Positions 1 through 64,000 of a stretch of DNA of 64,000 bases are shown piece by piece. The stretch's first letter is position 1; each line of letters opens with the position of its first letter. The notes under the pieces were generated by a model. The model saw only the letters and a program-made list of their open reading frames with translations, made no database searches and had not been told where the DNA came from. The translations under genes were made by a program, and so were the position numbers. The DNA is from Candidatus Gallacutalibacter pullicola. Lineage in GTDB: Bacteria > Bacillota > Clostridia > Oscillospirales > Acutalibacteraceae. The stretch spans positions 1 through 64,000 of the forward strand of contig DVHF01000036.1 of the NCBI GenBank assembly GCA_018712265.1, read 5' to 3'.

Positions 1-160
1 AGGCCAGGGATTCCACACTTCCATCCCAGCGTGCCTTCCAGAAGTAGATATATGACCGGCTTTTGTTGTATTTCCGGCTCGCACGGCTTACACCATATTT
101 CTCTGCATACTGCATTAGGGATTGCCGATACCGCATGTCTTGTGTTATACTTTTACTCAT
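1..160 (-). CDS. Transposase/integrase-like protein, 5' part (partial)
   Basis: Reading leftwards from an ATG at 160, 53 codons stay open to the window edge, so only the N-terminus is present. The peptide starts MSKSITQDMRYRQSLMQYAE and continues with VSRASRKYNKSRSYIYFWKAR, a helix-turn-helix arrangement typical of the N-terminal DNA-binding part of IS3/IS481-type DDE transposases of Firmicutes. That identification rests on resemblance of the N-terminus; the DDE catalytic core is outside the window. A 9-bp inverted repeat (GGACAGAGC at 164-172, GCTCTGTCC at 221-229) lies just upstream and might belong to the element end or to its promoter region. No recognisable Shine-Dalgarno is obvious besides GGAGCTC. 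Family level fairly likely, exact IS unknown. Confidence 0.6.
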   Translation of the reverse strand, partial: MSKSITQDMRYRQSLMQYAEKYGVSRASRKYNKSRSYIYFWKARWDGSVESLA

Positions 161-547
161 GAGGGACAGAGCTCCTTTTTGGGTTTGTTTGGTGTGGTAA
201 CTTAACTATACCCTATAATGGCTCTGTCCTTCTACTTTTTTATTGCTTTTTTCCTCTCTGTCCAATATGTATTGTAGCTCTACAATCTGACTTCAAAAGA
301 TAATATTTTTTAATATTTATTTTGTATTTAGAACGGTGAGAGGTTATCAGAGCGATATCGAGGTTCAAACGAATACCCTTTGTGTATTTCACACGGGGAT
401 TATCGATATTCCAAACTGTGAATGTAGGCAGTCATTTGGAACTTTCAAAGATTTTTGCCTCACATATCAATGGCGCATCCCGTTTTGGGATGCGCCATTT
501 CAGCTGCTGTGTTCAGCAGTATTCAATTTGTGACAGTCAGTGCAGAA
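161..547. other. AT-rich intergenic region, IS side of ilvD
   Basis: Between the transposase start and the ilvD stop lies about 390 bp without a credible gene. It holds the 9-bp inverted repeat at 164-229, an A/T-rich stretch at 235-330 and the ilvD hairpin at 469-499. The short plus-strand frames here have no ribosome site and run into the antisense of ilvD. Confidence 0.5.
469..499 (-). terminator. Perfect 13-bp hairpin downstream of ilvD
   Basis: AATGGCGCATCCC (469-481) and GGGATGCGCCATT (487-499) are perfect complements around a 5-nt loop, about 50 nt past the ilvD stop. There is no real T-tract on the ilvD side, so it may be a processing/terminator stem of weak intrinsic strength. Confidence 0.55.
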
Positions 548-2203
548 TCAATCCTCAAATACGGCGCCGCGTGCACCCGAGGTTACATGCTGGGCATACC
601 GCTTCGCATACCCGGTCAGATGCTGTTCGGGAGCTTTCCAGTTCCGGCGGCGCTCCTCAAGAACAGCGTCGTCTACCAGCACATTGAGTCTGCGGTTGGT
701 GATGTCCACTTCTACCATGTCGCCCTCCTGAATCAGAGCGATATTTCCGCCTGCGGCAGCCTCCGGAGAGACATGGCCGACAGCTGCGCCGCGGGTTGCA
801 CCGGAGAATCGTCCGTCTGTAATCAGGGCCACGCTGGATCCAAGGCCCATACCGGTCAGGGCAGAGGTCGGAGTCAGCATTTCGCGCATACCGGGGCCGC
901 CCTTCGGTCCCTCATAGCGGATAATGACCACATCGCCCTCCTTGATCTTGCCGCCAAGGATTGCGTCGGAGGCGTCCTCCTCGCAGTCAAAGCAGCGCGC
1001 CGGACCAGTGTGCTGCATCATTTCAGGAGCGACAGCCCCCTGCTTGACAACAGCCCCCTCAGGTGCGATATTACCTTTCAGAACGGCAATTCCGCCGTCC
1101 TGACGGAACGGATTTTCCAGTGTGCGGATAATCTCGCCGTCTGCGGCGGGCGCGTTCCTGATGCGATCTGCCACTGTACCGGAGACTGTTTTGCAGTCAG
1201 TATGGATCATTCCGCCGCGTGCAAGCTCTTTCAAAACGGCCTGGATTCCGCCGACCTCGTACAGATCGGTAATAAAGACCTGGCTGGCCGGATTCAGCTT
1301 GCAGATCTGCGGAGTAGCGCGGCCGATTTCATCAATGCGGTCAATATCGAGCGGCACACCCATCTCATGGGCGATTGCCGTCAGGTGAAGCACGGAATTG
1401 GTCGAGCAGCCAAGGGCCATCTCGCCGCGCAGTGCATTTTCAAAGGCTTCGGGAGTGAGAATATCGCTCGGACGCAGATCCTCTTTCAGGATCCCCATCA
1501 CGCGCTCACCGGCCATTTTAGCGAGCTGCATCCGCGCGCTGTGGACAGCGGGGATACTGCCGTTTCCGGGCAGGGCCATACCGAGCGTCTCAACGAGGCA
1601 GTTCATGGAATTGGCCGTGTACATTCCGGAGCAGGACCCGCAGCTGGGGCACGCGGATTTTTCAAGCGCGGTCAGCTCATCGCGGTCAATTTTACCGGCG
1701 GCATAGCTGCCCACAGCTTCAAACATCTCAGAAAGTCCAAAGCGCACGCCGTTATGCTTGCCGGGCAGCATCGGACCGCCGCTGACAAAGATGCAGGGCA
1801 GGTTCATACGGCACGCCGCAAGCATCATGCCGGGGACAATCTTATCGCAGTTGGGAATAAAGACAACAGCATCCACAGGATGTGCAGTCAGCATGACCTC
1901 AATGGAATCGGCGATCAGCTCACGGGAGCAGAGAGAATATTTCATCCCTTTATGATTCATGGAAAGTCCGTCGCACACGCCGATGGTGTGGAACTCAAAC
2001 GGCACGCCGCCCTCGTTGCGGATGCCGTCCTTAACGGCCTGTCCGATCTCCTTGAGGTGCTTATGACCGGGGATATAGTCGCTGGCCGAATTTACAACCG
2101 CCACAAACGGGCGCTTCATTTCTGATTCAGTCAGCCCCAGTGCGTACAGCAGGGAACGGTGCGGCGCACGAGCCGGACCCTCCTTCATCAAATCACTTCT
2201 CAT
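548..2203 (-). CDS. ilvD: Dihydroxy-acid dehydratase IlvD
   Basis: 551 residues, the normal size for IlvD/Edd family dehydratases. It removes water from 2,3-dihydroxy-isovalerate and 2,3-dihydroxy-3-methylvalerate, the third common step of valine/isoleucine synthesis, in the cytoplasm with an Fe-S cluster and Mg2+. Visible hallmarks: [13 protein letters not shown] (cluster cysteine and metal site, about residue 120), [20 protein letters not shown] (second conserved cysteine region, about 185-205), [11 protein letters not shown], and the C-terminal [20 protein letters not shown]. The start is supported by AAAAAGGAGT placed 8 nt upstream of ATG. It is a single gene here; no other ilv/leu genes lie in the window. 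Identification secure. Confidence 0.96.
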
Positions 2204-2312
2204 ATTCTACACTCCTTTTTGATTGGGACCCCGTTCCAGCCCTGATAAGGCTGAAATACTGCCTGAACGATCTGCCCTTCAGAGAAAACCCCGGACAGAA
2301 TATCCAACGGTA

Positions 2313-3077
2313 TCAGCCGGCGTCCTCTCCTGTTATCATCCAGTCGAACAGGGCCTTGGATTTTTCATAATAGGCCTGCTTTTCCGGATCGTCCTCAATG
2401 GCGGTGCCCTCAAAGCAGCGCAGTCCAATATACAGGCGATCCATCAGCGCATCGACGGCTTCATTAGAATAAAGGGAATTTTCGCTCACAGAAAGATCCA
2501 GAGAGTTCAGCCCTTTTGCCTCGCTCCAGGCTATGCGCATATTCTCGTAGTCCTCCGCGCCCTCTTCCGGATTTGTGCCGTCCAGATATGACCATAGGGA
2601 GTACATCTCCATAACGTTCCGGAAGCTTTCCTCATCAGCCATAAAAATGATGCTGTCGCCGGACTGCACGTCCACGCTGAAACGCGTCACGCTGGCCATC
2701 TGCGTATTGGCATCCACTTCGGAAGTGGAATCGGATCCAATCGCCATCGGATAGCCGTTCACCTGGACCACCACCTGCCCGTCGCCGTTAAGATCCTCAG
2801 CGTGCAGGGCAAGCTGTTCGCCCAGTTTGTCCAGAGTCTCCGACGGGTAGGACGAATTTGTGATGATCCCGATCTGGTAATCGGGATCCACTTTGCTGGC
2901 CAGATCATAGATGAACCAGCTGACAATCAGCACGATCAGGATTCCCACGATCACATGCGTTTTGTGGTAGAACCAGAAATTATCCCATTTGGATTTGGGG
3001 GTATCCGCACGGATCACCTTACTGGCATCGTTTATTTCTTCCTCGCCAGCGTTCCAAAGATATCTGTCGCGGGCCAA
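2313..3077 (-). CDS. Single-pass membrane protein of unknown function
   Basis: 254 residues. The first ~40 residues are polar and contain KSKWDNFWFYHKTHV, followed by one hydrophobic helix (about residues 43-62, VIVGILIVLIVSWFIYDLA) and a roughly 190-residue acidic C-terminal part that should lie outside the membrane (positive-inside logic, inference). The outer domain has no motif I can name. Proteins of this shape, a short cytosolic 'KWxNFWYYYK' segment plus one membrane helix, are widespread as hypothetical proteins in clostridia. It is separated from ilvD by 109 bp and could share its transcript because both read leftwards. Function unknown. Confidence 0.75.
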   Translation of the reverse strand: MARDRYLWNAGEEEINDASKVIRADTPKSKWDNFWFYHKTHVIVGILIVLIVSWFIYDLASKVDPDYQIGIITNSSYPSETLDKLGEQLALHAEDLNGDGQVVVQVNGYPMAIGSDSTSEVDANTQMASVTRFSVDVQSGDSIIFMADEESFRNVMEMYSLWSYLDGTNPEEGAEDYENMRIAWSEAKGLNSLDLSVSENSLYSNEAVDALMDRLYIGLRCFEGTAIEDDPEKQAYYEKSKALFDWMITGEDAG

Positions 3078-3715
3078 AACAAGTCACTCCCTCGTTTTTA
3101 TAGTAGGGATATCCAATCCTGATGATATCCCACCCGGGCAGATACCCGGCAGCATTTTTTTATAAGACGGTATATGGGATATCCGGTGGATTTCCGCTTC
3201 GGCAGCAGCCGGATCCGGACAGCGGCGCGCGTCTTATTTTGCTTTGCCAATTTGCTCCCATATGCTCCATATTATACTTTTTGCGGGACAAAAAATCAAG
3301 TCCCGGCCGCCGTGAAATCCCCGTTCACAGGCCAAAACAGCCAATAGTTACGGAAAGTTTCCAAAAAATTTTCAAAAATTTCGTAATTAAAATGGAGGCG
3401 GTTTTTGCTCCGAAATGTCACAATACAAAATGGATCCCGATACGGTTTGGACTATCATATTTTGCATGAGTACAGCGTTTGAAAATTTTTTTCGTATGCG
3501 TAAATTGCCGATAGGGTGCAGTAATTTTTATTCACGGATGATACGCGTTTGCAGAAATGCGGAAAAATTCGAGGGATTGTTAAATTCGATCGATCATAAT
3601 ATATAAAATTATATTGACAGTGTGGAATGACTTTTATAAAATGAGATACAACAGCATTTCCTTTATTTTTCATTTTGGACCGGTTCACGGTACACAAAAA
3701 CAGGGAGGCGGAAGA
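3078..3715. other. AT-rich intergenic/promoter region of the GH31 gene
   Basis: About 640 bp between divergent genes. It contains two small stem-loops (CCGGG/CCCGG near 3137-3152 with a T-run at 3158; CGGGAC/GTCCCG near 3284-3305), a strongly A/T-rich half, and the promoter at 3614-3642. A short near-palindrome of A/T bases (about 3598-3613) overlaps the upstream side of the promoter and might be an operator. No gene is convincing. Confidence 0.45.
3614..3642 (+). promoter_or_regulatory. Sigma-A type promoter for the GH31 gene
   Basis: TTGACA at 3614-3619, 17-bp spacer, TAAAAT at 3637-3642. Transcription would start near 3649, giving a leader of about 67 nt before the ATG at 3716. Confidence 0.65.
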
Positions 3716-5710
3716 ATGTCCGTATTGAAACAGGAAGGGAACAGACTGATTTATTCCTATGATGCAGAAAAATTATGGCTGGAGCCGTGGGGAAAAAACA
3801 GCCTGCGTGTGCGCGCCGCAAAGCAGGCGGAGATGCCGCAGGAGGACTGGGCGCTGCTGCGTCCCGCGGAGGCCTCTGCGGAAATTATAATTACCGAAGA
3901 GCAGGGCGAGATCCAGAACGGAAAGCTTCGGGCCGTCGTGACAAAGTCGGGGCAGATCACCTTTTTCCATCAGGACGGAAGGGTGCTGCTGAAGGAGTAT
4001 TCCCGGAACAGGAAAGATGTGTTTGCCGAAAATTGCAGCGCGTTGGAGATCGAGGCGCGGGAATTCCGTCCGATCCCCGGCGGCGATTACCGTCTGACGG
4101 TCCGGTTTGAGTCGGGCGGCAGGGACGAGAAAGTCTACGGCATGGGACAGTACCAGCAGCCGCTGCTCAACCTCAAAGGCGCCGATCTGGAGCTGGCACA
4201 CCGCAATTCGCAGGCCAGCGTTCCGTTTGCGCTCTCCTCAAAGGGGTATGGCTTTTTGTGGAACAACCCTGCGGTGGGGCGGTGCGTATTCGGATCGAAC
4301 ACCACCACATGGGAAGCATTTTCCACAAAGGGGATGGATTACTGGATCACCGCAGGCGATTCTCCCGCGGAGATCGAGGAAGCTTATTCGTCTGTCACGG
4401 GACGCGTGCCGATGATGCCGGAGTACGCCATGGGCTTCTGGCAGTGCAAGCTGCGGTACCAGACGCAGGAGGAGCTTCTGCATATCGCCAGGGAATACAA
4501 GCGCCGGGGCCTCCCGATTTCCGTCATTGTTGTGGACTTTTTCCACTGGCCGAAGCAGGGGGAGTGGAAATTCGATCCCACCTATTGGCCCGATCCCGAC
4601 GGCATGATCCGCGAATTGAAAGAGATGGGCATCGAGCTGATGGTATCCATCTGGCCGACCGTCGAGCGGGACAGCGAGAATTATCAGGAGATGCGGGAAA
4701 AGGGATACCTGATCCGCACGGAACGCGGCGTGCGTGTGGGGCTGGATTTCATGAGCCCGACCATCCACTACGACGCCACAAACCCGCAGGCGCGGGAGTA
4801 CCTCTGGGGAAAGGCAAAGCAGAATTATTTCGACAAAGGGATCCGGATCTTCTGGCTGGATGAGGCGGAACCGGAATACAGCGTCTATGATTTTGATAAC
4901 TATCGGTATTATCTTGGAATGAATTTACAAATAGGGAATATCTATCCCGTCTGCTATGCCAAAACCTTCTATGACGGCCAGCAGGCGGCCGGTCAGGAGA
5001 ATATCCTCAACCTGCTGCGCTGTGCCTGGGCGGGTTCCCAGAGATACGGCGCGCTTGTCTGGAGCGGCGATATCCATTCCAGCTTTGCCTCCCTGCGGAA
5101 CCAGGTGTGCGCGGGCCTGAATATGGGTCTGGCGGGCATTCCCTGGTGGACGACGGATATCGGCGGTTTCCACGGGGGAGATCCTACGGATCCGTCTTTC
5201 CGGGAGCTGCTGATCCGCTGGTTTGAATACGGAACATTCTGCCCGGTGATGCGCCTGCACGGCGACCGCGAACCGAAGCAGCCGCAGGTGGGTACCACGG
5301 GCGGAGCTGCCTGCCTTTCCGGCGCGGATAATGAGGTTTGGAGCTTTGGCGAGGAAGCCTTTGAAATCTGCAAAAGCTATCTGAATCTGCGCGAGAAGAT
5401 GAAGCCGTACATCACAAAGCTGATGCGGGAGGCGCACGAAAAGGGCACACCCGTCATGCGGCCGCTGTTTTACGATTTCCCGCAGGATGATGCCAGCTGG
5501 GACTGTGAGGATGAATACATGTTTGGGCCGCAGGTGCTGGCAGCGCCGATCTTGTGGGCAGGAGCGCGGGAACGCCGTGTATATCTGCCTGCCGGGGCGA
5601 GCTGGACGGATTACTGGACCGGAGAGGTATCCGAAGGCGGACAGACGATCACCGTCGCTGCTCCGCTGGATCGTATCCCGATATTCCTGCGGGGAGAGCG
5701 TCCGTGGTGA
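3716..5710 (+). CDS. GH31 family alpha-glucosidase/alpha-xylosidase
   Basis: 664 residues from the ATG at 3716, chosen because GGGAGGCGGAAGA lies directly upstream; an in-frame GTG at 3614 would extend it by 34 residues but overlaps the promoter. It removes alpha-linked glucose or xylose from the non-reducing end of oligosaccharides by a retaining mechanism. GH31 signs: N-terminal beta-sandwich, then the barrel with VVDFFHWPKQGEWKFDP, the nucleophile region FWLDEAEPE, GIPWWTTDIGGFHGG and MRLHGDREP carrying the acid/base region. No signal peptide, so cytoplasmic. Substrate (glucoside versus xyloside) cannot be fixed from the sequence. Other plant-glycan enzymes lie within 8 kb. Confidence 0.88.
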   Translation: MSVLKQEGNRLIYSYDAEKLWLEPWGKNSLRVRAAKQAEMPQEDWALLRPAEASAEIIITEEQGEIQNGKLRAVVTKSGQITFFHQDGRVLLKEYSRNRKDVFAENCSALEIEAREFRPIPGGDYRLTVRFESGGRDEKVYGMGQYQQPLLNLKGADLELAHRNSQASVPFALSSKGYGFLWNNPAVGRCVFGSNTTTWEAFSTKGMDYWITAGDSPAEIEEAYSSVTGRVPMMPEYAMGFWQCKLRYQTQEELLHIAREYKRRGLPISVIVVDFFHWPKQGEWKFDPTYWPDPDGMIRELKEMGIELMVSIWPTVERDSENYQEMREKGYLIRTERGVRVGLDFMSPTIHYDATNPQAREYLWGKAKQNYFDKGIRIFWLDEAEPEYSVYDFDNYRYYLGMNLQIGNIYPVCYAKTFYDGQQAAGQENILNLLRCAWAGSQRYGALVWSGDIHSSFASLRNQVCAGLNMGLAGIPWWTTDIGGFHGGDPTDPSFRELLIRWFEYGTFCPVMRLHGDREPKQPQVGTTGGAACLSGADNEVWSFGEEAFEICKSYLNLREKMKPYITKLMREAHEKGTPVMRPLFYDFPQDDASWDCEDEYMFGPQVLAAPILWAGARERRVYLPAGASWTDYWTGEVSEGGQTITVAAPLDRIPIFLRGERPW

Positions 5711-6115
5711 TCTTTTGGATCGCTTATGGAGATTCCATACAGCTTGAAAACAGATGCAGCTTGTGATGAAAAGCCGGATCGGGAAAGCAGTTTGAGAAAA
5801 GATAGTAAGCCTGATTTTATGAAAAATTGCTTTTTAAGGGATGGAAATTAAAAAAAGTTTCTCTTATCTGCGTGATGTTTCAAATAGCTTGTCCTATAAT
5901 TTCTGGGGGATACCGATGGATAGAGCGGGAAATATTTCAGTCCGGCGGAAACTTTTCCGAGATTTCTGAAATGACAGATAGAAACACAGGATCGGCTTTC
6001 ATTTTTCCGCCTGAATTTGAAAATAATTTTTGAATTCTGCCATTTTATTGTTTTATTTTTCCATTTTATCCTGTATAATAAAAGTATAAATCTTCAAAAG
6101 GATGGTGCATACATT
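5711..6115. other. AT-rich intergenic region with a -10 box for the small protein gene
   Basis: 400 bp following the GH31 stop. A good -10 hexamer TATAAT lies at 6074-6079, 37 nt upstream of the next start; the -35 is poor. A short plus-strand frame at 5827-6033 has no ribosome site and unusual composition and I do not count it as a gene. Confidence 0.45.
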
Positions 6116-6382
6116 ATGGCAGAAAAAAGAACAGTACGCAGCCCCGAAGAACGCAAAGCAGAATTGGAAAAGAAGCTTCAATATCACAAGAACTGCATAG
6201 AAGTTCTGGAGAAAAAGCTGGATGCCATCGATAACCCGAAGAAGTCCGCGGGCAGATCGAAGGGCCTCAAGCGCATCCTGACGGAAAATAAGATTTCCGA
6301 TGAGGCGGTCGCCAGCGCCCTGGGATTCAAAAACGCCGCCGAGATGAAGGAAGCCGTTTTGAACGCCATTGAAAAGAAATAA
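6116..6382 (+). CDS. Small basic helical protein, unknown function
   Basis: 88 residues from ATG 6116 (preceded by AAAAGGATGG). Residues 8-45 are charged and helical with heptad-like spacing (EERKAELEKKLQYHKNCIEV), probably a coiled coil; residues 45-60 are rich in K/R/S (NPKKSAGRSKGLKRIL) and the end is another helix. A frame extending upstream to 6017 would cover the -10 box, so the short form is preferred. The charge pattern would suit a nucleic-acid or partner-binding protein, but no family is recognised. It has its own promoter and terminator and so is monocistronic. Confidence 0.65.
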   Translation: MAEKRTVRSPEERKAELEKKLQYHKNCIEVLEKKLDAIDNPKKSAGRSKGLKRILTENKISDEAVASALGFKNAAEMKEAVLNAIEKK

Positions 6383-6433
6383 TTCTCCGGCCGGGAGCTT
6401 TGCGCTCTGCGAATGGCCGCAGGATCACAGAGT

Positions 6434-6476
6434 CCGCAGGCAATCCTCCCAGGAGGCGGCGCCTGCGGGCTTTTTA
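6434..6476 (+). terminator. Intrinsic terminator of the small protein gene
   Basis: CCGCAGGC (6434-6441) pairs with GCCTGCGG (6461-6468), followed by GCTTTTTATT. Confidence 0.75.
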
Positions 6477-6496
6477 TTGTGATAGAAGGGAAAACG

Positions 6497-6537
6497 AAGA
6501 AGCCGCCTGTCTCCACACGGAAACAGGCGGCTTTTGT
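6497..6537. terminator. Bidirectional terminator between convergent genes
   Basis: AGCCGCCTGT (6501-6510) pairs with ACAGGCGGCT (6523-6532). A T-run follows on the plus strand, and the minus strand reads into CTTCGTTTTCCC, so it can serve both the 88-residue gene and the leftward GH4 gene that stops at 6572. Confidence 0.7.
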
Positions 6538-6571
6538 GGGATATCTATGTTAGATGGCTCAGACAGGGGGA

Positions 6572-7963
6572 TCAGTCGAGGCCCCAGCCCTTGGGCAGAT
6601 ACTTCTTCTGCGCCTCGAGCATCTCCTCGAACAGCACCTTGCCGTCGTTGATGTCGATGATCATCTGCGGATCGTTCATAAAGGTGGTGAAAGCGAGATC
6701 CCTGTCGCAGGTCATAGCGGCCTTGAGGGTATTCTCCTGGTTCACCACATGGCGGATTACCAGAGCCAGCACGTTGCCCGGGAGCTCGCCGACCATCACC
6801 GGGGAGATCTCGTTGTGGCGGAACAGGGCGTTCGTCTCCACGACGGAGCCGAGCGGCAGGTTCGGGATCTGGCCGCGGTTCGGGATATTGACGTTGCTGA
6901 CCATATCGCCCAAACCGAGCAGCGCCTTGATCAGCAGGTGGCCTTCCTCGCCGGAGGGCTCCATCTTGATTTCAAGCTCGCCGGATACAAAGCCGTGGCT
7001 GCGGGCAAGTCTCTCCTTGAGGTCATTGACGCGCCAGTCAACGGTGGTCAGGCGGAATTTCCAGCTCTTGACAGTCTCCGGATCCTTGAGGTACCACGGC
7101 GGCATGAACTCTGCCAGATGGCGGTCGCCGGCAGCGGCAATCAGGCCGTATTTCAGGAACAGATCGAACTTGACGCGGTGTGCGCAGGCGAAAGAGCTGT
7201 TCATCCAGTTCTTGTCCTGGCCCTCGTCGAAGCCGGTCTCGTAGTATTTCTCAGCAAATTCGCGGTAGAGCGGGAACAGATCCATTCCCTTGTAGGACGC
7301 CTTGTCCAGCCAGGTGAAGTGGTTGATGGCAAGCACATTCGTCTTGATCTCCTGACGGGTGACGCCTTCGATGCCGCACATATCCTTGAGCATGGCAGCC
7401 AGCAGCTTCTGGGTGCCGAATACCTCATGGCAGCAGCCGAACGCCTTGATCTGCGGGAACACCTCATAGAGGGTGCGCACGCACAGGGACATCGGGTTGG
7501 TGTAGTTGATAACCCACGCGTCGGGCGCGTAGTCGCGGATTGCCTCGGCAATCTCGACGAACATCGGGATGGTGCGCATCGCGCGCATAAAGCCGCCGGG
7601 GCCTACCGTATCGCCGACGGACTGGTAAATGCCGTATTTCTCCGGCGCGTGAACGTCGGAACGCATCTCCTCGAACGTGCCGGGGAGGATGGAGATCACG
7701 ACGAAATCAGCGCCCTGAAGCGCCTCGCTCAGGGAATTGGAAACCACATATTTCCAGCGCGCCTTTGCTTCCGGGTGCGCGGAAATCTTGTTGCCGATGA
7801 TTTCGTTATTCTTGGCAGCCTCCATGTCGATATCGTACAGGCGCACGATGCCGTCCATGTCCGGATCCATCGCCAGATCCTTCATGAAGCCCCATGCCCA
7901 GCCGCGGGATCCGCCGCCGATATACGCTACTGTCAGATTCTTAACATCCTTTTGATATTTCAT
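6572..7963 (-). CDS. lplD: GH4 alpha-galacturonidase, LplD type
   Basis: 463 residues from ATG 7963, preceded by AAAAGGAGT. GH4 enzymes cleave glycosides by an NAD+ and Mn2+ dependent redox mechanism in the cytoplasm. Signs: Rossmann start VAYIGGGSRGW (residues ~9-19), PGTFEEMRSDVHAPEKYG, NYTNPMSLCV, GCCHEVFG (metal-ligand Cys/His) and INHFTW. The overall pattern (YQSVGDTVGPGG, CCHEVFGTQKLLA, AGDRHLAEF, NVNIPNRGQIPNLP) matches Bacillus LplD, an alpha-galacturonidase, better than MelA or AglA. An Lpl-type ABC transporter lies at 49.4-53.0 kb and a pectinesterase at 10.6 kb, which fits galacturonide use. A longer in-frame start at 8056 lacks a ribosome site. Confidence 0.88.
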   Translation of the reverse strand: MKYQKDVKNLTVAYIGGGSRGWAWGFMKDLAMDPDMDGIVRLYDIDMEAAKNNEIIGNKISAHPEAKARWKYVVSNSLSEALQGADFVVISILPGTFEEMRSDVHAPEKYGIYQSVGDTVGPGGFMRAMRTIPMFVEIAEAIRDYAPDAWVINYTNPMSLCVRTLYEVFPQIKAFGCCHEVFGTQKLLAAMLKDMCGIEGVTRQEIKTNVLAINHFTWLDKASYKGMDLFPLYREFAEKYYETGFDEGQDKNWMNSSFACAHRVKFDLFLKYGLIAAAGDRHLAEFMPPWYLKDPETVKSWKFRLTTVDWRVNDLKERLARSHGFVSGELEIKMEPSGEEGHLLIKALLGLGDMVSNVNIPNRGQIPNLPLGSVVETNALFRHNEISPVMVGELPGNVLALVIRHVVNQENTLKAAMTCDRDLAFTTFMNDPQMIIDINDGKVLFEEMLEAQKKYLPKGWGLD

Positions 7964-8270
7964 AAAACAGCAACACTCCTTTTCCAGCCACCCGTCAGGA
8001 CGTATCGGACATCCCCTGATGAGAGGCGTATTTTCTATAAAATAAGTATACCGCAATCCATGGTCCTGCGTCTCATACGGGATTGCTTTTTCCCGCCGAT
8101 TTTAGTAAAATCTTGCTGTCATTTTCCGGCGGGATATGATACAGCGTCTAAAAACAGGGGGGATATCCCTGCTTTTTTATGCCATCACACCGGAATTATC
8201 TAAAATGGCCGGGGCAAAACAGACCGGAAGAACGATCGTTATGCCGTGATTTGAAAAAATTTTTCAGTGC

Positions 8271-8297
8271 TGCAACTATTTGTGTGTCCCGGCAGTC
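8271..8297 (+). promoter_or_regulatory. Candidate ECF-type autoregulatory promoter
   Basis: TGCAAC at 8271-8276, 17 nt, then AGTC at 8294-8297 followed by TAATA. This resembles the AAC-N16/17-CGTC promoters of Firmicute ECF factors and lies 49 nt upstream of the sigma gene start; one base of the -10 motif deviates. Transcription from it would make the sigma operon self-activating (inference). Confidence 0.45.
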
Positions 8298-8345
8298 TAA
8301 TAGGCGAAAAACAAAGCCCGGCCGGGTGATTGTGGAGGAAACAGC

Positions 8346-8852
8346 ATGATTTTGCAGGTAAAACGGGCGCAGCGCGGCGATACCGGCGCGTTTGCCGCCC
8401 TGATAGAAGAAAATAAAATGGCCCTGCGCAGGATCGCACACGGCTTTTTTGAGAGCGAGGAGGATGTGGCGGACGTATTGCAGGAAACGGTGCTCAATGC
8501 CTTTGAGCATTTGCCGGAGCTGAAAAACGCAAGATATTTTAAAACCTGGCTGGTGCGGATCCTGATCAATAACTGCAATTCCCTCTATCGTGAGAACCGC
8601 CGCAGCGTGCCGTTCGACGAGCTGCCGGAGACGCTCCCCGCTGCGCCGCCGCCCTGTGATCTGGAGTTTTTTGAAATGCTCCGCAGTCTCCCGCCGGACA
8701 GCAGGCTGATTTTCCAGCTGTACTACGGCGAAAGGTTCACCACCCGGGAGATCGCTGGGATGCTGAAAATGAACGAGAGCACCGTGAAAAGCCGCCTGTC
8801 GCGCGGGAAAAAGCAGCTGCGCGAGGGACTGCGCTTTCAGGGGCTTGCCTGA
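8346..8852 (+). CDS. ECF-type RNA polymerase sigma factor
   Basis: 168 residues, the usual ECF length. Region 2 spans about residues 10-75 (FAALIEENKMALRRIAHGFF, EEDVADVLQETVLNAFEHL, FKTWLVRILINNC) and region 4 about residues 105-165 with the helix-turn-helix TTREIAGMLKMNESTVKSRL. Such factors direct RNA polymerase to stress or envelope regulons when released from an anti-sigma factor. The gene 16 bp downstream is the membrane anti-sigma partner, and a matching ECF-like promoter lies upstream. No ideal ribosome site beyond GTGGAGGAAACAGC, which is adequate. Closest to the SigV/RsiV-like group; the inducing signal is unknown. Confidence 0.93.
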   Translation: MILQVKRAQRGDTGAFAALIEENKMALRRIAHGFFESEEDVADVLQETVLNAFEHLPELKNARYFKTWLVRILINNCNSLYRENRRSVPFDELPETLPAAPPPCDLEFFEMLRSLPPDSRLIFQLYYGERFTTREIAGMLKMNESTVKSRLSRGKKQLREGLRFQGLA

Positions 8853-8868
8853 CGGAAGGAGGTTCCAT

Positions 8869-10098
8869 ATGAACGGAAAAAGATACCGCACGAAAAATGA
8901 AGCGATTTACTCAGAGCAGAAACTGCGTGCCGTCCTCGGGAGGGATCTCGCCCCCTCTCCCAAGGTGGACGCCGCGCTCCGGGAGGCGTATATCCTCCTT
9001 GATGGCAGAAAACAGCCGGTCCGGCCGAAGCGTCCTCTGCGCCGTCTGGCGGCAAGCCTGTGCGCGGCTGCCGTGCTGCTTGGCGGCGGTACGGCGTTCT
9101 GCATCACCAACCCTGTGATCGCCGCGCAGATCCCGCTGATCGGCAGGATATTTGCTTCGGTCGAGCAGGACATCAGCCATCCCGGCGATTACAGCAGCCG
9201 CGCCGAACCGCTGGCCGCTTCCGGCAGCGACGGCGCAGCCTATGTGCGTGAGTCCGGCGACCTGACCGTCACTTTTTCGGAGGCGTATTACGACAGCATG
9301 GCGCTGTACCTCAGTGTGCGCATCGAAAGCGCGGAAGGGTTTCCGCCTGATTTTATCCTCACGGAGAATCTGGAGGGCTATCAGTGGGACTACGATACCC
9401 TGAGACTGATCTCCACGGCCTCGATCTTCCCGTCTGCCGGCCAATCGGAGGAATTTGAGCCTGTTGAGCAGATCATCGGCCCCGATACCATCGAGGGGAA
9501 GTTCACCGACAGCCACACCTTTGACGGGGTTCTCTGCGTCGATCTCGCCCAGATGCGCACAGAGGACGGCGAACCTGTCGCTCTGCCGGATTCTTTCCAA
9601 TACCGCCTGTCTGTCACGCAGGTCTGGTCGGAGCTGTTTGAGACAAAGCCGGTTCTCACCCGGGATCCCGATACGGGCGGAACGGTGACGGTTGAGGAGC
9701 CGGTCATCCAGAGGTACAGCGGCGATTGGGAGTTCACCTTCGATGTGACGCTGGATACCTCCGAGACGGTACGGGTGGCGGTCAACGATACTAATGAGGA
9801 CGGGATCGGCATCGGGATGGTCGAGAAATCATCGTATACCATCCAGGCAGAACTGCTCCTCCCGGAGGGCGCGCCGGTCTACGACTACTTTGTGGCGATT
9901 TGCGACAAGGATAACCGCCTGCTTGATTTCCGCGAGGGGAATACGTCCTATGTTTATGACATTTATGGCCGTGATGTGAGCGAGGTGCATATCTACGTCT
10001 GCGACTATGTGACGTATATGGACGAATGTAAGGCGGAGAATTACCGGAACCTGCCGAAAAAGGCGCTTTACCAGACTACTGTTACTCTGACGGAGTAG
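8869..10098 (+). CDS. Membrane anti-sigma factor-like protein (DUF4179 type)
   Basis: 409 residues from ATG 8869, set by GGAAGGAGG seven nt upstream; it begins 16 bp after the sigma gene. Residues 1-55 are cytosolic (EAIYSEQKLRAVLGRD..), residues about 58-78 form the single membrane helix (LAASLCAAAVLLGGGTAFCI), and the rest is extracytoplasmic beta-rich sequence (SGDLTVTFSEAYYDSMALYL and similar repeats). This is the layout of DUF4179-containing partners of ECF sigma factors: the short N-terminus holds the sigma factor, and the outer domain senses a ligand. The cytosolic segment lacks a zinc-binding HxxxCxxC motif, so it is not a ZAS-type anti-sigma. Role as anti-sigma is inferred from order and topology. 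Confidence 0.75.
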   Translation: MNGKRYRTKNEAIYSEQKLRAVLGRDLAPSPKVDAALREAYILLDGRKQPVRPKRPLRRLAASLCAAAVLLGGGTAFCITNPVIAAQIPLIGRIFASVEQDISHPGDYSSRAEPLAASGSDGAAYVRESGDLTVTFSEAYYDSMALYLSVRIESAEGFPPDFILTENLEGYQWDYDTLRLISTASIFPSAGQSEEFEPVEQIIGPDTIEGKFTDSHTFDGVLCVDLAQMRTEDGEPVALPDSFQYRLSVTQVWSELFETKPVLTRDPDTGGTVTVEEPVIQRYSGDWEFTFDVTLDTSETVRVAVNDTNEDGIGIGMVEKSSYTIQAELLLPEGAPVYDYFVAICDKDNRLLDFREGNTSYVYDIYGRDVSEVHIYVCDYVTYMDECKAENYRNLPKKALYQTTVTLTE

Positions 10099-10113
10099 GG
10101 CAGAGAATGAAAG

Positions 10114-10149
10114 ACGGGGGAGGATCGTGTTCCGATCTTCCCCCGTTTG
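10114..10149 (+). terminator. Terminator after the sigma/anti-sigma operon
   Basis: ACGGGGGAGGATCG (10114-10127) pairs with CGATCTTCCCCCGT (10133-10146) around a 5-nt loop, followed by TTTGAG; a strong stem with a short T-tract. Confidence 0.7.
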
Positions 10150-10239
10150 AGAATTGTTGAAAATTTGAGTTGTTTGCTTTGAACTTTTCTGTGGCGGGCA
10201 GCTTGGATGGGCTGGACGAAAAGTCTTTTTCTGGTGCTT

Positions 10240-10400
10240 TCCACCGCGACAGAGCACCTGCGGTGGGCAGACCGCGCAAGCGTCGTACCTCCGCCCGGCT
10301 GGACGATCGATTGGGCTGATTTGCCCGCGCTGCAATCTTTCTTCGTACATTTACATTAGCGAGCCGATTTAGCTTGCACAGGGGTGTATCACAAGGCTTG
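10240..10400 (-). repeat. R1 repeat, degenerate copy (H)
   Basis: Contains the family modules in reverse orientation: ACCGCGACAGAGCACC, CCTGCGGTGGGCAGACCGCG, CGTCGTACCTCCGCCCGG and the core GCCCGCGCTGCAATC. The -10 box of the core is degenerate here. On the minus strand it points at the 3' end of the anti-sigma gene, so it drives nothing obvious. Confidence 0.55.
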
Positions 10401-10424
10401 GCCTTGTGGTGGAGTGGGAATACT

Positions 10425-10587
10425 GCCTCTGGGGTCCGCAAAAGCGTTTCGGGGAACCATCCACCGGATGGTTCCCCTGCTCTGTTTGCTCATCTTTCTT
10501 GGGGAACGCTTCGCGTTCCTCTTTCATGGGGGCCAGCCCCCGCACCCCCGCAGCCTTTTGAAAAAGGCTGGCGAAAACTTTAATTTG
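10425..10587. repeat. R2 repeat copy 1 (gene 3' end family)
   Basis: Stem-loops in series: GGGGAACCATCC/GGATGGTTCCCC (10452-10478), GGGGAACGC/GCGTTCC (about 10500-10520), GGGGGCCAGCCCCC, and AGCCTTTTGAAAAAGGCT ending directly at the stop codon of the leftward pectinesterase gene. The same series recurs near 23.3 kb and, inverted, at 43.7 kb. Confidence 0.7.
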
Positions 10588-10589
10588 GT

Positions 10590-11552
10590 TCAGCCTGCCG
10601 GGTTCCAGTCGTCTGTGCCGCCCAGCACGCGCTCCCTGGTATACTGCGCAGCCTCCTGCGCCGTCAGGCTATGCACCCAATCGGGACGCGATGCGTTTTT
10701 GGCGCCCTCCCCGGTGCTTTCAAATTCCGCACAGAATACGGTCGATTCGCTCTCGGGCTTGTCCCAGTTATCGAACCCCTCCTTGCGGATGTGCGCCCCC
10801 AGCTGGCAGCGCAGAAAGACCGCCTTTGCGAAATTGCGCCACGGACGGAACAGGTAGACGGATTCCGGCGCGCAGTCCCCGGTGAAGCGGCAGTCTGCAA
10901 ATACGTAGCCGTATTCCTGCCCCTCGGCGGTGGACGGAGCCGTCACAAAGCCGTTGATTTTCTCTCCCAGATCGTTTGAGTAAAATTCGCAGCCGGAAAA
11001 ATAAGCCGTCGCGGAACCGAAAATAAAATCGATATCGCCGCGGAAATAACAGTTTTCGTAGTACTGCCTGCCGTTGATGCGCGGCGCGTACTGGCGCGGC
11101 CCCTTGAATCCGCCGGGGATGATCTCTTTGGGCGGCAGCGGTCCGGTGAACAGCGTATCCTGCCAGCTCAGAAAGCGGCAGTTCCGGAAATGGACGCGGT
11201 CGGCGTCCACGTAGGCGGCCAGCGCCTGTCCCGCCTGTTTGCCGCAGCCGGCGTCGTTTTCAAAGGTGATATTCTCCGCGGTGAAATCCGAAGCCCCCAC
11301 GAAAAAGGTATAGGAATTGAAGGTGCCCATTGGCGTGCCGTCCGGCAGGAGCTTCTTAGCGCCGTCGTTCCACACGATTTTGACATCGCCCTCGCCGATC
11401 ATACGGATGCGCGGCTTCTCGACCGTCACCTTCTGGCGGTATACGCCGCTTTTGATATGGATCTCCGCGCCCTCCGCAGGCGCAGCGTCCACTGCCGACT
11501 GGATATCCTGAAACATGGCGCTGCCGTCCTGCGCTGCTGTGATAATTTTCAT
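10590..11552 (-). CDS. Pectinesterase (CE8), apparently cytoplasmic
   Basis: 320 residues, start ATG 11552 with AAAGGGG upstream. CE8 enzymes demethylate polygalacturonate, releasing methanol. Family signs in order: MFQDIQSAVDAAP (residues ~13-25), GTFNSYTFFV and ALAAYVDADRVHF before SWQDTLFTG (about residue 130-137), the active-site segment GDIDFIFGSATAYF with the catalytic aspartate (about 172-186), and YLFRPWRNF (about 230-238), matching the LGRPW motif. There is no signal peptide, so it probably acts on imported methylated oligogalacturonides, in line with the GH4 galacturonidase at 6.6 kb. It lies 40 bp downstream of the NSS transporter and may share its transcript. Confidence 0.9.
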   Translation of the reverse strand: MKIITAAQDGSAMFQDIQSAVDAAPAEGAEIHIKSGVYRQKVTVEKPRIRMIGEGDVKIVWNDGAKKLLPDGTPMGTFNSYTFFVGASDFTAENITFENDAGCGKQAGQALAAYVDADRVHFRNCRFLSWQDTLFTGPLPPKEIIPGGFKGPRQYAPRINGRQYYENCYFRGDIDFIFGSATAYFSGCEFYSNDLGEKINGFVTAPSTAEGQEYGYVFADCRFTGDCAPESVYLFRPWRNFAKAVFLRCQLGAHIRKEGFDNWDKPESESTVFCAEFESTGEGAKNASRPDWVHSLTAQEAAQYTRERVLGGTDDWNPAG

Positions 11553-11592
11553 TGAAAGCCCCTTTCTACAGACTGCATAGACCGTCCGGTGC

Positions 11593-12954
11593 TCAGGCGG
11601 TGATGTATTGATAGACGTTGATGAAGCCCATAACGGTGATCACGGCGATCAGAACCGGCGTGATCAGGCGGATGCACCAGATCCAGGCCTTTTTCAGCGT
11701 GAATTTAACGGATCCGGACGATTCGATATGGGCGATGATTTTGCCGGGGCCCCAGAACCATCCCACATAGACACACAGGGACAGGCCGCCGATCGGCATA
11801 AGGATATTATCTGTGATCATCTCCATAAAACCGAATACAGAATAGCCGAGAATATGAATGTCCTCAAGGGCACCGTAGGAAAGTGCGCTCGGGATGCCCA
11901 GCAGGAAAGCCGCCAGTGCCGTGAGAATGACCGCCTTATTGCGCGTCCAGCCGAGACTGTCGATAAAGAACGATGCGACACTTTCCAATAGCGCGATGAC
12001 GGAGGTGATAGCGGCAAAAAACATCATTATGAAGAACAGTATTGCGAACACCGCCCCGCCAGTCAGTTCACTGAACACACGCGGCAGCGTCTCAAAAACA
12101 AGTCCCTGCCCCTGCGCCGGTTCCAGTCCGAACGCGAACACCGCCGGGAAGATGGCAAGACCAGCCATCACCGCGGCCATAGTGTCCAGCCCTGCGATGG
12201 TGGCGCAGCTTTTCGGAATGTTTTCCTCCTTGCGCAGGTAGCTGCCGTAGGTGATGGTGATGCCCATGCCAAGGCTCAGCGAGTAGAAAACCTGTCCCAT
12301 AGCCGCCACAAGGGAATTGGCGTTGAACCCTCCGTCGCCCGGCAGGAAGATGAAGCGAAGCCCCTCAATCGCGCCCGGCAGCGTGACGGAACGGATGATC
12401 AGGATAATCAGCAGGACAAACAGGCCCGGCATCATGACCGTGGAGGCCCGTTCAATCCCCTTTGTCCCCTTGTAGCAGACGAATGCAGTCAGGAACATGA
12501 AAACAAACAGCCATACAACAGGCTCCACGGGCTGGGCGATGTACGCGCTGAAATCAGCCGGGGCCTGGAATGTGGTGATGTAGGAGGCGATATATTTGAG
12601 AATCCAGCCGCCGATCACGCTGTAATACGATACGATGATGAAAGCGCACAGGATTCCCAGCACGCCGATGAATGTGATTTTTTTGTTGATGGTACGGCAC
12701 GCGTTGACGGGATTTTTCTGCGTCATGCGGCCGATTGACATCTCTGTGATCATGACAGGGATACCCAGCACGACGATAAATATCAGATAGACTGCAAGGA
12801 ATTGGAATCCGCCGTTGCGTCCCATCAGATATGGGAATTTCCACAGATTTCCAAGTCCGATGGCAGCGCCGGCCGTTGCGAGGATAAAACCGGCCTTTGA
12901 AGCCCATTGCCCCCTGTGATGATGCTGCCGCGTCTGTCCTGTTTTCTGTTCCAT
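11593..12954 (-). CDS. Sodium-dependent transporter, NSS (SNF) family
   Basis: 453 residues from ATG 12954 with GGGGAG upstream; an in-frame TTG five codons earlier is less likely. Members import amino acids or related solutes with Na+. The first helix carries the diagnostic unwound-helix motif AGAAIGLGNLWKFPYLMGRNGGFQFL (seen as ATAGAAIGLGNLWKFPYL, then NGGFQF). About eleven or twelve hydrophobic helices follow, e.g. FLAVYLIFIVVLGIPVMI, GVLGILCAFIIVSYYSVIGG, AVFAILFFIMMFFAAITSVI. Bacterial homologues such as MhsT and TnaT carry hydrophobic amino acids; the TrpB2 gene lies just upstream, which hints at tryptophan or indole metabolism but proves nothing. Confidence 0.9.
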   Translation of the reverse strand: MEQKTGQTRQHHHRGQWASKAGFILATAGAAIGLGNLWKFPYLMGRNGGFQFLAVYLIFIVVLGIPVMITEMSIGRMTQKNPVNACRTINKKITFIGVLGILCAFIIVSYYSVIGGWILKYIASYITTFQAPADFSAYIAQPVEPVVWLFVFMFLTAFVCYKGTKGIERASTVMMPGLFVLLIILIIRSVTLPGAIEGLRFIFLPGDGGFNANSLVAAMGQVFYSLSLGMGITITYGSYLRKEENIPKSCATIAGLDTMAAVMAGLAIFPAVFAFGLEPAQGQGLVFETLPRVFSELTGGAVFAILFFIMMFFAAITSVIALLESVASFFIDSLGWTRNKAVILTALAAFLLGIPSALSYGALEDIHILGYSVFGFMEMITDNILMPIGGLSLCVYVGWFWGPGKIIAHIESSGSVKFTLKKAWIWCIRLITPVLIAVITVMGFINVYQYITA

Positions 12955-12983
12955 AAAAACACTCCCCAAATTGTGATATCTAC

Positions 12984-13012
12984 ATCATACCTGCTTTTTG
13001 ATACTTTGTCCA
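12984..13012 (-). promoter_or_regulatory. Promoter of the NSS transporter gene
   Basis: On the minus strand: TGGACA (13012-13007), 17-bp spacer, TATGAT (12989-12984), 29 nt upstream of the start codon. Confidence 0.6.
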
Positions 13013-13103
13013 GAAGCTTTGTGGAAAATTCTACAGAAAGGCGGCTTTTCTGCGGTGCAAATTACGCGGTATGGAACGCAAGAAATTACCATAATTGTGA
13101 AGA

Positions 13104-13147
13104 AAAAGCAAAAGACCGGTACGAGACCGGTCCTTTGCTTTTTTTGG
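13104..13147. terminator. Strong bidirectional terminator
   Basis: AAAGCAAAAGACCGGT (13106-13120 region) pairs with GACCGGTCCTTTGCTTT around the loop ACGA. A T-run follows on the plus strand and an A-run precedes the stem, so it works on both strands. It probably ends the leftward trpB transcript, 270 nt past its stop. The rest of the 12955-13415 gap is A/T-rich and otherwise empty. Confidence 0.7.
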
Positions 13148-13415
13148 GGAGGAGTTGTATTGAAAAAGGTGCGGCATCCCTGCCGCGAGGCTTGTAATCA
13201 AAGTTATTTATCTAACAGGCTTCCCTGTTTTCTGACACTATTATAGCTCATGAAAGCCGCACTGTCAACAGGGTTTGGGGCGGTTTTTGACGAATCTCTT
13301 TTTTCGATAAATTGCGATTTTTCAAAAAACCGATCTTTATTATTATTGACAATAGTTCACGGAATATTCAGGGCATAATGACGAAAACAAAGGGAAACAA
13401 CACCCGTGTTCTTGT

Positions 13416-14795
13416 TTATTCCTGAATCCCGGGGATCTTGGGCAGGGACGCAAACCCGGGTTCCAGATCCTCGTCGGTGGGGATGTAATCGGTCATTTTG
13501 CCCTCATTGTAGGCGGCATAGGCGGCCATATCGAAATAGCCGGTGCCGGTCAGGCCGAACAGAATCGTCTTGGCCTCGCCCGTTTCGCGGCACTTGATTG
13601 CCTCGTCGATGGCGGCGCGGATCGCGTGGGAGGATTCCGGGGCCGGGAGGATTGTCTCCACCTTGGCAAAGGTGACGGCCGCTTCAAAGACGTGGGTCTG
13701 CTCCACGGCGCGGGCTTCGTCGAGCCAGCCGTCGTGGTACAGCTTCGACAGGATCGGCGACATCCCGTGATAGCGCAGGCCGCCCGCGTGGTTTCTGGAC
13801 GGGATGAATCCGCTGCCGAGCGTATACATCCGCGCCAGCGGCGTGACCTTTCCGGTGTCGCAGTAGTCGTAGGCGTAGCGTCCGCGGGTAAGCGACGGGC
13901 AGGATGCCGGCTCCACCGCGATAAAGTACGGATTTGCCTTGCCGAGCAGCTTGTCCTGCATGAACGGCGCGATCAGGCCGGCCAGATTGGATCCGCCGCC
14001 GGCGCAGCCGATCACGATGTCGGGATATTCGCCGAGCAGCTCCAGCGCCTTTTTGGCTTCCAGGCCGATGATGGACTGGTGCAGCACCACCTGATTGAGC
14101 ACAGAGCCGAGCACATAGCGGCAGTCCTGCGAGGTAGTCGCTTTTTCGATCGCCTCAGAAATGGCGCAGCCGAGGCTCCCGCTGGTATTCGGATCCCCGG
14201 CGAGGATCGCGCGGCCGACCTTTGTGGTGTCGCTGGGGCTGGGAATGACGTCCGCGCCGAAGGTGCGGATAATCTCGCGGCGGTAGGGCTTCTGCTCATA
14301 GGAGCCTTTCACCATAAAGACGGTCAGATCCATCCCGAAATACGCGCAGGCTTCGGCAAGGGCGGTGCCCCACTGGCCCGCGCCCGTCTCGGTGGTGAGG
14401 GAGGTCAGGCCCTGCTTTTTGGCGTAGTACGCCTGCGCCACCGCGGAATTCAGCTTGTGGCTGCCGGAGGTATTATTCCCCTCAAACTTGAAATAAATGT
14501 GCGCCGGGGTTTTCAGATACCGCTCGAGATCGTAGGCACGGTTGAGCGGGGAGGGGCGGTACGCCTTGTAAATTTCGAGGACCTCGTCCGGGATATCGAA
14601 CCAGCGCGTGGTGGAATCCGTCTCCTGTGCCGCGAGCTGTTCGCAGAAGATCGGGTACAGATCCTCCGTGCGGATCGGCTGGAAGGTCACGGGATTGAGC
14701 ATCGGATCGGGCTGATCTTTCATATCGGCGCGCAGATTGTACCACTGCGCCGGCATCTGCTCTTCGGTGAGGATCAGCCTGTGGGGGATTTTCAT
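13416..14795 (-). CDS. trpB: TrpB-like pyridoxal-phosphate enzyme (TrpB2 type)
   Basis: 459 residues, start ATG 14795 with AAAGGAG upstream. The length and N-terminus (MKIPHRLILTEEQMPAQWYN) are those of the TrpB2 subgroup, which has an N-terminal extension relative to TrpB1. The PLP lysine is in NNTSGSHKLNSA (about residue 115), the carboxylate-binding region in ETGAGQWGTALAEAC, and the phosphate-binding glycines in GCAGGGSNLAG. It condenses indole with serine to give tryptophan; stand-alone TrpB2 proteins may act on indole without a TrpA partner or on other amino acids. No trpA or other trp gene is nearby. No T-box or leader peptide is visible in the 145 bp upstream. Confidence 0.88.
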   Translation of the reverse strand: MKIPHRLILTEEQMPAQWYNLRADMKDQPDPMLNPVTFQPIRTEDLYPIFCEQLAAQETDSTTRWFDIPDEVLEIYKAYRPSPLNRAYDLERYLKTPAHIYFKFEGNNTSGSHKLNSAVAQAYYAKKQGLTSLTTETGAGQWGTALAEACAYFGMDLTVFMVKGSYEQKPYRREIIRTFGADVIPSPSDTTKVGRAILAGDPNTSGSLGCAISEAIEKATTSQDCRYVLGSVLNQVVLHQSIIGLEAKKALELLGEYPDIVIGCAGGGSNLAGLIAPFMQDKLLGKANPYFIAVEPASCPSLTRGRYAYDYCDTGKVTPLARMYTLGSGFIPSRNHAGGLRYHGMSPILSKLYHDGWLDEARAVEQTHVFEAAVTFAKVETILPAPESSHAIRAAIDEAIKCRETGEAKTILFGLTGTGYFDMAAYAAYNEGKMTDYIPTDEDLEPGFASLPKIPGIQE

Positions 14796-14827
14796 ACGGT
14801 TAAACTCCTTTCATTGCTGCCGTTTCG

Positions 14828-14940
14828 CGGCTTTTTTTCAGGGACTTTGCCCCTGGATCCCGCGTCTGCGTTTCGGTGGGCGCTTTGTTTGTGCACCGCT
14901 CTGGCGCACGGCGCCCTTTTGAAAAAGGCGGACGAAAATT
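14828..14940. repeat. R2 repeat, partial copy 4
   Basis: The tail CCCTTTTGAAAAAGGCGGAC (14910-14931) with GAAAATTTTA abuts the stop codon of the leftward kinase gene at 14941, as in copy 1. The remainder (CAGGGACTTTGCCCCTG, GCACCGC..GCGCACGGCGC) is diverged. It occupies most of the gap between the kinase and trpB. Confidence 0.5.
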
Positions 14941-16047
14941 TTATGATTTTGACACAAACAGCTTTGGCCACAGGGCTTCCATATCGCTGACGAGCTTGAA
15001 CTGAGTGCGGCAGCGATCGAGATTCTGGCCATCGCGGTGGATGCGGAAATAGTGATCGCCCTCCAGATAATCCGTCAGGAAGCGGATCCCGCATTCCAGC
15101 GTCATCAGCTTGGCGCCCCAGGGCAGGTATTCCTTTTCCGCCGGTGTGAGCGCGTCCCCGGCGGCTTCCAGGAATCCCTTTGTATAGATCCGGTACAGAT
15201 CCAGATCGAAATTCACTTTCGACAGATCGCGCTCATCCTCCGCGCAGTGGTTCGCGCCGAACCGGATCGAATCGCCGTAGTCGTTCAGCGACAGGCCGGG
15301 CATCACCGTATCGAGATCGATCACGCAGATCCCGCGTCCGGTCGCCTTGTCTATCAGGATATTATTCAGTTTTGTATCGTTGTGCGTGACGCGCAGCGGG
15401 AGTTCCCCGGCGTCGAGAAGATCCATCAGCACGGCGCAGTCCTTTTCGCGGGAGAGCACAAACTCCGTCTCCTGCCGGACGTCCTTTGCGCGGCCGCAGG
15501 GATCCTCCCGGAGTGCTTTCTGGAAATTGCGGAACCTGTCGCGCGTATCATGGAACCGCGCGATCGTCTCGTGCAGGGAGGATGCGTCGTAGCCCGCAAG
15601 GAGCATCTGGAACTTCCCGAACGTCTTGGCGCTCTCGTAGAACTGCTCCGGCCGCTGCACCGACTGTAAACAGACGGTCCCCTCCACAAACGGATACACG
15701 CGCCAGCAGCCGTCCTGACTGTCGCGGAAATATGGTTTTCCATCGCGTGTGCGCAGCACCGTGAGCGTCTCGCGCGCCGGATCGCCGCCGTTCCGGGTGA
15801 TCACGCCGCGCAGATAATCTGTGACGCCGGTGATGTTTTCCATCAGTCCGTCGGGGTCGCGGAACGTCTCCGTGTTGATCCGCTGAAGAATGTAGCGCAC
15901 ACAGTCGCCGTTATCGTCCTGCACATAGACGCAGAACGTGTCGTTGATATGTCCCTGCCCGTAACGCAGGGCCCCGGCGATCTCCCCGCCGAAGTCAAAG
16001 CCGTTCAGCGCCTCCTGAAGCGTCTCTTCCGCCTGGCATCTGGCCAT
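14941..16047 (-). CDS. Aminoglycoside-phosphotransferase-fold sugar kinase (NahK-like)
   Basis: 368 residues. Start ATG 16047 is preceded by GGAGGTGTGACG, which itself contains the stop of the upstream gene, so the two are translationally coupled. The fold signs are GQGHINDTF (P-loop-like), RYILQRINTETF, the catalytic loop VTHNDTKLNNIL (about residue 232-243) and VIDLDTVMPG with the Mg2+ aspartate. This combination is typical of N-acetylhexosamine 1-kinases (NahK/LnpB), which make GlcNAc-1-P or GalNAc-1-P. Pairing with a nucleotidyltransferase immediately upstream supports a sugar to sugar-1-P to NDP-sugar route. The exact sugar is not determined. Confidence 0.8.
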   Translation of the reverse strand: MARCQAEETLQEALNGFDFGGEIAGALRYGQGHINDTFCVYVQDDNGDCVRYILQRINTETFRDPDGLMENITGVTDYLRGVITRNGGDPARETLTVLRTRDGKPYFRDSQDGCWRVYPFVEGTVCLQSVQRPEQFYESAKTFGKFQMLLAGYDASSLHETIARFHDTRDRFRNFQKALREDPCGRAKDVRQETEFVLSREKDCAVLMDLLDAGELPLRVTHNDTKLNNILIDKATGRGICVIDLDTVMPGLSLNDYGDSIRFGANHCAEDERDLSKVNFDLDLYRIYTKGFLEAAGDALTPAEKEYLPWGAKLMTLECGIRFLTDYLEGDHYFRIHRDGQNLDRCRTQFKLVSDMEALWPKLFVSKS

Positions 16048-16049
16048 CG

Positions 16050-16970
16050 TCACACCTCCCACAGATTGTCCGGGTACAGCCCGGCGGCCGTCTTTTCCGC
16101 GATTGCCGCCATGACGGCCGGCTTATCCTCGCGATAGGTGACGCCGTACCATTTATCCGGGCTGCGGAGCACCTGCACGGTGGCCTTTCCCTCGGCGATC
16201 AACTCGCTGACGACGCTGGGCAGGAAGTATTCCCCTTTGAGCGGGTTCTCCCTGAGCGCGCGATCCAGAAATGCGCTGAACCGCTCGGACGTCTCGCGCA
16301 GGAAGCTTTCCGAGAAGCCCCACAGGTTCATGGATACGATGCTGTCCGGATCGACGTCCACCCAGCTTCCGTTTTCATCGAAATGGATCCCGCCGTCGTA
16401 CAGCTCGATCTTTGTGCGTTCCGTGACGCTTTGGAGCGTGTGATCGGGATTCTCCACACACACGCCGCGCGAAACGTACCCGTGCTCTGTGACGGTATTT
16501 TTCAGCAGATATCCCACCATCGCGTAGCGGTAAATGGAATCATCCTGATGCGTGGAGAGATAGCGGTAAATTTCAGAGAACGCCTCGGGGCCGTAGTAGT
16601 CGTCGGCGTTGATGACGGCGAACGGCGCATCAATGACATGGCGCGCCGCCAGCACCGCATGGGCGGTTCCCCACGGCTTTGTGCGGCCCTCCGGGACGGA
16701 ATAGCCCTGCGGCAGATCGTCCAGCTCCTGGAATACGTAACGCACCTCCATCACCTTGGAGATACGGTTCCCGACCGCCTGCCGGAACGCCTCCTCAATC
16801 TCGTGCTTGATGATGAATACCACCGTCTCGAAGCCCGCGCGCCGGGCGTCGTACAGGGAATAGTCGATGATGATCTGTCCGTGGTTCCCGACAGGATCGA
16901 TCTGTTTCAAGCCTCCGTAGCGGCTGCCCATTCCGGCGGCCATCACGACAAGGACCGGTTTTTTATTCAC
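16050..16970 (-). CDS. Sugar-phosphate nucleotidyltransferase-like protein
   Basis: 306 residues from GTG 16970, chosen because GGAGG sits 7 nt upstream; a longer frame to 17054 has no ribosome site. The N-terminus LVVMAAGMGSRYGGLKQID carries the G-x-G-x-R nucleotide-binding signature of the RmlA/GlmU fold, followed by INADDYYG (metal-binding aspartates, about residue 105-112) and the substrate region GRTKPWGTAHAVLAAR. Such proteins transfer NMP to a sugar-1-phosphate. It ends 2 bp before the kinase start and overlaps its ribosome site. The subfamily is usually annotated only as 'NTP transferase'; nucleotide and sugar are unknown. Confidence 0.8.
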   Translation of the reverse strand: MNKKPVLVVMAAGMGSRYGGLKQIDPVGNHGQIIIDYSLYDARRAGFETVVFIIKHEIEEAFRQAVGNRISKVMEVRYVFQELDDLPQGYSVPEGRTKPWGTAHAVLAARHVIDAPFAVINADDYYGPEAFSEIYRYLSTHQDDSIYRYAMVGYLLKNTVTEHGYVSRGVCVENPDHTLQSVTERTKIELYDGGIHFDENGSWVDVDPDSIVSMNLWGFSESFLRETSERFSAFLDRALRENPLKGEYFLPSVVSELIAEGKATVQVLRSPDKWYGVTYREDKPAVMAAIAEKTAAGLYPDNLWEV

Positions 16971-17246
16971 AAGAATCCCTCCTGAATCAGCACAGCGGGG
17001 AACGGGGGATGCTCCGATTCCTGTCCGCCCGCATTTTATTTTCGTCCTTTTCATTATATTACAAAATGCCGCAGCGCAAAAGCCCCGTACTGAAAATTTT
17101 CCATCATATTCCCGTAATATCCGGTAGATTTATCTGCACGGTAAAAGCAAAAGTAAAATTATCGCTAAAAATATCAATAAAATAAATATTTTTTTATTGT
17201 GTTTATTGATTATTCGCCGCTGGATCCTGTTTTTTGAAAAATTCTC

Positions 17247-17275
17247 TTTACATTACCGTATTAGTTTGGTAAAAT
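17247..17275 (+). promoter_or_regulatory. Promoter of the amino acid binding protein gene
   Basis: TTTACA (17247-17252), 17-bp spacer, TAAAAT (17270-17275), about 60 nt upstream of the ATG. The leader contains a small CCGGG/CCCGG stem at 17286-17302. The gap from 16971 is otherwise A/T-rich and empty. Confidence 0.65.
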
Positions 17276-17336
17276 ACAAAAGTAACCGGGAGAGGAACCC
17301 GGGAGAATTCATTTGATTTCAAGGAGGATTCCATAG

Positions 17337-18230
17337 ATGAAAAAAGTATTGTCTCTCATTATGGCGGCGGCGCTGTGCATCGCGATGCCCGCGTGCTCCA
17401 GTACACAGGAGAGCTCCAGCGCGGCTGAGAGCAGTGAGACTTCTTCCAGCAGCACCGAAAGCAGCGAGGCGTCCGCGTCGGAGGCTTCCGAAGCGTCCGG
17501 GAATGCAGAGGGCTCCGCTGAGGAGAGCGACCTCGCGTATATTCAGGACAAAGGGACGCTTGTGGTAGGCGTTACCGAGTTTGAGCCTATGGATTATCTT
17601 GATGAAAACGGCGAATGGACCGGCTTCGACGCCGACATGGCGCGCGAGGTGGGCGCAATCCTTGGCGTGGACGTGGAATTCAGCTCCATCGACTGGAACA
17701 ATAAGATTTTTGAGCTCGACAACAAGAGCATCGACTGCCTGTGGAACGGCATGACCATCACGGAGGAGATCACCACAGCGGCGTCTGCGACGAATCCGTA
17801 TGCCAACAACGGCCAGGTGGTTGTTGTGAAATCCGATGTAGCCGACCAGTACCAGACAGAGGAAAGCCTTGCAGATCTTACCTTTGCCGTAGAAGCTGGA
17901 TCCGCCGGTCAGGCTGCTGCTGAGGAAGCGGGGCTCAATTTCATCACCGTGAACGCTCAGGCCGACGCTGTGATGGAAGTTGCCGCCGGCACCTCTGACG
18001 CCTGCGTGATCGATATGCTCATGGCAATCGCGATGCTCGGCGAGGGTACGGATTACGCGGATCTGACCTACACGGTAACGCTGACCGATGAGGAGTACGG
18101 TATCGGGTGCCGTCAGGGTTCCGATCTTGTGGACGCCATCAACGACGCCATGAAGCAGCTCTATGACGACGGCACCATGATGGAGATCGCTGAGAAATAC
18201 AATCTTCAGGACATGATTATCGCGCAGTAA
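17337..18230 (+). CDS. Polar amino acid ABC transporter substrate-binding lipoprotein
   Basis: 297 residues, AAGGAGG 10 nt upstream. Lipoprotein signal MKKVLSLIMAAALCIAMPAC with the acylated cysteine at residue 20, then a low-complexity Ser/Glu/Ala linker to about residue 65, then a type II periplasmic binding fold of the family 3 (HisJ/GlnH) type: GTLVVGVTEFEPMDYLDENG, GFDADMAREVGAILG, LWNGMTITEE, and a C-terminal YDDGTMMEIAEKY. It captures an amino acid outside the membrane for the permease and ATPase encoded downstream. These two genes follow after a 450-bp gap filled by an R1 repeat, which splits an operon that is compact in most genomes. Confidence 0.93.
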   Translation: MKKVLSLIMAAALCIAMPACSSTQESSSAAESSETSSSSTESSEASASEASEASGNAEGSAEESDLAYIQDKGTLVVGVTEFEPMDYLDENGEWTGFDADMAREVGAILGVDVEFSSIDWNNKIFELDNKSIDCLWNGMTITEEITTAASATNPYANNGQVVVVKSDVADQYQTEESLADLTFAVEAGSAGQAAAEEAGLNFITVNAQADAVMEVAAGTSDACVIDMLMAIAMLGEGTDYADLTYTVTLTDEEYGIGCRQGSDLVDAINDAMKQLYDDGTMMEIAEKYNLQDMIIAQ

Positions 18231-18259
18231 CACGCGGATACATCTTATTTTTCCTTACA

Positions 18260-18299
18260 CAGTCCAAGGGCTGGGACGTATCACCCGGTCCTTGGACTG
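18260..18299 (+). terminator. Hairpin after the binding protein gene
   Basis: CAGTCCAAGG (18260-18269) and CCTTGGACTG (18290-18299) form a 10-bp stem with a 20-nt loop, no T-tract. It may attenuate readthrough or protect the binding-protein mRNA 3' end, a common way to raise its level above the permease. Confidence 0.45.
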
Positions 18300-18660
18300 A
18301 GGTGCGTCCAGGCCAGACTAAGTCTGGACGCACCTGCGGTGAGCAAACCGCGGATCGCTCCCTCCGGTCGCTGAAATACCGTTGCTGCGGGTACTGTGTC
18401 GCGGTGGCCAGACTAAGTCTGGACGTAAACCGCGCCGCGCGTCGTGACCTCCGCTGATGTACCGGTAACCTCCAATACTGTGTCGCGGTGGCAGGCTTGT
18501 CGTGGATATGGTATAATATCAGCCAAAAGGCTGCAACGCGGGCATATTAGCCCAATTGCGCACTCAGCCGGGCGACCGGAGGGAGCGAGCGCGATCTGGG
18601 TGCAGGCTCAGCCTGCTGCTCGCCGCAGGCGTGGCTTAGCCTGTTGCTTTTATTTTTTGA
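18300..18660 (+). repeat. R1 promoter-bearing repeat, copy A
   Basis: Modules in order: the hairpin GGTGCGT..ACGCACC (18301-18334) enclosing the palindrome CCAGACTAAGTCTGG (18313-18327), a second copy of the same palindrome at 18408-18422, the GCGCGTCGTGACCTCCGC block, TACTGTGTCGCGGTGGCAG, the core ATGGTATAATATC with TATAAT at 18512-18517, and ACGCGGGCATATTAGCCCAA, GGGCGACCGGAGGGAGCG. It sits between the binding protein gene and the permease gene and points at the permease. The block 18430-18493 matches 20341-20404 (copy B) with about two differences. Confidence 0.8.
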
Positions 18661-18686
18661 CTACCTTTTAGGAATGGGGATATATT

Positions 18687-19403
18687 ATGCTTGCAACCGT
18701 TACCGCCTCCCTGCTGGAAGGCTTTGGGACGACGCTCCAGCTTTTTTTCCTGACCCTTGTTTTCTCTCTGCCGATCGGCCTTCTGGTGGCGTTCGGTTCC
18801 ATGAGCAAATGGGCGCCTTTCCGGTTCCTGCGCCGCATGGGGGAGGGATCCAGGCTGGCCGCGCTGGCTGATTTCCGTCCCATCAGCGCACTGGTGAGTG
18901 TGATTGTCTGGGTGATCCGCGGCACGCCGCTGGTGCTCCAGCTGATTGTGATTTACTACGGCCCGGGCCTGCTGTTTGACAACAATATCTGGGGATCCGG
19001 CAACCAGGGCCGTGTGATTGCGACCATCGCGGCCTTTGTGATCAATTATTCCTGCTATTTCTCCGTCATCTACCGCGGCGGCATCGAGGGCGTCCCGGCG
19101 GGACAGCGCGAGGCCGGGGAGGTGCTCGGCATGACGAAACGGCAGATTTTTGCCCGCGTCACGCTGCTTCAGATGGTCAAGCGCGTCATTCCGCCGATGT
19201 CCAACGAGATCATCACGCTTGTCAAGGATACCTCGCTTGCCCGCGTCATTGCGGTTACCGAGGTTATCAAGGCCGGCGAAACATACTTAAAGCGCGGCCT
19301 TATCTGGCCTCTGTTCTACACGGCGGTATTTTACCTTGTCTTTGTGGGACTGCTCACCATCCTGTTCAATTTCATTGAGCGCAGGCTCAGCTATTTTAAG
19401 TAA
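18687..19403 (+). CDS. Amino acid ABC transporter permease
   Basis: 238 residues with a weak ribosome site (GGGGATAT). HisM/GlnP type inner-membrane subunit: helices at about residues 5-35, 68-90, 105-130, 180-200 and 205-230. The family loop that docks on the ATPase is visible as REAGEVLGMTKRQIFARVTLLQ (EAA-like). VIVWVIRGTPLVLQLIVIYYG is the characteristic N-terminal region. Works with the lipoprotein upstream and the ATPase 12 bp downstream. Transcription may come partly from the R1 core at 18512. Confidence 0.93.
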   Translation: MLATVTASLLEGFGTTLQLFFLTLVFSLPIGLLVAFGSMSKWAPFRFLRRMGEGSRLAALADFRPISALVSVIVWVIRGTPLVLQLIVIYYGPGLLFDNNIWGSGNQGRVIATIAAFVINYSCYFSVIYRGGIEGVPAGQREAGEVLGMTKRQIFARVTLLQMVKRVIPPMSNEIITLVKDTSLARVIAVTEVIKAGETYLKRGLIWPLFYTAVFYLVFVGLLTILFNFIERRLSYFK

Positions 19404-19415
19404 GGGGGCGCGCAT

Positions 19416-20201
19416 ATGCCAATTTTAGAAGTCAGCAATCTGGAAAAGCATTTCGGCGCGACCCAGGTTCTGAAAAACATCAGCTTTTCTCTGGAAAAGG
19501 GACAGGCGCTGGCGATCATCGGTTCCTCCGGGAGCGGCAAAACGACGATGCTTCGCTGTCTGAATTTTCTGGAGACGCCGAGCGGCGGCACGATTTCCGT
19601 CAACGGCGAGACCCTGTTTGACGCAAAGGATCCCGCTACCCAGCGCGAAAAAGAGGTGCGCAAAAAGCGGCTGCATTTCGGCATGGTATTCCAATCGTTC
19701 AACCTGTTCCCGCAGTACACCGCGCTTCAAAATATCATGCTGGCGAGCCAGCTTCTGGCAAAGGAGCGGCCTGACTATAAATCCCACAAACGCGAAATTT
19801 TCCATGAGATAGAAGAACAGGCACGCGATCTTCTGGGACGCATGGGTCTTTCCGACCGCGCAGATCATTATCCGCACCAGCTTTCCGGCGGACAGCAGCA
19901 GCGCGTTGCGATTGCCCGCGCGCTTGCCCTGCATCCGGACATTCTCTGCTTTGACGAGCCGACCTCCGCGCTGGACCCCGAGCTGACGGGCGAGGTGCTG
20001 AAGGTGATCCGCAGTCTTGCCGAGCAGAAAACAACGATGATTATCGTCACGCATGAAATGATGTTCGCGCGCGACGTGGCGGATCAAATCATCTTTATGG
20101 ACGGCGGCGTGATTGTCGAGCAGGGGGATGCGCGTCAGGTGATCGATCATCCCCGTGAGGAGCGCACCCGTCAATTCCTCTCAAAGACGAGAGAAAGCTG
20201 A
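19416..20201 (+). CDS. Amino acid ABC transporter ATP-binding protein (GlnQ type)
   Basis: 261 residues, AAGGGGG ribosome site. Walker [21 protein letters not shown] (residues ~33-50), Q-loop [11 protein letters not shown], signature [15 protein letters not shown], Walker [16 protein letters not shown]-switch [15 protein letters not shown]. All catalytic residues are intact. It powers import of the amino acid bound by the lipoprotein of the same locus. The segment between Q-loop and signature is slightly longer than in E. coli GlnQ ([18 protein letters not shown] region). Confidence 0.95.
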
Positions 20202-20266
20202 AAAAAAGTATATTCTCTGTATTATCTGCGGATAACAGCGGTATAACAAAAATAATTCCCAACAAC

Positions 20267-20302
20267 AAAGAAGCAGTCACATTTTGCGGACTGCTTCTTT
20301 TT
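20267..20302 (+). terminator. Terminator of the amino acid ABC operon
   Basis: Perfect 12-bp stem AAAGAAGCAGTC (20267-20278) / GACTGCTTCTTT (20289-20300) followed by TT; the A-run on the other side would allow minus-strand function too. Confidence 0.8.
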
Positions 20303-20303
20303 C

Positions 20304-20585
20304 ACGCACCAGGCTAAGCCAGGCTAAGCCTGGACGTAATTCGCGCCGCGCGTCGTGACCTCCGCTGATATACCGGTAACCTCAAATACTGTGTCGCGGT
20401 GGCAGACTGGTTAGGAATATGGTATAATGTCAGCAGACAGCTATAAACGCGGGCATATTAGCCCAATCGCGCACCCAGCCGGGCGACCGGAGGGAGCGTG
20501 CGCGATCTACGTGCAGGCTTAGCCTGCACAGGGGTGCTGGGGGTGGAACCCCCGGCAAGGGCAGGCGTGAAGCCTGCCAGAACAG
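20304..20585 (+). repeat. R1 promoter-bearing repeat, copy B
   Basis: Starts with CCAGGCTAAG twice, forming the palindrome CCAGGCTAAGCCTGG (20319-20333), then the CGCGCGTCGTGACCTCCGC block, TACTGTGTCGCGGTGGCAG, core ATGGTATAATGTC (TATAAT 20423-20428), CTATAAACGCGGGCATATTA, GGGCGACCGGAGGGAGCG, the 19-nt palindrome GTGCAGGCTTAGCCTGCAC (20511-20529), the stem GGGGGTGGAACCCCC, and GCAGGCGTGAAGCCTGC, ending at the Shine-Dalgarno of the M18 gene. Positions 20481-20583 match copy C (31648-31750, inverted) over 103 nt with two mismatches. Confidence 0.85.
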
Positions 20586-20591
20586 GAAGGA

Positions 20592-21899
20592 ATGATGAGA
20601 TTGGTACAGGGATTATTGGAATTTATTGAGAAATCGCCGACAAGCTTTCACGCGGTGGAGCAGGTGCGGCAGGAACTGCTGGAACACGGGTTCCAGGAAC
20701 TCCGGGAACAGGAAATGTGGCGGCTGGAACAGGGAGGACAGTACTTCGTGACCCGCAACCAGTCGTCGCTAATTGCGTTCCAGGTGCCGCGCGGTGAAAT
20801 TGGATCGTTCCGCATCGTGGCAAGCCACAGCGATTCCCCAACCTTCAAAATCAAGGAAAATCCGGAGAAGGAATCCAGCGGGTACGTCCAGCTGAATACA
20901 GAACGGTACGGCGGGATGCTGTGCGCTTCCTGGTTCGACAGGCCTCTGTCCGTCGCGGGACGCGTGATGATCCGCACGGATTCCGGGGAGATACAATCGC
21001 GGCTCGTCTGCTGCGGCAGGGATTTGGTTCTGATCCCGAACCTGGCTATCCACATGAACCGCACGGTCAACGACGGCTACGCGTATAACGCCCAGACCGA
21101 TATGCTCCCGCTTTACGGCGGTCCCGGCGCAAAGGGCAGCTTTGACCGGGAGATCGCATCGCTGGCCGGAGTGGAGCCGGAACAGGTCCTGTGTTCGGAC
21201 CTCTTTCTGTACAACCGCATGAAAGGCACTGTATGGGGCGCGCAGAACGAATTTATTTCCGCGCCGCGGCTCGACGATTTGGAATGTGCCTATACATCAT
21301 TACAGGCATTTTTAGATGGCAATGACCGTCCCGGCGTGCCGGTCTATGCGCTGTTCGACAACGAGGAGGTCGGCAGCGGCACGAAGCAGGGCGCGGATTC
21401 CTCGTTCCTCGAAACGGTCCTGCGGCGGATCGTCAGCTCCGCTGGTCTGCCGGAGGAACAGTTCTATGCCGCGATCGCGTCCAGCTTCATGATCTCCGCC
21501 GACAACGCCCATGCCATCCACCCAAATCATCCCGACAAGACCGATCCCACCAATCCGGTGCGGATCAACGGCGGCGTTGTGATGAAATTCAACGCGAACC
21601 AGAAATATACCACCGACGCCGTCTCCGGGGCAGTGTTCCGCGAGATCTGCCGCCGTGCGGGCGCGCCGCTGCAAACCTTCGTCAACCGTTCCGATATGCT
21701 GGGCGGATCGACGCTCGGAAATATCGCGAACTCTCACGTCTCGCTGAACACAGTGGACATCGGCCTGCCGCAGCTTGCGATGCACTCCTGCTATGAAACC
21801 GCCGGGGTGCAGGACGTTGAGGCGATGACCCGCGCGCTGACCACCTTCTACAATACGGAAATCACAACGCTCGCCGACGGAAGCTACCGGCTTTCCTGA
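20592..21899 (+). CDS. M18 family aminopeptidase
   Basis: 435 residues; AGGAAGGA precedes the double ATG at 20592/20595. M18 (aspartyl aminopeptidase/ApeB) enzymes are cytoplasmic dizinc exopeptidases that trim N-terminal, often acidic, residues from peptides. Zinc and catalytic residues are recognisable in SHSDSPTFKIK (His), SAPRLDDLECAYT (Asp), FDNEEVGSGTKQGADS (Glu-Glu), and the C-terminal SADNAHAIHPN and MLGGSTLGNI segments. Its promoter appears to be carried by the R1 repeat that ends at its ribosome site. GH13 follows 28 bp later, so the two are probably cotranscribed. Confidence 0.93.
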   Translation: MMRLVQGLLEFIEKSPTSFHAVEQVRQELLEHGFQELREQEMWRLEQGGQYFVTRNQSSLIAFQVPRGEIGSFRIVASHSDSPTFKIKENPEKESSGYVQLNTERYGGMLCASWFDRPLSVAGRVMIRTDSGEIQSRLVCCGRDLVLIPNLAIHMNRTVNDGYAYNAQTDMLPLYGGPGAKGSFDREIASLAGVEPEQVLCSDLFLYNRMKGTVWGAQNEFISAPRLDDLECAYTSLQAFLDGNDRPGVPVYALFDNEEVGSGTKQGADSSFLETVLRRIVSSAGLPEEQFYAAIASSFMISADNAHAIHPNHPDKTDPTNPVRINGGVVMKFNANQKYTTDAVSGAVFREICRRAGAPLQTFVNRSDMLGGSTLGNIANSHVSLNTVDIGLPQLAMHSCYETAGVQDVEAMTRALTTFYNTEITTLADGSYRLS

Positions 21900-21927
21900 G
21901 ACCGGGCAGTTAACAGGAGGCTTTCTC

Positions 21928-23253
21928 ATGAATCATGAAACTGGAAATTGGGCCCACGACAGCGTTTTTTACCAGATCTATCCGCTGGGCTTCTGCTGCG
22001 CGCCGCGGGAGAACGACGGAGTGACCGTAAACAGGATCCAAAAGCTGGCGGACTGGATCCCGCATCTGCAAAAGCTGAACGTCAGCGCGGTATACCTTTC
22101 GCCCATCTTTGAATCCGACCGCCACGGCTACGATACGCGCGACTTTTCCAGAATAGACTGCCGGCTCGGTACAAACGGGGATTTTGCCCAGGTCTGCCGC
22201 GCTCTGCACAGCGCGGGGATCCGCGTCGTGCTCGATGGCGTGTTCAACCACGTCGGGCGCGGCTTCTGGGCGTTTCAGGATGTGCTCAGGAACCGGGAAT
22301 CCTCCCCGTACCGCGACTGGTTTTTCATCGACTTCCACGGCAACAGCAACTATAACGACGGCCTGTGGTATGAGGGCTGGGAGGGCCATTACGAGCTTGT
22401 CAAGCTGAATCTGCGAAACGAGAATGTGATAGATCACCTGTTTCAAAATATCGCGCGCTGGGTGGAGGAATTTGGGATCGACGGGCTTCGTCTCGATGTC
22501 GCTTACTGTCTCGACCGCGATTTTCTGAAGCGGATCCGTGCGTTCTGCAAATCGCTGCGTCCTGATTTCTTCCTGGTCGGGGAGATTCTCGGCGGCGATT
22601 ACCGCCAGATCATGAACCCGGAGATGCTCGACAGCGCGACCAATTACGAATGCTACAAAGGGCTGTATTCCAGCCTCAACTCGATGAACCTATTTGAGAT
22701 CGGCCATTCCCTGAACAGGCAGTTCGGCCCCGAAAACTGGACGCTCTACCGCGGGGAACACCTGCTCAGCTTCGTCGATAACCACGACGTGACGCGCGCG
22801 GCGAGTATTTTGACGAACGAGAACCAGCTGCCGCTGATCTATGCGCTCCTGTTCGGGATGCCCGGGATTCCCTGCGTCTATTACGGCAGTGAATGGGGCG
22901 CGCGCGGCGAGAAGAAGGACGGCGACGACGCCCTGCGTCCGTGCTTTGACGCGCCGCTGGAAACCGATCTGACGCGCTGGATCGCAGCCTGTGCGGCGGC
23001 CCGCCGGTCCAGCCCTGCGCTGTGCCGCGGCGACTTCCAGATCCTGCTCATGACGAACCGCCAGCTGATTTTCAGCCGCGAGTATGAGGGAGAACGCGTG
23101 CTTGTCGCCGTCAACGCGGACGGCGAACCGTATACGGCACATTTCAACGCGAACGCCGGGCGCGCCCGCGATCTCATTACAGGTGGGATTCACGATTTCG
23201 GCGGCGGCAGTCAGCTTCCTCCGTACAGCGCCTTTTTCTGGCAGATTTTCTGA
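21928..23253 (+). CDS. GH13 family alpha-glucan hydrolase
   Basis: 441 residues with AGGAGG upstream, shorter than most cyclomaltodextrinases (about 580), lacking the N-terminal starch-binding-like domain. Barrel motifs: SVFYQIYPLGF, region I VVLDGVFNHVG (about residue 103), region II GLRLDVAYCLD with the nucleophile Asp, region III FLVGEILGG with the acid/base Glu, region IV FVDNHDVTRA. The set fits maltodextrin-degrading enzymes (neopullulanase/cyclomaltodextrinase subfamilies). No signal peptide, hence cytoplasmic processing of imported maltodextrins. Downstream is an R2 repeat. Exact specificity unknown. Confidence 0.88.
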   Translation: MNHETGNWAHDSVFYQIYPLGFCCAPRENDGVTVNRIQKLADWIPHLQKLNVSAVYLSPIFESDRHGYDTRDFSRIDCRLGTNGDFAQVCRALHSAGIRVVLDGVFNHVGRGFWAFQDVLRNRESSPYRDWFFIDFHGNSNYNDGLWYEGWEGHYELVKLNLRNENVIDHLFQNIARWVEEFGIDGLRLDVAYCLDRDFLKRIRAFCKSLRPDFFLVGEILGGDYRQIMNPEMLDSATNYECYKGLYSSLNSMNLFEIGHSLNRQFGPENWTLYRGEHLLSFVDNHDVTRAASILTNENQLPLIYALLFGMPGIPCVYYGSEWGARGEKKDGDDALRPCFDAPLETDLTRWIAACAAARRSSPALCRGDFQILLMTNRQLIFSREYEGERVLVAVNADGEPYTAHFNANAGRARDLITGGIHDFGGGSQLPPYSAFFWQIF

Positions 23254-23264
23254 GATACTTAGAG

Positions 23265-23520
23265 TGATAGGGATCCTCCGCTTGGGGGTCCGCAAAAGCG
23301 TTCGGGGGAACCATCCACTGGATGGTTCCCCCTCTCTGTTTGCTCACCTTGCTGGGGGAACGCTTCGCGTTCCTGTTTGGCTTGTGGGGGCTCCTCGCCC
23401 GCAACGCGGGCCGTCCCCCTTTGTCTCTGCGCGACATTTCCCCCGCGCAGCGGGGGAATCTCCCCACACCCCGTCGCAAGCTTTTGAAAAAGCTTGAGCA
23501 AAACTTTTATGTTTTTTATG
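23265..23520. repeat. R2 repeat copy 2
   Basis: Begins 12 bp past the GH13 stop: GGGGGTCCGCAAAAGCG, GGGGGAACCATCC/GGATGGTTCCCCC stem, GGGGGAACGCTTCGCGTTCC stem, a CGGGCCGTCCCCC block, CCCCCGCGCAGCGGGGG stem and a tail AAGCTTTTGAAAAAGCTTGAGC. The tail is the inverse of the head of copy 3 (43.7 kb). The stem series is shared with copy 1. Confidence 0.75.
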
Positions 23521-23545
23521 TTTTTTCGGACACCTTGTGTGGCAA

Positions 23546-23572
23546 TAAAAAAGCCATGCCCTCGGCATGGTG
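23546..23572 (-). terminator. Leftward terminator of the addBA-epimerase operon
   Basis: On the minus strand ACCATGCC, loop GAG, GGCATGGC then TTTTTTATT (plus positions 23571 to 23546), 324 nt past the epimerase stop. A second stem, GCCGGATG/CATCCGGC (about 23590-23610), precedes it. The remaining bases 23620-23895 hold nothing I can name. Confidence 0.65.
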
Positions 23573-23895
23573 TTCGTCTGTCTCGCCCGCCGGATGTCGC
23601 GTCATCCGGCGAGCTAACAGTAAATATTTCAGATGCCATCCGGCTCATTCCCAGTTGGCTGTCAGCCTGTTGGCTGCGCTGGTTCCTATTGGATCCAGCT
23701 TTTTTCCGGCACGATTGCGCCGGCTTTTGCGAATTTTATTTTAATGTGTCAATTTCCCTTTTGTGGGGGACTCTCACCCCGCCTGCCGCTTTCTGCTCTC
23801 ATCTCCTTTCATCTATTACCTTTTGACAAGTATCAGTATATCCCGGAATTGTGAGGGTATTTTGATGGAATTTTAAACAAATTGAAAAGCTTTGG

Positions 23896-24768
23896 TTACA
23901 GCATTGTTATCCGATATGTATATTTCCGGCTCTCAAGCGGCGGAAGCAGCGTCATGCCGCGCTTTTCCTGAAATATGCCCGATTCGCCGATACAGTCGGC
24001 GCATCCGGTCCACGGTTCCAGCGCGACGAACGGCGCGTCCCCTGTGGACCAGATCCCCAGGAACCGGAACCCGGTGAAATCAAGCTCCACGCCGCGGCCG
24101 GTCAGACGGCTCACAAGGCGCACGCGTTGGGAATTCAGGTTTTCAAAGACGAGCGCGTCCGGCACAAAGAGATCGTGACGCAGCGGGATTTCGTTTTCAT
24201 CACGGAGCGCGGGGGTGAGATCGCCAAAGTCGATCAGCCCCTCCTCCGTGACGCGCGGGCAGGAGGCAGTCTCTTTCTGTTCAAATTCGACGCTGTAATT
24301 TTCAAACGCATCCCCCGCATCCAGCGGCACGCGGAACCCGGGATGACCGCCGATCGCGAACGGCATCGGGACGTCCCCCAGGTTCATCACCTCCAGCGAG
24401 ACGGACAACCGATTGTCCGCCAGCTGATAGCTGGCCAGCAGATGAAAGTCGAATGGGTACTGCGCCAGGGTCTGTTCGTTGGCGCGCAGGCTGAGCGTGA
24501 CGGAGTCGGAGGACTGCATCACCGGACGGAATTCCTGCGCGCTGGCGAAGCCGTGGCAGCCCATCGAATATTCCCGGCCGCCGATCAGCGTCTTTCCGCC
24601 GCGCAATCGTCCGACCATCGGGAACAGCAGCGGCGACCGCTCCGCCCAGTAGCGCGGATCGCCCTGCCAGAGGTATTCCGTGCCAAGCGCATCGCGCAGC
24701 GACATCAGCTGCGCGCCCGTCGTATCGATTTCAGCAAAGCCGGCATTGGTGGCAAGATTGAGTTTCAT
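23896..24768 (-). CDS. Aldose 1-epimerase family protein (LacX-like)
   Basis: 290 residues. The ATG at 24768 shares the four bases ATGA with the addA stop, and AGGAGGGG lies upstream, so it is translationally coupled. Galactose-mutarotase-like beta-sandwich: ITNAGFAEIDTTGAQLMSLR-type start (seen as FAEIDTTGAQLMSL), YLWQGDPRYWAERSPLLFPM, GCHGFASAQEF with the catalytic-type His, FAIGGHPGFRVPL with the second His, and LEPWTGCADCIG. It interconverts alpha and beta anomers of an aldose or sugar phosphate. Its place in a DNA-repair operon seems accidental. Confidence 0.85.
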   Translation of the reverse strand: MKLNLATNAGFAEIDTTGAQLMSLRDALGTEYLWQGDPRYWAERSPLLFPMVGRLRGGKTLIGGREYSMGCHGFASAQEFRPVMQSSDSVTLSLRANEQTLAQYPFDFHLLASYQLADNRLSVSLEVMNLGDVPMPFAIGGHPGFRVPLDAGDAFENYSVEFEQKETASCPRVTEEGLIDFGDLTPALRDENEIPLRHDLFVPDALVFENLNSQRVRLVSRLTGRGVELDFTGFRFLGIWSTGDAPFVALEPWTGCADCIGESGIFQEKRGMTLLPPLESRKYTYRITML

Positions 24769-27700
24769 GAAAGTTCCCCTCCTATTGTCTGGTTGAGTGA
24801 GAAAGAGTACAGCAGGCATTGGGTTACTGGCTGAGAGAAGCACTGCTGCACGGCCTCCCGGTACAGGGAGAGCTGTGCGCGGTACCGTTCCCAAAGCTCT
24901 GCCGGGGACGCGGCCCGGTCGGTTTTGTAGTCTACAATGACGAGACCGTTTTCTTCCTCAAAGATGCAGTCCACCGCGCCCTGAAGCACGATTTTCTGGT
25001 CTGCCGGATCGCCGGAAAGCTCCGGACGCACGCGCGACGCCGGGATCTCCACGGTGAAGCGGTATTCCCGCCAGCACCGGCGCGCCGACAGGATCCGCTG
25101 TGCCAGACCGCCCGCGAAAAAGGCGCGCACGCGGCGCATATCCACAACGCCGCCCTGCTCCGGCGTCAGCCAGCCGCCCTCCACCAGACGCGCGCGTTCC
25201 GCATCGGGATCCGCCGCGGCCGCGCCGTAATCGGCAAACTGCATATAGGCGTGCAGCGCCGTGCCGCGTTCCGCCGGGGTCATCCCCTTGCTGCCGAGGA
25301 ACGCTGGGCGCGAAAACGCGATGTATTGCTCCTCATATTCGCCGGACGCCAGCTCCGACGCCGCCACCTTTGCCGGGACGCCGCTGAGGGAATCCCACGG
25401 GTAGATGTAGTTCAAATTTTTGCGCAGGGTCTGCGAGAAAGCGGGATCCGGCTGCGCCGTGTGCTCCAGAAGCTGGCGATCGGCTTTTTCCGGTTCCTCC
25501 GGCGGCAGGAATACGCCGATCTCCCACGGCTGCGCGCCGGGATCCGCGGCGACGATATCGGACGGCGCAAAGGCGCGGTCGCGCAGGGCTTCCCCCTCGG
25601 GGCGGCGCAGCGCGCACAGCAGCAGCCAGTCGGAGATGCTGGAGGCGGACCGCACGACGTAGGGGGAGATCCGCGGGGCGTCGGTAAGCTGGGCGGCAAG
25701 CGCGCCGAGCGTCTTGTCGAGATGCTTCGGGGAGGCGACGAGGATCAGCTTTTCCCGCGCGCGTGTCATGGCGACATACAGGATGCGCAGCTCCTCCGAC
25801 ATGGATTCCCTGTCCTGCTCCACGGCGATCGCCTCGCGCGGGAGCGTCGTATAGCGGCAGAGCGTCTCCGCGTCGCGCAGCTTGACGCCCATCCCCAGCA
25901 CGGGATGGAGCAGCGAATCGCCGTGCTCCTTGTTGAACCGTCTGGCGCAGCCTGCCACGATGCAGATGGGGAATTCCAGCCCCTTGGAGCGGTGAATGCT
26001 CATCACGCGCACGACGTTCGACGCTTCGGTGAGCGTGGACGCGCCCGCGAGATCGTTCTCCTGCGCCTGCAGCCGGTCGAGAAACCGCACGAAGCCCGTC
26101 AGGCCGTTGTAGCCGGATTTTTCGTACCGGGCGGCGTGGCTGAGCAGCAGCCGGAGGTTCGCCAGCCTCAGCTCCCCGCCCGGCATAGCCTGCACCAGAT
26201 CGGGATAGCCGGTGCGCTCGTACAGCAGGCGGATGAAATCGTCGGCCGGCATGGTCGCCGCGACGGTGCGGTATTCCTCCATATCGCGCAGGAAGGCCTG
26301 GACGCGCGGATCGTCCGGCGCGGCGGCAAGCAGCGCGAAATAGAACGGGTCCTTGCGGTTGAGACGGCGGATCCGCGCCGCGTCGTCCGGCGTGAAGCCG
26401 TAGATCGGCGACAGGAGAGACGCGAGCAGCGGGATGTCCTGCACGGGGTTGTCGATCACGCGGAGCAGCGAGAGCATCACCGCGATTTCCGACGATTCAA
26501 AGAAGCCGCCCGCCGTATCCGCCCAGGCCGGCACGCCGAGCGACTGCAATTCCCGCGCGTAGACGGGCGCGTATTTATTGGCGCTGCGCAGCAGGATGCA
26601 GAAATCGCCCCACGTGCAGGCGCGCTGTTCGCCCCCGTCCGTGACCTGTACGCCGTCCGCGATCATTTGGGAGATCATTTGGGCGATGTGGCGGCTCTCG
26701 GCGATCTCAGAGGGGGTGTCCGGCCCCTGGGAGAGATCGATAATATCGAGCCGCGCCGCGCAGCCGGGCTGATCCGGGTACTGCGCGCCGGCGGCGAGAC
26801 ACTCCGTGCCGGTGTATTCGACGTCGCCCGCCTCGGGGGACATCAGCTGGCCGAACACATAGTTGACGGCGTCCGTCACCTCGCGGCGGGAGCGGAAGTT
26901 GCGGTCGAGCACGATCCGCGCCGGATAAGCGGGGTGCGCGCGGCCGTAGGGCGGGAAGCTTTCGCGGCGGGCGAGGAAGATGCCGGGCATCGCCTGCCGG
27001 AAGCCGTAGATGCTCTGTTTGACGTCGCCCACCATGAACAGGTTCGATTCGTCCCGCGAGACGGCGCGGAACAGCATATCCTGCGCCTCGTTCGTGTCCT
27101 GATATTCGTCCACCATCACCTCGTCGAACCGCGCGCCGATCTCCACGGCCTCCGGGGTGCGTTCCCAGCCGTCCGGGGTCGTTTTCACCAGCAGGCGCAG
27201 CGCCCAGTGCTCGAGATCGCCGAAATCGGCGGCGCGGCGCTCCGCCTTGAGCGCGTCGAGCGTGTCGGAGAACTTCCCCGTGACCTCGAACAGCTTCGCG
27301 AGCAGGGGGGCGATCCGCCGGATGTCGTCGCCGCATTCCTCCTCCGTCATGGAAAACAGCGCCTTGAGGCGATCGATGGTGTCTTTATATTCCTTGCGGG
27401 CCGCCGCCAGACGCAGCTTGAGCGGATCGTCGCCGTAGCCGCGCAGGGGCTTGAGCCGGGCGAGGGTATGCAGCGCAATGCGGCGCGCGATGGTATCCCA
27501 GTCGCCGGAACAGGCTGCGTCGCGCAAAGCGAGAAGCGCGGCGAGATCCTCCTCATACGCCCCGCTGTAGGCCGCGGCGAGCTTTTCGTCCTCCTGCATG
27601 GCGGCGATGCCGTTTTTCACGATGGTGATGCAGTAATCCACGGCGCTGTGGGCGTAGGAGAGCACGCACGCGCCCCACGCCGTCTGCCCGGCGGGCAGGC

Positions 27701-28307
27701 CCTCGCGGTACATGGCGGCCTTTTCCTTGAGCCAGCGCTGCGGGAACGGATGGCTGCGGATAAAATCGTACAGGGTGTTGATCGTGCGGATGATCCGGCT
27801 GTCGTCGCGGTCGCTGCTGAACGATTCCACCAGCTCGGAGAAAACGGGATCGTCCTGCGCGTAATAGTCCTCGAGCACGCGCGTGACAGCGTCGGTGCGC
27901 AGGAGGGCCATCTCGCTGTCGTCGGAGATGCGGAAATCGGGCGGGATGTCGAGCTTGAAGAAGTTGTCGCGGACGATCTCGCCGCAGAAGCTGTGCACCG
28001 TGCTGATGCTCGCGCGCTGGAGCAGGAGCTGCTGCCGCTGGAGCCGGAGGTTCGCGGGATCCGCGGCGATCAGCTCGGAAAGCCGCAGGGCGATGCGCTC
28101 TTTCATTTCGGCGGCGGCGGCGCGCGTGAATGTCACCACGAGCAGGCGGTCGGCGTCGGTGGGATTGACAGGGTCTGTCAGCCGTTCTATGACGCGCTGC
28201 ACCAGCACCGCCGTTTTGCCGGATCCCGCCGCTGCCGAGACGAGCACCGTCCCGCCGCGCGCCTCGATGGCGTCCTGCTGTTCGGGGGTCCAAATGCGTT
28301 TACTCAT
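24765..28307 (-). CDS. addA: ATP-dependent helicase/nuclease AddA
   Basis: 1180 residues, close to the family norm of about 1200. Start ATG 28307 lies inside the end of addB (8-bp overlap) with GGAGG just upstream. UvrD-type helicase motifs: TPEQQDAIEARGG (Q motif), VSAAAGSGKTAVL (Walker A, about residue 20-32), MVDEYQDTNEAQD (Walker B), MSIHRSKGLEFPICI (motif V), LYVAMTRAREKLIL (motif VI). The C-terminal RecB-type nuclease has VDCIFEEENGLVIVDYKTD. With AddB it resects double-strand breaks up to Chi for RecA loading. Very GC-rich, so long antisense frames exist and are artefacts. Confidence 0.96.
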   Translation of the reverse strand: MSKRIWTPEQQDAIEARGGTVLVSAAAGSGKTAVLVQRVIERLTDPVNPTDADRLLVVTFTRAAAAEMKERIALRLSELIAADPANLRLQRQQLLLQRASISTVHSFCGEIVRDNFFKLDIPPDFRISDDSEMALLRTDAVTRVLEDYYAQDDPVFSELVESFSSDRDDSRIIRTINTLYDFIRSHPFPQRWLKEKAAMYREGLPAGQTAWGACVLSYAHSAVDYCITIVKNGIAAMQEDEKLAAAYSGAYEEDLAALLALRDAACSGDWDTIARRIALHTLARLKPLRGYGDDPLKLRLAAARKEYKDTIDRLKALFSMTEEECGDDIRRIAPLLAKLFEVTGKFSDTLDALKAERRAADFGDLEHWALRLLVKTTPDGWERTPEAVEIGARFDEVMVDEYQDTNEAQDMLFRAVSRDESNLFMVGDVKQSIYGFRQAMPGIFLARRESFPPYGRAHPAYPARIVLDRNFRSRREVTDAVNYVFGQLMSPEAGDVEYTGTECLAAGAQYPDQPGCAARLDIIDLSQGPDTPSEIAESRHIAQMISQMIADGVQVTDGGEQRACTWGDFCILLRSANKYAPVYARELQSLGVPAWADTAGGFFESSEIAVMLSLLRVIDNPVQDIPLLASLLSPIYGFTPDDAARIRRLNRKDPFYFALLAAAPDDPRVQAFLRDMEEYRTVAATMPADDFIRLLYERTGYPDLVQAMPGGELRLANLRLLLSHAARYEKSGYNGLTGFVRFLDRLQAQENDLAGASTLTEASNVVRVMSIHRSKGLEFPICIVAGCARRFNKEHGDSLLHPVLGMGVKLRDAETLCRYTTLPREAIAVEQDRESMSEELRILYVAMTRAREKLILVASPKHLDKTLGALAAQLTDAPRISPYVVRSASSISDWLLLCALRRPEGEALRDRAFAPSDIVAADPGAQPWEIGVFLPPEEPEKADRQLLEHTAQPDPAFSQTLRKNLNYIYPWDSLSGVPAKVAASELASGEYEEQYIAFSRPAFLGSKGMTPAERGTALHAYMQFADYGAAAADPDAERARLVEGGWLTPEQGGVVDMRRVRAFFAGGLAQRILSARRCWREYRFTVEIPASRVRPELSGDPADQKIVLQGAVDCIFEEENGLVIVDYKTDRAASPAELWERYRAQLSLYREAVQQCFSQPVTQCLLYSFSLNQTIGGELS

Positions 28308-31300
28308 CGTCATCCTCCTGTTCCATCCGTTTGAGCGCCTCGGCCTTGCCGCATTGGAGCAGATCGCGGCCGCCGTCGTCGCGCTCATGGCCGCAGATCG
28401 CGAAATAGGGGCAGTACTGGCAGGCGTCACGGCCGCCCTTGAGCGGATCCGCCGCCACGTCGCCCTCCCGCAGCGTGAGCGCCATGCGCGCCGCCATTTT
28501 GCGGATATAGCCGAGGATCCGCCCCATCTCATGGCGGTCGACTACGTTGTCGCGCCGGGCCGGTTTGCCGTCCTTGAGCGCGACGGGGATGTATTTCCCC
28601 TCCGCCTTTTCTTCCATAGCGGTGATGATCTCGGGATCGTCGAGCACCAGTCCCGTCATGCGCAGCCGCTTTTCTGCCTCGCGGCGGATCTCCTCCTTCG
28701 ACTGGCTGTGACGCGCCGGGACAAACGGGCGCGACGCGGGCATATAGAGCACGCCCGCAGGCTCCGCCCCGGCCGATTCGATGACGGCGGCGAGGTACAG
28801 GAGCATCTGCATATTCAGGCCGCTGAGCACGTCGGAGAGCTTGAAGTCCTTGCCGCCCGTCTTGTAATCGATGACGCGCAGGTACGTTTCGCCGTCCTTT
28901 TCGAGCACGTCCAGCCGATCGATTTTGCCCTCGATGGAGACGCTGGAGCCGTCCGGCAGCGGGATGCGCAGCGGATGGTACTTCCCGCCGGGACGGAGCT
29001 CGAGCTCATATTCGGCGGGCTGGAACCGGCTCTGCGTCAGCTCAGCGGCGATGTGGCCGATCACCACCTGCGCGGAATCGGCCAGGCGGTCGAACAGGAA
29101 GTTGAAGCGCGGCGATTTGCCCTCCTTGCCGCCCATCTTCTTTTCGACGTATTTTTCGATGTATTCGGCCACCAGCTTTTTGCGTCCGCGCCCGCTCATG
29201 GCGGCCAGCTTTTCGCTGCCCTCGTTTTTCAGCGTGTTCTCAAGCAGGTAGTGCATCAGGCTGCCGTATTCGAGAGGGTTCATCTCCGCGGGGCGGCGCT
29301 CCCGCGCGCCCAGCCCGTAGCGGCAGAAATACTGGAACCGGCACAGGTGGTACGTTTCGATCTGCGAGGCGGAAACGTGCTGTCCGCCTTCCATCAGGTC
29401 CCGGATGCACACAGGGGATTCCAGACGCATCGGCAGTCGGTTCCCGGCGCGTTCCAGAGCTTCCAGACGCGGGCCGAAGCCCTCGCGCTCCCCGAGCACC
29501 TCCCGCAGCGACGCGAGCATCGGGGAATCCTGCCGCCAGCTTCTGGCGGCAAGCTCAAAGGCGGGATCCGGCGCGCTGGCGAACGCCTGCGGCGGGACGA
29601 ACAGCGCGTTCAGGCGGCGCAGGTGCGGCAGGGCGGAGAGGGCCTCCGAGAGGATGACCGAGGGCGATTTCGCTTCCCCGTCCAGACCGGCGGACGGCGC
29701 GGAGAGATACAGCCGTTCTGACGGGCTGCACATGGAGGAATAGGCGAGGAACCGTTCCTCCACGGCCTCGTCCTCCGGCGTATCGGCCAGCGTCAGGCCG
29801 AGCCGGATCAGCTCGCGGCGTTCCTCTGTGCTGAATACGCCGCCCGGCACAGCCGTCTGCGGGAATTCCCCCTGCGCTGCACCCAATAAAAATACGACCT
29901 TGGGTTCGTGCGGCCGGACGCGGTCCGCCACGCCGACCGTCACCTCATCGAGCCCCTGCGGGATACTTGCGATGTCCCCGGCGCGGATCACCTGACGCAG
30001 GAGATCGGCGTATCGCTGTGGATCCATGCGCCGCTCCCGGAGCACCAGCGCCGTCTGGTCGAGGATTTCCATGAGCATGTCCCACAGCCGCACCTGCTGC
30101 CCGGCAAGCTCGTGCTGGCCGCAGTCCTTCAGGCGGCGGTACAGGTGTTTGAGGGATTCCGCCGCCCCGATGCGTTCCAGCAGGCGGTACACGGCGCGCG
30201 CGATCCCGTCGCCGTCCGTGTCGCGGACAGCCTCGGAAAATTCGGCAAGAGGTTCGGTGATCCGTTTGCGGATGTCGTTGACGCGCGCGAGGATTTCGGC
30301 TTCCTCGTCCCCAAAGGTTTCCAGAAAGCCGCGCGGGTTTTCGGTCCATTCCTCGCGCCATTTTCGGCCGCTGATTTTCCACAGGAACACATAGTTTTCG
30401 AGTTCGGAGATCTCGTCCTGGGAGAATCCGGCAAGCCCCGTCTTGAGCCACGCGAGCACGTCGTCCGACTGGAACCCGCCGCGCACGATCCGGAACGCGC
30501 CCAGCACAAGGCGCATGAGCGGCTCCGCGTCGATGGCGCGAGGGCGGTCGAGAAAGGCAGGGACCTTCCAGCGTTCCAGCGCGGCCGGGAGGCACGTGTG
30601 GTAGGATTCCATAGATCGGACGATGATGGCGAAATCGCGGTACCGGTAGCCGTGCTCCATCACAAGGCGTCGGATGGTCAGCGCGGCGAATTCGGCTTCG
30701 TCGTAGCAGTCGCGCGCCTGGTAGATGGTGACGGCGTCGGTTTTTTCGGGATATGATTCGCGTCCCGGACGGAACACGCTGCGTTCCAGCGCGGCGAGGG
30801 CGGGATCACGGAACCGCACGCCGCCGGCGAGGTATTCGGGCGCGGCGACGGCGATGTTATTGTTTTTGGCGATGCGGATCAGGCGCTGCGCCGTCTTGCG
30901 GACGAGCGAGAACAGTCCCATGCCGTTTTCGGGATCGTCGATCCGGTCGGCGCACAATGTGACATAGACGTCCCCGGCCTGCCGCAGGATACATTCCAGC
31001 ACGTCGAATTCCTGCGCGGTAAAGCCCTTAAAGGAATCGACGGCGACGGTGTATCCGGAGAAGAACGGTTCCTCCCGGAGCTTTTTGGCGAGCCGCGTGA
31101 GATCGTCGAGCGGATCGAGGTAGGTGCGCGCGACGAGCGCGTCATAGGCGGAGAGGATGAGCGCGATCTCCTTGGTTTTTTCGCGCAGCGTGCTGTCCGG
31201 GACGGCGGCTGAAATTTCCAGCAGCCTTTCCGGGGACTGCGCGCACATTTTCATTTCGGTAGAGATGCTCAGCATCAGCGAGGCGAGTTCCGGTGTGCGC

Positions 31301-31638
31301 GCGTGGCGGCGGTACAGCGGCAGCTGATCGGATAGTTCCTCGAGCGCAAGGCTCATCAGAATGCTTCTCCCGCCGTCGTCGAGCCGTTTCCCGGCGATCC
31401 CGCCGTACTGCCGGAACACCAGATCGGTCAGCCGCGTAAAGCTTGTCACGGAGACGCGCTGTGCGTGTTCCGGTCCCAGCAGGGAAAGCATTGATCGTTC
31501 ACTTTCAAAGGAATACTGCTCCGGGACCAGCAGCATCAGCTTTTCGCGCCCCTCCTCCGCCAGCCGGTACAGCAGCTGCTGTGCCTGAAATGTCTTGCCG
31601 CTCCCTGCACATCCTAAAATCAGATGAAGCACCTTCAT
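28300..31638 (-). CDS. addB: ATP-dependent nuclease subunit AddB
   Basis: 1112 residues from ATG 31638; the frame continues upstream through the R1 repeat but that part is repeat, and the ribosome site GAAAGGGGG fixes the start. MKVLHLILGCAGSGKTFQAQ carries the single Walker A. The C-terminal nuclease has the DYKTGG motif (LRVIDYKTGG). The Fe-S cluster cysteines are present: YHLCRFQYFC far upstream and ACQYCPYFAIC near the end (C-x2-C-x5-C). AddB is the non-motor partner that binds Chi. Transcription starts apparently inside the R1 element copy C upstream. Confidence 0.95.
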   Translation of the reverse strand: MKVLHLILGCAGSGKTFQAQQLLYRLAEEGREKLMLLVPEQYSFESERSMLSLLGPEHAQRVSVTSFTRLTDLVFRQYGGIAGKRLDDGGRSILMSLALEELSDQLPLYRRHARTPELASLMLSISTEMKMCAQSPERLLEISAAVPDSTLREKTKEIALILSAYDALVARTYLDPLDDLTRLAKKLREEPFFSGYTVAVDSFKGFTAQEFDVLECILRQAGDVYVTLCADRIDDPENGMGLFSLVRKTAQRLIRIAKNNNIAVAAPEYLAGGVRFRDPALAALERSVFRPGRESYPEKTDAVTIYQARDCYDEAEFAALTIRRLVMEHGYRYRDFAIIVRSMESYHTCLPAALERWKVPAFLDRPRAIDAEPLMRLVLGAFRIVRGGFQSDDVLAWLKTGLAGFSQDEISELENYVFLWKISGRKWREEWTENPRGFLETFGDEEAEILARVNDIRKRITEPLAEFSEAVRDTDGDGIARAVYRLLERIGAAESLKHLYRRLKDCGQHELAGQQVRLWDMLMEILDQTALVLRERRMDPQRYADLLRQVIRAGDIASIPQGLDEVTVGVADRVRPHEPKVVFLLGAAQGEFPQTAVPGGVFSTEERRELIRLGLTLADTPEDEAVEERFLAYSSMCSPSERLYLSAPSAGLDGEAKSPSVILSEALSALPHLRRLNALFVPPQAFASAPDPAFELAARSWRQDSPMLASLREVLGEREGFGPRLEALERAGNRLPMRLESPVCIRDLMEGGQHVSASQIETYHLCRFQYFCRYGLGARERRPAEMNPLEYGSLMHYLLENTLKNEGSEKLAAMSGRGRKKLVAEYIEKYVEKKMGGKEGKSPRFNFLFDRLADSAQVVIGHIAAELTQSRFQPAEYELELRPGGKYHPLRIPLPDGSSVSIEGKIDRLDVLEKDGETYLRVIDYKTGGKDFKLSDVLSGLNMQMLLYLAAVIESAGAEPAGVLYMPASRPFVPARHSQSKEEIRREAEKRLRMTGLVLDDPEIITAMEEKAEGKYIPVALKDGKPARRDNVVDRHEMGRILGYIRKMAARMALTLREGDVAADPLKGGRDACQYCPYFAICGHERDDGGRDLLQCGKAEALKRMEQEDDDE

Positions 31639-31644
31639 CCCCCT

Positions 31645-31991
31645 TTCGTTCTGGCAGGCTTCACGCCTGCCCTTGCCGGGGGTTCCACCCCCAGCGCCCC
31701 TGTGCAGGCTAAGCCTGCACGTAGATCGCGCCCGCTCCCTCCGGTCGCCCGGATTGGTGCGCGATCTGGCTGTTTTGCCCGCGTTGCAGCCTGTCTGCAA
31801 ATATTATGCCAAGCTAAATCCCTGACCAGCCCGCCACCGCGACAGAGTACCAATGCGAATGGTATTCCCGCGGAGGTCACGACGCGCGGCGCGAATTACG
31901 TCCAGGCTTAGCCTTGTCAGCGACCGGAGGGAGCAATCCGCGAATTGCTCACCGCGGGTGTGCGGACTCAGCCCATCTGTTGACATTATAT
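31645..31991 (-). repeat. R1 promoter-bearing repeat, copy C (two cores)
   Basis: Reads towards addB. Two -10 boxes on the minus strand: TATAAT at 31990-31985 followed by GTCAACAGA, and CATAAT at 31808-31803 in TTGGCATAATATT. Downstream modules are GCAACGCGGGC, GGGCGACCGGAGGGAGCG, the palindrome GTGCAGGCTAAGCCTGCAC (plus 31702-31720), GGGGGTGGAACCCCC and GCAGGCGTGAAGCCTGC. The addB-proximal 103 nt equal copy B except for two bases, up to the Shine-Dalgarno. A GCGCGTCGTGACCTCCGC block and TACTCTGTCGCGGTGGC lie between the two cores. Confidence 0.85.
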
Positions 31992-32099
31992 CACATAGTG
32001 GATTTCTGCGGCAACAGATTTTGGAACATTCTTTCGGTCAGCAGCTTGGGAAATATATCTGCAATATTTTAGAATCTTTTAAAACAAAGATAATATTTT

Positions 32100-32205
32100 T
32101 CATGGTATAATGTCCACAGAGTACTACAAACGCGGGTATCTAAGCCCAATCACGCACCTGGCTGGGCGACCAGAGGGAGCGAGCGCGATCTACGTGCAGG
32201 CTAAA
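32100..32205 (+). repeat. R1 repeat, copy D (core only, truncated)
   Basis: Core CATGGTATAATGTCCACAGA (TATAAT 32106-32111), CTACAAACGCGGG, AAGCCCAATC, GGGCGACCAGAGGGAGCGAG, GCGATCTACGTGCAGGCTAA, where the terminal palindrome is cut in half (CAGGCTAA then AGACAC). It is divergent from copy C, 121 bp between the two nearest -10 boxes, and points at the degraded gene beginning at 32204. The 31992-32099 stretch between is A/T-rich and otherwise empty. Confidence 0.75.
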
Positions 32206-32380
32206 GACACAGCAGGCCCAAATCCTGACTCAGCTGGATCAGTCTGTGAAGCTGGATAAGGTTTCGGAGATGACAGAGGATCGGATGCTTCAGCTCAGGA
32301 GAGAGGAACTCGCGGTCAACAGGGAATCTGTGCGCGTCATGGAATATTTTGAATACAATATCGGGTCTCTCCCGCGATAA
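32204..32380 (+). pseudogene. 5'-truncated coding remnant abutting R1 copy D
   Basis: From the exact break of the R1 palindrome an open frame runs 58 codons to TAA at 32378. It reads KTQQAQILTQLDQSVKLDKV, then EMTEDRMLQLRREELAVNRE, SVRVMEYFEYNIGSLPR, an amphipathic, glutamine/glutamate-rich helical pattern that looks truly coding but has no start codon at its head. The C-terminal end continues in sense in the next frame (see following entry), so a lost base near 32372-32376 may have split one gene. Internal ATG at 32268 could still start a 37-residue product. Confidence 0.45.
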
Positions 32381-33008
32381 TATCCAGCGGAATATGAAGG
32401 TGAACCAGTTCATGAACCACCGCTACCGGCGTGCAGACGGCTCGTCCTACAAAATCCCAAATTCAGCCGCGTATCGGGATTCCGCCCAGTTTGCCAAACC
32501 GATCGGGCGGACCGCGGACGTTACACAGGAGGAGATGTACAACCTGTGCGATAACTTCCATATTGTGAAAGAGGGCAAGCACCTCGACGGCACTAATGCA
32601 GGAGAAAATGAACCAAAAGCCGCCATGGCGCGGGAACTGGAGCTTCAGCGTGCGGCATACCGGGAGATACGGGAATATACCGATGCCCGGCCGGAAATAT
32701 TCCACAACCCGAATTTTTCTCAGAAAGATTTTTCCAAAGCCGCCGACGACTTTTTCCTGGTTCACAGCAAGGTGCAGTGCATGAATGTGAGAGGGCATAC
32801 GCTCCTGTCAAGCTCCCTCTTCAGCGGTTTGTCGAAGGAGGAACAGGAGGAGATGAAGGAGATGGATGCGTTTTCCCACGGCGTTATGTGGTTTATCCGG
32901 AATATCCAGAATGACGTCTCATCTGGATTCATGAAAGATGAGCACTGGACCGACACCTCCCGCACCATGGAGGACCGCATAGAAAGATACAGAAAAACAG
33001 GCAAATGA
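32349..33008 (+). CDS. Hypothetical protein, possibly 3' part of a frameshifted gene
   Basis: 219 residues if counted from TTG 32349, 204 from ATG 32394; neither has a good ribosome site. The preceding remnant ends NIGSLPR and this frame continues DNIQRNMKVNQFMNHRYRR, so a single missing base would join them into about 275 residues. The body is charged and alpha-helical (KAAMARELELQRAAYREIRE, LSKEEQEEMKEMDAF) with no membrane helix or signal peptide, and no family I recognise. It lies upstream of the xpaC/telA pair on the same strand, separated by another R1 copy. Probably once part of that neighbourhood; function unknown. Confidence 0.55.
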   Translation: MNTISGLSRDNIQRNMKVNQFMNHRYRRADGSSYKIPNSAAYRDSAQFAKPIGRTADVTQEEMYNLCDNFHIVKEGKHLDGTNAGENEPKAAMARELELQRAAYREIREYTDARPEIFHNPNFSQKDFSKAADDFFLVHSKVQCMNVRGHTLLSSSLFSGLSKEEQEEMKEMDAFSHGVMWFIRNIQNDVSSGFMKDEHWTDTSRTMEDRIERYRKTGK

Positions 33009-33147
33009 GTCTGTTTTGAGCATAGGGGAGGGGATCTGTATTTTGCGGATCCTCTCCCTGCATTTTGTCAGAGGGGATTCGCAGAGAAAGGGAAAATTTC
33101 CCGCTTGTCAACAGATTTCTTCACGGGTACAGGATGCAATTTTCGGC

Positions 33148-33176
33148 TTGTCAATACAATGGAAATGCGGTATAAT
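33148..33176 (+). promoter_or_regulatory. Promoter at the head of R1 copy E
   Basis: TTGTCA (33148-33153), 17-bp spacer, TATAAT (33171-33176), in the gap between the hypothetical gene and xpaC. A second -10 (TATAAT 33300-33305) follows inside the same repeat. Confidence 0.6.
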
Positions 33177-33412
33177 ATTCGCAGGCAGTCTAAGCATGGA
33201 TCTGCGGTCAGCAGAACGCGTCGCGCGTTGTGACCTCCGCGGAAATGCTCATAATCTCAGATACTCTGTCGCGGCGGGAAGCCGGTTAGGAATATAGTAT
33301 ATAATGTTTACAGAAAGTTATAATCGCGGGCCAGGCTAAGCCTGTGTATACCACTTAGCTGAGCGGAGGTACGACGCGTGCGCGTTTTGCCCACCGCAGG
33401 TGTGAGGAAAGG
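33165..33412 (+). repeat. R1 promoter-bearing repeat, copy E
   Basis: Modules: TATAATATTCGCAGGCAG, CGCGTCGCGCGTTGTGACCT, ATACTCTGTCGCGGCGGG, core GGTTAGGAATATAGTATATA with TATAAT at 33300-33305 and CAGAAAGTTATAATCGCGGG, the palindrome CAGGCTAAGCCTG (33333-33345), CTGAGCGGAGGTACGACGCG and CCCACCGCAGGTGTG, ending at the ribosome site of xpaC. Two -10 boxes 129 bp apart. Confidence 0.8.
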
Positions 33413-33419
33413 AAAGGTT

Positions 33420-34649
33420 ATGAACGATAAGGATTTCGGCAATCTTGGCCATGAGCTTTATAATTTGAAAAAAGAGCTGGAACAGACTACCAGGAATATT
33501 ATCAGTTCCCGGAACCCTTCCGAGCTCAGGAGGACTCTCAATAATACGGTCTGGAATGTGGTGGATACGGTAAAAAAGAGCGCGCAGGCGCAGACTCCGC
33601 CGCATCAGCCGGGAGCGAATCCACCCGGCCCGGCGCCCGGCGGAAACGGGATCCCCACCCCCCCGCCGCGCCAGCAGCAGAACCGGACATACAGCTATCA
33701 GTCTGCTTACCAGCCGCCCCAGCGTCCACAGCCGTCCAGCAGCCGTCTGCCGGTCCCGGGCTTTTTCGCACCAATAGGGCTTTTGGTACTGGGCGGCGTG
33801 ATGTTTTTCCTCAGCCTGATCGCCCTGCTTGTAGCGGCGCTGTTTTCCGCCGGAGCCGCTGCGTTGATCGGCTGCCTGATCCCCGCTTTGGCAGGAGGAA
33901 TTTTGATCGGGACGGCAATCAGGAAATTTTCGTTCCGCTCCCGTGTTCAGAAGTATAACCGGGCGATCGGTACGGCGAGCTTCGTCTCCATCAAGCAGCT
34001 GGCGGATTCCGTATCCAAGCCGCAGGAGCTGACGCTCAAGGATTGCCGCAGGCTGTGCCGGGAAATGTCCAGCCTGCATTTGGACGAAGAAGAAACCTGC
34101 CTGATTTTGGACAGGGAGACCTATCAGTTTTATCTGGAAGCGCAGAATTCTCAGCGCCGCCGGGAAGCCGAGGAGGAAAAGAGACGGCAGGAGGCGGAGC
34201 GGGATCCGAAACGCGCACAGCTGTATGAAACGCTCAAGGAGGGCAATCAGTATCTGAGGAAGATCCGCGAGGTGAACCACGCGCTGCCCGGTGAGGAAAT
34301 CAGCCGGAAGCTTTCGCGGCTCGAGCTGGTCACAGAAAAGATATTTCTCCAGGTGGAGCAGCAGCCGGAATGTCTGCCGGATATCCGCCGGTTTATGAAT
34401 TACTATCTGCCTACAACGCTCAAGCTTGTCACAGCTTATCAGAAATTTGAGGAGCAGCCCGTACAGGGATCGAATATCATTGAAGCGAAAAAGGAAATCC
34501 TTGATGCGCTCGATACAGCAGGCATAGCGTTTGAAAATCTGCTCAACAAGCTGTTTCAGGATGACGCGATGGACATTTCAACAGATATTTCCGCGATGGA
34601 AACGATCCTGTCGCAGGAGGGATTGCTGGATAATCAGCCGCGTTCCTGA
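33420..34649 (+). CDS. xpaC: XpaC-like 5-bromo-4-chloroindolyl phosphate hydrolysis family protein
   Basis: 409 residues from ATG 33420 (GAGGAAAGGAAAGG upstream). N-terminal helical segment, then a Pro/Gln/Asn-rich linker (residues ~60-120), two adjacent membrane helices (about 125-175: FFAPIGLLVLGGVMFFLSLI and ALLVAALFSAGAAALIGCLI), and a long charged helical C-terminal part. This is the layout of the XpaC family, named for an enzymatic phenotype in Bacillus but of uncertain biochemical role. The telA gene follows, the classic xpaC-telA pairing linked to tellurite and membrane-stress tolerance. Longer upstream starts lie inside the R1 repeat. Confidence 0.8.
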   Translation: MNDKDFGNLGHELYNLKKELEQTTRNIISSRNPSELRRTLNNTVWNVVDTVKKSAQAQTPPHQPGANPPGPAPGGNGIPTPPPRQQQNRTYSYQSAYQPPQRPQPSSSRLPVPGFFAPIGLLVLGGVMFFLSLIALLVAALFSAGAAALIGCLIPALAGGILIGTAIRKFSFRSRVQKYNRAIGTASFVSIKQLADSVSKPQELTLKDCRRLCREMSSLHLDEEETCLILDRETYQFYLEAQNSQRRREAEEEKRRQEAERDPKRAQLYETLKEGNQYLRKIREVNHALPGEEISRKLSRLELVTEKIFLQVEQQPECLPDIRRFMNYYLPTTLKLVTAYQKFEEQPVQGSNIIEAKKEILDALDTAGIAFENLLNKLFQDDAMDISTDISAMETILSQEGLLDNQPRS

Positions 34650-34937
34650 CAGCAGGATTTCGATCTCTGCCATAGGGGATGCAGGTTCTGTGCGCTTTAT
34701 AAGGGCCTGTGCCGTGGAAGGGCCGCGCCGTCAGGGCGGGACATCTTTCTGCTGTTTGCAGCCTTTTCTGCGTTTGGAATCTGTGCCGGGAAATAGTTCC
34801 GGATTCCGTGCCATCCGGGTGTAGGTGGTATCGCTCCCCGCGGCCGGAATAAAGATTTTGGTTTTACAATATTGCGCCATATTGTGCGTCCTGCCTGCGG
34901 CGGACGTGCCAAGGCCCAGTTTCAGGAGGGAAGATTT
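34650..34937. other. xpaC-telA intergenic region
   Basis: 288 bp, long for this pair. No clear promoter, terminator or repeat. A 49-codon minus-strand frame (34731-34880) exists but has no convincing ribosome site and is not accepted as a gene. Confidence 0.35.
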
Positions 34938-36080
34938 ATGCTCGATGAAGATTTGAAAACAACACCTACACTGACCTTTGAACCGTTTGAAAACGAAAAA
35001 GCGGAGATTGTTCCGGAAAAGAAAGAAGAACAGCCTGCTCCTGCTTTTGATGAGAGCAGCCTTTCCGAGCAGGAACGGAAGATGGTGAACGATTTTTCGT
35101 CCAAAATCGATCTGGCTGATACGAATCTTATATTGCAGTATGGTTCCGGAGCGCAGAAGAAGATGGCCGATTTTTCGGAATCTGCGCTGGAAAACGTCCG
35201 CACCAAGGATTTGGGCCAGATTGGCGAGATGCTCAGCGGCGTTGTGACGGAACTGAAAAATTTCGATGTTGAGGAAGAGGAAAAGGGCGGCTTCTTTGGG
35301 TTTTTCAAGCGCACCAACAACCGTATTACCAGCATGAAAGCAAAATACGATAAAGTGGAAGCTAATATTGAGAGGATCTGCGGCGTTCTGGAAGGACACC
35401 AGGTGCAGCTTTTAAAAGATATCGCCATGCTGGATAAGATGTACGATCTCAACAAGGTTTATTTCAAGGAAATTTCCATGTACATCCTTGCGGGCAAGAA
35501 AAAGCTTGCTGATGCGCGCAGCCGTGAGCTTCCGGCGCTGACGGAGAAGGCAAAGCAGACGGGACTTCCGGAGGACGCGCAGGCCGCCAATGATTTCTCC
35601 AACCTATGCAACCGTTTTGAAAAGAAGATACACGATCTGGAGCTTACCCGTATGATTTCGATCCAGATGGCTCCGCAGATCCGTCTGGTGCAGGGTAACG
35701 ATACTCAGATGTCGGAAAAGATCCAGTCTACGCTGGTGAATACGATCCCGCTGTGGAAGAGCCAGATGGCGCTTGCGCTGGGCATCGCCCATTCACAGCA
35801 GGCGGCGCAGGCACAGCGCGAGGTCACCGACATGACGAACGAGCTGCTCCGCAAGAACGCCGCCGCACTCAAGATGGCTACTGTTGAGACAGCGAAAGAG
35901 TCGGAGCGTGGAATCGTCGATATGGAGACGCTGCGTGAGACGAATAACTCCCTGATCTCCACGCTGGACGAGGTTCTCCAGATTCAGGAGGAGGGCCGCC
36001 GCAAGCGCGCCGAAGCCGAGACGGAGCTTGCACAGATCGAGAACCAGCTCAAGCAGAAGCTTCTGGATATCCGCCGGTAA
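34938..36080 (+). CDS. telA: TelA/KlaA family toxic anion resistance protein
   Basis: 380 residues from ATG 34938 with AGGAGGGAAG upstream. Soluble, almost wholly helical: an acidic N-terminal 40 residues, then SSLSEQERKMVNDFSSKIDL, GGFFGFFKRTNNRI, MLDKMYDLNKVYFKEISMYI, MAPQIRLVQGNDTQMSEKIQ and the hallmark PLWKSQMALALGIAHSQQAA. TelA proteins associate with tellurite and other envelope-stress resistance; molecular function is not settled. Paired with xpaC upstream. No catalytic motif is visible. Confidence 0.92.
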   Translation: MLDEDLKTTPTLTFEPFENEKAEIVPEKKEEQPAPAFDESSLSEQERKMVNDFSSKIDLADTNLILQYGSGAQKKMADFSESALENVRTKDLGQIGEMLSGVVTELKNFDVEEEEKGGFFGFFKRTNNRITSMKAKYDKVEANIERICGVLEGHQVQLLKDIAMLDKMYDLNKVYFKEISMYILAGKKKLADARSRELPALTEKAKQTGLPEDAQAANDFSNLCNRFEKKIHDLELTRMISIQMAPQIRLVQGNDTQMSEKIQSTLVNTIPLWKSQMALALGIAHSQQAAQAQREVTDMTNELLRKNAAALKMATVETAKESERGIVDMETLRETNNSLISTLDEVLQIQEEGRRKRAEAETELAQIENQLKQKLLDIRR

Positions 36081-36226
36081 GATATCCCTTTAGCGGGCAG
36101 GGAGAAAAGCGGTTTTCCGGGGCCGGACACAATCCCCGGCGGCGTTTTTCTCACTGTTTTCCGGAAAGAAAGACTGTGTCGTCAGCCTTTCCGGAAGCCT
36201 GCCCGATCTCTTTTCAGCGGGTTTTT

Positions 36227-36251
36227 AGCACTTTTGATGTTTCAGATACAC
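36227..36251 (-). repeat. Solo end of the MITE-like element
   Basis: AGCACTTTTGATG followed by TTTCAGATACAC is identical at 23 of 25 positions to the inverse of the left end of the 162-bp element at 43949-44110. No second end is seen nearby. Confidence 0.5.
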
Positions 36252-36264
36252 CGTAAAGGTAAAA

Positions 36265-36302
36265 ATGGACGTATCACCGAAGCAGTGATACGTCCGTTTT
36301 TA
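36265..36302. terminator. Terminator between convergent telA and the oxidoreductase gene
   Basis: GGACGTATCAC (36267-36277) pairs with GTGATACGTCC (36285-36295), loop CGAAGCA, T-run GTTTTTAT on the plus strand and A-run on the other side; works both ways. Confidence 0.8.
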
Positions 36303-36312
36303 TCTCAGAGAG

Positions 36313-37299
36313 TTATTTTTCAGTAGGATAAAACATTCTGTTATCGCGGCGCACCTGATCCATCATGTGCATCACAGCGATAGTATTTTCAGGGGTCATG
36401 ATTTTGCTCTGCTGTTCGCCGTTCTTCACACAGTTTTCGGCTTCGTAGATTTCATATTCAAAGCCGTTGATCTCAATCGGACGCTCGATAGTATAGGGAT
36501 CCTTTCCGTTCGGGATCACACGGATGGACTGCGGGCACTTGAAGTCTTTGACCTCAATCCGGCCCGCGCTGCCGAACACCTCGCCCCACACAGGCATAAC
36601 CGTCTGGATTGCCGAGGTGAGCTGTGCCGTCTGGCCGTTTTCATATTCCAGAAGCACAGAGGCCAGATCATCCGTTCCGAGATCGTTTTTGGAGAGGGCA
36701 GAGAGGATCCTCTGCGGGAAATAGCCCAGAAACATGGCGGCGAAGCCCAGAGTATAGACGCCCACATCAAGCAGTGCGCCGCCTGCCAGAGAGGGATCGA
36801 ATTTGCGCCCGGCACGTTCCGGAGTGGTGTAGCCGAACTGGGCGTTGATCGACCGCAGCTCCCCGATTTCGCCGGACGCGATCACGCGCTCCATATCGCG
36901 GTAAACAGGGGCGAATTTTGTCCAGAAGGCCTCCATTGCAAACAGGTTTTTCTGCTTAGCCAGATCGAAGATTTCCACCGCCTCGTCGGCATTTACGGTA
37001 AACGGCTTCTCGCAGAGGACGTGCTTGCCGTGTTCCAGGCACAGCTTCATATTATTGGCGTGCTCGCTGTGCGGGGTGGCAATATACACGATGTCGATCT
37101 CCGGATCGGATACCAGCTCCTCATAGGAACCGTAAGCCTTGGGGATGCCGAACTCATCCGCAAAGGCACGGGCCTTTTCCAGCGACCGGGAGGCTACCGC
37201 AGCTGTCTCCCTGCCGTCATCCATTTGAGCGATCGTCGTGGCGAATTTGTGGGCGATCGTCCCTGTAGCCAGGATGCCCCATCTGATTTTCTGACTCAT
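36313..37299 (-). CDS. Gfo/Idh/MocA family oxidoreductase
   Basis: 328 residues from ATG 37299 (AGGAG upstream; the frame to 37365 lacks a ribosome site). Rossmann fold start IRWGILATGTIAHKFATTI (GxxGxxA-like), then PHSEHANNMKLCLEHGKHVL and the family active-site lysine in CEKPFTVNADEAVE. Typical length. These enzymes oxidise or reduce sugars, inositols or their dehydro-forms with NAD(P). FAMEAFWTKFAP is common in the dihydrodiol dehydrogenase-like branch. Monocistronic and flanked by terminators; substrate unknown. Confidence 0.9.
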   Translation of the reverse strand: MSQKIRWGILATGTIAHKFATTIAQMDDGRETAAVASRSLEKARAFADEFGIPKAYGSYEELVSDPEIDIVYIATPHSEHANNMKLCLEHGKHVLCEKPFTVNADEAVEIFDLAKQKNLFAMEAFWTKFAPVYRDMERVIASGEIGELRSINAQFGYTTPERAGRKFDPSLAGGALLDVGVYTLGFAAMFLGYFPQRILSALSKNDLGTDDLASVLLEYENGQTAQLTSAIQTVMPVWGEVFGSAGRIEVKDFKCPQSIRVIPNGKDPYTIERPIEINGFEYEIYEAENCVKNGEQQSKIMTPENTIAVMHMMDQVRRDNRMFYPTEK

Positions 37300-37437
37300 T
37301 CCGCAACAACTCCTGTACAAATAATTTGATGCTTTTACTGTACTGCGTCCTGCGGGATCTGTCAAGCCCCGGGGCCGCCGGATGACGTGCGGCGGGGCTG
37401 CGGCAATCTTTTACTTTTATATGAAAAGTAATTTATT

Positions 37438-37560
37438 ATGGATTATGTGGAAAAAGACAAGGCGGAGAAAAGGAAATAGCTTCTCGAGATGCTTGAGAAA
37501 TTGAAAAAGCTGATTGAGGAAAGAGAGGAATGGTTCGGACCGGGGCGACGCAACCGTTGA
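37438..37560 (+). pseudogene. Short coding remnant with an in-frame stop
   Basis: Within the 385-bp gap, ATG 37438 opens MDYVEKDKAEKRK, hits TAG at 37477, then continues in the same frame as LLEMLEKLKKLIEEREEWFG and PGRRNR to TGA 37558. The pattern is amphipathic and lysine/glutamate-rich. It may be a decayed small gene or chance; no ribosome site is clear. The rest of the gap is featureless apart from A/T-rich bases before 37685. Confidence 0.25.
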
Positions 37561-37684
37561 TGCAGCAGGACTTTTCGGATATCCTGGCAGGGAAAAAGGG
37601 AAAAACTGAGATTTCCCCTCTGTCTTTTTCGGGAAAAATATGCTACTATAATAGGTAACAATCAGGAGAAAGGGGAGAAAACTG

Positions 37685-38494
37685 ATGAAGTTCCGGTATA
37701 TTTCCGACAGCCATATGCACACGGACTGTTCTTTTGATGGGAAAGATCCGGCAACCATGCTGTGTGAGCGCGCTGTGCGGCTGGGCTTTTACGCCATCAC
37801 CATTACGGATCATTGTGAATGCAACGAATATCGGGAACAGGAATTCGACGAGGCGGTGCGGCAGTCGTGGTTTGAGAGCAGGAAAGCTGCGGCAGTATTC
37901 CGCGGTAGGCTCCATGTGCTTTCCGGAGTAGAGCTGGGCCAGCCCCTCCAGTCTGAGGAAAGTGCGCGCGATGTGCTCGAATCGCTCGATTTTGATTTTG
38001 TGCTCGGCTCCCTGCATAATATCCGCGGGGAACAGGATTTTTATTTTCTGGATTATCAAAAGATCGATCTGATGGACTATCTGCGCCGCTACTTCGATGA
38101 AATTCTGGAGATGGTCGAATGGGGGAAGTTTGATTCCCTGGCGCACATCACCTATCCCCTGCGCTATGCAGTCCAGGCAGGGATTGAGGTGCCGACAGAT
38201 TATGTGCTGGAACGCAGTGAGGAAGTCCTGAAAAGACTGATCGATCGTGGGATTGGCCTGGAACTGAACACCTCCAAAATCAAGCTGATTCGGGACGGCA
38301 AGCTTCCCGATGTTGAGATCCTCCGCCGCTATTATGAGCTTGGCGGACGCTATGTGACTATCGGATCGGATGCGCACCGCTGGGCGGACGTCGGCTTCGG
38401 GATCGAGGCGGGCCTCGAAATCCTGCATAAAATCGGGTACCGCCATTTTACAGTTTTCGTAAAGCGCGAGCCGAGGATGATGCCGATTGAATAG
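37685..38494 (+). CDS. PHP-domain phosphoesterase (histidinol-phosphatase type)
   Basis: 269 residues with AGGAGAAAGGGGAG upstream. PHP metal ligands: SDSHMHTDCSFDG (His-His near residue 10), ITDHCE (Asp-His, about residue 41), GVELGQ (Glu), VLGSLHN (His, about 118), LAHITYPLRY (His), and GSDAHRW (Asp-His, about 234). This matches HisK-type histidinol-phosphatases, which hydrolyse histidinol phosphate with three metals. No other his gene is in the window, so a broader phosphatase role remains possible. Confidence 0.85.
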   Translation: MKFRYISDSHMHTDCSFDGKDPATMLCERAVRLGFYAITITDHCECNEYREQEFDEAVRQSWFESRKAAAVFRGRLHVLSGVELGQPLQSEESARDVLESLDFDFVLGSLHNIRGEQDFYFLDYQKIDLMDYLRRYFDEILEMVEWGKFDSLAHITYPLRYAVQAGIEVPTDYVLERSEEVLKRLIDRGIGLELNTSKIKLIRDGKLPDVEILRRYYELGGRYVTIGSDAHRWADVGFGIEAGLEILHKIGYRHFTVFVKREPRMMPIE

Positions 38495-38688
38495 CAATAT
38501 AATATACAAATAGTATTTTCATGTTGAATAATACAGGATTAAGGCGAAAAACGGGTAAAATCCGCTTTTATTTCCCAGTTTCCAGCATACTCCTTTCTGT
38601 AAAGGAGATAACTTTACTGTGTTGGTATGCCTGTAAAGGGAAAAGCCAGATCCCGTAACATAGATATTTTATGAAGGAGTGGATAAAA

Positions 38689-39174
38689 TTGGATAACCTG
38701 TTGAATCTTCTGAAAGAAAACGCCCGGCTTAGTACAGCGGAGCTTGCGGTAATGCTGAATAAATCGGAACAGGAAGTGAAGGATCAGATCGCCGCCTATG
38801 AAAAGGAGGGGATTATCGGCGGCTATCAGGCGCTGATCAACTGGGAAAAGGCCGGGGATACGCGTGTGACGGCATTGATTGAACTGCGCATCACGCCGCA
38901 GCCGGATGTCGGTTTTGACGCTGTGGCAGAACGCGTTATGCGGTTCGAGGAGGTAGAGAGCGTCTATCTGATGTCGGGCGCCTATGATCTGGCGGTAGTA
39001 GTGCATGGGAACACGATGCAGGATATTGCCGCGTTTGTGGCCCGCCGGCTGTCCTCGATCAGCGGCGTGATTTCCACAGCCACGCATTTCATCATGACAC
39101 GCTATAAGGACGGCGGCGTTATCCTGAACCCGCTCGAAAAGAAGGACGAGAGGAGACAGGTGTTCTATGATTGA
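38689..39174 (+). CDS. Lrp/AsnC family transcriptional regulator
   Basis: 161 residues from TTG 38689. I prefer this to ATG 38671 because that ATG overlaps the only ribosome site (AAGGAG at 38674-38679) and family members begin MDxLLxLL. N-terminal winged helix LLNLLKENARLSTAELAVML (residues 4-60) and a C-terminal alpha-beta RAM/AsnC domain (VTALIELRI..., ESVYLMSGAYDLAVVV) that binds amino acids and oligomerises. It overlaps the aminotransferase start by 8 bp, so it probably senses the aminotransferase's substrate and controls this two-gene operon. A CTCCTTT/AAAGGAG stem at 38590-38607 lies upstream. Confidence 0.88.
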   Translation: MDNLLNLLKENARLSTAELAVMLNKSEQEVKDQIAAYEKEGIIGGYQALINWEKAGDTRVTALIELRITPQPDVGFDAVAERVMRFEEVESVYLMSGAYDLAVVVHGNTMQDIAAFVARRLSSISGVISTATHFIMTRYKDGGVILNPLEKKDERRQVFYD

Positions 39175-40336
39175 TTACAATTCCCAGCTGAACCGGGAGG
39201 TTGTGCAGCTCAAACCTTCCGGGATACGCCGCTTTTTTGATATTGCCAACGAGATGGACGAGGTTATCTCGCTGAGCATCGGTGAGCCGGATTTTTCCAC
39301 GCCGTGGCACGTCCGTCAGGAGGGGATTCATTCTCTGGAGGAGGGCAAGACGTGGTATTCCCCGAACCGTGGATTCCTGGAGCTGCGCGACGAGATCTCC
39401 AAATGGTTTGATCGTCATTACGGTGTAACATACGATTCCAAGACTCAGGTGCTGGTGACAGTGGGCGGATCAGAAGCGATCGATCTGTGCATCCGCGCCC
39501 TGGTTAATCCGGGGGAGGAAGTTCTGATCCCGGAGCCGAGCTTTGTGTGCTATGTCCCGCTGACAGAGATGGCGGGCGGGAAACCGGTGATCATTGAGAC
39601 AAAAGCGGAGGATCAGTTCCGTCTGACGGCGGACGCCCTGCGCGAAAAGATCACGGACAAAACGAAGCTGCTGGTCCTGCCGTTCCCGAACAATCCGACG
39701 GGAGCGGTCATGCGCCGGGAGCATCTGGAAGCGATCGCGGAGGTTGTGCGGGAGCACGATCTGATGGTGCTTTCGGATGAAATTTACAGCGAGCTGACCT
39801 ATGGCTCGAAGCCGCACGTCACGTTCTCGTCGATTGACGGGATGGCGGAGCGCACGATAGTAGTGAACGGCTTTTCCAAGACCTTTGCCATGACGGGATG
39901 GCGTCTCGGGTATGCGCTTGGGCCGGAGCCTGTGATCAAGCAGATGACGAAGCTGCATCAATACGGGATCATGAGTGCGCCGTCGATGGCGCAGTATGCG
40001 GCGATAGAGGCGCTGCGCAACGGGGATGCTGATATCAGGTATATGCGCGATCAGTATGATATGCGCCGCCGCCTGATTGTGGATGGTCTGAACAATATGG
40101 GGCTGACCTGTTTTGAGCCGGAGGGAGCGTTCTATGTGTTCCCGAGCATCAAAAAGACGGGGCTGACCTCCGAGGAGTTCAGCGAAAAGCTGATTTATGC
40201 GGAGCACGTCGCCGTCGTCCCGGGAACGGCGTTCGGCGACTGCGGAGAAGGCTTCGTCCGTGTCGCCTATTCCAATTCCATCAATAATATCACCGAGGCC
40301 CTCCACCGCATCCGCCACTTCCTCTCCACCCTGTAA
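39167..40336 (+). CDS. PLP-dependent aminotransferase (class I/II, aromatic type)
   Basis: 389 residues; start ATG overlaps the end of the regulator gene. Fold type I: SIGEPDFSTPWHV, YSPNRGFLELRDEIS, VGGSEAIDLCI, LVLPFPNNPTGAVM (about residue 165-178), VLSDEIYSELTY with the pyridine-binding Asp, and the Schiff-base lysine in VNGFSKTFAMTGWRLGY (about residue 230-236). Resembles PatA/ArAT-like enzymes that transaminate aromatic or branched-chain amino acids. Lrp partner upstream. Confidence 0.92.
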   Translation: MIDYNSQLNREVVQLKPSGIRRFFDIANEMDEVISLSIGEPDFSTPWHVRQEGIHSLEEGKTWYSPNRGFLELRDEISKWFDRHYGVTYDSKTQVLVTVGGSEAIDLCIRALVNPGEEVLIPEPSFVCYVPLTEMAGGKPVIIETKAEDQFRLTADALREKITDKTKLLVLPFPNNPTGAVMRREHLEAIAEVVREHDLMVLSDEIYSELTYGSKPHVTFSSIDGMAERTIVVNGFSKTFAMTGWRLGYALGPEPVIKQMTKLHQYGIMSAPSMAQYAAIEALRNGDADIRYMRDQYDMRRRLIVDGLNNMGLTCFEPEGAFYVFPSIKKTGLTSEEFSEKLIYAEHVAVVPGTAFGDCGEGFVRVAYSNSINNITEALHRIRHFLSTL

Positions 40337-40580
40337 CCAGGGGGTTCGCCGCACGCGGCCCGTCCCCTCTTGTCGCTTCGCGACATTCCCCCCACACCGT
40401 GGGGGGATCTTCCCTGGACCCCCGGCAGGGACTACACCCGCACGCGGCCTGAGCCGCCCCCAACGCCGGGACCTCATAGGTCCGATAGATCAAAAAACGA
40501 TGAAGCGTAAGGCTTCAAAAACTCCGCTCCACCCGGGCCGGGCAAAAATCCCCACCGCGGTGAAGCGTTAGGCTTCAAGC
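40336..40580. repeat. R2-related block plus short palindromes (copy 5)
   Basis: Starts at the aminotransferase stop. Contains GCGGCCCGTCCCCTCTTGTC, CGCTTCGCG, CCCCCCACACCGTGGGGGG, related to the middle of R2 copy 2, then two GAAGCGT(A/T)AGGCTTC palindromes (40511-40514 region and 40562-40578) that resemble the R1 palindromes in design (arms around TAAG/TTAG). Confidence 0.5.
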
Positions 40581-40622
40581 TTTGTGCTTGCCCGGGCAGG
40601 GCGAAAAGGAGTATTGCAGAAT

Positions 40623-41267
40623 ATGAAAATTACAGGGATTATGGGCGGCGCGTTGGGAACGAACTGCTGGCTGCTGACGGACGAAAAGTCCGGCCGGACG
40701 GCCGTAATCGATCCCGGCTTTGCCTCTGATCGGATGTTTGAAATAACTAAAACGCTTGGTCCGGACGATAAAATTCTGCTGACGCACGGCCACTTTGATC
40801 ATATCACGGCGGCAGACGCTCTGCGTCAAAGGACGGGCGCGAAAATCTACGTTACGGAACAGGACGCGCCGTTTCTGAGCAGTCCGGATCTGAATCTGTC
40901 CGGCATGATGGGTGCGCCGCTGTCCCCGTTTTCCGCGGACGTCCTGCTCAGGGATGGCGATGAGATTTCGCTTGGGGAACTGTCGATCCGGGTGATGCTG
41001 ACGCCGGGCCACACGGCCGGGAGCTGCTGCTATATCGTCGGGAACGCCGTTTTTACCGGGGATACCCTGTTCTGCGGAGCGGTCGGCCGGACGGATTTCC
41101 CCACGGGGAGCGGGGCCGCGATCCTCGCCTCGGTGAAAAAATTGGCCGCTATGGATGGGGATTTCCAGATATTCCCGGGCCACGGCGAGACGACTACCCT
41201 CGAAGCTGAGCGGAAAGGGAACCCATATCTTGCGATGAAGGACGGGCTTTATGATTTTGATGATTGA
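40623..41267 (+). CDS. MBL-fold metallo-hydrolase (glyoxalase II-like)
   Basis: 214 residues from ATG 40623 with AAAGGAG upstream. Metal-binding motif LTHGHFDHITAADAL (HxHxDH, about residue 58-63), then GHTAGSCCYIV, FTGDTLFCGAVGRTDFPTG (Asp ligand) and FPGHGETTT (last His). The set is that of YcbL/GloB-like hydrolases of thioesters such as S-lactoylglutathione analogues; many are just annotated MBL fold. It overlaps hemZ by 17 bp and is the first gene of a three-gene operon with hemZ and a kinase. Confidence 0.88.
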   Translation: MKITGIMGGALGTNCWLLTDEKSGRTAVIDPGFASDRMFEITKTLGPDDKILLTHGHFDHITAADALRQRTGAKIYVTEQDAPFLSSPDLNLSGMMGAPLSPFSADVLLRDGDEISLGELSIRVMLTPGHTAGSCCYIVGNAVFTGDTLFCGAVGRTDFPTGSGAAILASVKKLAAMDGDFQIFPGHGETTTLEAERKGNPYLAMKDGLYDFDD

Positions 41268-42723
41268 GGGGCATGATTTCCATTATGAGATGGAAAATCT
41301 GTGCCGGATTTTTTTCCCATATGAAAAAATAAAAACTGTGCGGGAGCGCGTGGAGCCGGAGGAAATCACGGCGTATACGGGCGTATTTGAGCGCGGGGAC
41401 GAGGTGGATCTGCGCGTCTGGCTGAAAATCGGCGATCAGCGCAAAGAGGCGGAACAGACTGTTGCGGCTTCTCAGGCGCATCAGGACAAGGAATGCGAAA
41501 GGCTGCTGGCCGTTTTGCTGTACGGGCTGTTTACCGATCTCTGCGGCTATACGCCCAAATGGGGAATCCTGACCGGGGTGCGCCCGATCAAGCTTCTGCG
41601 CCGCCTGTCAGAGGATATGGGGCTCGATAATGCGCTCGATTATTTCCGGAACGGCTTGCTGGTGTCGGAGCAAAAGACGGAAAAAAGCCTGCGCACAATG
41701 GGCAACGAACAGAAAATCCTGTCCCTTTCTAGGCCGGAGTCGTTCAGCCTGTATCTGTCCATCCCATTCTGCCCCACGCGGTGCGCGTACTGCTCGTTTG
41801 TGTCGCAGTCTGTGGAACGGGCGGCGCGTCTGATTCCCAAATACGTGGAGCTGCTCTGCGGCGAGGTGGAAAAAACGGCGCAGGTGGCGCGCGATCTGGG
41901 ACTTCGTCTGGAATCGGTGTATATCGGCGGCGGAACGCCTACTACGCTCAGCGCGGAGCAGCTTTCGCAGATTTGCCGCACTGTAACGGGGAATTTCGAT
42001 CTATCCACGTGCCGGGAATTTACCGTAGAAGCCGGACGTCCCGATACCATTACGATGGAAAAGCTCGCGGCCCTGAAGGAAAGCGGCGTGACCCGCATCA
42101 GCGTCAATCCGCAGACGCTCAGCGACGAGGTCCTGCGCGAAATCGGCCGCCGCCATACCGCCGCCCAGACGATCGAGGCGTTTGAAATGGCGCGGCGCGC
42201 AGGATTTGGAAACATCAATATGGATCTGATTGTGGGACTGCCGAAGGATACTGTGGCAGGCTTTGAACATACGCTGGAACAGATTTTGAAGCTGGATCCC
42301 GAAAGCATCACTATCCATGCGCTGTCGCTCAAGAGATCGTCGCGCATCACGCAGACGGGCGGACGGTTCGAGAACGACGCGGAAACCGCTGGCGGGATGC
42401 TCGATTACGGGGATCGCCGCCTGACGGAATCCGGATATCTGCCGTACTACCTGTACCGTCAGAGCCGCATGGTGGGGAATCTGGAAAATACCGGCTGGTC
42501 CAAGCCGGGCTTTGAAAGCCTCTACAACGTCTACGTCATGGACGAAACGCACACGATCCTTGCCTGCGGGGCGGGAGCGGTTTCCAAGGTGAAGGAGCCG
42601 GGCACCGATAATCTCGAAAGAATTTTTAATTTTAAATTCCCATATGAATATGTAGACCGCTATCCCGAGATGATAGAAAGAAAGGATCGGGTGAAAGAGA
42701 TCTATGATGAATTTTGGAAATAG
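41251..42723 (+). CDS. hemZ: Coproporphyrinogen dehydrogenase-like radical SAM protein HemZ
   Basis: 490 residues, the HemZ length (HemN-like with an N-terminal extension). Start at ATG 41251, or 41260 which gives MIEGHDFHYE. Radical SAM cluster FCPTRCAYCSFVS (CxxxCxxC, about residue 172-180), GGGTPTTLSAEQL, EFTVEAGRPDTIT, ISVNPQTLSDEVL, MDLIVGLPKDT. Such proteins oxidise coproporphyrinogen III without oxygen or act in heme trafficking. No other heme gene is here. Overlaps its neighbours on both sides, so the operon is tightly coupled. Confidence 0.92.
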   Translation: MILMIEGHDFHYEMENLCRIFFPYEKIKTVRERVEPEEITAYTGVFERGDEVDLRVWLKIGDQRKEAEQTVAASQAHQDKECERLLAVLLYGLFTDLCGYTPKWGILTGVRPIKLLRRLSEDMGLDNALDYFRNGLLVSEQKTEKSLRTMGNEQKILSLSRPESFSLYLSIPFCPTRCAYCSFVSQSVERAARLIPKYVELLCGEVEKTAQVARDLGLRLESVYIGGGTPTTLSAEQLSQICRTVTGNFDLSTCREFTVEAGRPDTITMEKLAALKESGVTRISVNPQTLSDEVLREIGRRHTAAQTIEAFEMARRAGFGNINMDLIVGLPKDTVAGFEHTLEQILKLDPESITIHALSLKRSSRITQTGGRFENDAETAGGMLDYGDRRLTESGYLPYYLYRQSRMVGNLENTGWSKPGFESLYNVYVMDETHTILACGAGAVSKVKEPGTDNLERIFNFKFPYEYVDRYPEMIERKDRVKEIYDEFWK

Positions 42724-43669
42724 CTACCTGAAATACGTCAACCATCTGGAACAGATCAACGAGGCTGCGAGGGAAGCGCCGGCGCAGATGGTCGAGGAGG
42801 TGGAGCTGTCGTACCGCCACCAGATCAACGGCGTGGTGGAACGGATGCTGTATGAGCGCCGCGGCTGCCGGATTCTGCTTCTGGCAGGACCGTCCGGCAG
42901 CGGCAAGACCACCACAGCGCACCGGCTGGCGGAGGCGATCGAGGCTCACGGACTGAACGCGGAGCTGATCTCGCTCGACGATTTTTACCGCGGGGAGAAC
43001 CAGGCGCCGCTCACAGAGGACGGCCGGTACGACTACGAATCCGTGGACGCTCTGAACCTGGAACAAATTGAGAAATCATTCCTGGATCTGGCGCATACGG
43101 GGGAGTGCGACGTGCCGCGCTACAGCTTCGCGCTTCGTTCCCCGGAGGAAAAAATGCGCCATATCAGCGTGGGCGAGAGAGGGATCGCTGTGGTGGAGGG
43201 GCTTCACGCGCTCAACCCGAAAATCAGCGGCCATCTGCCGAAAAATCAGCTGTTCCGCGTGTATGTGAGCGTCAAGCAGGGGATTAAAGATCACAGCGGC
43301 ATGGTGCTCGATGCCAGAGAACTGCGTTTCCTGCGCCGTCTGGTGCGTGATTATCATTTCCGCAAAACCGATGCGGAACGCACGGTCGCCATGTGGCCGG
43401 ACGTCCTGCGCGGGGAGGATCGGTATATTCAGCCGTTCAAAAAGAGCAGCGATGTGACGATCAACTCGATCCACATTTATGAGCCGTGTGTGATCCGGGC
43501 GCACGCTGTTCCGCTGCTCGAGGGATATTTGGCGCGGAATCCGGATGGAAACGCGGATTTGGAGCGGTATCTGCACGCGCTCAGACGGTTTGAGCCGATT
43601 TCGGAGGAGCTTATCCCGCAGGAATCGATTATCAGGGAGTTTGTGGGCGGCGGCGCGTACGAAGGATAA
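42704..43669 (+). CDS. Uridine kinase-like P-loop nucleoside kinase
   Basis: 321 residues. Overlaps hemZ by 20 bp. An N-terminal region of about 55 residues precedes Walker A LLLAGPSGSGKTTTAHRLAEA (residues ~58-70 in LAGPSGSGKTT), followed by LISLDDFYRGEN, the substrate region YDYESVDALNLEQIE, VVEGLHALNP, and LRFLRRLVRDYHFRKTDAER. This matches the bacterial Udk/phosphoribulokinase branch that lacks the TGS domain. Substrate may be a nucleoside or another sugar-containing metabolite. An R2 repeat begins right after the stop. Confidence 0.85.
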   Translation: MMNFGNSYLKYVNHLEQINEAAREAPAQMVEEVELSYRHQINGVVERMLYERRGCRILLLAGPSGSGKTTTAHRLAEAIEAHGLNAELISLDDFYRGENQAPLTEDGRYDYESVDALNLEQIEKSFLDLAHTGECDVPRYSFALRSPEEKMRHISVGERGIAVVEGLHALNPKISGHLPKNQLFRVYVSVKQGIKDHSGMVLDARELRFLRRLVRDYHFRKTDAERTVAMWPDVLRGEDRYIQPFKKSSDVTINSIHIYEPCVIRAHAVPLLEGYLARNPDGNADLERYLHALRRFEPISEELIPQESIIREFVGGGAYEG

Positions 43670-43674
43670 CCACC

Positions 43675-43870
43675 AATCCAAAGGTGAGCAAAACATAAAA
43701 GTTTTGCTCAAGCTTTTTCAAAAGCTTGCAGGGGGTCAGGGGGACAGAGTCCCCCTGCTGCCCAAAGGAACGCAAAGCGTTCCCCCGGAAAGGTGAGCAA
43801 ACAGTGAAAGCAAACCATCCGGGGGATGGTTTGCCGGAACGCCTTTGCGATCCCCGGAGGCAGTCCGCCC
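43675..43870. repeat. R2 repeat copy 3 (inverted)
   Basis: Begins 6 bp past the kinase stop. GAGCAAAAC..GTTTTGCTC stem, AAGCTTTTTCAAAAGCTT stem, CAGGGGGACAGAGTCCCCCTG stem, GGAACGCAAAGCGTTCC stem, GTGAGCAAACAG, CAAACCATCCGGGGGATGGT stem, GGAACGCCTTTGCGATCCCC. The series is the inverse of copies 1 and 2. The first stem with its A/T-rich loop could end transcription. Confidence 0.75.
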
Positions 43871-43948
43871 GCGCACATCACCATGCCATGCGAGCAAAAG
43901 GTTTACTCAACGTTTCCACAAACCGCAAACATGGAAAATCCCCTTAGA

Positions 43949-44110
43949 GTGTATCTGAAAAGTCAAAAGTGCTGGAAAATTCGCGGAAAAGTGGTAGATG
44001 CAAAGCACGAATCCTTGCAATACTTTCGTATAGCAAGGATCAAAGGTGATGGGCACAGCGACGCTGATTTTCAGGTGAATTCAACACTGCTGAGGACTTT
44101 TCAGATACAT
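43949..44110. mobile_element. MITE-like element, 162 bp
   Basis: 16-bp terminal inverted repeats, GTGTATCTGAAAAGTC (43949-43964) and GACTTTTCAGATACAT (44095-44110), 15 of 16 matched. No coding capacity. An internal stem ATCCTTGC (44011-44018) / GCAAGGAT (44033-44040) lies at its centre. A solo end with the same sequence occurs at 36227-36251, which shows that it is dispersed. The parent transposon is not in the window; a target duplication is not obvious. Confidence 0.6.
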
Positions 44111-44216
44111 CCCAGTGCAGGGAAATACCGCAAAACGGCGAGGGAGAATCGGCCCGAATACAGGAATCAGGCAGGGGGATCGGGAACGGTGTCCCCGAAA
44201 AGAGGGAGGAAGTTTC

Positions 44217-45167
44217 ATGCAAATCACGGATCTGAAGCCTTGCCATATAGAAGAAGCAGAATCGCTTGCGCTGGCGTGCTACGAGGAGGAACGGCGGCTC
44301 GTAGAGGGACTGCCGGCAGCGGATACTATCCCCGGCCTGGATAAGCTGGCGGCAAACGGTCTGGGGGTAACGGCATTTGAAAACGGCAGGATGATTGGAT
44401 TCCTATGCTGCGTCAGTCCCTTCGAGCACGCGTTCGGGGCTACGGATGTGACAGGCGTTTTTTCCCCGATGGGCGCGAACGCGGCGATCCCGGAAAACCG
44501 ATCCAAAATTTACGCGGCGATGTATCAGGCGGCCGGTGCAAAATGGGTGAGGGCCGGGGCGGTTTCCCACGCGGTCTGCCTGTATGCGCATGACGAGGAA
44601 CTGCACAGGCAGTTCTATGAGTACGGCTTCGGTTTGCGCTGTCTGGACGCTGTGCGTCCTATGGAATTGATAGACTGCGGAAAATGTGTGGGATACGATT
44701 TTGCGGAGCTTTCCGAGGAGGAATATCCGTCCGTCTATCCGCTCGATCTGGCGTTATACCATCATTATCGCGAAAGTCCGTTTTTCATGAACCGCACCCC
44801 CGAGACGCCGGAGGAATTCCTCGCCAATTCGCTGGAGGAGGGCGCGCGGTACTTTGCCGCGAGGTACAACGGGAAGCTGTGCGCGTTTTTGAAGCTTTCA
44901 GCCTGCGGCGAAACCTTTGCCGCGTCGGGCAGCGATTACAGGCACATCACCGGCGCGTACTGTCTGCCGGAGCACAGGGGAAAAGGCGTGTATCAAAATC
45001 TGCTGAATTTTGTGATATCATCGCTCAGGAAAGAGGGAATCCCGCGTCTGGGCGTGGATTTTGAAAGCTTTAATCCTACCGGACGTGGATTCTGGCTGAA
45101 ATATTTCACCGCCTACACGCATGGTGTGGTGCGTAGAATTGACGAGCGTATCATGCAGGTTGTGTGA
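44217..45167 (+). CDS. GNAT family N-acetyltransferase, two-domain
   Basis: 316 residues from ATG 44217 (GGGAGGAAG upstream); the longer frame from 44115 covers the MITE flank and is rejected. The C-terminal half has the GNAT acetyl-CoA segment in the form HITGAYCLPEHRGKGVYQNLLNF (R/Q-x-x-G-x-G/A seen as HRGKGVYQNLL, about residue 245-255). The N-terminal half (AESLALACYEEERRLVEG, AFENGRMIGFLCC) is a second, degenerate GNAT-like domain. Such two-domain proteins acetylate small amines or protein N-termini; the substrate is unknown. Confidence 0.82.
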   Translation: MQITDLKPCHIEEAESLALACYEEERRLVEGLPAADTIPGLDKLAANGLGVTAFENGRMIGFLCCVSPFEHAFGATDVTGVFSPMGANAAIPENRSKIYAAMYQAAGAKWVRAGAVSHAVCLYAHDEELHRQFYEYGFGLRCLDAVRPMELIDCGKCVGYDFAELSEEEYPSVYPLDLALYHHYRESPFFMNRTPETPEEFLANSLEEGARYFAARYNGKLCAFLKLSACGETFAASGSDYRHITGAYCLPEHRGKGVYQNLLNFVISSLRKEGIPRLGVDFESFNPTGRGFWLKYFTAYTHGVVRRIDERIMQVV

Positions 45168-45301
45168 TTCCCTGTTGTTTACGGGAAAACTGTTTCTCAA
45201 ATAGCGGATTCAGCCATTCTGTACGCCTTGGTCTTTGCAAATTTCCTCAAATTAAAATAAATTTTTTATAAATTGTTCACAACTATCCGAGTGGATTAGG
45301 C

Positions 45302-45307
45302 TATAAT
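45302..45307 (+). promoter_or_regulatory. -10 box upstream of the zinc ribbon gene
   Basis: TATAAT at 45302-45307, 76 nt upstream of the start; the -35 (TTCACA at 45276-45281, 20-bp spacer) is poor. Confidence 0.4.
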
Positions 45308-45382
45308 GTAACTATGGAAAAATCCCGCTGTGAATGCGGAATCATCTGATATTTTATGTACAAAAAGAGGAGTGTAGTGTTT

Positions 45383-45991
45383 ATGGGAATCCTGGAAGAT
45401 GTAGTAGTCAACGCGAAGTCCGCAGTCAATGCCGTCGGGAAAAAGGCCGGGATCATGGTGGATATTTCCAAGCTGCGTATCAGCGCAGCAGATCTTAATC
45501 GAGAAATCGCCGAGCGTTATGAGTCTTTGGGAAGTATCGTTTATGATTCGCAAAAGACGGGCAATTCTGTGCAGGAGTTGATCGAGGAGAATGTAGCCGC
45601 GATCGACGAGCTGTATGATCAGCTGGATTTGATCAATGCCCAGCTGCTGCAGTTCCGGAATAAGGTGGTTTGCAAAAACTGCGGCAGGGAGAATCCGCAG
45701 GAGGCATTTTTCTGCAGCTTTTGCGGAACGCGCTTGAAAGAGGACGTAAAAGACGAGGAACCGGTGGAGACTGTAACCGCGGAGAAATGCGGCTGCGGCT
45801 GTGAGTGCAAAGAAGCCCCGGCGCAGGAAGCACAGCCGGCATCGGAGGAATGTGCTTGTGAAGAAACCGCAAAGGTTTCGGATTGCGGGTGCTGTGAAGA
45901 AGCTGCTCAGGAAACCTGCGCAGAAGCCGCTCCGCAGGAGGCAGCGGAAGAATCCGCGGCTCCCGCAGAGGACCCCACCGTTGAGGAATAA
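45383..45991 (+). CDS. Zinc-ribbon protein with cysteine-rich tail
   Basis: 202 residues from ATG 45383 (AAAGAGGAG upstream). Residues 1-90 form amphipathic helices (VVNAKSAVNAVGKKAGIMVD, EIAERYESLGSIVYDSQKTG, AAIDELYDQLDLINAQLLQF). Then comes a double-CxxC zinc ribbon, CKNCGRENPQEAFFCSFCG (about residue 103-121). The last 80 residues are Glu/Ala-rich and dotted with cysteine pairs (KCGCGCECKEAP, DCGCCEEAAQE). The N-terminal part plus ribbon is a common domain in clostridial hypothetical proteins; the Cys-rich acidic tail might bind metals. Function unknown; not in an operon. Confidence 0.75.
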   Translation: MGILEDVVVNAKSAVNAVGKKAGIMVDISKLRISAADLNREIAERYESLGSIVYDSQKTGNSVQELIEENVAAIDELYDQLDLINAQLLQFRNKVVCKNCGRENPQEAFFCSFCGTRLKEDVKDEEPVETVTAEKCGCGCECKEAPAQEAQPASEECACEETAKVSDCGCCEEAAQETCAEAAPQEAAEESAAPAEDPTVEE

Positions 45992-46057
45992 TTGTGAAAT
46001 TCCTTTCTTAAACTGAAATAAAACTGCCGGAGGACTTCATCTTTCTGGCAGCAGCCA

Positions 46058-46110
46058 GAACACCCTGTTGTACGGGCGCACAGTATGCCCGGAACGACAG
46101 GGTGTTTTTG
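46058..46110 (+). terminator. Terminator after the zinc ribbon gene
   Basis: ACACCCTGT (46060-46068) pairs with ACAGGGTGT (46097-46105), inner CGGGC/GCCCG, then TTTTTG. Confidence 0.75.
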
Positions 46111-46130
46111 CAGCGAATTTTGATGTAAAA

Positions 46131-46172
46131 ACGCCGTCCATTCCAAGCTTTGGGATGGGCGGCGCTTTTTGC
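46131..46172. terminator. Second stem-loop, probably serving the leftward nagB
   Basis: GCCGTCCATTCC (46133-46144) pairs with GGGATGGGCGGC (46152-46163) with two mismatches, followed by GCTTTTTGC; preceded by AAAAAC, so active on either strand. Confidence 0.65.
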
Positions 46173-46204
46173 TTTTCTTCATATGTTGTCCCGGCGGCGC
46201 ATAG

Positions 46205-46939
46205 TTATTTCTTTAGCAGGCTGGCGGAATCCGCGTCAAGATAGAGGTACCACTGGGCATGCTCCCGGAGGGCGGTAGCGGGGATCAGATTCGTGACGGC
46301 AGGAGCCTCCAGCGTATTGCGGACAGCCTCCGCTTTTACTTTATGCGGCACAATGGAAACGATCGTGCGGCAGGAAAGAATCTGCGGTACGGTGGCGCTG
46401 ATTGCCTGCCTGGGAACCTCCTCCAGACTGCCGAACCATCCTTCTCCTACCTGCTGCATCCGGCACCGTTCGTCCAGAGAAACGACGTGATAAGCCGCCT
46501 TTGTCTCAAAATCGGCGGGGGGATCGTTGAACGCAATGTGCCCGTTTTCTCCTATTCCGATGATGCCGATGTCGATCGGGCTTTTGCGGATGCTCTCCGT
46601 AACTTCATCGATCACGGCGGCAATGTCCCCTTCGCCGCTGATGTAGTGCATTTGGGCCGGACCGATTTTGTCGATAAACCGCTCCTTGAGGTATTTTCGG
46701 AAGCTGGCCGGATGGGTGATCGGCAATCCGATGTATTCATCCAGATGGAAGATTTCAACGGCTTCCCACGGGATATCCATAGCCGTGATTTCCTCAAAGA
46801 ATTCAAACTGAGATTGTCCGGTAGAGACTAAAAGGCGGGCTTTTCCCTTTTCCCTCACAGTTTCCCGAATCAATTCGGCCACTTTTTCTGCTGCACGCTT
46901 TCCCATTTCCTGAGACGTGGCAGAGATACTGCATTGCAT
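46205..46939 (-). CDS. nagB: Glucosamine-6-phosphate deaminase-like protein (NagB family)
   Basis: 244 residues. It converts glucosamine-6-P to fructose-6-P and ammonia. Signs: LLVSTGQSQFEFFEEI (the phosphate loop, where family members read PTGxTP or similar; the proline is lost here), FHLDEYIGLPITHPASFRKY (catalytic Asp, about residue 68), IGIGENGHIAFNDPPADF (catalytic Asp/His region, about 131-148), SATVPQILSC. Because the P-loop deviates (STGQSQ), an alternative substrate such as a different amino-sugar phosphate or 6-phosphogluconolactone-like ligand is conceivable. The start has AGGAAAG upstream, and the upstream region contains three R1 promoter cores. Confidence 0.85.
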   Translation of the reverse strand: MQCSISATSQEMGKRAAEKVAELIRETVREKGKARLLVSTGQSQFEFFEEITAMDIPWEAVEIFHLDEYIGLPITHPASFRKYLKERFIDKIGPAQMHYISGEGDIAAVIDEVTESIRKSPIDIGIIGIGENGHIAFNDPPADFETKAAYHVVSLDERCRMQQVGEGWFGSLEEVPRQAISATVPQILSCRTIVSIVPHKVKAEAVRNTLEAPAVTNLIPATALREHAQWYLYLDADSASLLKK

Positions 46940-46979
46940 AGATCATCTTTCCTTTCTATTTTGATGTTTCGTGTATTAC

Positions 46980-47340
46980 AGCACCCGCACCTGCGGTGGG
47001 CGGATCGCACGCGCGTCGTACCTCCGCCCGGCTTGGTGTTCGACTAGTCTGAACCGCCCGCGTTTATGGTACTCTGCGGACATTATACCACACCTGCGGT
47101 GGGCAGCAGGCTAAGCCTGCACGTAGATCGCGCCCGCACCTGCGGTGAGCAGAACGCGCCCGCTCCCTCCGGTCGCCCAGCCGGATGGTCGATTGAGCAA
47201 AACGCCCGCGTTTATAGTGCTCTGTGGACATTATACCACATTTGCGGCGGGCAGAACGCACGCGCGTCGTTCCTCAGCCCGACTAGATAGTTGATTGGGC
47301 TGAGATACCCGCATTTATGGTATTATGCGGATATTATAAC
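46980..47340 (-). repeat. R1 repeat, copy F, three tandem promoter cores
   Basis: On the minus strand three units each begin with TATAAT and continue GTCCxCAGAGnAC-ATAAACGCGGGC: -10 boxes at 47338-47333, 47236-47231 and 47087-47082 (spacings 102 and 149). The last two have the extended form TGTGGTATAATG. Between units: CTGCCCACCGCAGGTG, GGGCGACCGGAGGGAGCG, and one palindrome CAGGCTAAGCCTG (47107-47119). All three point at nagB, 143 nt upstream of its start for the nearest core. Bases 47341-47610 are A/T-rich without a gene. Confidence 0.8.
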
Positions 47341-47622
47341 ACACATTCCCACACAATGAAAAAGATATCAAAGTATTTTCTGATTTTCTTATATTTCTTT
47401 TGAAATGATTTTATTGAAATGCGTGTGCTCGAATAGATGTATTGAAAATGATACCTTTCCACACGGAGTGTTTTAATTCTTTTTTGGAAATTATAAAGGC
47501 TTTTTCTTATATATTTTATCTAATTTTTTGCTTTCTATAAAAGTATAATATGTTTTACAGAATAAAACCTTTTGAAAAAATAATGCTGTTATGACTGCTC
47601 CGTAAAATGTAAGGTGGATGGT

Positions 47623-49359
47623 ATGAAAAGACTGAGAAAAATTTTGCAGAGGATAAAGCTGCAGCACCAGATCTTGATTTTTCTTTTGGCGGTAATGACG
47701 ATTTTGATCGCGGTACAGGAGATCTATCTTTCTGTGATGAATATGGCGGGGGAAAACAGACAGAGAGAATTTATCGATACGGCGTCGCAGCAAATAGAAA
47801 ATGAAATTGTGAGCCTGACAGAAGAATTAAAGGACACGCTTCAGTCGGTTTCCTATAACGATATTGCGGAGCGGTTTGCCGTTACGGACGATCCCGGACT
47901 GCGGTATACGCTTGGTGATGATATCAGTCTGATCCTCGATACCATCCAGATCTCAAGCAAACGGATGGACAGGATTTTTTATACGGATTTTGACAAGATC
48001 ATTTTCGGCGTAAAGGAAAGCCTTGATTTTAAGGTGCTGGATCTGATTGCCCAAAATCTCCCCGACATCCACGACGGAGATACCCCGGTGTATCTGAATT
48101 TGAGGGATCCGGATCACCGTTTACTGCAAATCTGTGTCTGTCCGTCATTCCAAGATCACACAACGGGCAGGCAGTTCTATACCGCTGCAATTTATAATAT
48201 CGATAATATCAAGGAAATGATAGCCGAGTTTCAGTCCTTCGAGGGGGTGTTTTTCGGAACCGCAGATCAGGAGGGAAACCTTCTGGCGGGGAATCCGAAA
48301 TTCTTCGGTGAGGGCTTAATGGGAGGGGGCCGCCAGCCTGTTGAAACGCTGGAAACTCTTCAGATTCCCGCGCTGGGCTGGACGGTCGCTGGCGTTATCC
48401 CTGCGGGCTACAAGGGACGCGAAACCGCTATGGCGGAGCAGTTTTCCCTTTGGATTACCGTCCTGTGTACGGTGCTGTTTGCACTGTTCTGCATCATTAT
48501 TATCCATAATATTACCTATCCTATCGGGCAGCTTTCGCGTTTCATGGAATGCTACGGGAAAAGCTACAGCCGGGAACGGCTCCATCTGAAAGGCAGCAAC
48601 GAGATCAGCCGTCTTTCCGACAGCTGCAACCGGATGCTGGACGATCTCCACGATATGACAAACCGGATTATCGCAACGCAGGAAAAGCTTTATCTGTCGG
48701 AGCTGGCGAAGCAGCAGTCGGAGCTGATGGCCATGCAGATCCAGATAAATCCCCATTTCCTGTACAATACGCTTGACTGTATCCGCAGCATTGCGCTTGC
48801 CTGCAAAATCCCGGAAATTGTCGTGATTTCCACTGCGATGGCCAAAATCATGCGGTACAGCATCAAAGGCGATCACGAGGTTTTGGTGCGGGAGGAAATT
48901 GCCAGCATTCAGGATTATCTGAGCATCGTGCAGATCCGGCATCAGGAGAAATACGAAATCCGGATAGAGGTGGAAGACAGTGTGCTGGACTTCGCCATTC
49001 CCAAAATGATTTTGCAGCCAGTGGTGGAGAATGCTGTATTTCACGGTTTGGAACAGAAATCCTCGAGCCGCCTGCTCCGCATCGCAGGGCGTGCCTGCCC
49101 CGATGAAAAAATAGAGTTCCTGGTTGAGAATGACGGCGCGGATCTTCCCGTTTCGCGGCTCTCAGAGATCCGGGAAAGCCTGCGGGCTGTGCCTGAAAAC
49201 GTATTTACAGATAACGGACATATCGGTCTGAAAAATATTAACAGCCGGATAAAGCTTCTGTACGGGGAACAGTACGGCCTGGGAATTTCGTCCCGCGAGG
49301 GCGGCGGTGTTTCGGTGTCCCTCACCGTGCCGATGCGGCGAAAACCGAAAATTGTTTGA
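47623..49359 (+). CDS. Two-component sensor histidine kinase, YesM type
   Basis: 578 residues from ATG 47623 with AAGGTGG upstream. First helix about residues 15-38 (ILIFLLAVMTILIAVQEIYL), an extracytoplasmic sensor of about 240 residues (dCache-like by length), second helix about 282-306 (FSLWITVLCTVLFALFCIII), HAMP-like linker, then the LytS/YesM kinase with phospho-acceptor His in INPHFLYNTLDCIRSIAL (about residue 388) and the ATPase N-box PKMILQPVVENAVFHGL, G-box GHIGLKNINSRI. It should detect extracellular saccharide and phosphorylate the AraC-type regulator at 53.0 kb. Confidence 0.92.
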   Translation: MKRLRKILQRIKLQHQILIFLLAVMTILIAVQEIYLSVMNMAGENRQREFIDTASQQIENEIVSLTEELKDTLQSVSYNDIAERFAVTDDPGLRYTLGDDISLILDTIQISSKRMDRIFYTDFDKIIFGVKESLDFKVLDLIAQNLPDIHDGDTPVYLNLRDPDHRLLQICVCPSFQDHTTGRQFYTAAIYNIDNIKEMIAEFQSFEGVFFGTADQEGNLLAGNPKFFGEGLMGGGRQPVETLETLQIPALGWTVAGVIPAGYKGRETAMAEQFSLWITVLCTVLFALFCIIIIHNITYPIGQLSRFMECYGKSYSRERLHLKGSNEISRLSDSCNRMLDDLHDMTNRIIATQEKLYLSELAKQQSELMAMQIQINPHFLYNTLDCIRSIALACKIPEIVVISTAMAKIMRYSIKGDHEVLVREEIASIQDYLSIVQIRHQEKYEIRIEVEDSVLDFAIPKMILQPVVENAVFHGLEQKSSSRLLRIAGRACPDEKIEFLVENDGADLPVSRLSEIRESLRAVPENVFTDNGHIGLKNINSRIKLLYGEQYGLGISSREGGGVSVSLTVPMRRKPKIV

Positions 49360-49453
49360 AACAGCCAAAAAGATTCCATTCTATTTCGGTAATTCAGCAT
49401 TTATAATAAAACCATTCCATAAAACAGCAAGGACATCAGGGAGGGAATCGCTT

Positions 49454-50410
49454 ATGGGAACAAAAACAGCCAGGCTTTCGGCCGGTACGGTTCCGCAAAG
49501 CCGGAAAAAGAAATTTTTGGCAAGACTTTACAATTACCGCTTTGTGTACCTTTTGGCGCTGCCGGGATTCATTTACTTCCTCGTTTTCAAAATCGCGCCG
49601 CTGTGGGGGCTGACGCTCGCGTTCAAGGATTACAACCCCTATGCCGGCTTCTGGGGCAGTGAATGGGTCGGCTTTGACAATTTCATCACCTTTTTCAAGA
49701 GCAATAATTTTTATATTATGCTCCGCAATACGGTTGTGATCAGCCTGATGAATCTGGTGTTTTTCTTTCCCGCGCCGGTCCTGCTCTCTATCCTGATGAA
49801 CGAGATCCGCGGGGAAAAATTTAAGCGCCTGACGCAGACGATCGTATATCTGCCGCACTTCCTCTCCTGGGTCGTGATCGCCGGCCTGACCTTCTTCTTG
49901 TTTTCCAGCGATATCGGGCTGATCAACAAGATCATCCTGGCGACAGGCGGCGAAACCGTGGGCTTCCTCTCCGATCCGGATCTGTTCTGGTGGTTCCTGC
50001 TGGGGCAGAACATCTGGAAGGAAATCGGCTGGAACTCGATCATTTTCCTTGCGGCCATCACGCAGATTGATCTGGCGATGTACGAGGCCGCGCTGATTGA
50101 CGGCGCCACCCGGATGCAGAAAATCCGCTATATCACGCTCCCGTCAATCGCGCCTACCATTATCACCATGTTCATCATCCGGCTCGGAAATGTGTTCGAC
50201 GTCAGCTTTGAACAGATCCTGATGATGAAAAACTCCTTTGTCATGGACGTGGCCGAGGTATTCGATACCTATTCCTATACACAGGGCATCATGCAGGGGA
50301 ATTTCAGCACAGCGATCACGGTCGGGATTTTCAAGGGCGTTGTCAGCGTCATTTTGGTGATCCTCTCGAATAAAATCATCAAGCAGCTCGGCTACGACGG
50401 CATTTATTGA
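49454..50410 (+). CDS. Carbohydrate ABC transporter permease, LplB/YteP type
   Basis: 318 residues from ATG 49454 (GGGAGGG upstream). About six helices, with a first at residues ~38-60 (FVYLLALPGFIYFLVFKIAP). The cytoplasmic ATPase-docking motif is EAALIDGATRMQKIRYITLP (about residue 212-232). Length and pattern match LplB/YtcP-type permeases of the CUT1 oligosaccharide family, which import (galacturonide, rhamno- or other) oligosaccharides. The stop is 15 bp before the next permease. The ATPase is probably a shared MsmX-like protein encoded elsewhere; none is in the operon. Confidence 0.92.
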   Translation: MGTKTARLSAGTVPQSRKKKFLARLYNYRFVYLLALPGFIYFLVFKIAPLWGLTLAFKDYNPYAGFWGSEWVGFDNFITFFKSNNFYIMLRNTVVISLMNLVFFFPAPVLLSILMNEIRGEKFKRLTQTIVYLPHFLSWVVIAGLTFFLFSSDIGLINKIILATGGETVGFLSDPDLFWWFLLGQNIWKEIGWNSIIFLAAITQIDLAMYEAALIDGATRMQKIRYITLPSIAPTIITMFIIRLGNVFDVSFEQILMMKNSFVMDVAEVFDTYSYTQGIMQGNFSTAITVGIFKGVVSVILVILSNKIIKQLGYDGIY

Positions 50411-50425
50411 AAGGAGGTGCTTTCT

Positions 50426-51307
50426 GTGAGTATTGCGGCAAAAAAGAAGTTAAAGGGATGGACCATCGGGGATTATGTGGTGTACGGCATCATGATCCTG
50501 TTTTCACTGATTTTCCTCGCGCCGTTCGTCTATGTGGTCAGCGTTTCCCTGACGGATCCCTCCGTCTATGTGCCCTTTAAGTTGTATCTGCTGCCGGAGA
50601 AGGTTTCTCTCAAAACATACGAATATATCCTCTCCAATCCGCAGTTCCTGTCCTCCTTGCAGAATACGGTCTTTATCACGGTGGTGGGGACAATCCTGGA
50701 TATCTGCGTTACCTTTACCTTTGCCTACGCGCTGACGAAAAAAGACATGCCGTTCCGCGGTCTGCTGATGGGACTGGTTGTCTTTACGCTGATGTTCAAC
50801 GCGGGTATGATTCCAAACTATATGATGGTCAAATCGCTGGGACTGATCAATAACCGCTGGGCGCTGATCCTGCCTGTCCTGACGAACGCGTGGAGCCTGA
50901 TTGTAGCGAAGAGCTTTCTTGATTCGATCCCCGCGGAGCTTGAGGAATCCGCCAAAATCGACGGCTGTACCGATTTGGGAGTCTTTTTCCGCATCATCAT
51001 CCCGCTTTCAACGGCCTCGATTGCAACACTGACGCTGTTCTTTGCGGTCAGCCATTGGAATACCTATTTCAATGCCCTGATCTATCTCACGGATCTGGAA
51101 AAAAGAACGCTCCAGGTATACGTCAAATCACTTTTGATCGATGCCAGCACAACCGGAATGGGCACCATGAACGATATTATGAATATGCCGTCTGAAACGG
51201 TGCGCATGGCTACGGTAATTCTTGCGATGCTTCCTATTTTGGTGGTATATCCGTTCCTGCAAAAATATTTTGTAAAGGGCGTGATGGTTGGTTCCATCAA
51301 GGGATAA
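50426..51307 (+). CDS. Carbohydrate ABC transporter permease, LplC/YtcP type
   Basis: 293 residues from GTG 50426, set by AAGGAGG 10 nt upstream. Six helices (about 20-42 GIMILFSLIFLAPFVYVV, 80-105, 115-135, 145-165, 190-215, 262-282) and an EAA-like motif ELEESAKIDGCTDLGVFFRI before IIPLSTASI. Forms a heterodimeric pore with the upstream permease. Same operon as the lipoprotein 74 bp downstream. Confidence 0.92.
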   Translation: MSIAAKKKLKGWTIGDYVVYGIMILFSLIFLAPFVYVVSVSLTDPSVYVPFKLYLLPEKVSLKTYEYILSNPQFLSSLQNTVFITVVGTILDICVTFTFAYALTKKDMPFRGLLMGLVVFTLMFNAGMIPNYMMVKSLGLINNRWALILPVLTNAWSLIVAKSFLDSIPAELEESAKIDGCTDLGVFFRIIIPLSTASIATLTLFFAVSHWNTYFNALIYLTDLEKRTLQVYVKSLLIDASTTGMGTMNDIMNMPSETVRMATVILAMLPILVVYPFLQKYFVKGVMVGSIKG

Positions 51308-51381
51308 CCCGAAAAAGGAAGCGGATCCCGGTGTGAATTCCGCCGGTGTGGAGCCGGTGTTTTGAGTAAGGAGGAAAGAGT

Positions 51382-52962
51382 ATGAAAAAGGTAAAAATAA
51401 GGGCGTTTTTGTGCACGGTCCTGTCGGCGGCGATGCTGCTGGGAGCCTGCTCTCAGGGGACGGTTCAGCCGTCCAGTGAGGAGTCGTCGTCCAGCGCCGG
51501 ATCGTCGTCAGAGGCGTCGGAGGCAGCGGGGGAGAGCAGTCAGGCGGAAGCCGCTGAAGAGCCTCTGGTGCTTACTGGCATGGCCAACCTCTACAATACG
51601 GCCCCGACAAAGGACAGCGTGTTCTGGCAGGAGATGGAAAAGACCTTTAATGTCGATTATACAGTCGACTGGGTCCCCACGGATACTTATCAGCAGAAGG
51701 TGGAGCTGGTGCTCGCATCCGGCGATCTGCCCGATGTCATGCAGATCCAGAGCACCACACTGCCGAGCTATATCAAGGCGGTCAACGCGGGCGCGTTCTG
51801 GGACATCACCGATGAGCTTGGCGACTTTAGCAAGTATCCCAATTTCAAAAACAATACCAACCAGAACGCGTGGGTGCTCAGCAAAATCAAGGGGCGCAAC
51901 TATGTTGTGCCGCGCACAAGAGGAAATCTCGATTCCTGCCTGATGATCCGCAAAGACTGGCTCGACAAGCTGGGGCTTGAGGTTCCCACCACGACGGAGG
52001 AATTTGCCGACGTCATCACAAAGGTGGCGAACGGCGATCCCGACGGCAACGGCAAAAACGATACCATCGGCCTGATTCCGTCGATTCCGGAGGACAGCTA
52101 CTGGCACAGCGCCTTTGGCACCAGGAAGCTTGTTTACGACGAGGACGGCGGCCTGATCCACGAATATCTGACGGACGCTTTCGGCGACTATGTCGAGTAC
52201 ATGCGCGGCCTGTACGAAGCCGGCGCGGTGGCAAAAGAATTCGCCCTGATCAAGGGCCAGCAGCAGGAGGAGCTGCTCACCACCGGGCAGAGCGCCACAC
52301 TCGTGAAGAACGCATGGCACAAATACCGCCTGAACCAGGAGACGCAGAAAAATTCCCCCGGCGCCGATATTGTGCTGATCCCCTATCTTGAGGGGCCGGA
52401 CGGGATCGCCCATATTTATGACCTAGGCTATTTCGGCGGGATGTCGATCTCCTCGCAGTGCAGTGAGGAAAAAATGCAGCGGATCCTGAAATTCTTCGAC
52501 GATATGTGCGCGCAGGAATATTACAACTTCGTGAACTACGGTGTGGAAGGCGTTCATTGGGAGATGAAGGACGGCGCTCCCGCCCTGACGGAGCTCGGGC
52601 AGAAAGAGGTTACCAACTCCTTTAACGCACCGTTTATCTTCGCCACCGCAGAATTTGCCAAGGTAGACAGCCCGCTCGCCGACAACGCCTACAACCTCCA
52701 GACACGTGAGGAAATGATGGTGCTGTACGACGTGGATGCTGAGATCGATAAGTTCAAGGTGCTCCAGTCCGATACATGGAGCGAGGTGTGGAGCCAGTAC
52801 GTGGACGAATTCGGCGCGATGGAGACGAAAGCGATTTCCGGCGCCATTTCCATGGAGGAATTCCGCGACTATCAAAAGACGCTCCGCGAGATGCCTGAAT
52901 TCAAGCAGGCATTCCAGGAATTCACCGTGAGCTACGGGGAATATTTCGGCAGCGAATCGTAA
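51382..52962 (+). CDS. Extracellular solute-binding lipoprotein, LplA/YtcQ type
   Basis: 526 residues with AAGGAGGAAAG upstream. Signal MKKVKIRAFLCTVLSAAMLLGAC, lipidated Cys at about residue 23, a Ser/Glu/Ala-rich linker to residue 55, then the family 1 solute-binding fold: VLTGMANLYNTAPTKDSVFW, LASGDLPDVMQIQSTTLPSY, GNLDSCLMIRKDWLDKLGLE and ANGDPDGNGKNDTIGLIPSI, where DPDGNGKND is a calcium-binding EF-hand-like loop common in LplA proteins. It captures an oligosaccharide for the two permeases upstream. Confidence 0.92.
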   Translation: MKKVKIRAFLCTVLSAAMLLGACSQGTVQPSSEESSSSAGSSSEASEAAGESSQAEAAEEPLVLTGMANLYNTAPTKDSVFWQEMEKTFNVDYTVDWVPTDTYQQKVELVLASGDLPDVMQIQSTTLPSYIKAVNAGAFWDITDELGDFSKYPNFKNNTNQNAWVLSKIKGRNYVVPRTRGNLDSCLMIRKDWLDKLGLEVPTTTEEFADVITKVANGDPDGNGKNDTIGLIPSIPEDSYWHSAFGTRKLVYDEDGGLIHEYLTDAFGDYVEYMRGLYEAGAVAKEFALIKGQQQEELLTTGQSATLVKNAWHKYRLNQETQKNSPGADIVLIPYLEGPDGIAHIYDLGYFGGMSISSQCSEEKMQRILKFFDDMCAQEYYNFVNYGVEGVHWEMKDGAPALTELGQKEVTNSFNAPFIFATAEFAKVDSPLADNAYNLQTREEMMVLYDVDAEIDKFKVLQSDTWSEVWSQYVDEFGAMETKAISGAISMEEFRDYQKTLREMPEFKQAFQEFTVSYGEYFGSES

Positions 52963-53010
52963 AGTCATCAGGAAAAAGGCGGCGTCCGCCGGAAAACGGA
53001 GGGGAAATGT

Positions 53011-54447
53011 ATGTACCGTGTGCTTCTGGTAGATGATGAAATCTGGTCCCTCAAGGGACTGGAAAGCTCCTTTGAATGGGAAGAAGAGGGATTTTCTGTG
53101 ATGGAAAGGACCACCAGCAGCACCGAGGCCATGAAGTTCATCGAAGCGGAACGGCCGGACGCCGTGTTTACCGATATCCGTATGCCGGAGCTTTCCGGGC
53201 TCGACCTGCTCCGGAATGCCCGGGAACAGGGGATAGAATCTGAATTTATCATTATCAGCGGGTATGCACAGTTCGATTACGCGCAGGAGGCAGTCAAAAA
53301 CGGCGCGTTTGACTACTGTCTCAAGCCCATCGATCTGGCATATTCCCGGCAGCTTCTCCAAAGGCTCAGGGAAAAGCTGGATCAGAACCGATACAGGAAG
53401 GATGCCGCGATTTTCCAAAGGCTTTTCTATGAGGAACAGCTCCCGGAAAGTATGGAAGTATTCAGGAATACAGGCTGTCTGCAATGTATTGCTGTTTTGG
53501 GTGAGGAGATCCCCTTCCGGCTTTGGGAAGGGATCCGGGAGTCATTTTGCACGGGATTTCCGTCGGTTGTGCTTTCCCCGGGACCGGGCAGGAGGATCAT
53601 CCTGTCCGGGTGCCCGGAGGAAGGGAGCGGTTTGGATGGCGTACCGCTGCGGGAGCTCCGGCGTGCCGGCGCGTATGTGGGGATCAGCCGCGTTTCCAAG
53701 GCGTTTGAGGAGATCCCGTTACTGGTGCGGGAAGCGTTTTTCGCGGCCTCCGGACGTTTTTTCGGGAAGGATCCGGGGATTTATCGGTTCAGCGAATCCG
53801 CCGATCCCTACTATGAGACGTATGGGAAAAAGATCTGCCGCCTGATTCTGGAAAACCGGTATGAGGAAGCGTGCGGCGTCCTGGAGGAGATCCGGGTGCT
53901 GATGAAGGGCGAAGAGCTGGGCGCGGGACACATCGTCATGATCTGGAATCAGATCGCGCTGATGCTTCAGGAAAGCGGCGGCGCGGGGCAGACGCTGAAA
54001 ATGCAGCCGCTTGATTTCGCCCGGATTTCTCAACGCTTTCAGACGGTGGATCGCCTGTGCGATTACCTCAAGGTGATCCTTGCGGAGCTCTCGCTCCGGC
54101 AGAGGGATGAGGAGGATTCCGCGAGGACCAACGAAAATTTTGTCAATCTGCTTCAATATGTCACGGAAAACTATTGCGGCAAGCTCAGCCTGAGCGAGCT
54201 TGCCGGGCAGTATTATTTGAATTTGAGCTATTGCAGCGAGCTGTTCAAAAAAGTGACTGGGTACACCTTTTCCGATTACATCACCAGACTGCGGATGGAA
54301 AAGGCTGTGGCGCTCCTGTCGTCGCAGAAATACTCCGTCCGCGAGGCGGCGTACCTCACAGGTTATAACGACGCTTTTTATTTCAGCAAGGTGTTTAAAA
54401 AATACCACGGTGTTTCGCCGTCGCATTTTTTGAAGCGCGCCGAATAG
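53011..54447 (+). CDS. Response regulator, AraC family (YesN type)
   Basis: 478 residues with GGAGGGGAAATGT upstream. Receiver domain residues 1-120: acidic pair VLLVDDEIWSLKGLE, phospho-acceptor Asp in VFTDIRMPELSG (about residue 55), IISGYAQFDYAQEAVKNGAF, and the conserved Lys in DYCLKPID (about 104). A ~240-residue middle part is variable. The C-terminal AraC domain has NLSYCSELFKKVTGYTFSDYITRLRMEKA and VREAAYLTGYNDAFYFSKVFKKYHG. It should activate the upstream transport genes in response to the kinase at 47.6 kb. Confidence 0.93.
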   Translation: MYRVLLVDDEIWSLKGLESSFEWEEEGFSVMERTTSSTEAMKFIEAERPDAVFTDIRMPELSGLDLLRNAREQGIESEFIIISGYAQFDYAQEAVKNGAFDYCLKPIDLAYSRQLLQRLREKLDQNRYRKDAAIFQRLFYEEQLPESMEVFRNTGCLQCIAVLGEEIPFRLWEGIRESFCTGFPSVVLSPGPGRRIILSGCPEEGSGLDGVPLRELRRAGAYVGISRVSKAFEEIPLLVREAFFAASGRFFGKDPGIYRFSESADPYYETYGKKICRLILENRYEEACGVLEEIRVLMKGEELGAGHIVMIWNQIALMLQESGGAGQTLKMQPLDFARISQRFQTVDRLCDYLKVILAELSLRQRDEEDSARTNENFVNLLQYVTENYCGKLSLSELAGQYYLNLSYCSELFKKVTGYTFSDYITRLRMEKAVALLSSQKYSVREAAYLTGYNDAFYFSKVFKKYHGVSPSHFLKRAE

Positions 54448-54466
54448 CTTTCAGGGGAGGAATATC

Positions 54467-55786
54467 ATGTTTATCAAAGAAGTAGCAGCAAGCCTGTACG
54501 CCTGGGATCTGGCGGACGAGGGAATTGAAACGATTGCGGATAACCTGCAGGAGCACAGCAATGTCAACTGCATGTATCTGGTGGGCGTGATGCACTACGA
54601 AAAGCGCCCCCTGACCAGCCTGTTCTATACGCACAATCCCAAGCGGAAATATTATCTTCCGGAGAACAGCCGCGTCTATTACAAAATGGATCTGAACAGC
54701 TTTAAGGATACGAAGCTGAAGCCGCGTTTTTCAGAGCGTGATTTCCTCAAGGATGTGGACTGGCTGGATGTGCTGACAAAGGAAGCGCGCAAGCGCGGGA
54801 TGCGCGCCGGGATCGAGCTTTCCCACACGATATTCGATACGAATATTGCGCTGGAGGAATTCCCGGAGATGCTCCAGAAGGACGTCAACGGGAACCTGAT
54901 CTCCGCCACACAGGGGATGCTCTGCCCGAACAATCCGGATGTGCACGAATATCAGCGCGCGATGTTCTACGATACCGTGAAAAACCACGATGTGGATCTT
55001 GTGCAGACCTGCCTGCTCACCTTTGCGGACGGTCTGGACGGTCAGGGCGAAATCAAAGCGCCGTGGTTCTACGATACCTGGATGGACGTGAATAAGCCCA
55101 CGGTCGGCGATCTGCTGGCGCTGGCAAAGGGCGGCTGCTTCTGTGAGCACTGTCAGGCCAAGGCGAAGAAGCTCGGCTACGACTGGGAGATGATTGTCCG
55201 CGATATTAAGAAGCTCAACCGCGTCATTTACGCCACGCCGTACCGGTTCCAGGAGGAGCTGATGGAAAATAACCTCACCCTTGGCTCCAATGTGACGGAC
55301 AGTATGCTCCTGATTGAATATCCGGGATTGTTTGAATTCCTAAAATTCCGCATCGACAGCATCACGGAGCTGTTCCGCGATATTTATCAGAGCATACATG
55401 AGGCGAAGCCGTCCATCGATTTCCGGTACAACAACCACAGGCGGCTGCCGGAGTACACGGGGATCTCGTTCAAGCATATCGCGCCGTATGTGGATTCCGT
55501 GCGCGACTCCGATTACAGCGAGCAGACGGGCGCCAAGGATCGCTTCGTATACAAGCGCAATACGCTGCTGAAGATCCGGCGCGGCATCGGCTTTGACAAG
55601 GATCTGATTGCGGCGGTTGCCACCCGTCCCAACGCGACGCCGGAGCTGATCCGGGAATCGCTGAAAATCATGTCCGAGCTGGGGATCGACGGCCTTTCCC
55701 TCGGCCATTACGATGGGGCGCATATGGAGCATCTCGACGCAATCGCCCAGGGGATGCGTGAGGCCGGGTACATCCTGAAAAAATAA
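54467..55786 (+). CDS. Unrecognised protein, putative TIM-barrel glycoside hydrolase
   Basis: 439 residues; GGGGAGGAATATC upstream. It lies 19 bp after the AraC-type regulator, so it belongs to the same locus. No signal peptide. Pattern of a beta/alpha barrel: SLYAWDLADEGIETIADNLQ, RAGIELSHTIFDT, MLCPNNPDVHEYQRAMFYDT (like the 'NPDVR' turns of family 10-like barrels), then the pair CFCEHCQAKAKKLGYD (residues ~222-236), a CxxC motif often seen in uncharacterised GH-like proteins, FRYNNHRRLPEYTGISFKH and GLSLGHYDGAHMEHLDAIAQG. Acidic residues such as IEL, LTFADGLDG and SDYSEQ could be catalytic. Alternatively an isomerase or epimerase. Cytoplasmic action on the imported sugar is inferred. Confidence 0.6.
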   Translation: MFIKEVAASLYAWDLADEGIETIADNLQEHSNVNCMYLVGVMHYEKRPLTSLFYTHNPKRKYYLPENSRVYYKMDLNSFKDTKLKPRFSERDFLKDVDWLDVLTKEARKRGMRAGIELSHTIFDTNIALEEFPEMLQKDVNGNLISATQGMLCPNNPDVHEYQRAMFYDTVKNHDVDLVQTCLLTFADGLDGQGEIKAPWFYDTWMDVNKPTVGDLLALAKGGCFCEHCQAKAKKLGYDWEMIVRDIKKLNRVIYATPYRFQEELMENNLTLGSNVTDSMLLIEYPGLFEFLKFRIDSITELFRDIYQSIHEAKPSIDFRYNNHRRLPEYTGISFKHIAPYVDSVRDSDYSEQTGAKDRFVYKRNTLLKIRRGIGFDKDLIAAVATRPNATPELIRESLKIMSELGIDGLSLGHYDGAHMEHLDAIAQGMREAGYILKK

Positions 55787-55819
55787 GGATTCCTTTTCCG
55801 TATAGGTCTGGGAACGACG

Positions 55820-55864
55820 AAAGCCCGTCCGGGATCGATTTTGAAGATCCTGAGCGGGCTTCCT
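55820..55864 (+). terminator. Terminator of the sugar uptake locus
   Basis: AAGCCCG (55821-55827) pairs with CGGGCTT (55855-55861), inner GGATC/GATCC, followed by CCTC; T-tract weak. Confidence 0.55.
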
Positions 55865-55973
55865 CTTTGCGGGAAAAACGGCGTGTTTCTGACGGGGATC
55901 AGAGGCAACAAGGAATGGAAAATTTCTGGAAAGAAAGATTGTGTTTTTCTATAAAAATTTTTGACAATCCGGC

Positions 55974-56002
55974 TTGACTTATCATGAAAAAAGCGGTATA
56001 CT
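55974..56002 (+). promoter_or_regulatory. Promoter of the leader-ABC exporter operon
   Basis: TTGACT (55974-55979), 17-bp spacer, TATACT (55997-56002). Transcription would begin near 56009, 111 nt upstream of the leader ORF. A CTGCC/GGCAG stem at about 56018-56033 lies in the leader. Confidence 0.7.
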
Positions 56003-56119
56003 GATGTCACTGCCAGAAAGCGGCAGATTTCCGCGCGGCGTCCCGCTGTCCGGTTGGATGGAAAAAGGACTGCCCGCGCTGTTATCTGTTGCGAAACATG
56101 CGGAAAGGAGGCGGCATTG

Positions 56120-56203
56120 ATGACAATCATTATCTGTTCGGAAAAAGCATTTGTTTCTATGTTGTCGTGTTTGGACGTCATTCCGCCTGCTCTGCCTGAT
56201 TGA
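56120..56203 (+). CDS. Candidate 27-residue leader peptide of an attenuator
   Basis: ATG 56120 follows AAAGGAGG at 56104-56111, the best ribosome site in the region. The peptide is MTIIICSEKAFVSMLSCLDV + IPPALPD, hydrophobic with two cysteines and a PP pair near the end. The stop (56201) is 37 nt before a strong intrinsic terminator at 56240-56272. A frame this short with so strong a site in front of a drug-type ABC exporter is the layout of BmrB-bmrCD and Lmo0919-type ribosome-mediated attenuation, where a drug-stalled ribosome prevents terminator formation. That role is inference; the ORF and terminator are seen directly. Confidence 0.6.
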   Translation: MTIIICSEKAFVSMLSCLDVIPPALPD

Positions 56204-56237
56204 TCCCGCCTTGCTGCGGGAACTTTTACAGCCTGCA

Positions 56238-56274
56238 AGCGCCTCCGGCCGACAGTGCCGGGGGCGTTTTTTGC
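56238..56274 (+). terminator. Intrinsic terminator/attenuator upstream of the exporter
   Basis: CGCCTCCGGC (56240-56249) pairs with GCCGGGGGCG (56257-56266), one G-U pair, 7-nt loop, followed by TTTTTT (56267-56272). It lies between the leader ORF and the exporter start, so it would stop the exporter transcript unless disrupted. A CCCGC/GCGGG stem at 56205-56220 precedes it. Confidence 0.8.
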
Positions 56275-56347
56275 GCCCGGGAGGCGAATATACGGCGCGG
56301 GGATGCAGGCGGAAAAATGCACTCATGATAGGAAAGGGGGAGCTGTC

Positions 56348-58198
56348 TTGAACCCTTCAAAGACAAAGAAAACGCTGGGAGAGAAAAAGTTTGCGCTGGT
56401 TTGGCGTTTCCTGCGCCGTCATCTCTGGATTTTTGGTGCGGCGCTTTTGTGCTCGATGGGCAACACGGTCCTGAATTCTCTCACACCGCAGGTTGTGCGG
56501 TACACAGTGGACTCCGTCCTCGGCGGGGAGCCATTCCCCGATCTGCTCCTGCAGATTGTGCCGGAGCAGGTCCTCCGGTCGCTCCCGCCCATGCAGGTGC
56601 TGCTGGGCGCGGCAGGGCTGATCCTGCTGATTTCCGTCTGCGCCGGGCTGTGTATGTACGGCAGCCGGATGGGGACGGCCATAGGCTCGGAAAGCTTTGT
56701 AAAGTCACTGCGCGACGCGCTGTTTGAACACATCCAGCGTCTGCCTTATGCCTGGCATGTGCGCCACCGCACCGGCGAGATCATCCAGCGATGCACCTCC
56801 GACGTGGAGGTTGTGCGGAATTTCGTCACGAACCAGCTGCTGGAAGTATTTCGGATCGTGTTCCTTATTGGTTTTTCACTGGCAATCATGTTCTCCATGA
56901 ACAGCAGAATCACTCTGATCGCTTTGGCGTTTATGCCGGTGATTATGCTGTATTCCGGGATCTTTTATTCCAAGATTGCCCAGCGGTTCCTGACCGCCGA
57001 CGAGGCCGAGGGCGAGCTCTCCTCCACAGTGCAGGAAAATCTGACCGGCGTGCGTGTGGTGCGCGCGTTTGGGCGCGAAAAGTTCGAGGTGGAGCGGTTC
57101 GACCAGAAAAACAACCGCTTTTCTGGGCTGTGGATCCGCCTGGGCCGCCTGATGAGCGTCTATTGGGGCGTCGGCGATCTGATGACGGGCCTGCAGATTC
57201 TGACGATCCTCTGCGTCGGCGTCGTGGCTGCCGTCAACGGTGAGATCACGCTCGGCGAGTTCATCGCGTTCCTCTCATACAATTCCTCTCTGGTGTGGCC
57301 GGTGCGCGGCCTGGGACGCATCCTCTCCGAAATGAGCAAGGCTGGCGTGTCGATTCACCGTCTGGCCTATATTCTGGATGCCGAACCGGAGCAGGATCCG
57401 CCGGATGCCCTGCAGCCGCCGATGGATCGCGATATTGCCTTTGACCACGTGACGTTCGCGTATGAGGGCCACCGCGTACTGGATGACATCAGCTTTACGA
57501 TCCCGGCGGGCAGTACGTTCGCAATTCTGGGCGGAACGGGGAGCGGAAAATCGACGCTCGCCCATCTGCTGGACCGCCTGTACGATCTGCCGCCGGAAAA
57601 CGGGCGCATCACGATCGGCGGCGTGGATATCGCGCAGATCAGCCGTCCCTATCTGCGGCGGAATATCGGCATGGTGCTGCAGGAGCCGTTCCTGTTCTCC
57701 CGCACTATCCGCGAGAATATCGCCGCGGTGCGGCCCGGGGCCACGCTGCCCGAGGTTCGCCTGACCGCCGGGACGGCACACATCGATGAATCGATTCTGG
57801 AATTCCCGGAGGGGTATGATACGGTTGTCGGGGAGCGCGGCGTGACGCTGTCCGGCGGACAGAAGCAGCGCGTGGCGATTGCGCGCACGCTGATGCAGGA
57901 GGCCCCGATCCTGCTGTTTGACGATTCCCTCTCAGCAGTGGACGCGGAAACGGACGCGCAGATCCGCGCATCCCTTCGCGACGCAAAGGGCGGTTCGACT
58001 GTGATCCTGATCTCCCACCGCATTACGACCCTGATGCAGGCCGATAAGATCCTCGTTCTGCACAACGGACGCGTGGCCGAGTTGGGGACGCATGAGGAGC
58101 TGCTCCGGCAGAACGGGATTTACCGCGAGATTCACGACATCCAGATGAGCAGCGCGGACCGCAGCGCCCTCACAGACGAGCCGCAGATAAGCGAATAG
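56348..58198 (+). CDS. Heterodimeric ABC exporter subunit, BmrC/YheI-like
   Basis: 616 residues from TTG 56348, placed by AAAGGGGGAG upstream; an ATG at 56303 is a less suitable alternative because its region overlaps the attenuator end. Type I exporter: about six helices in residues 25-330 then the NBD with Walker A ILGGTGSGKSTLAHLLDRLY (about 395-410), Q-loop VLQEPFLFSRTI, signature VTLSGGQKQRVAIARTLM, Walker B ILLFDDSLSAVD. The Asp following the Walker B Asp replaces the usual catalytic Glu (DDS instead of DEA), the mark of the degenerate half of heterodimers such as BmrC/D. Partner is the gene at 58515. Confidence 0.88.
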   Translation: MNPSKTKKTLGEKKFALVWRFLRRHLWIFGAALLCSMGNTVLNSLTPQVVRYTVDSVLGGEPFPDLLLQIVPEQVLRSLPPMQVLLGAAGLILLISVCAGLCMYGSRMGTAIGSESFVKSLRDALFEHIQRLPYAWHVRHRTGEIIQRCTSDVEVVRNFVTNQLLEVFRIVFLIGFSLAIMFSMNSRITLIALAFMPVIMLYSGIFYSKIAQRFLTADEAEGELSSTVQENLTGVRVVRAFGREKFEVERFDQKNNRFSGLWIRLGRLMSVYWGVGDLMTGLQILTILCVGVVAAVNGEITLGEFIAFLSYNSSLVWPVRGLGRILSEMSKAGVSIHRLAYILDAEPEQDPPDALQPPMDRDIAFDHVTFAYEGHRVLDDISFTIPAGSTFAILGGTGSGKSTLAHLLDRLYDLPPENGRITIGGVDIAQISRPYLRRNIGMVLQEPFLFSRTIRENIAAVRPGATLPEVRLTAGTAHIDESILEFPEGYDTVVGERGVTLSGGQKQRVAIARTLMQEAPILLFDDSLSAVDAETDAQIRASLRDAKGGSTVILISHRITTLMQADKILVLHNGRVAELGTHEELLRQNGIYREIHDIQMSSADRSALTDEPQISE

Positions 58199-58204
58199 TT
58201 TTGC

Positions 58205-58500
58205 GGACCTGCGGTCAGCAGCAGGCTAAGCCTGCACGCGCCTGCGGCGGGCAGATCGCGCCCGCTCCCTCCGGTCGCCCAGATTGGCGGTATAATTGAA
58301 CTGATATGCCCGCGTTGCAGCCTGCCTGCTGATATTATATCATAATCCCTGACCGGTTCGCCGCCGCGACACAGTACCCGCGGCAACGGTGTTTCAGCGA
58401 CCGGAGGGAGCGATCCGCGTATTACGTCAAGGCTTAGCCTTGTCAGCGGCCGGAGGGAGCGCAGCGCGTATTACATGCAGGCTTAGCCTGCGCCTTGGAA
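58205..58500 (-). repeat. R1 repeat, copy G, splitting the exporter operon
   Basis: Core on the minus strand: TATAAT at 58339-58334 then ATCAGCAGGCAGGCTGCAAC and GCGGGCATAT, pointing back into the 3' end of the first exporter gene. On the plus strand GGCGGTATAATTG (58288-58293 for TATAAT) is a further -10-like box towards the second gene. Modules GCGACACAGTACCCGCGG, GCTCCCTCCGGTCGC, palindromes CAGGCTAAGCCTG (58218-58230), AAGGCTTAGCCTT (58428-58440), GCAGGCTTAGCCTGC (58479-58493). It occupies nearly all of the gap between the two exporter subunits. Confidence 0.8.
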
Positions 58501-58514
58501 AGGGGAGATTTATT

Positions 58515-60359
58515 GTGCCTGTTGGTTTTGATGACCAGGAATATACCCGGTCCTTTGACTGGTCCTGCTGGAAAAAGCTTGTGCCTTTCCTGCGCCCATA
58601 CCGCAAAACGCTGGCTATGGTGCTGGGGCTGAACCTTTTCTGCTCCGTCATTGATATCGCCCTGCCGCTGTTCCAGCGATACGCGATCGACCAGTTTATT
58701 TCACAAAAGACAATCGCAGGACTGCCGGTGATGGCCGTGCTCTACGCCCTCGCCATCCTGCTCCAGACGCTGGCCGTCGTCCTGTTCACCCGCGGCTCCA
58801 TGCGCATTGAAATGAACCTCGGAAAGGATATCCGCCGCGCCTGCTTCGTCCATTTGCAGACGCTGTCGCTTTCCTATTACAATGTAACGCCTGTGGGGTA
58901 TCTGCTCTCCCGCCTGATGAGCGATACGAACCGCATTTCCTCGATGATCGCCTGGAACGCCGTCGATATTTTCTGGGCGGCCGCCTATGTGATCGGGGTG
59001 TTCATCACGATGATGGCGCTCAATCCCTGGCTGGCGCTCACCGTGATCCTGATTGTACCGATCATTTCGCTGCTTACCGTGTGGTTCCAGGACCGCATCC
59101 TGCGCTGGAACCGCCGGGTCCGCAAGATGAATTCCCGCATCACCAGCGCCTATAATGAGGGGATCATGGGCGCGCGCACCTCTAAGACGCTTGTCATCGA
59201 GGAGCAGAACAGCGGGGAGTTCCGCCAGGTGACGCAGGATATGAAATCCGCCTCTGTCCGTGCCGCACGGCTCAACGCCGTATATATCCCGCTGATCCTG
59301 TTTTTCAGCTCGCTGACGACGGCCATCGTACTGGCGCGCGGCGGCTCGATGGTGCTGTCCGGCACGCTGCTGATCGGTACGCTCTCCGCCTTTACCTCAT
59401 ATGCGGTGGGGATTTTTGAGCCGATCCAGCAGATTGCCCGCAATATCGCGGATCTGCTTTCGCTTCAGGCAAATATTGAGCGTGTGATGGGACTGCTCGA
59501 TCAGGAGCCCATGATCACCGATTCGCCCGAGGTGGAGGCCCGGTACGGCACCGTATTCGAGCCGAAAAAGGAGAACTGGGAACCGATCCGCGGCGAAATT
59601 GAATTTCAGGATGTGAGCTTCCGGTATCCGGACGGGAACGAGGACGTGCTGAGTCATTTCAATCTGAAGATCCCGGCCGGATCCACTGTGGCGATTGTAG
59701 GCGAAACCGGTGCGGGGAAAAGCACCCTGGTGAATCTGGCGTGCCGCTTCTTTGAGCCTACCGCCGGCAGGATCCTGATAGACGGGCGCGATTACCGGGA
59801 GCGCAGCCAGCTTTGGCTGCACAGCAGTATCGGCTATGTGCTGCAAAGTCCGCACCTGTTTTCCGGTACAGTGATGGACAACATCCGGTACGGCCGTCTG
59901 GACGCCACCGACGAGGAAGTGATCGCGGCGGCAAAGGCTGTCTCTGCCGATCAGGTGGCGGAAAAGCTGGAAAACGGCTATCTGAGCGATGTCGGCGAAG
60001 GAGGCGATCTGCTTTCCACCGGAGAAAAGCAGCTGATTTCGTTTGCGCGCGCCGTGCTGGCCGATCCGCGTATCTTCGTGCTTGACGAGGCAACCTCCTC
60101 GATCGATACGCAGACGGAGCAGCTCATCCAGAAAGCCACAGAACGCCTGCTGCATGGGCGCACATCGTTCCTGATTGCGCACCGGCTTTCCACCATCCGG
60201 CAGGCCGATATGATCCTGGTTGTCCGGGACGGGCGAATCATCGAGCAGGGGACGCATACGGAGCTGCTCCGCAAAAAGGGATATTATCACGATCTGTACC
60301 GCCGTCAGTTTGAGGAGGAGGCATCCGCCCGCCGCCTGCGTCAGGAAGAGGCCGTCTGA
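58515..60359 (+). CDS. Heterodimeric ABC exporter subunit, BmrD/YheH-like
   Basis: 614 residues from GTG 58515 (GGAAAGGGGAG upstream). Six helices in residues 25-320, NBD with Walker A IVGETGAGKSTLVNLACRFF, Q-loop VLQSPHLFSGTVMDNIRYG, signature LSTGEKQLISFARAVL, Walker B IFVLDEATSSIDTQTE with the catalytic Glu, His-switch IAHRLSTIRQADMI. The signature reads LSTGE instead of LSGGQ, as in the canonical-site partner of BmrC-type exporters. With the upstream subunit it forms one degenerate and one active ATP site and should expel drugs or lipid-like compounds. Its 3' end overlaps the convergent kinase gene by 19 bp. Confidence 0.9.
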   Translation: MPVGFDDQEYTRSFDWSCWKKLVPFLRPYRKTLAMVLGLNLFCSVIDIALPLFQRYAIDQFISQKTIAGLPVMAVLYALAILLQTLAVVLFTRGSMRIEMNLGKDIRRACFVHLQTLSLSYYNVTPVGYLLSRLMSDTNRISSMIAWNAVDIFWAAAYVIGVFITMMALNPWLALTVILIVPIISLLTVWFQDRILRWNRRVRKMNSRITSAYNEGIMGARTSKTLVIEEQNSGEFRQVTQDMKSASVRAARLNAVYIPLILFFSSLTTAIVLARGGSMVLSGTLLIGTLSAFTSYAVGIFEPIQQIARNIADLLSLQANIERVMGLLDQEPMITDSPEVEARYGTVFEPKKENWEPIRGEIEFQDVSFRYPDGNEDVLSHFNLKIPAGSTVAIVGETGAGKSTLVNLACRFFEPTAGRILIDGRDYRERSQLWLHSSIGYVLQSPHLFSGTVMDNIRYGRLDATDEEVIAAAKAVSADQVAEKLENGYLSDVGEGGDLLSTGEKQLISFARAVLADPRIFVLDEATSSIDTQTEQLIQKATERLLHGRTSFLIAHRLSTIRQADMILVVRDGRIIEQGTHTELLRKKGYYHDLYRRQFEEEASARRLRQEEAV

Positions 60360-63349
60360 GACGCTTTGAAAGCGGCCTTGCGCCACAGCTCGGCTTCTTC
60401 TGTCCAGCCCTGATCCTCCGACAATTTTATCACATCAGTGCCGCGATCCATGATTATCTTGCGGCGTTCCGGCGGGGAGAGCTGTTCCATCGTCGGAAAT
60501 GCCTTGGAGAGCAGTTCCCGTGCCTCGGCCGGATACCCCACCCAGACGCAGAGCTTTGCTGTGGTGATCAGGGAAGATACATAAAGGGATGTGGGACGTT
60601 CCCATTTCTCCATTTCCGTGCAGACGTGCAGCATGGTCCGGCAGGCCGATTCGTCGTCGTTCATTTCCTGATAGGCCTGCGCCGCGGTAATTTCAAAATC
60701 CGTAAAATCCTGTCCGTTCTCCCGGCACCACCGCTTGGCCAGCCCACATAGCCGGATTGTCTCCCCGTATTCTTTCTTATCGAGGGCTTCCTCGCAGGCG
60801 CGCAGACGCACGATCCGTTCTCGATCCGGCCCCCATGCGCTTTCCGGTACGAACATCTCCCGATGCTTCGGTATGCGGTTTTCCGCCGCAAAATACTCGG
60901 TCAGCGGATTGGAAGGGATCCCCAGCAGTCTGGCGAATTCCGTGCTCAATGACAGCGCGTGGTACATACATTCCGGATAATAATCGGAGTCCCTGTATTC
61001 CCGCAGCCATTCCGGCAGGTTCATGGAGAGCCGCAGCGCCGATTCCCAATGTCCCTGAATCCGCAGCAAATGACACATGAACTCCGTCACGGCGGTGCAC
61101 AGCGGCGCGCTGCCTGCCCAGTCAAGATAACCGGCCAGATATTCCACGCCGCGGGTGATCTCCTCGTCCGGCGCGCCGTAGTTGCTTTCCAGATGGAAAA
61201 ACAGACATTCCACAAACCGGTACAGCGCCTGCATATCGGGATGGAGCTCGCGCCAGCCGGTCTGGCGGACGAGCGGATGGACAGTGAGGATATCCGCCTC
61301 GCTGCGGCGGATCCAACCCCGTCTGATCAGCTGGTGGAGGACGTCCGGATCGAAGTCCGGCGTCATGACGAAATCCTTCACCGACAGCCCGGAATCTGAA
61401 ATGGGCAGGGCGAAGCCCATCATCCGCCGTTCCTCCTCGGATAGATCGGCCATGCGGAACAGCGCCGTCAGATGGTCCTGGATGCGGGCCATCCTGCCCT
61501 CCCGATCCTTGGCGGTGGATACGCTGACGAATGCTTTGCTGTTCCAGTCGTTTTGCGTCATCTTTTCCAGCAGGGCCTCCGGCGTGAGCTTCGGAACACT
61601 GTATTTCAGTGTGCGTGCCATCAGCTCTACCGTCAGAGTGTGGCTCTCTACAGCGTCGATCAGTCTGTCCGCCGCTTCGTCAGACAAATCGGAGACGAAC
61701 CGGCGCATAAGCCGGTGCAGGAGGGGACGCGGCAGCGTGTCCGCCTCGATACCTCCTTCCGCACGGGAACGGGTAGTCACCAGCAGCCCCATAGGGAGCG
61801 CGCAGAGCTGCCGGAATTCCGGCTCGCTGATCAGACCGGAAAATCCGCCGAACCCGCCGTCCATACCGTCGAGAATCAGCAGATCGTTTTCGCTCCGTTC
61901 TCCCAGCAGGCCGAGCACCTCCCGGCAGATCTGTTCCTCCGGTTTTTCCCTGCCGCGGACGTCCTTTCGATCGTATCCGCTGAAGGCGTCGGCGATGGGG
62001 CCTGTGATGGTTCGGCGGGCGGAGCCCTGAAAGCGGACAAAATATGCCTGTCCCCGCGTATAGCGGCGGGCGAATTCAATGGCCAGCTCCGTTTTTCCCA
62101 TACCGGCGAAGCCCCAGAGGATCACGGGCTTCCGTTTTTCGCGCAGGGCGCGATCCAGTCTGCTGATCTGTTCCTCACGGCCGAGAAATTCTCCCTCCGC
62201 CAGTGCGGAAAAAGAGAGGGCAAGCTGATTTTTTGGCGGCCGGGTGAGTTCCAGAAGCTTTTCTGCATCTTCCAGAAGCTCGGCGGCGCTCTGGCAGCGT
62301 TCTGCCGGATCCAAACACAGGGATTTGTCCAGAATGTGCTGGATCAGCCGCAGGGATTCCGGCGTGCAGCCCAGCTTTTCCCCCTCGGAGGGGAGGAGGC
62401 GCGCGAGGGACGCGCTTTCTGTCAGCATCCGATCTCGGCCGTTTTCCACATAGGTGCGGCCCCGGAGCAGGAACAGAAGCAGCCGCCCGACGGAATAAAC
62501 GTCTGCGGCCGGCGTCAGCTGTAAGGTTCCGTCGTTGTCCCAGACGATCTCCGGGGCTGTATAGCCCGGAGTGCTGAATACCATACGATCCCGGATCCGG
62601 GCTGTTTTCTTCACGCCCGCGGGATTGTCAAAATCTGTGGAATCGTCAAACACTCTCGCGCATCCGAAATCCAGCAGGCAGCCAAAGCCGAGCTCGCCCT
62701 TTTCCGTCCGGGTGTCGGCGAAGAAGATGTTCTCCGGCTGCACATCGCCGTACAGGCAGCCGGCGTTATGGACCAGCTCCACGGCCCGGAGGGTTTCCGC
62801 CAGAATCTGCGCGATGGTGTAAAGGCTCGGACGGCCTCCGGTGCGGAGAGGGTGTCCCTCCTCCGGGGGCAGGGAACATTCCTTTAAAAGCTGGGGCAGG
62901 AACATCCCCACCCCCGACATATCCCGCAGGACGAGGAAGCTGCCTTGCGGAGCGGCAAATCCGCCCTCTGCTGTCTCCACTGCCATTTCTTTCGGGGCGT
63001 CCAACACGGGGATGCTCCTGCCGGAGACGACAGCCAACTTCTGGCTGATCTCCGTCTCCATCAGCATACGTTCCCGCGCCTTTTTCAAAATGTGATCGGA
63101 ATCCTCGTCTGTTGCAGTCAGGATGCCGTGTTCCCGGCGCAGCCGTCCGGCAAGCTCTCTGGGAAAGCACTCTTTTATGCCGAACGGCAGGGCGTTTCCC
63201 TCCTTCTCGGCGGAATAAAAAATGGAGCTGCCCCCAAAACTGATCGCTTCATGCAGAATATACCGATTCTTTTCGCAGCGGATCCGCTCCCTTTCCCAGC
63301 GGAGCACCGTTCCGGCGGGCAGAGGCTCTCTGACATCTCGATTTTCCAT
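60341..63349 (-). CDS. Protein kinase-STAND ATPase fusion
   Basis: 1002 residues; ATG 63349 follows GGAGGTGTAAT, with only one base between the upstream stop and the start, so the two are an operon. Residues about 25-370: Ser/Thr kinase fold with the ATP lysine in FGIKECFPRELA, catalytic loop CLYGDVQPENIFF (HRD replaced by YGD, catalytic Asp kept), DFG in LLDFGCARVF, and TPGYTAPEIVWD. Residues about 395-600: NB-ARC/STAND ATPase with FLGREEQISRLDRAL, Walker A GFAGMGKTELAIEFARRY, Walker B LLILDGMDGG and sensor LLVTTRSRA. Residues about 640-700 look winged-helix; 720-1000 are TPR-like helical repeats. It should be a ligand-triggered switch or signalling scaffold. Confidence 0.82.
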   Translation of the reverse strand: MENRDVREPLPAGTVLRWERERIRCEKNRYILHEAISFGGSSIFYSAEKEGNALPFGIKECFPRELAGRLRREHGILTATDEDSDHILKKARERMLMETEISQKLAVVSGRSIPVLDAPKEMAVETAEGGFAAPQGSFLVLRDMSGVGMFLPQLLKECSLPPEEGHPLRTGGRPSLYTIAQILAETLRAVELVHNAGCLYGDVQPENIFFADTRTEKGELGFGCLLDFGCARVFDDSTDFDNPAGVKKTARIRDRMVFSTPGYTAPEIVWDNDGTLQLTPAADVYSVGRLLLFLLRGRTYVENGRDRMLTESASLARLLPSEGEKLGCTPESLRLIQHILDKSLCLDPAERCQSAAELLEDAEKLLELTRPPKNQLALSFSALAEGEFLGREEQISRLDRALREKRKPVILWGFAGMGKTELAIEFARRYTRGQAYFVRFQGSARRTITGPIADAFSGYDRKDVRGREKPEEQICREVLGLLGERSENDLLILDGMDGGFGGFSGLISEPEFRQLCALPMGLLVTTRSRAEGGIEADTLPRPLLHRLMRRFVSDLSDEAADRLIDAVESHTLTVELMARTLKYSVPKLTPEALLEKMTQNDWNSKAFVSVSTAKDREGRMARIQDHLTALFRMADLSEEERRMMGFALPISDSGLSVKDFVMTPDFDPDVLHQLIRRGWIRRSEADILTVHPLVRQTGWRELHPDMQALYRFVECLFFHLESNYGAPDEEITRGVEYLAGYLDWAGSAPLCTAVTEFMCHLLRIQGHWESALRLSMNLPEWLREYRDSDYYPECMYHALSLSTEFARLLGIPSNPLTEYFAAENRIPKHREMFVPESAWGPDRERIVRLRACEEALDKKEYGETIRLCGLAKRWCRENGQDFTDFEITAAQAYQEMNDDESACRTMLHVCTEMEKWERPTSLYVSSLITTAKLCVWVGYPAEARELLSKAFPTMEQLSPPERRKIIMDRGTDVIKLSEDQGWTEEAELWRKAAFKASQTASS

Positions 63350-63350
63350 A

Positions 63351-64000
63351 TTACACCTCCATTTCTTCCCCCAGCAGGTACCGGGCTGTCCGCGCGGGAT
63401 GATCGGTCAGGAGGCTGAGAAGGATAAAACGGTCGAAAGGAGCGGGATGGTAGAGGGAGCGGAACCCGAACTCCGTCAGCAGCTCATTGAGGATGCGGCA
63501 GCACAGCACCTGCTTTTCCCTGCTGTCAGCCGAGTGGGTGAGATCGTCCAAATCATCGCGGAGCAGGGCGATTCGTCTGTCGAGGGAGGTGTTTTCCTCC
63601 GTCAGATGCCAGAACTGCGCCCGCGTATCCGGATCCGCTCCGGAATAGCCGGTGATGAGAAAGTAGCCCAGCAGCAGGATATCGCGCCTGTCCACAGCCC
63701 TGATCCCATTTTCAATGGCGTTGGCGCGGGCGTAGTACCGCTTACAGAACAGAGCCGTTTCCCCCAACGCCGCGCTGAACACGCAGTCCTCTATCCGGGA
63801 GGCGGATTCGTCCTCGACCGCGCCGCGGAATACATACCGTTTGCCGGTGGGGGATTGGAGCAGATCCTCGAACCGCCAGTCGAGCCTTTCGTACACAGCG
63901 TTGATCAGCTTATGGAGCGTCGCCTGTTTTCCCGGCAGATACAGGGCGTTCAGGTATTCCGTCAACCGGAGATACCCGTTCTGCGCCGTGCGGGAAGCGC
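63351..64000 (-). CDS. Hypothetical protein upstream of the kinase-STAND gene (partial)
   Basis: The frame is open from the stop at 63351-63353 to the window edge (no stop in the 650 bp), so the 5' end is outside. The visible part reads ...TAQNGYLRLTEYLNALYLPG, KQATLHKLINAVYERLDWRF, EDLLQSPTGKRYVFRGAVED, ESASRIEDCVFSAALGETAL and ends LSLLTDHPARTARYLLGEEM. It is helical and charged with no motif I recognise; a soluble protein. It directly precedes the kinase-STAND gene with one base in between, so it is likely a functional partner or its sensor. Function unknown. Confidence 0.65.
   Translation of the reverse strand, partial: ASRTAQNGYLRLTEYLNALYLPGKQATLHKLINAVYERLDWRFEDLLQSPTGKRYVFRGAVEDESASRIEDCVFSAALGETALFCKRYYARANAIENGIRAVDRRDILLLGYFLITGYSGADPDTRAQFWHLTEENTSLDRRIALLRDDLDDLTHSADSREKQVLCCRILNELLTEFGFRSLYHPAPFDRFILLSLLTDHPARTARYLLGEEMEV

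Follow-up and report, generated by a model that had tools for sequence, protein, structure and literature searches.

A candidate ribosome-mediated transcription attenuator with a Shine-Dalgarno-built anti-antiterminator ahead of an ABC exporter pair in Clostridia

The exporter operon and its leader

The window (the whole 64,000-nt stretch of DNA analysed here) comes from a genome of 2.74 Mb whose named relatives are Clostridia. It carries a two-gene operon for a heterodimeric ABC exporter, preceded by a leader with its own promoter, small ORF and terminator:

55974..56002, +: sigma-70-type promoter TTGACT-17-TATACT (TTGACT at 55974-55979, TATACT at 55997-56002; 10/12 matches)
56019..56092, +: strong stem-loop of the 5' UTR (fold of 56009-56092, -37.6 kcal/mol)
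56105..56111, +: Shine-Dalgarno (SD) sequence AAGGAGG of the leader ORF (anti-SD duplex, -16.3 kcal/mol)
56109..56119, +: segment 1, the SD-overlapping strand AGGCGGCATTG, which pairs with segment 2 (AGGCGG/CCGCCT helix)
56120..56203, +: leader ORF with ATG start, 27 aa, MTIIICSEKAFVSMLSCLDVIPPALPD
56178..56188, +: segment 2, the late-ORF anti-SD strand TCATTCCGCCT; in relatives also the antiterminator strand
56204..56221, +: small hairpin immediately 3' of the leader stop codon (-10.5 kcal/mol)
56237..56272, +: intrinsic terminator, segments 3 and 4 (stem 56237-56249/56257-56266, T6 tract 56267-56272, -24.8 kcal/mol)
56348..58198, +: ABC exporter half-transporter, BmrC-like, TTG start (Walker B and following D read FDDS, a degenerate site)
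58515..60359, +: second ABC half-transporter, BmrD-like, GTG start (canonical LDEATS, altered signature LSTGEKQ)

Both exporter subunits combine the PF00664 (ABC_membrane) and PF00005 (ABC_tran) domains. An FDDS site in one subunit, with LDEATS and an altered signature in the other, is characteristic of heterodimeric exporters with a degenerate site, among them BmrCD, LmrCD and TM287/288. Judged by its sequence, the pair is of the BmrC/BmrD type in its fusion of membrane and ATPase domains, its two-gene operon and its single degenerate catalytic site. Subunit 1 scores 316 bits with BmrC, 331 with TmrAB and 450 with P-glycoprotein, and subunit 2 scores 307 with BmrD and 337 with TmrAB. No special closeness to BmrC/BmrD above other exporters was thus found, and since TmrAB and P-glycoprotein score higher, "BmrCD-like" denotes a broad type rather than orthology. 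Between the two genes lies an insert of about 300 nt (58199-58514), rich in repeats and with inverted arms AGGCTTAGCCT and CGCTCCCTCCGGTCGC. The former occurs nine times in the window against an expected 0.01, both in pairs spaced by some 200 nt (20321/20515, 31706/31904 and 58223/58430) and as single copies (33333 and 47108), in the manner of a MITE/REP-like element. Convergent with the exporter operon, the complementary strand encodes a 1002-aa protein with Ser/Thr kinase and AAA_16 domains (60341-63349, -).

The initial annotation had placed a promoter, a strong ribosome site, a short ORF and a terminator with six T's in this order ahead of the exporter, and each of these was found where it had put them. 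The TTGACT/TATACT pair is the top promoter-like site between 55.4 and 56.9 kb, and the fold of the 267-nt leader is better than that of all 200 of 200 dinucleotide shuffles (z -3.0). A consensus terminator scanner called no terminator at the window leader, probably because its greedy stem extends into the U-tract. The distance from the -10 element to the ORF is 117 nt, against mostly 32-73 nt in relatives with a -10 call, the window's 5' UTR being longer on account of the stem-loop at 56019-56092. Within this window-specific 5' hairpin lies a further ORF of 20 aa (MEKGLPALLSVAKHAERRRH, 56058-56120), whose SD is poor and whose end overlaps the start of the leader ORF (TGATG). The cobalamin-riboswitch-like look of the 5' UTR (GGAAAAAGGACUGCCCGCGC) was dropped as no model scored. 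More generally, Rfam gave no match at gathering score in the window or at the leaders of eight relatives, and relaxed thresholds returned only chance terminator-like matches. The leader peptide matches no Pfam or NCBIfam model, in which sense it is new, as had been suspected, and the leader DNA as a query found no match in 60 related genomes.

A recurrent leader with a drifting peptide and a conserved pairing

We collected 118 regions upstream of exporter orthologues from Clostridia, 113 of them long enough to be scored under fixed criteria. A small ORF with a strong SD followed by a terminator was seen in 43 of the 113, a count in which related loci are not independent, yet which draws on many genera and stands against empty controls: 0/113 reverse complements, 0/226 dinucleotide shuffles and 0/63 regions upstream of non-orthologous ABC exporters. 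Likewise, when every ORF of 250 aa or more in the fetched loci was surveyed (449 in all), there were 14 positives, all 14 of which precede orthologues of the exporter. A promoter of the same type and spacing (at least 10/12 matches) lies before the small ORF in 30 of 45 strict cases, where 2.5 would be expected. The arrangement of promoter, leader, small ORF and terminator is therefore above chance at the level of the family, even though a detectable leader is absent from about 60% of the orthologues, and the order of parts first noted in the window is borne out.

The peptides encoded by these leaders are unrelated among relatives, even inside one genus, as in the leaders of four genomes of the same genus (L098, MTKKRIDNHMSF...; L099, MIGKNRITAQNN...; L101, MIGKNRITYRNN...; L102, MINLVYTCKERD...). 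Such divergence within a genus points to selection on the RNA and not on the peptide. Indeed, in nearly all cases the last third of the ORF contains a complement to the strand that overlaps the SD and continues past it (the 1:2 pairing), for example GCGGACAGA/UCUGUCCGC in L099, CAGGCAAAAU/AUUUUGCCUG in L120, GCGGGAAAAA/UUUUUCCCGC in L012 and GGUCGUG/CACGACC in farther relatives. Compared with shuffled ORFs, this complementarity has a mean z of -2.10 over 45 loci and reaches p<=0.05 in 26 of them. In the clade of the window, an AGGCGG/CCGCCT helix is held in one register across 11 distinct sequences and collapses when slid by a single column. Five of its pairs show changes on both sides, and double-change cells number nine where shuffles give 3.4. 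Of the cells in this alignment, 84% are paired against 77% in shuffles and 27-47% in slid controls, although the strings were excised by hand in the best-pairing register, so that the 45-locus test with shuffled ORFs is the fairer one. The window itself has the AGGCGG/CCGCCU helix with two flanking pairs in the register of its clade, at a z of -1.0 against shuffles when taken alone; in folding predictions for growing untranslated transcripts, this helix forms first and the terminator afterwards. At the level of the clade, the covariation of the 1:2 pairing identifies, as far as sequence can, an anti-antiterminator that is exclusive with the antiterminator.

Read-through of the terminator would further require segment 2 to pair with the 5' arm of the terminator (the 2:3 pairing). 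By duplex energy, this pairing beats shuffles at p<=0.05 in 20 of the 43 loci, mainly those of relatives; examples are GUCAGAAGUGUUUUUGCC with GGCGGUUAAAGCAUCUCUGAC in L106 and CGGCCUAUG with CCAUAGGUC in L174. A ribosome halted near codon 8 is predicted to leave the late ORF able to pair with the terminator's 5' side. Early stalls are predicted to sequester the terminator arm at 0.7-0.9, a value that drops past about codons 12-18 (L101-L106, L174, L182, L190), and in 15 of 15 modelled relatives sequestration is higher with an early stall than without a ribosome. In these models, the relatives respond to stall position as a classic 1:2/2:3/3:4 attenuator would. The window departs from this pattern. 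Its 2:3 pairing is no better than shuffles by duplex energies (z +0.6), which were used in place of the fraction-sequestered statistic (p 0.79), the latter being too blunt for GC-rich arms. In the truncated-transcript model, its arm sequestration is 0.67 without a ribosome and 0.46-0.65 with stalls at codons 1-10, the former value arising partly from a 7-bp pairing of the SD with the terminator arm. Since its own 1:2 and 2:3 pairings are weak and its SD can also pair with the terminator arm, the switch of the window is argued from its clade, common descent and layout. An earlier suggestion that 56205-56220 serves as the antiterminator strand was rejected, as this segment folds mostly into its own hairpin (56204-56221) and is not a conserved element, whereas the 1:2 and 2:3 pairings are; hairpins resembling it also follow the stop codon in L098-L101.

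A model for attenuation and its alternatives

We consider it likely that the leader is a transcription attenuator in the style of trp and bmrB for a heterodimeric ABC drug-type exporter, governed by the ribosome and with an anti-antiterminator derived from the ribosome-binding site. Its parts, their conserved order, the 1:2 complementarity with its covariation and the 2:3 pairing in many relatives are observed, and from these we infer the logic of ribosome position and read-through. In an unstressed cell, the first ribosome would finish the 27-codon ORF and cover segment 2, leaving the terminator (3:4) to form and transcription to stop near 56272. Were no ribosome loaded, segment 1 (the SD) would pair with segment 2, hiding the ribosome site and again freeing the terminator. 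If a translation inhibitor held the pioneer ribosome within about the first 12 codons, segment 1 would be masked, allowing segment 2 to base-pair with the 5' strand of the terminator (2:3), whereupon RNA polymerase would read through into the exporter genes.

The first of the alternatives supposes that the SD segment itself is the antiterminator, with segment 1 (GGAGGCG) pairing with the 5' arm of the terminator (CGCCUCC). Termination would then be favored by a ribosome at or close to the SD, and read-through would follow when initiation is blocked or a ribosome stalls on segment 2. In the window, this 1:3 pairing has seven contiguous pairs (GGAGGCG:CGCCUCC; best duplex, -17.5 kcal/mol) and it recurs in L098, L099, L101 and L102. 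It is, however, broken or reduced in L097, L100, L103, L104 and L106, a CCTCC in GC-rich terminator arms is expected by chance, and the 1:2 pairing of the window is both earlier-forming and more stable (-19.9 kcal/mol). As relatives break the pairing, we regard it as an improbable rival to the attenuator with the 1:2 anti-antiterminator. Less probable still is a terminator that acts as a constitutive damper or closes a short independent RNA, read-through being unregulated. The weak antiterminator and very stable terminator of the window would suit it, but it leaves unexplained both the covariation of the SD with the late ORF and the recurrence of the small ORF and terminator solely before this exporter family. 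A functional small protein as the product of the ORF, with the terminator just tuning expression of the operon, strikes us as slightly more doubtful again: the leader SD is strong and BmrB is translated in Bacillus subtilis (PMC4191407), yet the peptide is unconserved among close relatives and within the genus, and only end codons with a role in RNA structure are kept. Finally, although it shares the 1:2/2:3/3:4 logic with trp-type leaders, an amino-acid attenuator with ribosomes stalling at codons for a scarce amino acid is the least credible of all, because regulatory codons are lacking (the window peptide has no repeated one except three Ile, and no residue is commonly enriched in the early codons of the relatives' peptides) and the genes downstream are exporters, not biosynthetic ones.

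Comparison with known attenuators

Ribosome-mediated attenuation of an ABC exporter is already known from bmrBCD, and a similar fold has been proposed for patAB (PMC4319486). The bmrB-bmrC-bmrD system of B. subtilis (PMC4191407) resembles that of the window in its leader ORF, terminator, predicted antiterminator (weak in the window) and anti-antiterminator, and downstream pair encoding a heterodimeric ABC multidrug exporter. It differs in that bmrB is a 53-codon GTG ORF with all three structures inside the coding region (nt 60-162; PMC4191407), whereas the window leader has 27 codons and an ATG start, with the terminator 33 nt past the stop codon. Further, the SD region supplies the window's putative anti-antiterminator, a role that it does not have in bmrB as published (PMC4191407). 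The comparative evidence favors the initial annotation in its reading of an attenuator and its comparison with BmrB-bmrCD; its term "antibiotic-responsive" is carried over from BmrCD (PMC4191407), and the 2:3 pairing of the window is weak. Lincomycin, erythromycin and chloramphenicol induce read-through into bmrCD in B. subtilis; this read-through needs translation of bmrB and drops when the bmrB start is destroyed (PMC4191407). This drop fits an anti-antiterminator formed in untranslated RNA. By analogy with BmrCD (PMC4191407), translation inhibitors or antibiotics may be the inducing signal at the locus of the window, though the sequence names no inducer.

The patA attenuator of Streptococcus pneumoniae is likewise comparable in its RibEx-predicted terminator, antiterminator and anti-antiterminator before the PatAB ABC exporter; a leader peptide is unmentioned there, and the inducers are fluoroquinolones or DNA damage (PMC4319486). 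With attenuation of the trp operon, the leader shares mutually exclusive 1:2, 2:3 and 3:4 pairings governed by ribosome position, but here segment 1 is the ribosome-binding site, there is no codon run and exporter genes lie downstream. The vmlR (PMC9226507), mef/mel (PMC4335068) and msrD (PMC10314930) leaders similarly tie transcription attenuation to ribosome-targeting antibiotics, ahead of another class of gene (ARE-ABCF and macrolide genes). The parallel previously drawn with Lmo0919/Vga-type systems falls short, since ABC-F proteins are a different protein class from the exporter. Moreover, a specific macrolide-arrest peptide operates in msrD and mef/mel. In the window family the peptides are unconserved, and their freedom to drift speaks for slow elongation being sensed in general rather than for a peptide that arrests with a particular drug.

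More tentatively, and with rather less confidence than for the single locus, we propose a widespread class of attenuators in Clostridia in which the leader ribosome-binding site is the anti-antiterminator strand, and ribosome loading and position together gate the switch. In such a class, elongation blockers would induce, initiation blockers and untranslated RNA would lead to termination, and the peptide would be free to drift, making the leader a general sensor of slow elongation. A search of the open literature, with most subscription papers outside its reach, returned no description of this leader family in Clostridia or of its SD-built anti-antiterminator. If the proposal is true, a ribosome sensor that does not depend on the peptide turns on a drug-type exporter in many uncultured Clostridia of the gut, and a mechanism proven for one B. 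subtilis exporter would extend to a large clade. It would also separate elongation from initiation inhibitors by prediction, and make sensor leaders recognizable from sequence by the complement of the SD in the late ORF, a search pattern for leaders missed by peptide similarity.

A distinct version of the leader is seen in more distant Clostridia (L158-L192, e.g., L174, L182 and L190), with the SD strand AAAGGAGGTCGTG, the late-ORF strand GCACGACCT (encoding ARP, LRP or NRPP in the peptide) and a terminator of the form CCATAGG...CCTATGG, often as two tandem terminators. This version is possibly a new RNA family.
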